Assembly: GCA_003223115.1 (NCBI GenBank)
Contig: QHXW01000006.1
Coordinates: 1 to 33,075, forward strand
DNA: 33,075 nt
Direction: 5' to 3'
DNA from: Acidobacteriota bacterium
Lineage (GTDB): Bacteria > Acidobacteriota > Terriglobia > Bryobacterales > Bryobacteraceae
A program made the position numbers and the translations under genes. The notes beneath the pieces are model-generated. The model was not told where the DNA came from. It worked only from the letters and a program-made list of their open reading frames with translations, and did not search any database. Shown piece by piece: positions 1 through 33,075 of the stretch (positions are counted from its first letter, which is position 1; every line of letters begins with the position of its first letter).

Positions 1-962
1 AAGGCCACCCGGGCAAGTGACGTCACGGCGCGGGCGCCGCTTGAGACAGCCAGGCGCGAAACGATCTTGGTTCCCGGCTTGTGAAGTGCGAAGCTGTTCT
101 TGCTCCAAACCGGAATCTGGCTTTCGACCAACGGAGCGAGCGTGCGCGGGTGCAACACTTTGGCGCCGTTATAAGCCAGTTCCGCGGCCTCGCGGTAGGT
201 CACCTCATCGAGCACTGCGGCGTCCGGCACCAGACGCGGATCGGCTGTCATGATTCCGTCCACATCGGTCCAGATCCACAGCTCCGCCGCTTCGAGCGCC
301 GCCGAGAGAATGGAGGCCGAGAAGTCGGATCCGCCGCGGCCCAGTGTGGTCGGCCGGCCGTCCGCGGTCGAGCCATTGAACCCTGTCACCACTGGCAACA
401 CGCCGCGCCGCAGCAGGGGAAGCAGTCGCTTGCGCGCCTTTTCAGTAGTCTGATCCATCAGCGGCGACGCACTGCCGAAGACTGCGTCGGTGACGATCAG
501 ATCCCTGGCATTCATGGGTTCCGCTTTTGTTCCCTGCGCGTTGAGATACGCCGCCATCATCAAAGCCGAGAGCCGCTCACCAATGGCGATGGACTCATCC
601 ACCGACCGAGGGGGCCGGTCGTTCAACATCAACATGCCGCGGGTAATGCGCTGAAATTCTCCCACCAGCTCGCGGATTCCGGCCAGCACCGGCTTCTGTT
701 TTGCGCCGGGAAGTAGCTCACGGCAGGTTTCGATGTGACGCTCTTCCAGCTTCCGGGTATTTTCTTCCAGGCCTGACCGGTCGCCGCCCTCGGCGTGTTT
801 GGTGCTTTCAATCAACAGATCGGTGACGCCTGCCATTGCGGACACCACAATAAGCACCGGCCGCTTGCGGCTTTGTTCGATGGAAAGGCGGGCCGCAACG
901 CGCATGCGTTCGGCGCTGCCTACGCTGGTTCCGCCGAATTTCATCACCAGAAGCTTCTTCAA
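1..962 (-). CDS. lysC: Aspartate kinase, C-terminal part cut by the window edge
   Basis: Aspartate kinase phosphorylates L-aspartate in the cytoplasm, the first step to lysine, threonine, methionine and diaminopimelate. The N-terminus carries the family signature KFGGTSVG. Further in are the catalytic-domain stretches TLGRGGSDFSA and WTDVDGIMTADPR, and a region reading VLHPRTLAPLVE. About 320 residues are present, covering the amino-acid kinase fold; the regulatory ACT domains lie beyond base 1. I chose the TTG at 962-960 because AAAGGAG lies 5-6 nt upstream and it overlaps the cmk stop (TTGA). An internal ATG at the VMKFGG position is the alternative. It is translationally coupled downstream of cmk. 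The family call is very secure; feedback class cannot be judged without the ACT domains. Confidence 0.95.
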   Translation of the reverse strand, partial: MKKLLVMKFGGTSVGSAERMRVAARLSIEQSRKRPVLIVVSAMAGVTDLLIESTKHAEGGDRSGLEENTRKLEERHIETCRELLPGAKQKPVLAGIRELVGEFQRITRGMLMLNDRPPRSVDESIAIGERLSALMMAAYLNAQGTKAEPMNARDLIVTDAVFGSASPLMDQTTEKARKRLLPLLRRGVLPVVTGFNGSTADGRPTTLGRGGSDFSASILSAALEAAELWIWTDVDGIMTADPRLVPDAAVLDEVTYREAAELAYNGAKVLHPRTLAPLVESQIPVWSKNSFALHKPGTKIVSRLAVSSGARAVTSLARVA

Positions 963-1624
963 CTAAACTCCTTTCCGTTGGTTATCCGAGCGCGCACCAG
1001 GCGCAGAATGCTGTCCTCCACTTCTTCGATGCTCTTGCCGGTGGAATCCACGTACACGGCATCGGGCGCCTGTGTGAGTGGCGCTTCTGCGCGAGTTCGG
1101 TCACGCTCATCGCGCTCTCGTATCTGGCTCGCCACCGAGTCCCGGTCGCCATTCACCTCGGCTGCACGACGCCGCGCACGCTCCTCCGGTTGAGCGTCCA
1201 GAAAGATTTTCAGATCCGCGTTGGGGAACACCACTGAACCGATGTCGCGGCCTTCCATGACCACGTTTTCTTGTGCGCCGATGGCCTTTTGTTTCTCAAC
1301 CAGAGCCCGCCTTACCCCCGGAATCGCGGCCACCATTGACGCCGCCGCCGAGACGTCGACCGAGCGAATGGCCTCGGTAACGTCCTCGCTGTTGAGCAGC
1401 ACGCGCGAGGTCCCTCGCTCGAGTTCGATCCAGGCGGCCATGGCCAGTTGCTCCATCCGGTGCATATCGGCGGGGTCGAGCTTTTCGCGCAGCGCCCACA
1501 GGGCCAAAGCGCGGTACATGGCGCCGCTATCGATATAAGTGAAGCCCAGCCGGTCAGCCAGACGCCGTGCAATGGTGCTCTTTCCTGCCGCCGCCGGTCC
1601 GTCAATGGCGATCACGATGGCCAT
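959..1624 (-). CDS. cmk: Cytidylate kinase
   Basis: Transfers phosphate from ATP to CMP/dCMP in pyrimidine nucleotide salvage and synthesis; cytoplasmic. The 221-residue protein has the usual length. It starts with the P-loop GPAAAGKST at about residues 9-17, followed by YIDSGAMYRA and the EGRDIGSVVFP motif of bacterial CMP kinases, then the lid region with RERDERDRTR. The reading frame stays open upstream, but homology begins at the ATG at 1624 (MAIVIAIDGPAAAGKS), so the longer form is rejected. The stop overlaps the TTG start of lysC, giving a cmk-lysC unit. It is divergent from the zincin gene across 24 bp. Confidence 0.96.
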   Translation of the reverse strand: MAIVIAIDGPAAAGKSTIARRLADRLGFTYIDSGAMYRALALWALREKLDPADMHRMEQLAMAAWIELERGTSRVLLNSEDVTEAIRSVDVSAAASMVAAIPGVRRALVEKQKAIGAQENVVMEGRDIGSVVFPNADLKIFLDAQPEERARRRAAEVNGDRDSVASQIRERDERDRTRAEAPLTQAPDAVYVDSTGKSIEEVEDSILRLVRARITNGKEFS

Positions 1625-1648
1625 GGTAGATAAACCGTAGAATAACAA

Positions 1649-2041
1649 GTGCAGATGGTTCCCCAGGAGTTCGACCGTATGGTCGAGCGCGCATTCGCGA
1701 AAATTCCATACCGCTTCCGGCGCCGCCTGGCGAACGTGGCGCTGATCGTAGAGCCCGAACCGTCCGGCGATCAGCTGCGCGGATTTGCGCCCGGAGGCAC
1801 TCTGCTGGGACTTTACCGCGGCCGCCCGTTGACCACGCGCAGCGTTTCCGACAGCTTCGTGATGCCGGACCAGATTGTGATTTTCCAAGGACCCCACGAG
1901 CGGCTGGCGCGCAACAGGGAGCATCTCGAGAAGCTGGTGGAAGAAACCGTCTGGCACGAGGTGGCTCACTATTTCGGGATGGATGAAGCACGGGTTCGCC
2001 GAGCGGAGCGGAAACGAAACGGTTCTGGAACGGGGCTCTGA
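1649..2041 (+). CDS. Small zincin-like metallopeptidase (PF06262 type)
   Basis: Short predicted zinc metallopeptidase of about 130 residues. The C-terminal part contains HEVAHYFGMDE, fitting HExxHxxGxxxE, in which two His and a downstream acidic residue bind zinc and the first Glu is catalytic. The N-terminal half (FDRMVERAFAKIPYRFRR) and the LGLYRG and VMPDQIVIFQGP stretches are typical of this small cytoplasmic family, whose substrate is unknown to me. The start is GTG at 1649 or ATG at 1655. TAGAAT at 1638-1643 lies 5 nt before the GTG, so the transcript may be leaderless. Family confidence is high; biological role unknown. Confidence 0.85.
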   Translation: MQMVPQEFDRMVERAFAKIPYRFRRRLANVALIVEPEPSGDQLRGFAPGGTLLGLYRGRPLTTRSVSDSFVMPDQIVIFQGPHERLARNREHLEKLVEETVWHEVAHYFGMDEARVRRAERKRNGSGTGL

Positions 2042-2082
2042 GCCGCTGTGCGCTACACTTTTCTCTGAACCATACCAATGCC

Positions 2083-3960
2083 ATGTTTGCTCGCCTTTTT
2101 CCTCAGTTGACCCTGTTCTTCGCTCTTGTTTCCGTGGTTGCGGCCCAAGATGGTGCGACCGTGTACAAGAAGTATTGCGCTGCCTGTCATGACTCGGGAG
2201 CCGAGCGGGCGCCAAACCGCGAAGCGTTGAGACAGATGCCCCCCGAACGCATTCTGCTGTCGCTCGAGAGCGGTGTGATGGTCATTCATGGCTCATTCCG
2301 CACTGGGGGCGAGAGGCGCGCGCTGGCCGAATTTCTGTCCGGCAAACGCTTCGGCGAAGCGGTTTCTACCCGGCTCCCTGGTAGCGCCCGCTGCTCTGAG
2401 GCTGGTGGAAATTCTTCCGGGGCTGGCGGAAGTCTTCCCGGTGCTGTTGGGATTTTTGATGTCGCGCCCGGTGAGCCCGGCTGGAACGGCTGGGGCGTGG
2501 ACCTGTCCAACACCCGCTTTCAGCCCGCGGCCATGGCGGAATTGAGTGCCGGCCAAGTTCCGCGTTTGAAGCTCAAATGGGCCTTCGGATTCGCAGGCGA
2601 TGTCTCGGCCGTGGCTCAGCCGGCAGTTGCGGGTGGCCGGCTCTTCATCGGCAGTGCCTCGGGCCGAGTCTATGCACTCAATGCATCGAGCGGTTGCGCG
2701 TACTGGACATTTGACTCCGAAGCGCCCGTGCGCACGGCCATGAGCATCGGACAGACCGGCCCGAGAGAGGTGCTCTATTTCGGCGATCTACATGCGAACG
2801 TCTACGCGGTGGATGCCGCCAAAGGCGAGCTGCTGTGGAAGCGTAAGCTTGACGAGCATCCGGAAGCGCGCATTACCGGAGCGCCGAAGCTGCACGCCGG
2901 GCGCCTCTACGTTCCGGTTTCGTCGATGGAAGAGCTGAGTGGCGCCGATCCGGCCTACGAGTGCTGCCGTTTTCGCGGCAGCGTGGTGGCGCTCGATGCC
3001 ACGACTGGGAAATCCATCTGGAAAACCTACACCATCCCCGAAAAGGCGCACCCGGCTCAAAAGAACAAAATCGGAACACAGCTCTGGGGACCGTCCGGCG
3101 TGGGCGTGTGGAATTCTCCCACGGTTGACCCCCAACGTAATATGCTCTATGTGGGTACCGGCGACAATTACTCGCAGCCGCCCGTTTCCACCAGCGACGC
3201 CATACTGGCCCTCAACCTGGATTCCGGGAAAATTCTCTGGACGCGGCAGATCACTTCCGGTGACGTCTTCAATTTCGGTTGCCGCATTCCGGATCAGACC
3301 AATTGTCCGGAAGGACACGGCCCGGATGCGGACTTCGGCTCATCGCCGATTCTGGTTGATCTTCCGAACGGGCGCCAGGCTCTGATTGCGGGTCAGAAAT
3401 CCGGTGTCGTGCATGCGCTAGATCCCGACCGGCAGGGGCGGATCCTGTGGCAGACTCGGGTCGGCAAGGGTGGAACACTGGGTGGCATCCAGTGGGGTCC
3501 GGCGGCCGACCGTGAAAATGTTTATGCGGCGGTATCGGATCTGGTGGCTCATCCCTCACCCATGGGCCTTCAGGCTGATCCCGCGAGCGGCGGCGGCTTG
3601 TTCGCGCTCGAACTGGCGACCGGCAACAAAGTGTGGTCGGCTTTGCCGCCAGGCTGTCGAGACCGCAAGCCCTGCAGTCCGGCGCAATCCGCGGCTGTCA
3701 CGGTGATTCCAGGCATTGTCTTTTCGGGATCCATGGACGGCCACCTGCGCGCTTATTCCACCGAGACCGGAAAAGTGACGTGGGATTTCGACACCGTCCG
3801 CGAATATGACTGCGCCAATGGCGTCAAAGCGCACGGCGGCTCACTCGATGGCCCTGGGCCCGTCGTCGCAGGCGGAATGCTGTATGTAGGTTCGGGCTAT
3901 GCCTCCACCGGCGGCATGCCCGGGAACGTGCTGCTGGCGTTTTCGGTGGACGGCAAGTAA
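2083..3960 (+). CDS. Secreted quinohaemoprotein: cytochrome c plus PQQ-type beta-propeller (PVA dehydrogenase-like)
   Basis: A 625-residue exported protein. An N-terminal signal peptide (LTLFFALVSVVAAQ) is followed by a c-type haem domain with CAACH at residues 32-36. From about residue 115 an eight-bladed PQQ-type propeller follows, with repeated units such as GRLFIGSASGRVYALN and GMLYVGSGYASTGG. Adjacent cysteines (ECC, about residues 294-295) recall the vicinal disulphide of quinoprotein dehydrogenases. The architecture matches polyvinyl-alcohol dehydrogenase-like quinohaemoproteins, which oxidise alcohols in the periplasm and pass electrons to a cytochrome. The actual substrate cannot be read from sequence, and PQQ synthesis genes are absent here. 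Monocistronic in appearance. Confidence 0.85.
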   Translation: MFARLFPQLTLFFALVSVVAAQDGATVYKKYCAACHDSGAERAPNREALRQMPPERILLSLESGVMVIHGSFRTGGERRALAEFLSGKRFGEAVSTRLPGSARCSEAGGNSSGAGGSLPGAVGIFDVAPGEPGWNGWGVDLSNTRFQPAAMAELSAGQVPRLKLKWAFGFAGDVSAVAQPAVAGGRLFIGSASGRVYALNASSGCAYWTFDSEAPVRTAMSIGQTGPREVLYFGDLHANVYAVDAAKGELLWKRKLDEHPEARITGAPKLHAGRLYVPVSSMEELSGADPAYECCRFRGSVVALDATTGKSIWKTYTIPEKAHPAQKNKIGTQLWGPSGVGVWNSPTVDPQRNMLYVGTGDNYSQPPVSTSDAILALNLDSGKILWTRQITSGDVFNFGCRIPDQTNCPEGHGPDADFGSSPILVDLPNGRQALIAGQKSGVVHALDPDRQGRILWQTRVGKGGTLGGIQWGPAADRENVYAAVSDLVAHPSPMGLQADPASGGGLFALELATGNKVWSALPPGCRDRKPCSPAQSAAVTVIPGIVFSGSMDGHLRAYSTETGKVTWDFDTVREYDCANGVKAHGGSLDGPGPVVAGGMLYVGSGYASTGGMPGNVLLAFSVDGK

Positions 3961-3999
3961 ACCTGACCTGGCCCTTTGGGCGAAAGTGGACATAATTAA

Positions 4000-4009
4000 T
4001 GACTGGTCA
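4000..4009. promoter_or_regulatory. Possible operator upstream of the toxin-antitoxin pair
   Basis: TGACTGGTCA is a near-perfect inverted repeat (TGAC, 2-nt centre, GTCA) 20 bp upstream of the -10 box, in the position where Phd/YefM antitoxins usually bind to autorepress. Only one short palindrome is visible, so this is suggestive only. Confidence 0.3.
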
Positions 4010-4026
4010 ATATTTACATCCAATTC

Positions 4027-4035
4027 TGCTATAAT
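4027..4035 (+). promoter_or_regulatory. Extended -10 promoter of the Phd/PIN pair, probably leaderless
   Basis: TGCTATAAT is a perfect extended -10 element (TGnTATAAT). No good -35 box is seen at 16-18 bp, as expected when the extended -10 drives recognition. The GTG start of the antitoxin begins 6 nt after the hexamer, so transcription would start at or next to the start codon. Confidence 0.6.
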
Positions 4036-4041
4036 CTGGAT

Positions 4042-4260
4042 GTGAACCGCATCAGCGCTTCGAAATTCAAAGAGCAATGCCTGGCCCTTCTCGACCGGGT
4101 GGACGATGAAGGCATCGTAATCACCAAACATGGAAAACCGGTGGCCAAACTGGTACGCATGGAGTCCAGCTCGTCAAATCTAATCGGCGCGCTTAAGGGC
4201 AAGATCAAAATAAAAGGCAACCTGTTCTCGACGGGCCAGCGTTGGAATGCTCAATCTTGA
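4042..4260 (+). CDS. Type II antitoxin, Phd/YefM family
   Basis: A 72-residue protein whose N-terminus NRISASKFKEQCLALLDRV and the following IVITKHGKPVAKLV are the classic Phd/YefM DNA-binding fold. The C-terminal tail (LKGKIKIKGNLFSTG) is the toxin-binding part. In such systems the antitoxin blocks the toxin and represses the operon. I chose the GTG at 4042; the ATG two bases earlier runs straight into TGA. Its 3' end overlaps the PIN toxin by 14 bp, so the two are translationally coupled. Recognition is secure; autoregulation is inferred from the family. Confidence 0.9.
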   Translation: MNRISASKFKEQCLALLDRVDDEGIVITKHGKPVAKLVRMESSSSNLIGALKGKIKIKGNLFSTGQRWNAQS

Positions 4261-4606
4261 TACGCACATTTTGATTCACGCGTTCAGCGGCGAGCTAACC
4301 CCGCGAGAAAGACGACTCCTGGCATCCAATGAGTGGAGCATCTCCGCAATTGTGTTGTGGGAAATCACCAAATTGACTCAATTAGGGTGGGTCGAACTCG
4401 ACGTTGATTCAGGCGAGTTCACTCGATTAGTCGCCGGAGTTCACGTCTGGCCCCTTACGCTCGAGATCTGCCGCCGAGTGCGGGACTTGGACTTCAGCAG
4501 CGACCCCGCCGAAGAGATCATCGCCGCTACCAGTATGGTTCACAAGCTTCCGTTGATGACACGCGACCGCGTGATCCTGCGTTCCAAAATGATTGAGTTT
4601 GCCTGA
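4247..4606 (+). CDS. PIN-domain ribonuclease toxin (VapC-like)
   Basis: A 119-residue PIN-domain protein of usual toxin length. Acidic metal-binding residues are seen in LNLDTH near the N-terminus, WEITKL in the middle, and SSDPAEEIIAATSMVH and MTRD near the end. The pattern matches PIN toxins annotated as VapC that are paired with Phd-type antitoxins. VapC-type toxins cleave specific RNAs, often tRNA or rRNA; the target here is unknown. It overlaps the antitoxin by 14 bp and ends 8 bp from the convergent NHL gene. All expected acidic positions appear present, so it is probably active. Confidence 0.88.
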   Translation: MLNLDTHILIHAFSGELTPRERRLLASNEWSISAIVLWEITKLTQLGWVELDVDSGEFTRLVAGVHVWPLTLEICRRVRDLDFSSDPAEEIIAATSMVHKLPLMTRDRVILRSKMIEFA

Positions 4607-4614
4607 GCCCCCGC

Positions 4615-5616
4615 TCAGTTCGCCGGCCTGAGTCCCTCGGTCGCGCCCAAGCCTTTCTCGAGCCAGCCGGGATACCAGCGGAATACATTGCCCGTCAGGC
4701 TGCCGATGAGGATTTCGTTCGCGGCCGTGACGTGGATCCAGTGGCCGGGGCTTTCCATGGCTCCCAGGATCTTGCCTGTTGCGAGATCGATGCGCATGAT
4801 GCGGCCGGCCAGCGTGTCGTAGGTGATGTTTTCGATGTTGTTGCGGTGAGTGATGATCCACATCTCGTCTTTGGGCGTAATGAAGATGTTCTGCGTCGCG
4901 CCCAGATGAGTCCATTGGCCGAGAAATTTTCCGTTCGGATCGAAAATCTGAATGCGGTTGTTCTCGCGGTCGCTCACATAGACCCTGCCTTTGGAGTCGA
5001 GAGCGATGGAATGCGGCGTATTGAATTCGCCCGGCCCGCTTCCGGGCTTGCCCCAATCCAACAGGTATTTCCCGTCCCGAGAAAACTTCACAACGCGCGA
5101 GTTGCCGTAGCCGTCTGAAACGTAGAAATCGCCGTTTGCAGCAAACGCAATGTCGGTTGGACGGTTGAAGGTCTGAGGATCGGTGCCGGGTTTGCCTTTG
5201 ATGCCCCATTCGCGGAGCAGGCGGCCTTCGTTTGAAAACTCCATCACCTGGTGATCGCCGTTATCCGTCACCCAGACGTTGTCGTTTTTATCGATGCGCA
5301 ATCCATGCGGATTGCCGAACATACCGCGTCCCCAGGAGCGCAGAAATTTTCCCTTGGCGTCGAAGACGACGATGGGGTCAGCCCGGGGACCACGGTGGAA
5401 AACGAAAACACGGCCCGCCGAATCGGTAGCCACGGCTGAAACTCGACCGAATTTCCAGCCATCGGGCATGCTATCTGGTTCTTCGCCGAATCGGATCTGG
5501 ACGCGGTACTTGAGCAGACCGCCTTCGTGCGGAAACCAACCCTGTTGTGCCGCGCCATTTGCCATTGCCATCGCCATCGCCATCGTCATCGCCAGAAGTA
5601 GAATCGCGTTCTTCAT
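4615..5616 (-). CDS. Secreted NHL-repeat six-bladed beta-propeller protein
   Basis: A 333-residue exported protein built of NHL repeats, for example GRVFVFHRGPRADPIVVFD, FGNPHGLRIDKNDNVWVTD and FNTPHSIALDSKGRVYVSD, each about 45 residues. Such propellers resemble peptidyl-alpha-hydroxyglycine lyase and gluconolactonase-like proteins, but catalytic assignment is not possible here. The signal peptide is odd: its hydrophobic core is the dipeptide run AMTMAMAMAMA, encoded by an in-frame hexanucleotide repeat. Start ATG at 5616 overlaps the stop of the upstream TIM-barrel gene (ATGA), indicating translational coupling. The pairing suggests a periplasmic carbohydrate-related role (inference). Confidence 0.82.
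   Translation of the reverse strand: MKNAILLLAMTMAMAMAMANGAAQQGWFPHEGGLLKYRVQIRFGEEPDSMPDGWKFGRVSAVATDSAGRVFVFHRGPRADPIVVFDAKGKFLRSWGRGMFGNPHGLRIDKNDNVWVTDNGDHQVMEFSNEGRLLREWGIKGKPGTDPQTFNRPTDIAFAANGDFYVSDGYGNSRVVKFSRDGKYLLDWGKPGSGPGEFNTPHSIALDSKGRVYVSDRENNRIQIFDPNGKFLGQWTHLGATQNIFITPKDEMWIITHRNNIENITYDTLAGRIMRIDLATGKILGAMESPGHWIHVTAANEILIGSLTGNVFRWYPGWLEKGLGATEGLRPAN
5561..5590. repeat. In-frame hexanucleotide repeat in a signal peptide
   Basis: Five GCCATC-type hexamers in tandem, two with one substitution (GCCATT and GTCATC). On the coding strand each unit reads ATG-GCN, so it encodes Met-Ala and supplies another in-frame ATG. Copy-number change would lengthen or shorten the signal-peptide core by two residues without shifting frame. 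Confidence 0.85.
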
Positions 5617-6541
5617 GATACTCCCCGATAGGCCGCACCCACCTGTTTGCGCACGAATTCAAAATCGCGCGCGATGGCGGCTCTTTCATCAGCCGGTTCA
5701 TATTCCATGTGCAGCGAGATCGGTCCAGTGAACCTGGCTTTCGCGAACATCGAGAACACTTCCCGCCAATGGACCATGCCATCGCCCATGGGACACATCG
5801 TCATCTGCCAGCGAACGCCGGCTTTCGTGCCCTTCGCCCCGTAGAAGTCTTTGAGCGCAACCATCTTCATTCGCGAGAGCGCCATCCGCAACGCGATCTG
5901 CCAGCCGCCTTCGCCCCCTTCCGTTGTGGCATGGCACGGGTCGAAATAATAACCGATCAAGCGCGGATCCATGTTCGCGATGATCGCACGGGTGTCCCAG
6001 ATAGCAGCGCCCACATAGTTGCCGGAGTGATTTTGAAAGCCCGCCGTGATGCCGTACTCCTGGCCGAGAGCCACCAGGCCAGCCACATCGTGCTGAACTT
6101 CTGCGATGCGCTGATCAATCGAAACCCCGGCCGGATAGTGCCAGTAACCCAGCTTGAAGTAACTCACGCCAAGCCCCGCTGCCGCGCTCAGCGTCGGCCG
6201 CGCCGCCGGATCGGAAGCAGAGGTAAGCCCCGTAGTGATCATCGGGACCAGCAGACTTTCGGCGCGAATGGCCTCGATCGCACGCGGAAGATCTTGTGCG
6301 GCTCGCTCCGGAAGCACATGACCCGCGGGGCGCACCGTGAGGTCCACTCCATCAAAGCCCTTTGCTTTACCGTGCGCGCCAGCTCCACATAGTTCAGTTT
6401 CGGCAAGTGCTTGGAGAACAGGCACAGCACGGGGCATGTGCGCGGCGCATCGGGTTCTCTTAGCTTGGAGGACACCGCGAGTAATCCGGCGCCATATGCG
6501 GCATCACGCGTAAAATCACGCCTGGTCTTCAGGTTCGTCAT
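5613..6541 (-). pseudogene. Tat-exported sugar phosphate isomerase/epimerase-like TIM barrel, broken by one frameshift
   Basis: The AP-endonuclease-2/xylose-isomerase-like fold is clear: GFDGVDLTVRP, ITAGFQNHSGNYVG, GYYFDPCHATTEGG, MVALKDFYG and LHMEYEP supply the usual His/Glu/Asp metal-site region. The N-terminus MTNLKTRRDFTRDAAYGAG is a twin-arginine signal (start ATG 6541). However, that start is in a different frame from residues about 60 onward. The frame changes near 6364-6370, where ...ELARTVK should continue as AKGFDGVDL. Restoring one base gives a continuous protein of 309 residues (930 nt). No other disruption is seen, so this is either a very young pseudogene or a one-base sequence error. 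It is coupled to the NHL gene by an ATGA overlap. Confidence 0.78.
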
Positions 6542-6556
6542 CGTTCCCCGTCCTGT

Positions 6557-6563
6557 TATTCTA
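6557..6563. promoter_or_regulatory. Overlapping divergent -10 boxes
   Basis: Within the 29-bp gap between divergent genes, TATTCT (6557-6562, plus strand) lies 8 nt before the GTG of the phosphodiesterase gene. TAGAAT (6563-6558, minus strand) lies 16 nt before the ATG of the TIM-barrel gene. The two hexamers share five bases, so polymerase could occupy only one at a time. No strong -35 box is visible for either. Confidence 0.35.
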
Positions 6564-6570
6564 TTCGAAT

Positions 6571-7419
6571 GTGAAGAAAACGCTGGCGAGTCTTCTTTAT
6601 CTGTATCTGTGCGGTTTGATCATGAATGCGGCTCCTATCCAGGTCCATGGCCATCGCGGTGCGCGCGCTATGCGTCCCGAGAACACCATGGCCGCCTTCG
6701 AGTGTGCGCTGGACGTGGGTGTCGACGCGCTCGAAATGGATGTTGCGGTCACCCAAGATGACGTGCCGGTCATCTCGCACGACCCCAAGCTAAACCCGGA
6801 AATCTGCCGCAACACGGGCGGCGCCGCTGTGATTCGCCAGATCACCTTCAACGAGCTGCGCACCTGGGATTGCGGGTCGCTCATCAACCCGCATTTTCCG
6901 AAACAGCAGGCCGTGCAGGGTGCGCGCATTCCGGCGCTCGAAGAGGTACTCTCACTGGCCTCTCGCGGCAATTTCCTGTTCAATATCGAAACCAAGATTT
7001 TTCGCAATCAACCCCAGTACACGCCAACGCCCGAGCGTTTCGCGGAACTGGTACTCCAGGCGATCGACCGCCACAACCTGCGTACGCGCGTGATCATACA
7101 GTCGTTCGATTTCCGCACGCTCCAGGCCATGAGAAAGCTGGCCCACGAGATTCGCCTCGCGGCACTCGATGAAGATGAAAAGCTGGGCGATTTTGTGAAA
7201 GTAGCCCGCAGCGCCAGCGCGCGAATTATCTCGCCCGAGCAACATATGGTGACGCCGGAACGCGTGGCATCCGCACACCAGGCCGGCTTGGAGGTGATCG
7301 CCTGGACGGCCAATACACCCGAGGAGTGGGACCGGTTGATCCACGCCGGGGTGGATGGCATCATCAGTGACGACCCGGCCGCGCTCATCGAGTATCTGAA
7401 AAAAAAGACGTTGCGCTGA
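6571..7419 (+). CDS. Secreted glycerophosphodiester phosphodiesterase
   Basis: A 282-residue GDPD-family enzyme that would hydrolyse glycerophosphodiesters to glycerol-3-phosphate and an alcohol outside the cytoplasmic membrane. A short signal peptide (LASLLYLYLCGLIMNA) precedes HGHRGARAMRPENTMAAF, which carries the catalytic His/Arg and the ENT motif. ALEMDVAVTQDDVPVISHDP supplies the metal ligands and second His. Later LFNIETK and WTANTPEEWDRLIHAGVDGIISDDP complete the barrel. Length and motifs are normal and it should be active. The start is GTG at 6571; no Shine-Dalgarno is seen. Single gene, divergent from the TIM-barrel/NHL pair. Confidence 0.92.
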   Translation: MKKTLASLLYLYLCGLIMNAAPIQVHGHRGARAMRPENTMAAFECALDVGVDALEMDVAVTQDDVPVISHDPKLNPEICRNTGGAAVIRQITFNELRTWDCGSLINPHFPKQQAVQGARIPALEEVLSLASRGNFLFNIETKIFRNQPQYTPTPERFAELVLQAIDRHNLRTRVIIQSFDFRTLQAMRKLAHEIRLAALDEDEKLGDFVKVARSASARIISPEQHMVTPERVASAHQAGLEVIAWTANTPEEWDRLIHAGVDGIISDDPAALIEYLKKKTLR

Positions 7420-7447
7420 TTAAAACTTTGGCTCGATCGGCCGAAAA

Positions 7448-7483
7448 GATGAGATGAGATGAGATGAGATGAGATGAGATGAG
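7448..7483. repeat. Pentanucleotide tandem repeat (GATGA)x7
   Basis: Seven perfect copies of GATGA plus one base. The final unit runs into GAGGAG, which sits as a Shine-Dalgarno 8 nt before the ATG at 7495. Every unit contains ATG, and out of frame TGA, so it cannot encode a long peptide in this strand. Confidence 0.95.
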
Positions 7484-7494
7484 GAGCCAAATTT

Positions 7495-7733
7495 ATGAAC
7501 GGTTTGGATAACTCCCTGCAGGGTCTTGACCGCTCGCATCCAGCTTCGATCAAGGCGCGGGCAAAATCGCGCGAGAATCTCTTTCAACGGAGCAGCTAAA
7601 TGCCCACGACCCCAAGCCTCGCTGGCCGATGACATGGTCGCCCTGATGGTGGCCGCAACAACTACGAAGCCAACTCAAGACCATCCAGACGGGCGATGAA
7701 ATGCAGCAGAAATTACTGGATCTGTTGGCTTAA
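7495..7733 (+). pseudogene. Decayed flagellar rod/hook-like protein (Flg_bbr_C-type C-terminus)
   Basis: Read across frames, this 239-nt stretch gives a small protein of about 80 residues. It begins MNGLDNSLQGLDR in the frame of the ATG at 7495, continues ASSFDQGAGKIARESLSTEQ in the frame starting near 7536, then LADDMVALMVAA from 7622, NNYEAN from 7660-7674, and KTIQTGDEMQQKLLDLLA to the TAA at 7731-7733. The C-terminal part closely resembles the terminal domain of flagellar rod/hook proteins (FlgC/FlgG/FlgE), which assemble into the axial structure. Four frame changes are needed, each fitting loss of one base. A good Shine-Dalgarno (GAGGAG) precedes the ATG. No other flagellar genes are nearby. 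No intact coding frame remains. Confidence 0.7.
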
Positions 7734-7764
7734 AGCGGTTACTCGTGCGTCCGGAGTCGTTGGT

Positions 7765-8286
7765 CTACGGTGTTTTCTCGGCGTGCCCGGTGGCTGCCTT
7801 CAGGTGTTTATAAAAACCCAGATCCTGGCCGGTCAGCATCTTCGTTGCGAATATGATTTGTCCGGTGTGTTGCGCGAAATGCTCCACCACGTGATAAATG
7901 GCTTCGAGCACCGAAACCTCATACTTCTGAATCGTAACGCGGTGTGTGAGGCGCTCAGGCTTGAGGGTTTCAAGCACCGTGATTGCTTGTTTCACCGTGT
8001 TGTCTAAACGCGCGATCAGTTCGGTAGGGCTCGTGCCACCGCGCGTGGCGAACTCGGCATCTCGAACGCGCGTGTCGGGCTCACCGCCGATGGAGGCGAT
8101 GATCCATTGCCGCACGTTGCCATTCAGGTGCAGGACCAGGTTGCCGATGGCATTTTCGTTCTCGTGGCCGCGCGCCCAGACTTCATCGTCCTTCAGCTTG
8201 CCTACGCACTCGGCGATGCGCGAGGAAAGCTGGTCCAGCTTCTTCGCGGAAAAATCAAGAAACACACGGTCGGTCCCTGCCGGCAT
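7765..8286 (-). CDS. DinB/YfiT-like putative metalloenzyme
   Basis: A 173-residue four-helix-bundle protein of the DinB superfamily. Candidate metal-binding histidines are in NLVLHLNGNVRQW and in HVVEHFAQHTGQI, matching the three-His arrangement of this family. Members include thiol-dependent transferases such as maleylpyruvate isomerase and bacillithiol S-transferase, but the specific activity here cannot be assigned. It lies 36 nt downstream of the E2 gene on the same strand and may be the last gene of the lpdA-lipB-E2 operon. Family call secure, function open. Confidence 0.82.
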   Translation of the reverse strand: MPAGTDRVFLDFSAKKLDQLSSRIAECVGKLKDDEVWARGHENENAIGNLVLHLNGNVRQWIIASIGGEPDTRVRDAEFATRGGTSPTELIARLDNTVKQAITVLETLKPERLTHRVTIQKYEVSVLEAIYHVVEHFAQHTGQIIFATKMLTGQDLGFYKHLKAATGHAEKTP

Positions 8287-8322
8287 ATTTATTTACGTCG
8301 CCCCCATCCCCTTATTCCAGCT

Positions 8323-9789
8323 TTAGAGTACTTCTTCGGACCAGTTCTCGAGAACTGATTTCACCTTGGCTGTGAACTGGTCAGCCAGCGCGCCATCAAC
8401 CAGTCGGTGATCGAAAGTCAGCGACAGATAGCTGATGGACCGGATACCAATGGCATCGTCAATCACCACGGGCGACTTCTCCACCATGCCGACGCCGAGA
8501 ATGGCCACCTGCGGCTGGTTGATAACCGGCGTGGCGAACACGCTGCCGAAGCTGCCGAAATTGGTAATCGAAAATGTGCCGCCCTGCACTTCATCGGGCT
8601 TGAGGTGGCGCGACCGCGCGCGCGCCGCCAGATCCACAATCGCCCGCTGCAGGCCCAGCACGTTCTTCTCGTCGGCGTTGCGAATCACTGGAACGATGAG
8701 CCCGTTCTCGAGCGCCACCGCAATTCCGATATTGATTTCGTTGTGATAGATGATGTTGTTGCCTTCGATGGAAGCATTGAGCAGCGGATAAGTGCGCAGC
8801 GCTTCAACCGTCGCCCGTGCGACGAACGGCAGATAGGTGAGCGAAATTCCGTAACGTGCCTGAAAGTCGTCCCTATGACGATCGCGCATTTTTGCCACCT
8901 TGGTCATATCGACTTTGTGGACGGTGGTCACGTGGGCCGAGACACGCTGGCTCAGCACCATGTGCTCGGCGATCTTCATGCGCATAGTGCTCATCGGCTC
9001 AATGCGCGTCTTGGCTTGCGCGCGCGTAGGAGGAGTGTAGGAATCTGGCGGCGCCTCGACCGGAGTTTGCGGAGCCTGGGGTGCCTGCTGCGCCGCCTTC
9101 TGCGGCGCCGGTGCGGCAGGCCGTACTGCTGGCGCTGGCTGCCGGGGCTGCGCTGCCGCCGGTGCACCCTTCTGTTGGGCAATGTAAGCTTCGACGTCCT
9201 GTTTGGTGATCCGGCCGCCGGCACCAGTCCCTTTTACGCCGTTCAAGTCGATGTTATTCTCGCGCGCCATCCGCCGTACTAATGGTGAGAGTGGTCCTTG
9301 CGACTCGCCGGCCCGTTGCATGGCTTCGGGAGCCGGAGCCGGCGAACTGACGAAATCCGGTTCACCCATTCCGGGTCTTACTCCGAGCTCCTGCCCTTGC
9401 GCAGCAGCATGCGCATTGGGCGCTGGAGCTGGTGGCGGTGGTGGCGACGTTTGAGCTGGCGGAGAGGGCGCCGGGCGCTGGGGTGGGACTGCGGCAGCCG
9501 GCGGAGCAGCCGGGCCCTGCTGTGCCGGACTCTGTGGGCGCGCGCCATCGCCGCCCGCTTCGTTGATGCGCCCCACCACCGTATTGATCCCCACGGTCTT
9601 GCCTTCTTCGACCAGGACTTCAGCCAAGGTTCCGGCCACCGGCGCTGGAATTTCCGTGTCCACTTTATCGGTTGAAATCTCAAACAGAGGCTCATCGCGC
9701 TCCACATGTTCACCCGGCTTCTTCAGCCACTTGGTGAGCGTCCCCTCAACGATGCTTTCGCCCATCTGCGGCATCACAACGTCAGTCAT
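8323..9789 (-). CDS. Dihydrolipoamide acyltransferase (E2) of a 2-oxo-acid dehydrogenase complex
   Basis: E2 forms the core of 2-oxoglutarate or branched-chain 2-oxo-acid dehydrogenase, transferring the acyl group from lipoyl-lysine to CoA. Residues 2-77 form one lipoyl domain with the modified Lys42 in STDKVDTE. A Pro/Ala-rich flexible linker follows to about 165, then an E3-binding domain (LSPLVRRMARENNIDL) and a second linker. The catalytic domain runs from about 258 to 488 and has FDHRLVDGA near the end, containing the catalytic His. The start ATG has GGAGA about 10 nt upstream. The lipoyl region resembles actinobacterial SucB, but substrate class is unproven since E1 is not in the window. 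It lies 18 bp downstream of lipB. Confidence 0.93.
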   Translation of the reverse strand: MTDVVMPQMGESIVEGTLTKWLKKPGEHVERDEPLFEISTDKVDTEIPAPVAGTLAEVLVEEGKTVGINTVVGRINEAGGDGARPQSPAQQGPAAPPAAAVPPQRPAPSPPAQTSPPPPPAPAPNAHAAAQGQELGVRPGMGEPDFVSSPAPAPEAMQRAGESQGPLSPLVRRMARENNIDLNGVKGTGAGGRITKQDVEAYIAQQKGAPAAAQPRQPAPAVRPAAPAPQKAAQQAPQAPQTPVEAPPDSYTPPTRAQAKTRIEPMSTMRMKIAEHMVLSQRVSAHVTTVHKVDMTKVAKMRDRHRDDFQARYGISLTYLPFVARATVEALRTYPLLNASIEGNNIIYHNEINIGIAVALENGLIVPVIRNADEKNVLGLQRAIVDLAARARSRHLKPDEVQGGTFSITNFGSFGSVFATPVINQPQVAILGVGMVEKSPVVIDDAIGIRSISYLSLTFDHRLVDGALADQFTAKVKSVLENWSEEVL

Positions 9790-9807
9790 AAATTCATTTC
9801 TCCGGAA

Positions 9808-10470
9808 TTAAACCGCGGCACTCACGCTCGCCTCGACCATTTCGCATTGGAACACACGGCCGAAATGGAATGCCAGCCTTCCCATCACATCTTCCCGCGA
9901 GGCAGCGGCGCCCAATGCGGCCATGGATGTAACCGGCTTCACCAGGCCGCAGGGCACGATGTACTGGAAATAGCTCAGATCAGTGGTTACATTGAGCGCG
10001 AAGCCGTGCGACGTCACCCAGCGGCTGATGTGCACGCCGATGGCGGCGATCTTCTTCCCCCCCGTCCAAACACCCGTCATTCCGGAAACGCGTCCCCCGG
10101 CGATACCGAAATCAGCCAGCGCCTCAATCATCACCTGCTCGATGGCGCGCACGTAGGCCACCACGTCTCGTTTCCACTCGCGCAAGTGCACAATAGGATA
10201 CCCAACGATCTGGCCCGGACCATGATACGTAATGTCGCCGCCTCGATCCGTGTGATGAAAGGCGATACCTGCTTGCGCGAGCACCTCTTCCCGCGCCAGG
10301 AGATTTTCCAGGTGTCCATTGCGTCCCAGCGTGATAGTGTGCGGGTGCTCCACCAGCAGGAACTGGTCGGGAATTTCACCGCGCTTGCGTTCTGCAACCA
10401 ACGCCTTCTGCAGCTCGAACGCCTCACCGTACTCGAGGCGGCCCACATCGCGCCAACAGCAACTACGCAT
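9808..10470 (-). CDS. lipB: Octanoyl-[ACP]:protein octanoyltransferase
   Basis: Moves octanoate from acyl carrier protein to lipoyl domains, the first committed step of lipoate assembly in the cytoplasm. The 220-residue protein carries RGGDITYHGPGQIVGYP, the conserved Lys in GGKKIAAIGVHISRW and the catalytic Cys in YIVPCGL. Its start overlaps the lpdA stop by 8 bp and it lies directly before the E2 gene, so an enzyme that makes the E2 lipoyl group is co-expressed with E2 and E3. LipA, needed to insert sulphur, is not in the window. Confidence 0.96.
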   Translation of the reverse strand: MRSCCWRDVGRLEYGEAFELQKALVAERKRGEIPDQFLLVEHPHTITLGRNGHLENLLAREEVLAQAGIAFHHTDRGGDITYHGPGQIVGYPIVHLREWKRDVVAYVRAIEQVMIEALADFGIAGGRVSGMTGVWTGGKKIAAIGVHISRWVTSHGFALNVTTDLSYFQYIVPCGLVKPVTSMAALGAAASREDVMGRLAFHFGRVFQCEMVEASVSAAV

Positions 10471-11866
10471 TGATCGCTAGACCATAGACGTTGTTGAACG
10501 CCTCTCCCATCGCCTCGTACAACGTGGGGTGCGCGTGGATGGTGTGCATCAAAGTCTCTACCGTCGCCTCTGCCTCAATCGCGGCCACCGCTTCGCTGAG
10601 CAGCTCGTAGGCTTCCGGCCCGATAATGTGCACGCCCAGGATTTCACCGTAGGTTTCATCAGCGACAATCTTGACGAAGCCGTCGTGTTTGCCGAGAATG
10701 CTGGCCTTGCTGTTGGCCGCAAACGGAAACTTCCCCACCTTCACGCGATTGCCCTGCGCGCGCGCCTGAGCCTCGGTCAATCCCACGCTGCCAATCCCCG
10801 GGTCTGTATACGTGGCGCCCGGAATGCGATTGCGATTCACCGGCCGCACAGGCTTTCCAGCCATGTGTCCCACCGCGACCATGCCCTGCATTGTAGCCAC
10901 ATGCGCCAGTTGCGGTGTCCCGGCGACAATGTCACCGATAGCATAAATGCCCGGCTCCGCCGTTTGCTGCCACCGGTCCACTTTGACAAATCCCCGGTCC
11001 AGTTCGACCTTTGTATTTTCCAGACCGAGCTTTTCCACGTTGGGCTTGCGGCCCACCGCCACCAGTAACCGCTCCGCGCCGATGTCTTCCTTCTTGCCGT
11101 TGCTCAAGGTGGCCGACACTTTCACGCAGCCGTTCAACACCTGAACGTTGTCCACGTTGGCGCCGGTCTCCACGCGAATCTTGGCTTTGCGGAATGCGCG
11201 CTCCAGTTCCTTCGAAATTTCCTCATCCTCCACGGGCACAACACGCGGCAACATCTCGAGAATGGTCACCTGTGTGCCAAAGCGATTGAAGATGGAGGCG
11301 AATTCCACACCCACGGCGCCGGCGCCGATAATGGCCAGCGTCTTTGAAATCGAAGTCAGATTCAGGATCTCGATGTTGGTGAGAATCCGCTCCGCATCGG
11401 GCTTCAATCCCGGCAACATCCTGGCTTCCGAGCCCGTCGCCAACAGGATGTTCTTGGCCTCGAGCTGCTGTGTTCCCTGCTCGCCGCGCACTTCCACTCG
11501 CCCGCGGCTTTTCACCACGCCGAAGCCCTTGATCCACTCCACCTTGTTCTTCTTCATCAAGAACTCGACGCCTTTGGCGTGCTTGGCGACGATCTTGTTC
11601 TTGCGATCGATGACCTTGGGATAATCGATCTTCGGATTCTGACAGATGATGCCATCTTCTTCGCGGTGCGCGAAATGCTCCCAGACATCGGCCGTATGGA
11701 GCAGCGCCTTGGTCGGAATGCAGCCAACGTGCAGGCAGGCGCCGCCCAACTTGGGGTCCTTTTCGATGATCGCGGTCTTTAGTCCGTATTGCCCGGCGCG
11801 CACAGCCGCGGAATATCCGCCCGGTCCGCTTCCGATAACGATCAAATCGTAGGCCACTTTTTCCAT
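10463..11866 (-). CDS. lpdA: Dihydrolipoyl dehydrogenase (E3)
   Basis: FAD-dependent enzyme that re-oxidises dihydrolipoyl-E2 with NAD+. The 467-residue protein has the FAD-binding VIGSGPGGYSAAVRAGQ near the N-terminus and the redox disulphide in GGACLHVGCIPTKALL. A second Rossmann motif (AIIGAGAVGVEFASIF) binds NAD, ATGSEARMLPG and IYAIGDI are also present, and the C-terminal catalytic His-Glu is in HAHPTLYEAMGE. All catalytic residues are present and length is normal. It is the first gene of the lpdA-lipB-E2 operon, with 8 bp overlap to lipB. An upstream gap of about 95 bp to purS should hold the operon promoter, though none stands out. Confidence 0.97.
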   Translation of the reverse strand: MEKVAYDLIVIGSGPGGYSAAVRAGQYGLKTAIIEKDPKLGGACLHVGCIPTKALLHTADVWEHFAHREEDGIICQNPKIDYPKVIDRKNKIVAKHAKGVEFLMKKNKVEWIKGFGVVKSRGRVEVRGEQGTQQLEAKNILLATGSEARMLPGLKPDAERILTNIEILNLTSISKTLAIIGAGAVGVEFASIFNRFGTQVTILEMLPRVVPVEDEEISKELERAFRKAKIRVETGANVDNVQVLNGCVKVSATLSNGKKEDIGAERLLVAVGRKPNVEKLGLENTKVELDRGFVKVDRWQQTAEPGIYAIGDIVAGTPQLAHVATMQGMVAVGHMAGKPVRPVNRNRIPGATYTDPGIGSVGLTEAQARAQGNRVKVGKFPFAANSKASILGKHDGFVKIVADETYGEILGVHIIGPEAYELLSEAVAAIEAEATVETLMHTIHAHPTLYEAMGEAFNNVYGLAINA

Positions 11867-11961
11867 TCTACCTGGATGATGATTCTGTTGCGGTAAGGAT
11901 TCGTACGGCGGTGTCCTGTAATACCAGCCCCACGCCTTTGCCGGGATTTCGAGGCACGCCG

Positions 11962-12207
11962 CTAATCCAGAAACTCGATGCGGTACTCTTCGATCACTGG
12001 ATTCGTCAAGACATCGCGGGCGATCGCATCCATGTCTTTCTGAGCCTGCTCGCGCGTGGTACCTGAGTCGATGGCGATTTCGAAAAACTTGCCCTGGCGG
12101 ACGGCGGCGATGCTCTTGTACCCCAGTCCCGCAAGCGCGGAGCGAATGGTTTGACCCTGGGGATCAAGGATGGTGGATTTGAACGAGACATACACGCGAG
12201 CTTTCAT
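11962..12207 (-). CDS. purS: Phosphoribosylformylglycinamidine synthase subunit PurS
   Basis: PurS is the small structural subunit that joins PurQ and PurL in the FGAM synthase of purine synthesis. The 81-residue protein begins MKARVYVSFKSTILDPQG, followed by GQTIRSALAGLGY and a C-terminal NPVIEEYRIEFLD, all typical; length is normal. The frame is open upstream, but homology starts at the ATG at 12207. Neither purQ nor purL is adjacent, so the gene is separated from its usual partners. TACAAT on the minus strand about 15 nt upstream of the ATG may be its -10 box, inside a tandem 23-bp repeat. Confidence 0.92.
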   Translation of the reverse strand: MKARVYVSFKSTILDPQGQTIRSALAGLGYKSIAAVRQGKFFEIAIDSGTTREQAQKDMDAIARDVLTNPVIEEYRIEFLD

Positions 12208-12218
12208 GGGAACTCGTA

Positions 12219-12264
12219 TTGTATCGCGCGGTTCGCGGGTCTTGTATCGCGTGGTCCGTGGGTC
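12219..12264. repeat. Tandem imperfect 23-bp repeat before purS
   Basis: Two adjacent copies at 12219-12241 and 12242-12264 share TTGTATCGCG and end in GGGTC, differing at three positions. On the minus strand each contains GATACAA, and the copy nearest purS forms TACAAT, a plausible -10 box. Confidence 0.75.
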
Positions 12265-12329
12265 GCGCGCCTTCCCCGCCCCTTGTAAACGGACCTGCCC
12301 GCTCGATCGGGCACGTGGTCGCAAAAGTC

Positions 12330-13277
12330 CTATTGATAGATGGGTTCGAGCTTGTTGACCACGTACGCACCAGAACGTTCGTAACTGATGCGCGGGCCCT
12401 GACGCGCCGTGTCCAGGTCCACACAAAGCCAGCCGCGGTACGAGATGTCCTTCAGCACGCGGTGGCAGCCCGGAAAATCAATTTCGCCGGCGCCCAGATC
12501 GAAGATACTCGAGAGAAAGCGTGCTTCGCGCGAATCCTTGGGGTGTACCTTGCCGCTGTCTTCCACCACGTCGGCAGGCGGCTGGGTCCACCTGGCATCC
12601 TTGTAATCAGCGAAACATAACCGCTGCTTGTATTTTTCTAGTGTCTTGACCACGTCGCCGCCGGCCAAGTGGAGGTGCGCGGTGTCAGGCGCTAAGTAGA
12701 AGACCCTCGGATTGAGTTTGGCCATCACCAGGTCGATTTCCGGCGGCCGTTCGACCATCTGGCCTAAGTGATTGTGCAGCCCGGCGCGGAATCCCATTTC
12801 GCCGGCAAGTTCGCCCAGACGCGCCAAGCACTCGCACATGTTGTCGAACTGTTGCATCGTGTCGACGTTGTCCGGCAGCCGGGAGGGCGAGAATACAACC
12901 AGCTCCTTCGCGCCGAACATCTTGAGAAAAGTCATCGCCCGCCGCGCATCGGATATGATCTTGCTTACCTGCGACGCATCATTCGATGGCGCGTTGAACG
13001 AAATTGTGCAGATGTACAGGTTGCGCTTCGAGACTTCCTTCTCCATGCGCGAGGGCGGCATATCAAATCTTTCAAAGCAGCGTGGAAAACCGGTGAGGCG
13101 CAACCCGATGAAACCGGTGTCGCGCATGACGTCCAGAATCTCTGTGAAAAGCGCCGGCCGGAAATGGTCCCATAACCCAAGGCTCAGCGCCCACTTCACG
13201 TTCTTGTTCGCCGGCAATGTCGAGGCGCTCTTTGCCAGCGCGACGGAAAGCGTTGCAAGAAAACAGCGGCGGTTCAT
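12330..13277 (-). CDS. Exported sugar phosphate isomerase/epimerase-like TIM barrel
   Basis: A 315-residue xylose-isomerase-like TIM-barrel protein. An N-terminal leader (NRRCFLATLSVALAKSAS) with paired arginines suggests export, possibly by Tat. Barrel motifs include GFIGLRLTGFP, LHNHLGQ, VFYLAPDTAHLHLAGGD, CFADYKDARW and GWLCVDLD, with His, Asp and Glu/Asp residues at the positions where this family binds a divalent metal. The substrate is unknown; family members act on inositols, keto-sugars and related compounds. It starts 5 bp after the mandelate-racemase family gene on the same strand, so the two probably serve one sugar or sugar-acid route (inference). Confidence 0.85.
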   Translation of the reverse strand: MNRRCFLATLSVALAKSASTLPANKNVKWALSLGLWDHFRPALFTEILDVMRDTGFIGLRLTGFPRCFERFDMPPSRMEKEVSKRNLYICTISFNAPSNDASQVSKIISDARRAMTFLKMFGAKELVVFSPSRLPDNVDTMQQFDNMCECLARLGELAGEMGFRAGLHNHLGQMVERPPEIDLVMAKLNPRVFYLAPDTAHLHLAGGDVVKTLEKYKQRLCFADYKDARWTQPPADVVEDSGKVHPKDSREARFLSSIFDLGAGEIDFPGCHRVLKDISYRGWLCVDLDTARQGPRISYERSGAYVVNKLEPIYQ

Positions 13278-13282
13278 GCCAG

Positions 13283-14401
13283 CTATGCTACACGGTATTT
13301 GCGGATTGCGTCTTCGTCCAGATCGATGCCCAGACCCGGTTCCTGTGGAATAGCCAGGTAACCGTCGCTTGCCCGCAGTTTCTGGCGCGTGATGCTCTCG
13401 CGCAGGTTGGTCTCCTCTTCAGCCACGAACTCACAAATCAGCGCGTTTGGAATGGAATTTAGCCAATGAAGCGCGGCAGTGACGTTGATGTACGTGGTGA
13501 ACCCGTGGTTTGCAATTGGCAGGCCGCGGTCCCATGCCAGAGCCGCGATCTTCATGGCCTCGGTGAAACCGCCACAACGCGTGAGATCCACCTGAACCAC
13601 ATCGATACGGCCCCGGTCCATCAGGTCCAGGAACGACTGCCTGTTGCTTTCCTCTTCGCCGGCCGCGATGCGCACATCTGTGGATTCGGCCAGCTTGCGG
13701 TAACCGTCGTAGTCATCGGGACGCAGTGGCTCTTCGAGCCAGAAGATGCCGTATTCCGAAAAAGCCCGGGCGCGTTGCAGCGCGGTTTTGGAATCCCATA
13801 CCAGGCCGGCGTCGATGAGCAGATCGGCTCCATCGCCCAAACCCTTGCGAGCTTCACGCACCAGCGCGATATCGGTACGCTCGTCTTGTCCCATGGGGTC
13901 CCAGCCGAATTTCACAGCGGTGAATCCCTGGTCGCGATAGCGGCGGGCCAGGTCGCCGGTTTTCTCGGGTGTTGGGCCGAACAGAGAGCTGGCATAGCAG
14001 CGCATCGTCTGGTGGAAGCCGCCCCCCAGCAGTTTCCAGACCGGCAGCTTCAGCGCTTTGCCTTTGACGTCCCACAGCGCCAGGTCGATACCGCTCATGG
14101 CGTGCAGACCCACGCCGCGACGGCCGCCATAAATGTTGGCGCGGTACATTTTGTGCCAAATCTTTTCGGTCTCGAATGGATCTTCGCCGACCACTACTTG
14201 CCCCAGACCGCACGCCGTCGTATGCGAGAACGGCCCGTCAATCGCGCCCTTGACGGCCATGGGAGCGGAATCCACCTCGCCGACTCCGGTAATTCCAGCG
14301 TCGGTCTCGACGCGCACAATGAGCGCATCCTGGCCGCTGTCGCACTGAAACTTCACCTCAGGCTGGCGCAGATAAATGGTCTCAACCCGTGTGATCTTCA
14401 T
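13283..14401 (-). CDS. Mandelate racemase/muconate lactonizing enzyme family protein
   Basis: Enolase-superfamily enzyme of about 372 residues, likely a sugar-acid dehydratase or epimerase in the cytoplasm. The N-terminal capping domain begins MKITRVETIYLRQPEVKFQ. In the barrel, VKFGWD supplies the catalytic Lys; LIDAG, WLEEPL and AAGEEE supply the three metal ligands; VDLTRCGG and ANHGF supply the Asp-His pair of the mandelate-racemase subgroup. Start ATG at 14401 is chosen because a TATAAT box ends 15 nt upstream and homology begins there; the longer frame would run through the promoter. First gene of an apparent operon with the TIM-barrel isomerase. The exact substrate cannot be named. Confidence 0.88.
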   Translation of the reverse strand: MKITRVETIYLRQPEVKFQCDSGQDALIVRVETDAGITGVGEVDSAPMAVKGAIDGPFSHTTACGLGQVVVGEDPFETEKIWHKMYRANIYGGRRGVGLHAMSGIDLALWDVKGKALKLPVWKLLGGGFHQTMRCYASSLFGPTPEKTGDLARRYRDQGFTAVKFGWDPMGQDERTDIALVREARKGLGDGADLLIDAGLVWDSKTALQRARAFSEYGIFWLEEPLRPDDYDGYRKLAESTDVRIAAGEEESNRQSFLDLMDRGRIDVVQVDLTRCGGFTEAMKIAALAWDRGLPIANHGFTTYINVTAALHWLNSIPNALICEFVAEEETNLRESITRQKLRASDGYLAIPQEPGLGIDLDEDAIRKYRVA

Positions 14402-14416
14402 GATGGCAGAACGCCA

Positions 14417-14422
14417 ATTATA
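14417..14422 (-). promoter_or_regulatory. -10 box of the mandelate-racemase operon
   Basis: Perfect TATAAT on the minus strand, 15 nt before the ATG at 14401. GTTTCA 17 bp upstream is a weak -35 candidate. The implied leader is only about 9 nt and has no Shine-Dalgarno. Confidence 0.55.
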
Positions 14423-14470
14423 GCGAAAGCCCGCAAGACTGAAACTGCTCGCTCTGATCAACCCATTCCA

Positions 14471-14494
14471 CTACGCGATACTACGCGATACAAT
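14471..14494 (+). repeat. 10-bp tandem duplication running into a TACAAT box
   Basis: CTACGCGATA occurs twice without a gap (14471-14490) and leads into TACAAT (14489-14494), 18 nt before the ATG at 14513. The core CGCGATACAA also occurs upstream of purS, so the two promoter regions resemble each other. Confidence 0.5.
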
Positions 14495-14512
14495 CGAGAA
14501 CAGAGTAGCGAG

Positions 14513-14700
14513 ATGACTTCCCAGGAAGAACTGCACCGGCTGGTTGAACGGCTTCCAGAAGAGGAGTCTCGCGCGGCCCTCCGTTTTCTTGAATACCTCT
14601 GCGAAACTGCAGGACCCCTTCTGGCGGAAGCGCCAATTCCAGGTAGGACGGGTGCGGCGTCGACGGCTGGCATCAGGCCGAGTCTGTTACGGGCGCGGGG
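14513..14700 (+). pseudogene. Short helical ORF, probably degraded
   Basis: The ATG at 14513 opens a protein beginning MTSQEELHRLVERLPEEES, then RAALRFLEYLCETAG. This looks like the N-terminal helices of small acidic antitoxin-like or regulatory proteins common in these bacteria. After about residue 34 the sequence turns Pro/Arg/Gly-rich and loses that character, and the frame stays open to 14893, antisense through the anti-sigma gene, with no sensible end. The most likely reading is a gene that lost its 3' part or its frame. I do not recognise a named family. Confidence 0.4.
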
Positions 14701-14719
14701 CCCGGATCAGCCGCCGAAT

Positions 14720-14959
14720 TCAGCCCTTTTTGGCCATCTTATGTTCCAGGGCGGTCATCAGCCGGGCATGCATGTCCGCCGGAATCGGATACGGATCCAT
14801 GCCCTTATAAATCCGGATGGTTTTCTTGGTCGTGTCGCAGATCACCCAGCAATTCGGACAGTCGCTAATATGCTGCTCGAGTTTGCTGCGTAGATCCGGA
14901 TCGGTCTTTTCATCCAGATAATCGCTCAGCTCGTCCAGGAACTGTCTACATGTAAGCAA
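14720..14959 (-). CDS. Zinc-finger anti-sigma factor (zf-HC2/ZAS domain)
   Basis: A 79-residue protein with the zinc-binding anti-sigma pattern: Cys4 in LTCRQFLDELSDYLD and HISDCPNC (H-x3-C-x2-C). Such proteins bind and silence the cognate ECF sigma factor; many respond to thiol oxidation through the zinc site. No membrane segment is present, so it would act in the cytoplasm. The start must be TTG at 14959, because the only nearby ATG is in the sigma frame; GGGAG lies about 10 nt upstream. It overlaps the sigma gene by 14 bp, which ensures balanced expression. Confidence 0.85.
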   Translation of the reverse strand: MLTCRQFLDELSDYLDEKTDPDLRSKLEQHISDCPNCWVICDTTKKTIRIYKGMDPYPIPADMHARLMTALEHKMAKKG

Positions 14960-15575
14960 AGGCGTCTTCTCCCTTGCGTTTAAATTGCCGCGTCAACTTG
15001 TCACGGAGCTGCAGGCGCGCACGCAGCAGCCGGCTCTTGACGGCCGGTACGGACAGATTCAGTGCTTCGGCCGTTTCTTCGGTCGACAGTTCATCGACGT
15101 CGCGCAGTACGAATACCGCTCGGTAAATCGGCGCCAGGTCGTCCACCGCGGAGGACAGAATTTGATTCAGCTCTTCGCGCGAGTACCGCTGCTCCGGATT
15201 CTCATCCCAGGCCGCGATCTCGCGCGCCACAGTGTCCTCGCCGGTATCGATGGTTTCGTCGAGCGAAACTGACCGGTCGGACTTGCGCTTGCGCAGCTTC
15301 ATCAACGCCTGGTTCACCGCGATGCGCACAATCCAGGTATAGAACTTCGATTGCCCCTGGAACTGGTCGAGGTGCTCGTAGGCCTTCAGAAACGCTTCCT
15401 GCAGGACGTCTTCGGCGTCTTCGCGATTCTGCGTGATGTGCAAAGCCAGGCGAAAAATTTTGCCTTCATAGCGCCGCAGCAGCTCGCTGAAAGCCTTTGC
15501 ATCGCCCAGGCGTGCCCGTGCGACTATAGCGGCTTCATCGTCGATTTCGATCGGGCTGCTCATGGCGGACATCAC
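14946..15575 (-). CDS. ECF-type RNA polymerase sigma factor
   Basis: A sigma-70 family group 4 factor of about 205-209 residues. Region 2 is seen in FSELLRRYEGKIFRLALHI, EDAEDVLQEAFLKAYEHL and FYTWIVRIAVNQALMKLRK; region 4 in ELSTEETAEALNLSVPAVKSRLLRAR. It directs RNA polymerase to a specific promoter set, probably held in check by the overlapping zinc anti-sigma protein. Start could be GTG 15575, ATG 15572 or ATG 15563; homology alone does not decide. A TATAAT box lies just upstream. Target genes are not evident in the window. Confidence 0.93.
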   Translation of the reverse strand: MMSAMSSPIEIDDEAAIVARARLGDAKAFSELLRRYEGKIFRLALHITQNREDAEDVLQEAFLKAYEHLDQFQGQSKFYTWIVRIAVNQALMKLRKRKSDRSVSLDETIDTGEDTVAREIAAWDENPEQRYSREELNQILSSAVDDLAPIYRAVFVLRDVDELSTEETAEALNLSVPAVKSRLLRARLQLRDKLTRQFKRKGEDAFAYM

Positions 15576-15592
15576 GATGCAGGGAGGTTTTT

Positions 15593-15598
15593 ATTATA
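15593..15598 (-). promoter_or_regulatory. -10 box of the sigma/anti-sigma operon
   Basis: Perfect TATAAT on the minus strand, 17 nt before the GTG at 15575, within a short AT-rich stretch. No convincing -35 box for the housekeeping sigma was seen, and no obvious autoregulatory ECF-type motif could be confirmed by eye. Confidence 0.5.
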
Positions 15599-15639
15599 GC
15601 GCGAGAAGACTCACTCCGGCAGGCGGGTAGCTGCGAGTC

Positions 15640-17751
15640 TTACTTCCCCGCCACGGCGCCAGGCATAAGCTCATTCACCAGCGCATTGGCCTGATAAATC
15701 TTGCGCAGAGCTTCTAGAATACCGGATGAATGCACGGCAATGGCACGCGCCTGGTCCTCCGTGTAGATGTAATCCAACACCAAGCTTTCCAGGTTCCCGT
15801 CAAAGATGATCCCAACCAGTTCCGCATTCTTATTGATGACCGGGCTGCCGGAATTTCCGCCAATAATGTCCGCTGTGTTCACAAAGTTCAGCGGCGTGTT
15901 CGGATTGATATCGTTCCGGTGCTCGAACCAACTTTTCGGCAACGCGAATGGCGGCTGGTTCTGGTGGTCCTCAGAATGTTTGTACGCGCCGCCCAGAGTC
16001 GTTGTCCAGGGCAACTGCTCTGTGCCTTCCTGGTATCCATTAACGACTCCGAATGCGAGGCGCAGTGTAAAGGTAGCGTCCGGGTACAGTCCTGTCCCAA
16101 ACACCGCAAACCGGGCCTTGGCGATTTTCGCGTAGGCCTGCCGCTGAACTTCTCTTACTTGCTCGTCGCGAATTTTCCGAAGGCGCCGCGCCTCCGGATC
16201 GATCACCTTGGCTAGCTGGATGATCGGGTCCTTGGATGCATCGATTCCTTTGCGGCCGGCTTGGGCAAGTTGTTTGCGCGTTTCTACGTCTTTGAGCGTG
16301 CATCCCTCGACCAGATCCGCGGCTCGTTTCCTCGGCGAGCTTCCCGCCAGTACGTTGCGTACGAGTTCATTATCCGCGCCCAAACTTTCCGCCAGCAGAC
16401 TCAACGAATCCGCGAGCTTTGCCGTCTCCAGATCGTCATAGATCGGAGCAGTAGAGAACAGTTCCAGCTTTAGCGATTCCAGGGCGGCCTCGGAATATTC
16501 GCGCAGGCGTTCTGCGTTCGGCTTCGCGGTTTCGTCAGCCAATCGGACGAGCGTACGGGCATGCTCGAACAGATTGCTGTCGAACGCCTGTGCTCCTTCC
16601 AGCAGTGAATAGTCCCGATAAATTTCCTCGCTAGTCCGGATGGAGCTCGCAACCTGCTCCCACGCGCCGCCGTAGGCGGGCTCGAGCTTCGGGTCTTTCA
16701 TTACGGCTGCCCGGAGTGTCTGTTCATCGCCGGCTTTCTTCGACATGATCAAAGGATCTTGAAGTCCCGCCAGCATACCCAAAATCGCCTTCCGGCTGTT
16801 CTCGATGCTAAACAGATCTTCGTGCGCGCGCCGCGCATTTTCGCTGCTGCGCTCGCTATACGTCCTGAGCAATATTTCGCGCCGGCGCAGCAGATTCAGA
16901 ATGTACGGGTAGATTTGATCGCGCAACGACCCCAGGTGGCGCACCGTATCGAGACGTTCTGTCCGGCCTGGGTGGCCCGAGACAAGAATAAGTTCACCGT
17001 CTTCAGCGCCCTGTGGACTCCATTTTAAGTAATGTTGAATCCGGGCCGGCTGATTTTTCTCATAAACGCGAAAGAAACAGATGTCAAGGTCGTATCGCGG
17101 GTACTCAAAATTATCCGGATCACCGCCCAAAAAAGCGATGTCCTTTTCGGGCGCGAACACCAGCCGAACATCTGTGTATTTTTTGTAGCGATACAAATCA
17201 TACTCGCCGCCGTTATATAGGGCGACTACGTCGCTGCGTAGACCGGTCTTATCAAGTGATTCCTTCTCGATTGTGTTGATAATCGCCCGCCGGGCTTTTT
17301 CAGCTGCAGCCGTATCCATTTGCAAATTTACCGCGGCGTTGACACGATCGGTAACATCCTCGATCTGCATCAAGACATTCAGTTCGAGGTCCACGCAACG
17401 GGGCTCCACCTCCCTGGTTTTCGCCATAAAACCCGTGGTGAGGTAATCGTGACCACTGCTGCTGAGCTTCTGCATGCAATCGGTCCCGACGTGGTGGTTG
17501 GTCATCACCAAGCCATCGGCAGAAACGAACTCGCCGGAACCGCCATTATTAAAGCGAATGGAGGATTGCTGGACATGATCGAGCCAATCGTGCGTGGCTT
17601 CGAACCCGTATCTGCTCTTTAAGAGCGCATTCGGCGGCCGATTGAACAGCCACATGCCTTCATCGGCTTGCAGGGAAACGATGAGAGAGATACTGAGAAC
17701 GGCCGCAAACGTGGTAGCGGCGAAGAACTTCCACATAATACGACGGTACAT
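15640..17751 (-). CDS. S46 family dipeptidyl-peptidase (DPP7-like)
   Basis: A 703-residue secreted serine peptidase that removes dipeptides from peptide N-termini in the periplasm. A signal peptide (FFAATTFAAVLSISLIVS) ends near residue 30. The chymotrypsin-fold triad is visible: TNHH at residues 84-87, the Asp in DNFEYPRYDLD, and Ser in GGNSGSPV. The residue 18 after that Ser is Gly (IIFDGN); DPP7 has Gly and DPP11 Arg at this site, so a preference for hydrophobic rather than acidic P1 residues is inferred. Start ATG 17751 or 17736. Length is normal and no defects are seen. Divergent from thrS. Confidence 0.94.
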   Translation of the reverse strand: MYRRIMWKFFAATTFAAVLSISLIVSLQADEGMWLFNRPPNALLKSRYGFEATHDWLDHVQQSSIRFNNGGSGEFVSADGLVMTNHHVGTDCMQKLSSSGHDYLTTGFMAKTREVEPRCVDLELNVLMQIEDVTDRVNAAVNLQMDTAAAEKARRAIINTIEKESLDKTGLRSDVVALYNGGEYDLYRYKKYTDVRLVFAPEKDIAFLGGDPDNFEYPRYDLDICFFRVYEKNQPARIQHYLKWSPQGAEDGELILVSGHPGRTERLDTVRHLGSLRDQIYPYILNLLRRREILLRTYSERSSENARRAHEDLFSIENSRKAILGMLAGLQDPLIMSKKAGDEQTLRAAVMKDPKLEPAYGGAWEQVASSIRTSEEIYRDYSLLEGAQAFDSNLFEHARTLVRLADETAKPNAERLREYSEAALESLKLELFSTAPIYDDLETAKLADSLSLLAESLGADNELVRNVLAGSSPRKRAADLVEGCTLKDVETRKQLAQAGRKGIDASKDPIIQLAKVIDPEARRLRKIRDEQVREVQRQAYAKIAKARFAVFGTGLYPDATFTLRLAFGVVNGYQEGTEQLPWTTTLGGAYKHSEDHQNQPPFALPKSWFEHRNDINPNTPLNFVNTADIIGGNSGSPVINKNAELVGIIFDGNLESLVLDYIYTEDQARAIAVHSSGILEALRKIYQANALVNELMPGAVAGK

Positions 17752-17811
17752 GAAGGGTGATCCTTTCCGCCAGCGGAGTCAAACGGCTATGCTACGCTGA
17801 AAGTTCCCGCT

Positions 17812-19743
17812 ATGAGTATTCAAGTTCGGCTGCCCGACGGCAGTACGCAGTCGGTCGAGCCTGGGACCAGACCTATCGACGTTGCCCGCTCCATCAGCAC
17901 CCGCCTCGCGGACGCAGCCATCGTGGCGCGCGTGAACGGGGAATTGTACGACCTCACGCGGCCGCTCGAGACCGACGCCGAGCTGAAGATCCTGACCACC
18001 AAGGATGCTGAAGCGCTCCAGGTTTATCGCCACTCGACTGCGCACCTGCTGGCCGCAGCGGTGCTCGAGTTGTTTCCCGAAACCAAGCTCGGCATCGGCC
18101 CGCCCATCGACACCGGCTTCTACTACGATTTCGACCGGCCGACTCCGTTTACGCCCGATGATCTCGAGAAAATCGAAAAGCGCATGTGGGAAATCCAGGC
18201 GCGAGACCTTCCCTTTGAGCGCGTCATGACGCGGAAAGAGGAGGGCCTGCGCAAATATTCTGACGCCTGGATGAAGTGCGAACTCATTACGGAGCGAGCC
18301 GGCGATATCTTTTCCGAATACACGCTCGGCCCGCATTTCATCGACTTCTGCCGCGGCCCGCACTTGCCATCCACTTCAAAAATCAAAGCTCTCAAGCTGC
18401 TCTCCATCGCCGGCGCCTACTGGAAAGGCAACGAGCACAACAAGCAGCTCCAGCGCATCTACGGCACCGCGTTCTTCACTAAGAAAGAGCTCGACGAGTA
18501 TCTCGCCAAACTCGAAGAAGCCAAGAAGCGCGATCACCGCAAGCTCGGTCAGGAGCTTGATCTGTTCAGCATCCAGGAGCTGGCCGGTCCCGGGCTGATC
18601 TTTTTTCACCCCAAAGGCGGCATCGTCCGCAAGCAGATTGAAGACTGGATGCGCGACCAGTACCTGAAGCGCGGCTACTCGCTGGTTTACACGCCCCACG
18701 TGGCGCGGTCGGATTTATGGAAAACGTCCGGCCATTACGATTTCTATGCCGACAACATGTTCAAGCGCATCGAGCTGGATGATGCCGAGTACCAGCTCAA
18801 GCCCATGAACTGTCCGTTCCACATCCTCATCTACCGCGATCGAATGCGCAGCTATCGAGAGCTGCCCGTTCGCCTGGGCGAGCTGGGCACCGTCTACCGT
18901 TACGAGCGTTCAGGCGTCATGCACGGCCTGATGCGCGTGCGTGGTTTCACGCAGGACGACGCACACATCTTCTGCACGCCGCAGCAGATTGAGGATGAGA
19001 TCGTCGGCTGCTTGCAATTCGCCATCGACACTCTCGAAACTTACGGTTTCCGTAGTTACGAAGCCGAGCTGTCCACCTGGGACGGCGGCAAGAGCGGAAA
19101 ATACGACGGCTCATCCGACCAATGGAAGCTGGCTGAAAACGCTTTGAGCAAGGCGTCCGAGCGCCTGGACCTCAAAGTGAAAGTCATGCCCGATGAGGCC
19201 GCATTTTACGGACCGAAGATTGACGTCAAACTGGTGGATGCGATCGGCCGCCTGTGGCAGCTTTCCACGGTCCAGTTCGATTTCACTTTGCCCTGCCGGT
19301 TCGGCCTTGAATACATTGCCGAAGACGGAAAGGCGCATCAGCCGCTCATGGTGCACCGCGCACTCTATGGCTCCATCGAGCGCTTCTTCGGCATTCTGCT
19401 CGAGCACTATGCTGGCGCCTTTCCCGTCTGGCTCACGCCGGTGCAGGCCATCGTTTTGCCCATCACGGACCGCCAGCTCGAATATGCGCGCCAGGTGCAC
19501 CAGCGCCTGGAGTCAGCCGGCGTCCGGTCTACCGTAGACGACCGCAGCGAAAAGTTGAATTTGAAGATCCGCGAAGCGCAGTTACAGAAAATCCCTTACA
19601 TGCTCGTCGTGGGCGATCGCGAGGCGCAGAACGGCCAAGTGGCTGTGCGGAATCGAAAACACGGCGATCTGGGAGCAAAACCGCTCCAAGACTTTTTGGC
19701 AACTCTCCGAAACCTGATCGAAACTAAATCGCTCGAGGAGTAG
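17812..19743 (+). CDS. thrS: Threonyl-tRNA synthetase
   Basis: Charges tRNA-Thr in the cytoplasm. The 643-residue protein has the full bacterial domain set: N-terminal TGS domain (SIQVRLPDGSTQSVEPGT), the editing domain with HSTAHLLAAAV, then the class II catalytic core. Zinc ligands appear in MNCPFHILIY, in QDDAHIFC and in PLMVHRALYGS, and a C-terminal anticodon-binding domain starts around VQAIVLPITDRQLEYA. Start ATG 17812; TATGCT about 19 nt upstream is a possible -10 box. No leader regulatory structure such as a T-box is visible in the 60-bp upstream gap. Confidence 0.98.
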   Translation: MSIQVRLPDGSTQSVEPGTRPIDVARSISTRLADAAIVARVNGELYDLTRPLETDAELKILTTKDAEALQVYRHSTAHLLAAAVLELFPETKLGIGPPIDTGFYYDFDRPTPFTPDDLEKIEKRMWEIQARDLPFERVMTRKEEGLRKYSDAWMKCELITERAGDIFSEYTLGPHFIDFCRGPHLPSTSKIKALKLLSIAGAYWKGNEHNKQLQRIYGTAFFTKKELDEYLAKLEEAKKRDHRKLGQELDLFSIQELAGPGLIFFHPKGGIVRKQIEDWMRDQYLKRGYSLVYTPHVARSDLWKTSGHYDFYADNMFKRIELDDAEYQLKPMNCPFHILIYRDRMRSYRELPVRLGELGTVYRYERSGVMHGLMRVRGFTQDDAHIFCTPQQIEDEIVGCLQFAIDTLETYGFRSYEAELSTWDGGKSGKYDGSSDQWKLAENALSKASERLDLKVKVMPDEAAFYGPKIDVKLVDAIGRLWQLSTVQFDFTLPCRFGLEYIAEDGKAHQPLMVHRALYGSIERFFGILLEHYAGAFPVWLTPVQAIVLPITDRQLEYARQVHQRLESAGVRSTVDDRSEKLNLKIREAQLQKIPYMLVVGDREAQNGQVAVRNRKHGDLGAKPLQDFLATLRNLIETKSLEE

Positions 19744-19757
19744 CGCCCGGCCCGTGT

Positions 19758-20189
19758 TCAGTCGTTCTTCGGAACGGGTTTGCGGGTCGCCTCCAATACT
19801 TCACGTACTTTCCGGGACAGCTGTTCCATGGTGAACGGCTTGGGTAGCAGCGCGTAACCCTTCTCCACGACATACCGCTGCACGACATTTGTATTGTCGT
19901 AGCCCGACATGAACAGCACGCGTAATCCCGGCTGTATCTCGGCGATCCGGTCCGCCACCATGGGCCCGCTGAGGCCCGGCGACACCACGTCCAGAAGAAG
20001 AAGATCGATGGGGTGTTTGCTTTTCCGGAATGCCTTGATTGCATTATCACCGTTGTCAGCGGTGACCACCTGATATCCGTTGCTGACCAACATCGCCGCA
20101 ACTAGTTTTCGTACGTCTGCCTCGTCGTCAAGAACAAGAATGGTTTTCCCTGTCCCCGGCGTTTGTTTGGTGGCTTGGGTACTGGCCAT
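19758..20189 (-). CDS. Orphan single-domain response regulator (CheY-like)
   Basis: A 143-residue receiver-domain protein. ILVLDDEADVRKLVAAML gives the acidic pocket, LLLLDVVSPG holds the phospho-acceptor Asp, LFMSGYDN the switch Ser, and LPKPF the conserved Lys. There is no DNA-binding or enzymatic output domain, and no histidine kinase lies nearby, so it works through protein contacts or receives phosphate from a distant kinase. TAGAAT (20205-20200) is 10 nt before the ATG, giving a leader of only a few nucleotides. Convergent with thrS (14-bp gap). Confidence 0.9.
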   Translation of the reverse strand: MASTQATKQTPGTGKTILVLDDEADVRKLVAAMLVSNGYQVVTADNGDNAIKAFRKSKHPIDLLLLDVVSPGLSGPMVADRIAEIQPGLRVLFMSGYDNTNVVQRYVVEKGYALLPKPFTMEQLSRKVREVLEATRKPVPKND

Positions 20190-20311
20190 ATGTACTTGGA
20201 TTCTATGCTAAAGGGCATTTACAGGCAATCTGGCGGTAACGCCCAATGGTATGCGGCATAACGGCTACCGGACAACGGCCCGGTTGGCGATGCAATCGGG
20301 AAGCCGTCGGG

Positions 20312-20317
20312 TACAAT
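20312..20317 (+). promoter_or_regulatory. -10 box of the aldo/keto reductase gene, probably leaderless
   Basis: TACAAT ends 6 nt before the GTG at 20324. With transcription starting about 7 nt after the hexamer, the message would begin at the start codon itself. This box is the reason for choosing the GTG over an upstream ATG at 20246. Confidence 0.5.
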
Positions 20318-20323
20318 TCAAGG

Positions 20324-21385
20324 GTGACCAGCGGCTTCGCCACGCCCCAGGGGACCGATCTCTTCACGGCCCGCTTTTCTGCCGGCTGCGCTTCCGGCTT
20401 CTACCGGACTTTCGACGGCCTGAAGGCGTCCAGCATTGGGCTGGGCACGTACCTGGGCAATCCCGACGAACCCACCGACAAGGCGTACCGGGGGGCGATC
20501 AGTGCGGCGGTCCGCGGGGGCCTCAATTTCCTGGACACCGCCATTAACTACCGCAATACGCGATCCGAACAGTCCATCGGAGCGGCCCTTTCCGATCTGT
20601 TTCGGTCGGGCGATTGCCAACGGGATGAGCTGGTGGTGGCTACCAAAGCCGGATTTCTCACTCCAGGGGCCGTCCCTTCATTTCTCAAGCCTGACGATGT
20701 GGTGGGCGGGATGCACTCGATGGAACCGCGCTTCATCGCGGATCAGATTGACCGCAGCCGCTCAAACCTGGGGCTCGAGACGATCGATATTTTTTATCTG
20801 CACAACCCTGAAACCCAGTTGAATTTCGTCATCCGAGACGAATTCGATGGCCGCATCCGCCTGGCATTCGAGGCGCTCGAGCGCATGGTCGCGGAGGGCA
20901 AAATCCGCTATTACGGAACCGCCACCTGGGAGGGCTACCGTAGGCCGGGCGGCGCCAAGGACACTCTCGATCTGGTGCGCCTAATCGAGATCGCTCAAGA
21001 ACAGGGCGGCCCGCAGCACCACTTCCGCTGGATCCAGCTTCCGTTGAATCTGGCTATGGTGGAGGCTTTCGCTAATCGGGTTTATGAAGGCGATGGCGAT
21101 TTGAGCGTGCTGGACGTGGCGGCACGATCGCACATGGCCGTGGTCGCGAGCGCCAGCCTGTTGCAATCCAAACTCTCGCGCAACCTGCCTGAAGGGCTAG
21201 CCTCGAAGTTCGGAGGTCTCGAAACGGACGCCCAGCGCGCCATTCAGTTCGCGCGCTCCACCCCGGGGATCACAGTGGCTCTGGTTGGCATGAGCAAGCC
21301 GGCGCACGTGTCGGAGAACCTCGCCCTGGCAAAAGTGCGGCCTTTGACGGAACAGCAGTACGCCGGGCTTTACCAGACCGCGTAA
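20324..21385 (+). CDS. Aldo/keto reductase
   Basis: NADPH-dependent oxidoreductase with the aldo/keto reductase TIM barrel, about 353 residues. Diagnostic stretches are IGLGTYLG, NFLDTAINYRNTRSEQSIG (catalytic Asp and Tyr), ELVVATKAGF (catalytic Lys), DIFYLHNPE (catalytic His) and, near the end, TPGITVALVGMSKPAHVSENL, the cofactor-binding tail. The substrate cannot be deduced. The frame is open back to an ATG at 20246, but the -10 box at 20312-20317 and loss of family similarity favour GTG 20324. It is followed after 5 bp by the UvrC-like gene, so the two are probably co-transcribed. Confidence 0.88.
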   Translation: MTSGFATPQGTDLFTARFSAGCASGFYRTFDGLKASSIGLGTYLGNPDEPTDKAYRGAISAAVRGGLNFLDTAINYRNTRSEQSIGAALSDLFRSGDCQRDELVVATKAGFLTPGAVPSFLKPDDVVGGMHSMEPRFIADQIDRSRSNLGLETIDIFYLHNPETQLNFVIRDEFDGRIRLAFEALERMVAEGKIRYYGTATWEGYRRPGGAKDTLDLVRLIEIAQEQGGPQHHFRWIQLPLNLAMVEAFANRVYEGDGDLSVLDVAARSHMAVVASASLLQSKLSRNLPEGLASKFGGLETDAQRAIQFARSTPGITVALVGMSKPAHVSENLALAKVRPLTEQQYAGLYQTA

Positions 21386-21390
21386 TCCTG

Positions 21391-22494
21391 ATGCCCGAAA
21401 TCGCGGTTGCGGAAGATCTCGCGACGTTCGATCGGGCGCTCGAGCGTGTTCCCAACCAACCCGCTGTGTTCATGCTCTGGCCCAAGCAAGGCGAGCCCTA
21501 CCTGGCCCGAACGGCACTGCTTCGCCGGCGGCTGCTGAGGCTTTTGCGCGAGCGCGAGTCGCCCTCGCGTCTGCTGAATCTGCGTCACACCGTGATGCGA
21601 ATCGAATTCTGGCTCACGGGCTCTTCACTCGAGTCGAGCGTGCGCATGTACGAGCTGGCGCGGCGGTATTTTCCTGAAAATTATCTCGATGTTATCCGGC
21701 TGCGCATGCCGCCCTACGTCAAAGTCATCCTGACCAACGAATTTCCACGCAGCCAGATCACCACGCACTTGGGCGGCACCCCTGCTGTCTACTTCGGCCC
21801 GTTTCGCAGCCGCGCATCCGCCGAGCGCTTTGAATCGCAATTTCTGGATCTGTTTCAAATGCGCCGGTGCGAGGAAGACCTGGCGCCTTCACCAGCTCAC
21901 CCCGGCTGTATCTACGGCGAGATGGGCATGTGTTTGCGCCCTTGCCAGCAGGTGGTCACGGTTCAGGAGTATCGCAACGAAGTCGGCCGCGTGATTGATT
22001 TTTTGCGCAGTGACGGCCACTCATTGCTCGATACCACCGTGGCTGAACGCGAGCGCCTGAGCCAGCAGCTCGATTTCGAACAGGCGGCGCGCCAGCACAA
22101 ACGCATCGAGAAGATTCAGGAGGTTCTGGCGTTGCGAGACGAACTGGTTCGCGACATCCGAAAACTTAACGGTCTGGCCCTCACCGCGTCAGCCGAACCG
22201 GGAGCGGTAGAGTTATGGTTTGTCCGTGAAGGCTCGTGGCTGGGCGCGCAGCGCATCACGTTCGAATTGGTGAAAGGCAAACCGGTCTCGCTCGATCAGA
22301 GATTGCACGAAGCGGTGGCCTTGCTTGCGCCGGTGCAGCAGTCCATGCGCGAGCGCCAAGAGTATTCCGCGATACTGGCCCGCTGGTTTTACTCGAGCTG
22401 GCGCGATGGGGAGTGGTTTCCCTTGGACGATCTGGAAAAACTGCCCTATCGCAAGCTGGTGAACGCCATCTCGCGCATCGCCCAACCCTCTTAG
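21391..22494 (+). CDS. UvrC-like protein with degenerate GIY-YIG region and UvrB/UvrC motif, no C-terminal nuclease
   Basis: A 367-residue protein similar to the N-terminal half of excinuclease UvrC. The start (VPNQPAVFMLWPKQGEPYL, then ARTALLRRRLLRLL) aligns with the GIY-YIG nuclease core, but the hallmark GIY/GVY is replaced by AVF and the YVGK segment is altered, so cleavage activity is doubtful. Cysteines appear in RRCEEDLAP, GCIYGEMGMCLRPCQQ, as in UvrC. Residues about 215-260 (ERLSQQLDFEQAARQHKRIEKI) form the UvrB-interaction motif. The RNase H-like nuclease and HhH domains of true UvrC are absent. A DNA-repair accessory role is inferred only from this similarity. Confidence 0.75.
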   Translation: MPEIAVAEDLATFDRALERVPNQPAVFMLWPKQGEPYLARTALLRRRLLRLLRERESPSRLLNLRHTVMRIEFWLTGSSLESSVRMYELARRYFPENYLDVIRLRMPPYVKVILTNEFPRSQITTHLGGTPAVYFGPFRSRASAERFESQFLDLFQMRRCEEDLAPSPAHPGCIYGEMGMCLRPCQQVVTVQEYRNEVGRVIDFLRSDGHSLLDTTVAERERLSQQLDFEQAARQHKRIEKIQEVLALRDELVRDIRKLNGLALTASAEPGAVELWFVREGSWLGAQRITFELVKGKPVSLDQRLHEAVALLAPVQQSMRERQEYSAILARWFYSSWRDGEWFPLDDLEKLPYRKLVNAISRIAQPS

Positions 22495-22497
22495 TGG

Positions 22498-22516
22498 GAC
22501 CGGGCTTCCGCCGGTC
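22498..22516. terminator. Hairpin between convergent genes
   Basis: GACCGG, a 7-nt loop, then CCGGTC form a perfect 6-bp GC-rich stem between the stops of the UvrC-like gene and lptF-lptG. No T-run follows on either side, so it may be a weak or factor-assisted terminator, or a short extragenic palindrome. Confidence 0.35.
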
Positions 22517-22521
22517 GACCC

Positions 22522-24840
22522 TCAACTTCTCATCCTCAACAGCAGCCACATGCCCGCCAGCCCGAATAGCACGTCGGGTGACCATGCCGCGAGGCTTGGT
22601 GGCAGCTCGTTCGCGTTGCCGATCTGCTCGAACAGCTGGCCCACGCCCCAGTACGCCATCGCGATCCCGATGCTCACGCCGATACCGGCCATTGCGCCGC
22701 GATTCCCCACCAAAAATCCGAATGGGACCGAGAGCATGGCCATGATGAGCGCAAATAGCGGCACGGAAAACTTTTTATAAAGCTGCACGCGCAGCCGCAC
22801 CGTGTCAAAACCACTCTGCTGCAGGTCGTGAATGTACGACTCGAGCTGCTGGAAATTCATCTGCTTGTCTTGCTTCAGCTCTTTCAGGAAGTAATCCGGT
22901 GGCTCGTCCAACTCCGGAAACGTCATCACCTGGAAACGGTGGAACTCGCCCCGAACTTCACGTTCCCAGCCATTTTGAAAAATCCAGGTCTTCAGCGTGG
23001 GCTGCCATTGCGCGCGCTCGGCTGAGATTTGACGCCGCAGCTCGAACACCTTGGGATTGAGTTCGTACACGTTCACGCCGCCCATGACGTTTTGCTGGTT
23101 GTCGAAATACTTGTAGTACCAGATCCGCGACCCTTTACTACCCAAGATCCATTTGCGCTGCGGGTTCAGATAGGTTTGGACGGGGCGACCCTTGATTTCG
23201 TTGCGCAGCGCGTCCTGTTTGCGGTTGGCATCGGGAACGTAGAAATGATCGAAAGCAAACAACCCGGCGCTGAAAAACAACGCCACCGCCAGCACCGGTG
23301 CGGCCAGTCGGTGCAAGCTCACGCCACATGCCTTGAATGCCGTCACTTCATTGTGTTTGGTAAGCACGCCGAAGGTCACCAGAACGGCGACCAGCACGCT
23401 CACCGGCAGAGTATCGTAGACCAGCTTCGGGATCAGGAAGAATAGATAGAGGAAGACTCGCGACATGGCGATGTGATTCCGCACGATATCGCCCATCAAC
23501 GCAAAAAAATTATAGACCTCCGTCATCATCACGAAGCTGGCCAATAACACCACGAAATAGAACAGGAAGCTGGTGAGGATATAGGTGTCCAGTAACTGGG
23601 GAACTAGCGGCAGCCAGCGGGTTCTTCGGCGTTCGCCCTCGGCGAAGTCGGGCGCTACAAGCCGGGGACGTAATCGATGAAATCCCGCGCTGAACCAGCC
23701 GCGCAGCGTGCCCACCACGTCGCGATCTCCGGGCTGCTCCAGACGCGCGATCAACAAAAGGCCCGCCAGCATGAATACCGCGTTCGGTGTCCAGATCGCG
23801 GCCTCGACTGGCATTACATGCTGTTTTGCCACTCCGATCAGCGTGATGAACGCCAGGTGATAACAGAAGAACGCCAAAAACAGCGCGGTCACGTAACCAG
23901 CCGATTTTCCACCCTTGCGCGAGGATACGCCCAACGGAATGCCCACCAGAGCCAGCATGATGCAGGCCAGCGGCAAGGCCATTCTTTGATGGAGCTCGAT
24001 GCGCGCTTCTACCCAATCCGGCCCGGTGCGCGAATAGCGCTTCAATTCGCCCGTATTCATTTCACTGAACGCCCGGGCACGGACCTGGGCCGGCGGCGCC
24101 GCTTCCAGTATCTGCTCTCCCCGGTAAGAGCTGTCATCAGCCACGCCGTCTTTGTCCACCTCGTGCGTGCTGGCTTCGCGAAGTGAAAGTTGAATGCGGC
24201 TGTGGGGCACATCCGGAATCGCGATGGCCTCTCGCGCCACCGTGATCCGCGGCCCGTCCGCCTTCTCGCCCAAGCCGATGCTGCGTTTTTCGGGAGGCGT
24301 GAGATCGGCCAGAAAAACATTTTTCCAGACCGCCAGTTGGCCCGGCTTCACGTCACCCACATAGAGAATGGTATTGGGGAATTGTTCTTCAAAAATCCGC
24401 GGCTGGATGTCGGCGGTCAACTGCTCGGCTTCGAGGGTGTTCAGAATCGCAATGCTCTGCCGGATGGCGCGCGGTGTGAGCCACAGTGAAGAGGCGCCGG
24501 CTACCAGCATCGCCAGAAACGCGAAGGTCAGCACCGGGGGGAGGACGGCGCGGCTTGAAACTCCCGCGGCCCGCATGGCCGTGATTTCGCCGTCGGTGGA
24601 CATCCGTCCCAGGCCGATCAGAATTCCCACCAGCACCCCGAAAGGCACGGTCAACGTCAGCACTGGGGGCAGCGCCAGCGCGAATAACCAGCCGACGGTC
24701 TCGAGTTTTGCCGAGCTCCGCACCAACAGCTCGAAGTACTTGTCCACACGCTGCAGGAAAAGGACGAAAGTCGCCAGCAACGTCCCCAACAGGGCGCTAG
24801 CGACAATCTCGCGAAAAACGTAGCGGCTGATGATCCGCAT
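22522..24840 (-). CDS. Fused LptF-LptG lipopolysaccharide export permease
   Basis: A 772-residue inner-membrane protein made of two YjgP/YjgQ-type permeases in tandem. The first half (from ISRYVFREIVASALLGTLLATF, with VGWLFALALPPVLTLTVPFG and LALVGIPLGVSSRKGGKSAGY) is LptF/G-like to about residue 360. A second complete unit starts at about 395 (LLDTYILTSFLFYFVVLLASF) and ends with MLSVPFGFLVGNRGAMAGIG. Each half has paired N- and C-terminal membrane segments around a periplasmic domain. In other bacteria LptF and LptG are separate and pair with the ATPase LptB to extract LPS. Here one chain supplies both. It follows the TldE-like gene by 30 bp. Confidence 0.9.
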   Translation of the reverse strand: MRIISRYVFREIVASALLGTLLATFVLFLQRVDKYFELLVRSSAKLETVGWLFALALPPVLTLTVPFGVLVGILIGLGRMSTDGEITAMRAAGVSSRAVLPPVLTFAFLAMLVAGASSLWLTPRAIRQSIAILNTLEAEQLTADIQPRIFEEQFPNTILYVGDVKPGQLAVWKNVFLADLTPPEKRSIGLGEKADGPRITVAREAIAIPDVPHSRIQLSLREASTHEVDKDGVADDSSYRGEQILEAAPPAQVRARAFSEMNTGELKRYSRTGPDWVEARIELHQRMALPLACIMLALVGIPLGVSSRKGGKSAGYVTALFLAFFCYHLAFITLIGVAKQHVMPVEAAIWTPNAVFMLAGLLLIARLEQPGDRDVVGTLRGWFSAGFHRLRPRLVAPDFAEGERRRTRWLPLVPQLLDTYILTSFLFYFVVLLASFVMMTEVYNFFALMGDIVRNHIAMSRVFLYLFFLIPKLVYDTLPVSVLVAVLVTFGVLTKHNEVTAFKACGVSLHRLAAPVLAVALFFSAGLFAFDHFYVPDANRKQDALRNEIKGRPVQTYLNPQRKWILGSKGSRIWYYKYFDNQQNVMGGVNVYELNPKVFELRRQISAERAQWQPTLKTWIFQNGWEREVRGEFHRFQVMTFPELDEPPDYFLKELKQDKQMNFQQLESYIHDLQQSGFDTVRLRVQLYKKFSVPLFALIMAMLSVPFGFLVGNRGAMAGIGVSIGIAMAYWGVGQLFEQIGNANELPPSLAAWSPDVLFGLAGMWLLLRMRS

Positions 24841-24870
24841 GTTCTGGGGTCAGGCCGTCAATTCGCGCAT

Positions 24871-26643
24871 TTATTCGATGGCGGTGAGCGAAGGCGGCGG
24901 GACTACCGGCAGCTTGGGTAGTTCTTCATCTAGTTTACGTATTTCGAGATCGTCCACCAAGATCGAAGGAGCGATTACCGAGGTTTCGGCCGCGTATTGG
25001 CCGGCTCCCATCACCGAGAACGGAGCGCCGTTCTCCAGATAATCAAATACCGTATTGTCGTTTCCGGCAGCACGGATATCGCGGAGCGAGCGTACAGTCA
25101 CCTCTCGAAATCGCACGCCGCGCACCAGCTCTTCTTTGCCGTCTGGATACACTTTATAGACAAGAATCGGCAGGCTCAGCGCGTGCGTGCCACCGCCTCC
25201 TTCGCGAGCATTAGTTGCCAAAAGGCGCCGCACTTCATCCAGCGGGGCTGTCGACGGAAAGTCCATTTTGCGAACGATGATGCCGTACTTCTGGTTGCGA
25301 GCCTGACAAACCTCGAGTAACTTCTTCCGCAGATCCGCCGGCGGGACGGTTTGGTTGGCGCGAACGATCAGGTTGCTGATGGCGGCGCTGGCTGCGCCAA
25401 ACCCGCCGGGAAGCCGGGCCCGGCCATTCGAGGCCTTGAAGTCGCCTACTGGCTGCCGAGTGAGCAGAAAATTTTTCAAGTCGCCCTTCTCGATCACTTG
25501 CAGCGGGCGCGGGATGACTCCTTCGAAATCCGCGTGATAGCTGCCGAACAAACGCCTGCCTTGCCATTCGCTTCGGGTAGGATCATCGGTGACGTCCATC
25601 CACTCCGGCAAAATCCTCGATCCCAGCCGGCCCTCGAGATCGCTCGTTCCAAACACATTGGGGTACCCCGGTTCGTTCACGGGCTTGCGGTGCAGTACCA
25701 GATTCTTACCCAACAACTGCGCAAACAACTGCGCGGCTGCTGCGCCTTCAAACAGCACTGGCCCGTTGTAGGTTTCACCCAGCGGCGCACGGCTGAGCGC
25801 GGTGACATTCTCGGCCACGCGGGTCAGTTCTCGCCGGAGGTCAGCCTCGCCGGGCAATCCGTTGAAATCGAGCGCATGAATCGCCACACCGTCATGCAAC
25901 TTCATCCCGTCTGCCGCCCGGGCAGTTGCGTTTACCCTGATGAAAATGACGGTATTTCCTGTTCGCACTTCCATGCCTTCCCAGTCAGCCAGGTAGCGCG
26001 CGTTTTTTATCGCCTGCAATTCAACCTGGGAACTCAAGACGTCCGGAAAATGCGTGAATATTGCGGAAAGCGAACGAAGGCGCTCAAGCCACTTTTCCCG
26101 ATCGTATTTGCCATTGGGAACATTTTCTATGAGATGCGTTGGCTCGACGTGCGAGAAGTCCGGCAGCTCCTCGCTCGACGCGACGTTCTTCAGCGCGGCG
26201 CGCTTGCGGGAAATAGCTTCCACCGCGGTCTTGTACGCTTGATCGGTCGCCAGCCAGAAATAGCGGCGCAATACGGCATAGTTGCTGTCGAACGGGAAAC
26301 GGTCGATATCGTAGCGGCTGCCCCGGTTCACGCCGCTTCCCACGTAATTGGTGTTGTCGAATTGATAGCTCCCGACATGCACCTGGATTCTCGGCACGCT
26401 GAAGCGGTTGGACGCCTGTGTGACGATGCCGCCCAGGCTGGCGGAAGCGCCAAAAATCTCGCCCTCCTCGACCTGGTACCCGACGTAGTACGGTTTTTCC
26501 AGCTCGACCTTTTCCAAGCCGCGGGAGTGCTCGAGTTCATCCCGCATGGCCTTCAGCATGGGATCGTCATGTACCGGGTTCTGTGCCTGAACCGCAACCG
26601 TGAGGCCCGCAACCAGGCAAACGCCTGAAATCCGGCGGATCAC
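24871..26643 (-). CDS. Secreted TldE/PmbA-like protein lacking the zinc motif
   Basis: A 590-residue exported member of the TldD/PmbA family. A signal peptide (GVCLVAGLTVAVQAQ) leads into the N-terminal domain; the C-terminal domain includes GPVLFEGAAAAQLFAQLLGK, NEPGYPNVFGTSD and RARLPGGFGAASAAISNL. Where the TldD partner has HEIFGH, this protein reads AQLFAQLLGK, so it cannot bind zinc in the same way and is probably the non-catalytic subunit, as TldE/PmbA is to TldD in E. coli. Start ATG overlaps the TldD stop by 4 bp (ATGA), supporting a heteromeric pair. Unlike E. coli TldE it has a signal peptide. Confidence 0.85.
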   Translation of the reverse strand: MIRRISGVCLVAGLTVAVQAQNPVHDDPMLKAMRDELEHSRGLEKVELEKPYYVGYQVEEGEIFGASASLGGIVTQASNRFSVPRIQVHVGSYQFDNTNYVGSGVNRGSRYDIDRFPFDSNYAVLRRYFWLATDQAYKTAVEAISRKRAALKNVASSEELPDFSHVEPTHLIENVPNGKYDREKWLERLRSLSAIFTHFPDVLSSQVELQAIKNARYLADWEGMEVRTGNTVIFIRVNATARAADGMKLHDGVAIHALDFNGLPGEADLRRELTRVAENVTALSRAPLGETYNGPVLFEGAAAAQLFAQLLGKNLVLHRKPVNEPGYPNVFGTSDLEGRLGSRILPEWMDVTDDPTRSEWQGRRLFGSYHADFEGVIPRPLQVIEKGDLKNFLLTRQPVGDFKASNGRARLPGGFGAASAAISNLIVRANQTVPPADLRKKLLEVCQARNQKYGIIVRKMDFPSTAPLDEVRRLLATNAREGGGGTHALSLPILVYKVYPDGKEELVRGVRFREVTVRSLRDIRAAGNDNTVFDYLENGAPFSVMGAGQYAAETSVIAPSILVDDLEIRKLDEELPKLPVVPPPSLTAIE

Positions 26644-28313
26644 CGGGGATCCCTCAGTTCCTTCGGAAAGGGCATGAGCGGCGGGCGATCCTGGGACTTT
26701 TGCTTCTTTTCGATCTCGATCTCCGACACCAGGATGGCCGGAGAGACGGCCGATACCGGCACATTGCCGGACTCAGCTCCGCAATAGCCGTTGAATACCT
26801 CCGCCTTGTCCGACGTGGCCACGATCTTGGCGAAGCAGGCCAGTGGAGTGCCCACGATGTCGGCGCCGCGCACCAGTTCATCAGGACGCCCATCCGGATA
26901 GAGACGGTACACAACGACCGGCATCACTTTGAAAGCCTGCGGGCCGGCCCGTGCTGTCGTCGTGAAGCCGCCGGTCACATCCGCGAACAGCAAGCCATAA
27001 GGTTTGTTCTGCTTCTTGACTTCATCAAGGAGCATCTGGCGCAGCCGTGCCTCGGGTACCGCCCGTGAAGACTCGACGATGAGATTCGATTGCCGCGAGA
27101 CCACTTCGTAGCCGGGGTCGCGCCTGCCGTGCCCGTTCGACTGGCTGAAACCCTTTACAGGGGAGCGCGACATCAGGAAGGCTTTCAGCACGCCGTTTTC
27201 AACCGCGGCCAAGCGACGCGCCGGAATCCCCTCGTCGTCATACGTGTACCAGCCGTTGAGATCCGCTCCTGCCGCCTTGCGCAGCGTGGGATCGAAGCTC
27301 ACGGAAAGAAAATCCGGCAGCACCTTTTCGCCAATCCTGGCGGTGAAGGTTTGTCCCTCCGTTTCATCTTTCTGCCGGTGGCCTTCGATGCGATGCCCGA
27401 AGATCTCGTGAAAGAAAACACCGGCGGCGCGACCTGAAAAAATAGCCGGCCCCAGAAAGGGCTCGACCACCGGCGCCTTCAGAAGCGCCGTCAAATTGCG
27501 CGCGACCTGCTCGATCCCCGCCTGAATCGCGGCATCGTTCGGCAGCCCTGAAGGCTCGGCGGCGTCAAACGTGGCTGAGGTTCCCAGATTCATGCCGTCT
27601 TCGGCCCTTGCCTGCGCCGAGATCACAACCCGCAGGAAGTTTCGGCCGTGCTCTACCCTGCTGCCCTCGGTATTCACGAAATAGCGATTATCGGCCTGCG
27701 CGATCAGGGATACGTTCGACGTCAGGATGTCCGGATAGCGGCCGAACCCAAGAGACAGATTGCGCAACCGTTCACTCCAGCTTCCCTCCGAGAGTTCGAG
27801 GCGAGCCGGAGCTTCGATATGGACCGACGGCTCTTCGGTTGAAAAATCATCCGAGGGATCCTGGGCCGCAACCTGCACCTGCGTGTTGGTGCGGATGCGG
27901 ATGAGTCTTTCGGCCGCTGCCCGGTAAGCGGTGTCGGTCTCGGCCCATACGCGGCGCTGGATCGAATCCGAGGCATCGTCGAGACTCAATGGCGCGCCAG
28001 AAGTAACGCGAGCGGACTCCCGGGTGCGGTGATAATTATCCAGCTGCGGGGTACCGACGCGCAACGTCACGTCCAGATAACGGCGCCGCCCCGTATTCAC
28101 CGAATTCAGTGCGCCCAGGGTTGCGCCGAGCGCGTGATAGTCCTGGTCCGTGATTTCGTAGGCGATAAAGTATGGCGGCGGGTCGGCTTTCTGCTTAAGA
28201 ATCTGGAAATTACGCTGAAGTTCCTCCTGAAGCGCGTTCAGAAGGGCCGAAGATTGGGCGAAGGTGGCCCCAACAAAAGAAAAAAGAAGAGCCGCCCGAA
28301 GCAGAATGTTCAC
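26640..28313 (-). CDS. Secreted TldD-like zinc metalloprotease
   Basis: About 557 residues. A signal peptide (NILLRAALLFSFVGATFAQ) is followed by the TldD N-terminal domain. The catalytic segment GVFFHEIFGHRIEGHRQKDE matches the HE(x)3-4GH zinc motif of TldD proteases. Downstream WYTYDDEGIPARRLAAVENG and SNGHGRRDPGYEVVSRQSNL are also conserved. TldD/TldE pairs process peptides such as microcin B17 and degrade unfolded peptides in a chamber between the subunits; here both subunits appear exported, so the substrate is periplasmic. GTG at 28313 is preferred since it starts the signal peptide; an ATG at 28340 would add nine residues before it. First gene of the tldD-tldE-lptFG operon. Confidence 0.87.
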   Translation of the reverse strand: MNILLRAALLFSFVGATFAQSSALLNALQEELQRNFQILKQKADPPPYFIAYEITDQDYHALGATLGALNSVNTGRRRYLDVTLRVGTPQLDNYHRTRESARVTSGAPLSLDDASDSIQRRVWAETDTAYRAAAERLIRIRTNTQVQVAAQDPSDDFSTEEPSVHIEAPARLELSEGSWSERLRNLSLGFGRYPDILTSNVSLIAQADNRYFVNTEGSRVEHGRNFLRVVISAQARAEDGMNLGTSATFDAAEPSGLPNDAAIQAGIEQVARNLTALLKAPVVEPFLGPAIFSGRAAGVFFHEIFGHRIEGHRQKDETEGQTFTARIGEKVLPDFLSVSFDPTLRKAAGADLNGWYTYDDEGIPARRLAAVENGVLKAFLMSRSPVKGFSQSNGHGRRDPGYEVVSRQSNLIVESSRAVPEARLRQMLLDEVKKQNKPYGLLFADVTGGFTTTARAGPQAFKVMPVVVYRLYPDGRPDELVRGADIVGTPLACFAKIVATSDKAEVFNGYCGAESGNVPVSAVSPAILVSEIEIEKKQKSQDRPPLMPFPKELRDPR

Positions 28314-28499
28314 TCTCGGTCCAAGATAACATGGACCCACGGCGGCTTCGGCCTATCCAACCAGGCAGGTAAATCTGATTGGGGTGCGTCAGTTATATCG
28401 CGATGCCGGCGTGTAGCCTTTTCCTTCAGCCCGGAGAGCGCCAAAACCGTAGGCGGCCCCGAACGCCGGTTTTCTCAAAGATGTGCTTGAGATGGGCCG
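28314..28499. other. Junction between the tldD promoter region and the mosaic end of the contig
   Basis: This stretch should hold the tldD promoter (minus strand TTATCT just before the GTG is a weak candidate). The half nearer 28500 shows no complete frame. One reading, LKDVLEMGRIYRW (about 28473-28510, different frame from the CpaE fragment), faintly resembles CpaE-type proteins and may be frame-shifted remains of the missing N-terminus. Confidence 0.3.
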
Positions 28500-29000
28500 G
28501 ATATACCGGTGGGTCTGGTCTACCTCGAGGACCTGGCCGCCATGGTCCAATACTGGCGCCAGGTTGACAACTACGTGGTGATGGATATCCTCGGTTCGCA
28601 GTGCCCTTGGGGTTTGGAGCTTGCCCGCCTCAGCGACCAACTGGTTCTCGTCACCACCAATGAGCTGCCGGCCATCCACGCGACCCAAAATACTCGTGCT
28701 TACTTCGATCACAAGAACTTTAGCCGGTCACGAATCAGGCTGGTGGTGAACGGGTACACCACCGATGTCGGCTTGGATGAGCAGGCGATCTCCGCCGCTC
28801 TGGATTTGAAGGTTTTTCAGCTTCTACTCAGCGACTTCGAAGCCGTCCAAAAATCCCTCATGGAAAGTAAACCCGTGCCTGCCGGCACACAAGTGGGCAG
28901 AAGCATCTCCGAGCTTGCCGAAAACCTGACCGGACGCAAGCGCGCGCCCAAAAGACACTCGCTGTTCGGGGGCCTGTTTTCAATGTTCGAAACTTCCTGA
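28500..29000 (+). pseudogene. CpaE-like pilus-assembly ATPase, N-terminus missing
   Basis: The C-terminal third of a CpaE/MinD-like protein: WRQVDNYVVMDILGS, LSDQLVLVTTNELPAIHATQ, SRIRLVVNGYTTDVGLDEQ and FQLLLSDFEAVQKSLMESKPV. CpaE proteins localise the Flp/Tad secretion machinery. The receiver-like N-terminus and the Walker A motif that should precede are absent; an in-frame TGA lies at 28488-28490, so only about 165 residues can be read, from GTG 28509. No other tad/cpa genes are near. It ends inside the 3' end of the convergent DUF1802 gene (21-bp overlap). Either an internal breakpoint of the rearranged region or a true truncation. Confidence 0.72.
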
Positions 29001-29552
29001 CCGCCTACTCATGCGATCCACAAGGTCGTGCCGCTGTGCCTCGAATTGACTTTCGGGCAGCACGGGCTGCGCCTCGCCAAGAGAAATCGCTTCAGTTAGA
29101 TTTACCCAGGATTTGCAGCCGGCATAGGACGGCCTCGCGGGAATCTCTTGCGGTTCTTTCAGTCGCAAAATCCGCAGCACAATCACATAGAGAGGCAGAT
29201 CGGGCCGGTATTCGTATCGTTGAAGAATAAAAGCCCCGTTCCAGATGTGAAGGTTGTCCGAAGCGCGGAACGTGGAAGCTGAGTGCGGCGCCGCGAGAAT
29301 GTCGACCACCTGGGCCGCATGTGAAATCCGAATCCGGCCGCCATTTTCCGGCTCCAGTGCCAACGCCTCATGTTCCGGCTTTAGATAGCGTGCGTGCTGG
29401 TGCGTGAACGTCGGAAACAGCAGGAATTCGCGGTGGCGCAGTTCAAAACCCCGCCGCTCCTCGACGATGCCGCCTTTGCGCAGCACAAAAATTTGCAAGC
29501 CGCGGTCGAGCGCCGCAATCACCGAGCTCCATTCTTTGAGCGCAACATTCAT
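28980..29552 (-). CDS. DUF1802 family protein
   Basis: About 190 residues. The start MNVALKEWSSVIAALDRGLQ with FVLRKGGIVEERRGFELRH and EFLLFPTFTHQHARYLKPEH is the signature of the DUF1802 family, whose function is unknown. A second conserved part (LHIWNGAFILQRYEYRPDLP, LYVIVLRILRL) follows. The ATG at 29552 is chosen over an upstream one because family similarity starts there. No Shine-Dalgarno seen. It is the only gene in the last 4.6 kb that appears intact, and its 3' end overlaps the CpaE fragment by 21 bp on the opposite strand. Confidence 0.75.
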   Translation of the reverse strand: MNVALKEWSSVIAALDRGLQIFVLRKGGIVEERRGFELRHREFLLFPTFTHQHARYLKPEHEALALEPENGGRIRISHAAQVVDILAAPHSASTFRASDNLHIWNGAFILQRYEYRPDLPLYVIVLRILRLKEPQEIPARPSYAGCKSWVNLTEAISLGEAQPVLPESQFEAQRHDLVDRMSRRSGSFEH

Positions 29553-29643
29553 CGAAGTGGACCATGCATTTCCTGGGTGTGTGATGAACCGGCCACACCC
29601 GGCCGGCGCCGAACCTCGCAACCTCAGTTGTTATCATGTTCGT

Positions 29644-29928
29644 TTGCTTGAACTGGATGCAACCAACGCCACTGATTATTTGCGCTCTCGCGGGATGGAT
29701 TACGCCGCCACGCGCATTTCGGAGCTGGGCGGCGGTGTCTCAAACACGGTTCTGCTGGTGGAAACAGCCGGCCGCCGGTTTCTGCTGAAGCAATCGCTAG
29801 GCAAACTGAGTGTGAAAGCTGACTGGTTTTCCGACCGCCAGCGTATTTTCAGGGAATCCGCCGCCTTGAGCTGGGCGGCCCAATACCTGCTCCCGGAAGC
29901 GTTCCCGAAATCCTCTTCGAAGACCCTG
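29644..29928 (+). pseudogene. Phosphotransferase (APH/choline-kinase fold), piece A: N-terminus
   Basis: The N-lobe of an APH-type small-molecule kinase: LELDATNATDYLRSRGMDYA, GGGVSNTVLLVETAGRRFLL and KQSLGKLSVKADWFSDRQRI, where GGGVSNTV is the nucleotide loop and the Lys of LLKQ the ATP-binding Lys. A one-base loss near 29905-29908 shifts the frame, so the end reads EILFEDP only in the second frame. The expected next part (piece B) is not adjacent; it lies inverted at 30226-30545. The start is probably TTG 29644. Substrate unknown. Confidence 0.7.
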
Positions 29929-29929
29929 G

Positions 29930-30180
29930 AGTCCCAAGAATTTCTTAATCAGCGCGGGGAGCGTCATGGCCATCGATTTCGAAGTCGCGCACTTCGGCGA
30001 CCCGTCATTCGATTCCGCCTTCCTGCTGAACCATCTGTTGCTGAAATCCTTTCACAGCCCGCAGTGGATGGACCAATATGCTCTTGCGGCGCTCATTTTT
30101 TGGGAGAGTTTCCGCTCCGGGCTGCCAGCCGAGTGCACTGGATGGAGCAAGCCACGCTGCAGCACCTGGGCTGCCTGCTG
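29930..30180 (+). pseudogene. Phosphotransferase, piece C: catalytic/metal loop and following helices
   Basis: Reads SPKNFLISAGSVMAIDFEVA, then HFGDPSFDSAFLLNHLLLKS, the APH segment that follows the HGD catalytic motif and holds the metal-binding Asp (IDFE). Its natural upstream neighbour, ending VHGDC, is piece B. Near 30122-30140 one base appears lost, after which the frame gives WMEQATLQHLGCLL. The continuation (LARVDGKSPAEYV) is found inverted just downstream as piece D. Confidence 0.7.
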
Positions 30181-30228
30181 AATCTGTCACGTACTCTGCG
30201 GGTGACTTGCCATCCACACGAGCCAGCA
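30181..30228 (-). pseudogene. Phosphotransferase, piece D, inverted
   Basis: On the minus strand this 48-nt piece reads LARVDGKSPAEYVTD, which continues piece C (GCLL) but in opposite orientation. The joins on both sides fall at CTG/CTGCTG repeats, so a few bases of microhomology are present at the breakpoints. Confidence 0.6.
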
Positions 30229-30545
30229 GTCGCCGTGCACCAGGCTCACGCGCCGTGCGCCGGAATCGCGCATCAGGCGGTCGAAGTACGGTTTCACTTC
30301 GAGATGCCGGGCGGCTGTGGTGCGGTAATACGGGTCGATGCGAAGCTGGTCAAATACGGATTGATCTCCAAAAACGCGCTCGGATTCCGGGTCGCGCCAG
30401 CTCGCTCGAACAATCGCTGCCAGCATCCGGCCGATCGTGGCCGCGACCGTGCGATCCACCTCGCCGAGCATCAGCAGCGATTTCCAGTCTTGAGCACCGG
30501 GCGGCGCGGCCGTCATGGCAAACAGCCAATTCTCCTGACAGACCA
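30226..30545 (-). pseudogene. Phosphotransferase, piece B: hinge and catalytic HGD, inverted
   Basis: Minus strand reads [20 protein letters not shown], then the helical region with LRIDPYYRTTAARHLEVKPY, and ends ARRVSLVHGDC, the Brenner-type catalytic motif of APH kinases. It fits exactly between piece A (EILFEDP) and piece C (SPKNFL), yet lies downstream of C and on the other strand. Its upstream edge joins directly to the middle of enolase (VNILSGG). Confidence 0.72.
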
Positions 30546-31001
30546 CCCGACAGAATGTTCACCATCGGGACAGGCAATGCCGCGCGCCGGTCTTCGGCAA
30601 AGTAGCGCCAAAGAGCAATGCCCCGTGAGTTCGCCACAGCGCGCGCCACGGCACAGGACACGCCCAGAATGGCATTCGCGCCCAACCGCGATTTATTGCT
30701 TGTTCCGTCGAGCTCAATCATGCGCTGGTCTATGGCTCGCTGGTCCTCGGCATCGCGGCCGCGCAAATCCGGCGCTAGCACGCGCAGGACGTTCTCTACG
30801 GCTTTCCGCACGCCTTTGCCCGCGTAACGCGTATCGCCGTCCCGCAGCTCGACGGCTTCGTGTTTGCCGGTAGAAGCTCCTGACGGCACCTTTGCCGATC
30901 CTGTTGCGGACCCGGAAAGGTCGACCTCCACCATCACAGTGGGGGTTGCCGCGGGAATCGAGAACCTCGATCCCGCGAATATCGCGGATGATCAAACTCA
31001 T
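30541..31001 (-). pseudogene. eno: Enolase, N-terminal piece with a frameshift
   Basis: Enolase converts 2-phosphoglycerate to phosphoenolpyruvate. The ATG at 31001 starts [20 protein letters not shown]. An extra base in the G5 run at 30941-30945 (plus strand) then shifts the frame, after which [40 protein letters not shown] and [17 protein letters not shown] follow, including the mobile SGASTG loop. It stops at VNILSGG and runs straight into phosphotransferase piece B. The rest of the protein (HAGR...) lies upstream at 31105-31837, so the two halves are in swapped order. Confidence 0.88.
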
Positions 31002-31104
31002 ATTGCGGCGCTTCGCATATTCGCGAATACTTCAGCCACACTCGAGGGCGGGTGCACCATGATGGCCCCGGCAAAGCCGATCACGCGATCCCGCAGCGCC
31101 GCGC
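30998..31104 (-). pseudogene. Phosphotransferase, piece E: probable C-terminus, overlapping the enolase ATG
   Basis: Minus strand reads AALRDRVIGFAGAIMVHPPS and then SVAEVFANMRSAAI with its stop TGA sharing bases with the enolase ATG (ATGA). I assign it to the phosphotransferase because piece D ends AEYVTD and lacks its tail, and because the stop-start coupling suggests a phosphotransferase-enolase operon. The assignment rests on order and style, not on a recognised motif. Confidence 0.45.
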
Positions 31105-31837
31105 TAAACGTTCAGAGCGGGTGACGGAGCCGACCTTGATCTGGCCCGCGCCCGATGCGACCGCCAGATCAGACAGGAAATCGTCTTCAGTTTCGCCGGA
31201 CCGGGCCGAGATCACCGCGCGGAAACCTGCTTCGCGCGCCCTGTCGATCACTTGAAACGTTTCTGTCAAAGTGCCGATCTGGTTCATCTTTACCAGGACT
31301 GCATTGGCCGCGCGTTGGCGAATGCCGCGTTCGAGCCGCGCCGGGTTCGTGACAAACAGGTCGTCGCCGACGAGCTGGATCTTACTGCCCAGCTGCTCTG
31401 TCAACGCTTGCCAACCCGGCCAGTCGTCTTCCGCCAGGCCGTCCTCAATTGAGATCACCGGGTAATGATTCACCCACGCTGCAAGTATTCCGATCATCTC
31501 ATTCGAGGTGAGCGAGCGGCCTTCAGAGGCAAGCTCGTATTTTCCGTCAGTGAAGAAATGCGACGCCGCCACGTCAATTGCGATAGCGATGTGGCGGCCA
31601 GGACGGTAGCCCGATTGTTCGATGGCCGCCGTCATCACATCTAACGCGGTTTCATTGCGCGGCAGCCGCGGCCCCCAGCCGCCTTCATCGGCGGCTCCTG
31701 TGATCATGTACCCGCGCTCAACTAACACTGCGCGTGCCGAGCGATGCACGGCGACGATGGCTTCAAGGGCTTCGGCGAATGTAGGAAACCCTAGCGGGAT
31801 CGCCAGAAAATCCTGAAATTCAAAATGACGGCCCGCG
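31105..31837 (-). pseudogene. eno: Enolase, C-terminal piece
   Basis: Reads HAGRHFEFQDFLAIPLGFPT, then ADEGGWGPRLPRNE (catalytic Glu), VISIEDGLAEDDWPGW and VGDDLFVTNPARL (metal ligands), VLVKMNQIGTLTET (catalytic Lys) and ISARSGETEDDFLSDLAV. It continues exactly from VNILSGG of the other piece. It breaks off after VGSVTRSERLA, where piece E begins, so the last 15-20 residues of enolase are missing from the window. Its upstream edge joins an ADOP permease fragment of opposite orientation. All catalytic residues exist, but as arranged no functional enolase could be made. Confidence 0.9.
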
Positions 31838-32740
31838 TGTGGGTCTGTTGGTAGCGGACTGGACCATGTCGGGATTGCTGGCGGCGTTGCCAGAGGACAC
31901 AAACGGCGGATGGCTTTCCGCCACGATCGATCCTCGCGTGCTTCTATTTTTCCTGGCTCTTTCTCTGGTGACAGGGATCTTGTTCGGCTTCGTTCCGGCG
32001 ATCCAGGCAACGCGCCCCGATGTGCTGCCGGCGCTCAAGGACCACCCGGGCAGCCGTGAGGCATCCGGCGGACAGGCACGGATACGAAGGGTATTTGTCG
32101 CCGGCCAGGTTGCTCTTTCACTGATGCTGCTGGTGGGTGCGGCGCTATTCACCAGCAGTCTCATCAATCTGGCAAGCCAGAGTCGGGGCTTCCACACCGA
32201 ACAGGTGCTGGAGTTTTCCATCGACCCGCGTTTGAACGGATACGACAACGCTCGCGGGTTCAGTTTGTTCCACGATCTGCAACAGCGCCTGGCCCTGCTG
32301 CCGGGTATACGATCGGTGGGCGCTGCAAACCTCGGGCCGTTTGGAGCGGCGACCGTAGTGGCGGCATTACAGTCGAAGGGTATCGCGCCAAAGAAGACGA
32401 GGGAAGTGCGAGCCCAGGAAGATGCGGTCAGCTCCGCCTATTTTCGAACATTGAAGATTCCGCTGATCGCCGGCCGCGATTTCAGCGACCGTGACGACGC
32501 CGGCGCCACCAAAGTGATCCTGGTGAATCAGACTTTCGTCAAACGTTATGTGCCCGACGGAAGCCCTATCGGCAAGCACGTGGCATTCGGCAACGGCAAC
32601 GTTCCACTGGATCGCCAGATTATTGGCGTCGTGCGGGACAGCAAGTGCTCAAGCCTGCGCGAAGAACGCGCTCAACCATTTCTCTACATGCCTTACGCGC
32701 AGGATCGCTGGGGGGTTCGGTTCGGGAGTTTGCACTGCGC
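31838..32740 (+). pseudogene. ADOP-type ABC transporter permease, internal fragment (MacB/FtsX family)
   Basis: About 300 residues of the second half of an ADOP permease: GLLAALPEDTNGGWLSATID, the membrane segment LLFFLALSLVTGILFGFVPA, QATRPDVLPALKDH, then a second membrane segment VALSLMLLVGAALFTSSLIN and a MacB-like periplasmic domain (YFRTLKIPLIAGRDFSDRDD, VNQTFVKRYVPDGSPIGKH, IIGVVRDSKCSSLREERAQP). These inner-membrane proteins act in efflux or lipoprotein-type export. Both ends are missing: the start joins enolase and the end meets IS4 sequence. The frame stays open to the window end, but from about 32740 it is non-homologous. Confidence 0.8.
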
Positions 32741-32794
32741 CGCCCAACCCAACACTCGTTTGTATTCTGCCTCCCATTCCGTCGCATCCGGTGA
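32741..32794. other. Unassigned junction between permease and transposase
   Basis: About 55 bp that match neither the ADOP permease nor the transposase body. It could hold the end of the IS element, but no terminal inverted repeat can be identified with only one end available. Confidence 0.3.
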
Positions 32795-33075
32795 GAGTGG
32801 CCAAGCGCGGCAAGGCAGTCATCACGACTGCCTGTACGCGGGAGAAGCTCAACCTTCGCGGCTCCAGATCTGCCTCGCGGGCCGCCTGCATCTGCACGCT
32901 GCGCACCAAATTATAACCGGCGATTGCCAGCAGCTGTTCCTTTTCCGCCATCTCCGGCGTCTGCGCGCTGAGACTGTGCATCCGCAAGGTCTGCTTCAGA
33001 GATCGAATGTCCAACTCGATATCCCATCGTCGGCGATACAACTCCACCCACATTTCGCGCGGCTCCTCCCCAGAC
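32795..33075 (-). mobile_element. IS4-family transposase fragment
   Basis: The C-terminal part of a DDE transposase. YRRRWDIELDIRSLK fits the IS4 signature Y-x2-R-x3-E-x6-K, the Glu being the third catalytic acidic residue. LRMHSLSAQTPEMAEKEQLL and AGYNLVRSVQMQAAREADLE follow. The frame is open to the window end, so the N-terminal DDE residues lie outside. The usual C-terminal tail after ALPRLAT is absent: the frame enters foreign sequence near 32800 and stops only at 32649 inside permease DNA, so the element is truncated at this side. Confidence 0.85.

Follow-up and report, generated by a model that had tools for sequence, protein, structure and literature searches.

We analyzed a 33,075-nucleotide stretch of DNA from a Bryobacteraceae member of the Acidobacteriota (contig QHXW01000006.1 of assembly GCA_003223115.1; hereafter, the window), and the best explanation for two adjoining genes in it, with a probability of about 0.6, is that their products, A and B, are the two subunits of a zinc peptidase exported through Sec, which trims unfolded peptides in the periplasm and stands by itself, not as part of lipopolysaccharide (LPS) export.

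In the proposed mechanism, A and B would each cross via Sec with a signal peptide of their own and would assemble in the periplasm into a hollow zinc peptidase of the TldD/TldE architecture. A would bind the metal through H302, H307, and C511 and supply the catalytic E303, and B, having lost these residues, would complete the shell, into which unfolded peptides or the N-termini of proteins may be threaded for trimming. A/B would constitute a self-standing envelope peptide-clearing module in several phyla, and the named phyla carrying the pair are diderm. In the window's family, A and B mostly lie in front of lptFG and are probably co-transcribed with it, which would tie A/B expression to the building of the envelope without membership in LPS export. 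By its presence, the pair suggests that several little-studied phyla have a hidden activity for processing peptides in their periplasm.

Organization of the Locus

The three open reading frames (ORFs) were confirmed at the positions claimed earlier, all on the minus strand, as are all features given below. A, the putatively exported TldD-like metallopeptidase of the active type, occupies 26640–28313 (557 aa, GTG start at 28313); B, its catalytically empty partner, occupies 24871–26643 (590 aa, GTG start); and the third ORF, a fused LptF-LptG, occupies 22522–24840 (772 aa), starting 30 nt past B. The overlap of the A stop and the B start (26640–26643), given as ATGA in the earlier note, reads GTGA, since B starts with GTG. 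The promoter scan yielded 2 promoter-like sites vs. 2.0 in shuffles, with none on the minus strand, and the terminator scan yielded 12 terminator-like sites vs. 6.9 in shuffles (sd 2.5).

Family Membership, Metal Site, and Predicted Fold

Both proteins are assigned to the TldD/PmbA superfamily (PF19289/PF19290) by their C-terminal domain, since PF19289 (PmbA/TldD C-terminal domain) matched A with 101.9 bits and B with 64.3 bits against a cut-off of 22. The N-terminal domain PF01523 gave no match to either protein up to an E-value of 0.1; despite this, the predicted structure of A could be aligned to TldD, beginning at residue 18 of the model. Unlike E. coli TldD, A scores well below the equivalog cut-offs of NCBIfam (42.5 of 513 bits for NF008006 and 84.5 of 635 bits for NF040952).

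The HExx[GA]H motif was present in 110 of 110 A-type ORFs and in 0 of 101 B-type ORFs (all above 300 bits, counted as loci and not as independent species). In the window, the motif is HEIFGH (residues 302–307; 27393–27410), in which H302, E303, G306, and H307 are invariant in 16 aligned A proteins. C511 (26781–26783), the counterpart of the metal ligand Cys454 of E. coli TldD (PMC5810440, excerpts), is likewise invariant (16/16), so that A carries the HExxxH and distal Cys of a TldD catalytic subunit, with metal ligands of the same kind as those described there. Opposite the metal motif, the alignment places AQLFAQLLGK of B (25705–25734), where A308, Q309, and K313 stand for H302, E303, and H307. 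The bracing of the site differs: in E. coli TldD, Lys456 ties the clamp to Glu270/Asp272 (PMC5810440, excerpts), and the place of Lys456 is Ala in 108 of 108 matched A proteins, with His or Gln at that of Asp272 in 103 of 109. Therefore, the activity of A should not be taken for granted.

The AlphaFold model of A (pLDDT 84.6, pTM 0.84), with a mean pLDDT of 57 over residues 1–10 and 47 over residues 11–20, matched TldD best among known structures (5nj5_A; Z 39.2, rmsd 3.3, 446 residues aligned, model residues 18–538). TldE-type chains followed at Z 27–31, and the next unrelated chain at Z 6.4. The prediction thus gives A the fold of E. coli TldD.

Signal-like N-termini and Location

The earlier note had assigned signal peptides to both proteins, and a simple rule bears this out: signal-like N-termini were detected in 96 of 107 members of the A family and 88 of 99 of the B family, and a control with the rule applied 200 residues further in gave 1 of 109 and 0 of 101, respectively. 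In the window, the putative signals, a Sec signal in the case of A, cover approximately residues 1–20 of A (28254–28313) and of B (26584–26643), with the ends estimated. The cytoplasmic location that characterizes the TldD/TldE heterodimeric protease was not found for A/B by this rule-based prediction, and a periplasmic location is probable.

Exported TldDs are not unique to the A-B locus, because 9 of the 17 TldDs of the canonical clade whose N-terminus could be read have a twin-arginine motif. One of them is encoded in the window's own genome (L066). Such Acidobacteriota pairs of a twin-arginine TldD and a signal-less TldE likewise probably represent an exported TldD in the same bacteria; they differ from A/B in belonging to the canonical clade and in carrying the signal on the active subunit only, with which the partner would ride along, whereas A/B mostly has one signal per subunit.

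Descent of the Pair and Comparison with Known Systems

PMC5810440 describes TldD/E as widespread among prokaryotes, without a known general role, and as processing microcin B17 in the cytoplasm. Like this heterodimeric metalloprotease of E. coli (TldD/TldE, the latter also PmbA), with which A shares the predicted fold, A/B has HExxxH and the distal Cys in one subunit only and a dead partner of the same family. Unlike it, both A and B have signal-like N-termini, B lies outside the TldE lineage, and the Lys456/Asp272 brace of A is replaced. In Stenotrophomonas, an operon that combines a MoxR ATPase with two TldD proteins has been described (PMC7688217, excerpts). Among the matches listed in open-licence literature, we recognized no paper on an exported TldD/E pair or an LptF-LptG fusion in the phylum.

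In the trees, A and B formed one clade separate from that of TldD and TldE. The constrained tree, joining A with TldD and B with TldE, was worse by 169.7 log units (AU p 2.3e-7). The careful tree comprised 36 of 85 rows, with the three longest branches (cD_L196, xA_L062, xB_L060) left out; the first, larger tree has long branches, and the tested grouping was named only after that tree was seen. This result rejects one shared origin of the dead subunit, and B, which is closer to A than to TldE, is not a TldE (PmbA) ortholog. Hence, the description of a TldD/TldE-like pair in the earlier note was right as to design and wrong as to the descent of B.

Judged from these trees, the active/dead pairing probably arose twice. 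We favor, with some reserve, the wider view that the dead-subunit TldD/TldE design was invented at least two times. In this view, a second lineage, exported through Sec and seen in records from several phyla, evolved an inactive partner of its own, in places fused to it, and carries the 'pencil-sharpener' peptidase into the periplasm. Such an exported lineage, distinct from TldD/TldE and with a partner emptied independently, would offer a second natural comparison for why such an enzyme needs a dead half.

Neighboring Genes

Since TldD/E acts on microcin B17 and the predicted fold of A is that of TldD, A/B might be an exported protease for peptide maturation, removing the leaders of secreted modified peptides. 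This is unlikely, as neighbor clustering (ORFs of at least 80 aa) and a Pfam scan of 20 flanking genes revealed no shared precursor-peptide or modification gene near A/B.

At the loci lacking lptFG, the clustering gave no family beyond A-B in more than 8 loci, except an antisense ORF over A. Two clusters of 8 loci each lie downstream, at 3–4 kb and 4–6 kb. The 20 genes scanned at loci lacking lptFG were mixed (glutamyl-tRNA synthetase, phosphoglucose isomerase, periplasmic binding protein, cation efflux, pyruvate dehydrogenase E1, and others), each type occurring in at most two records, and the genes adjoining lptFG also vary in six genomes where it lies away from A-B. On these results, a conserved neighborhood was rejected as a clue to function.

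Link to LptF-LptG

The identification of the third gene as a fused LptF-LptG was upheld, as it passes both equivalogs, TIGR04407 (residues 3–366; 335.7 bits, cut-off 230) and TIGR04408 (residues 417–769; 327.8 bits, cut-off 240). Unlike the separate LptF and LptG, the inner-membrane parts of the LPS exporter, it is a single chain, as is usual in the phylum.

The earlier note tied the pair to outer-membrane assembly and called for a survey of the gene order. In the window's family, 77 of 89 carriers keep the order A-B-lptFG, which is conserved better than the other flanking genes tested; the window's further downstream genes were present in 0 of 32–35 loci. Across the Acidobacteriota, the order is not conserved: lptFG adjoins A-B in only 2 of 29 carriers, both from the window's family. 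Of the 199 genomes surveyed in the phylum, 194 matched lptFG and 29 have A. Among the named records, those with lptFG at A-B are all Acidobacteriota by title (one Acidobacteriaceae, L137; the family otherwise mostly not given), and lptFG was absent beside A-B at every locus whose title names a different phylum. The link is real but local to one family.

A dedicated outer-membrane assembly protease, in which A/B would mature or clear one constituent of the bridge for LPS transport, would suit the family order, the gap of 30 nt, and three of the nine family genomes (of 101) without A and B at the similarity used, as G203, G208, and G269 also have no lptFG match (two of the three being incomplete). 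The other six retain lptFG (G206, G212, G281, and G291; G248 and G277 in part). The two other genomes searched of the window's genus also speak against it: G291 has lptFG with no trace of A/B beside it, and in G232, A, B, and lptFG are dispersed over three contigs. Together with the phylum counts, these data leave such a protease very unlikely, and a dedicated role of A/B in LPS export is not supported.

Pairing and Natural Fusions

The self-standing two-subunit peptidase draws on the steady pairing of A with B. In the phylum survey, B was present in all 29 carriers of A and adjoined it in 28. In the window's family, 52 of 56 B rows came directly after A among the matches listed. Among the named records (the best 80 of at least 560 relatives), B adjoined A in 74 and was fused to it in 2, and a recount from profile labels placed B beside A in 39 of 40 loci with room, the exception being L122. 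These figures count loci or genomes and do not stand for independent events; the two surveys may share genomes, and some rows are near-copies (e.g., G094 and G163).

A and B lie on separate contigs in G051, G232, and G251; the family genomes G215 and G243 have B and no A row, and G237 has a partial match only. At least two loci (L061, L114) carry an A gene that is broken in the assembly.

Eight natural A-B fusions were found: L156, an Acidobacteria record by title, and seven in the phylum to which the Gemmatimonadetes record G298 belongs, where 298 genomes include 13 carriers, 7 of them with the fusion; phylum assignment of named records is by title, and titles of metagenome-assembled genomes are possibly wrong. 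The 29/29 co-occurrence and the eight fusions argue for a fixed 1:1 partner, presumably in a heterodimer. Activity of A alone as a homodimer, with B as a regulator or scaffold and not a structural half, has little probability against these counts, even with a Sulfolobus TldD homodimer reported active (cited in the Discussion of PMC5810440, excerpts), two named records with room but no B alongside A (L122, L157), and a divergent A-like gene alone in G033 (L062; no signal by the rule, no B, excluded from the 29).

The active/inactive exported pair proposed at the outset is thus supported by the signals, the conserved metal ligands, the steady pairing, and the fusions. Such a fusion is a single polypeptide and could be purified at fixed stoichiometry. 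By eye, the five fusions with a readable start have one signal-like N-terminus each, and in a MAFFT alignment without A rows, the B rows fall on the second half. With the single-chain model of one fusion, the top rows of the fold search matched the first half only; this model reached a pTM of 0.75 over 1136 residues, which would exceed what two halves without a fixed arrangement would be expected to give.

Predicted fold and putative metal site of the TldD-like pair

Three genes lie on the minus strand of the window: A (26640-28313), a TldD-like protein with HEIFGH; B (24871-26643), its related partner without HExxxH; and lptFG (22522-24840), encoding 772 residues that score above the NCBIfam cut-offs for both LptF and LptG, in agreement with the fusion reported in the earlier note. 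A and B both belong to the Pfam PmbA/TldD C-terminal family; they overlap by GTGA, and not by ATGA as first read, and 30 nt separate the end of B from lptFG. In the alignment, H302, E303 and H307 of A correspond to A308, Q309 and K313 of B, which bears out the earlier view that the motif of the first protein is emptied at the same place in the second.

HExx[GA]H was found in 110/110 A-type and 0/101 B-type ORFs scoring >300 bits, and H302, E303, H307 and C511 were invariant in 16/16 aligned A proteins. A published account of TldD names His262, His267 and Cys454 as metal ligands and Glu263 as the motif's neighbouring carboxylate (PMC5810440). The AlphaFold model of A, built from an alignment of 16 proteins (mean pLDDT 84.6, pTM 0.84), had E. 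coli TldD as its best match among solved structures (5nj5_A; Z 39.2, rmsd 3.3, 446 aligned), followed by TldE-type chains (Z 27-31), beyond which none was above Z 6.4. Despite the lack of a PF01523 score in A, the N-terminal domain seems to be kept, since model residues 18-538 align to TldD. A differs from E. coli TldD at two places, that of Lys456 being Ala in all 108 A proteins matched and that of Asp272 being occupied by His or Gln in 103/109; among 29 canonical rows, the Lys456 pattern matched 13, all Lys, and the Asp272 pattern 9, all Asp. These changes thus mark out the exported lineage.

Predicted export signals and pairing

A rule based simply on charge, nine hydrophobic residues and a cleavage-like end predicted signal peptides in 96/107 A and 88/99 B proteins, supporting the signals proposed earlier for both subunits, and gave 1/109 and 0/101, respectively, when applied 200 residues further in as a control. 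Among canonical proteins it was positive in 0/5 TldEs and 7/18 TldDs, and the latter count drew attention to a further type of exported TldD: a twin-arginine motif was present in 9/17 canonical-clade TldDs with a readable N-terminus vs 0/4 canonical TldEs. The window's own genome has one such twin-arginine TldD with an adjacent TldE gene (L066:76-3032, contig C425), in whose frame a signal would not fit. Judging from these features, this pair is likely Tat-exported; TldD would cross folded with TldE riding along, by analogy with some heterodimers carried in this way by the Tat system (PMC10924467). The Tat-type pair has a signal on TldD and none on TldE, whereas A and B have one each. As loose twin-arginine patterns occur in 7/107 A and 13/99 B proteins (four of the 13 close to consensus), the export route of A/B may vary. 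Four other Acidobacteriota genomes (G022, G035, G006 and G010) showed 4 to 7 matches each to the TldD/PmbA N-terminal domain and therefore have several pairs of the canonical kind, some carrying Tat-like signals.

A close A was found in 29/199 phylum genomes; the same 29 have B, which is adjacent in 28, and in the other (G051) the two lie inside different contigs. In the window's family, Bryobacteraceae, B directly follows A in 52/56 of the B rows listed; of the remaining four, two (G215 and G243) lack an A row and two (G232 and G251) have A on another contig. Among the best 80 named records of at least 560 relatives from the genome scan, 54 are Acidobacteriota by title, the other titles including Planctomycetota, Verrucomicrobiota, Elusimicrobiota, WOR-3, Gemmatimonadota, Cloacimonadota and one Alphaproteobacteria; B adjoins A in 74, is fused to it in 2, would fall past the contig end in 2, and is not beside A despite room in L122 and L157. 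In L156, A and B make up a single polypeptide. In the phylum of the Gemmatimonadetes record G298, 13 of 298 genomes are carriers, seven with fusions (one partial) and six with adjacent genes. Modelled as one chain, one such fusion reached pTM 0.75 over 1136 residues (pLDDT 75.5). A divergent lone A-like protein (L062:8268-9917, genome G033), 33% identical to A, has no signal by the rule and no adjoining B.

Descent of the predicted inactive subunit

In phylogenies combining A and B with canonical TldD and TldE of E. coli and the same phylum, the two exported proteins together formed one side of a branch (support 100 in the first tree, 100/100 in the second). The constraint of A+TldD against B+TldE, the tree expected from a single origin of the dead subunit, was 169.7 log units worse (AU p 2.3e-7), a test designed after the first tree was known and to be read with caution owing to long branches. 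The favoured tree needs two state changes wherever the root is placed, and we infer that two losses of the HExxxH...C site are more probable than two gains of it. The assumption in PMC5810440 is that TldE arose as a copy of TldD whose site was lost; the same loss would then have happened a second time, independently, in B.

Association with lptFG and possible function

Full-length A occurs in 89/101 family genomes, and in 77 of these 89 it is followed, 1.6-2.1 kb further on, by lptFG on the same strand. Among 42 family-type loci examined for gene order, counting those with room, B was present in 39/40 and lptFG in 34/37 (31/34 minus four loci added for having lptFG). The window's next four downstream genes were found in 0/35, 0/33, 0/33 and 0/32, an upstream ParA/CpaE-like gene in 20/37 and enolase in 10/35. 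Given 34/37 for lptFG vs 0/35 to 20/37 for other flanking genes, the A-B-lptFG order is conserved across most of the family. At 29600-32010, the enolase gene is split into two fragments whose order is swapped, and pieces of a kinase lie on both strands, reflecting either an assembly error or a real rearrangement; an intact enolase is on contig C517 of the same genome.

The order, whose conservation across Acidobacteriota the earlier note had proposed to survey, thus stands for most of the family; the link is neither general in the phylum, where lptFG adjoined A-B only in the window's genome and G187, both of this family, nor kept within the window's genus. In G232 of this genus, A, B and lptFG are on contigs C61, C50 and C70 (L254, L255, L256) of a 780-contig draft, with flanks that exclude adjacency, making it a natural test of whether the three need each other. 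In its congener G291, lptFG is intact (77% identical); neither A nor B was detected next to it or, at family-survey similarity, in the genome. Further exceptions include the few-contig genomes G261, G296 and G297, in which A and lptFG are apart. At the same similarity, nine family genomes have no match to either A or B; lptFG is retained in six of them (partly in two) and gave no match in the other three, of which two are <85% complete. The LptF-LptG fusion itself is usual in Acidobacteriota: among the matches listed from 199 genomes, 146/148 had one ORF of at least 740 aa and 116/148 a single match spanning both halves.

The A/B pair is most likely a periplasmic zinc peptidase trimming unfolded peptides inside a two-subunit shell. 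The gene order suggests that, in much of one family, its expression is shared with envelope building. This order does not demonstrate a part for A/B in LPS export, and a necessary one is disfavoured because A/B are lost or dispersed while lptFG is kept. The tldD gene of E. coli is located downstream of yhdP, in the same orientation (L205:3584-9001); yhdP is a gene for phospholipid transport in the envelope.
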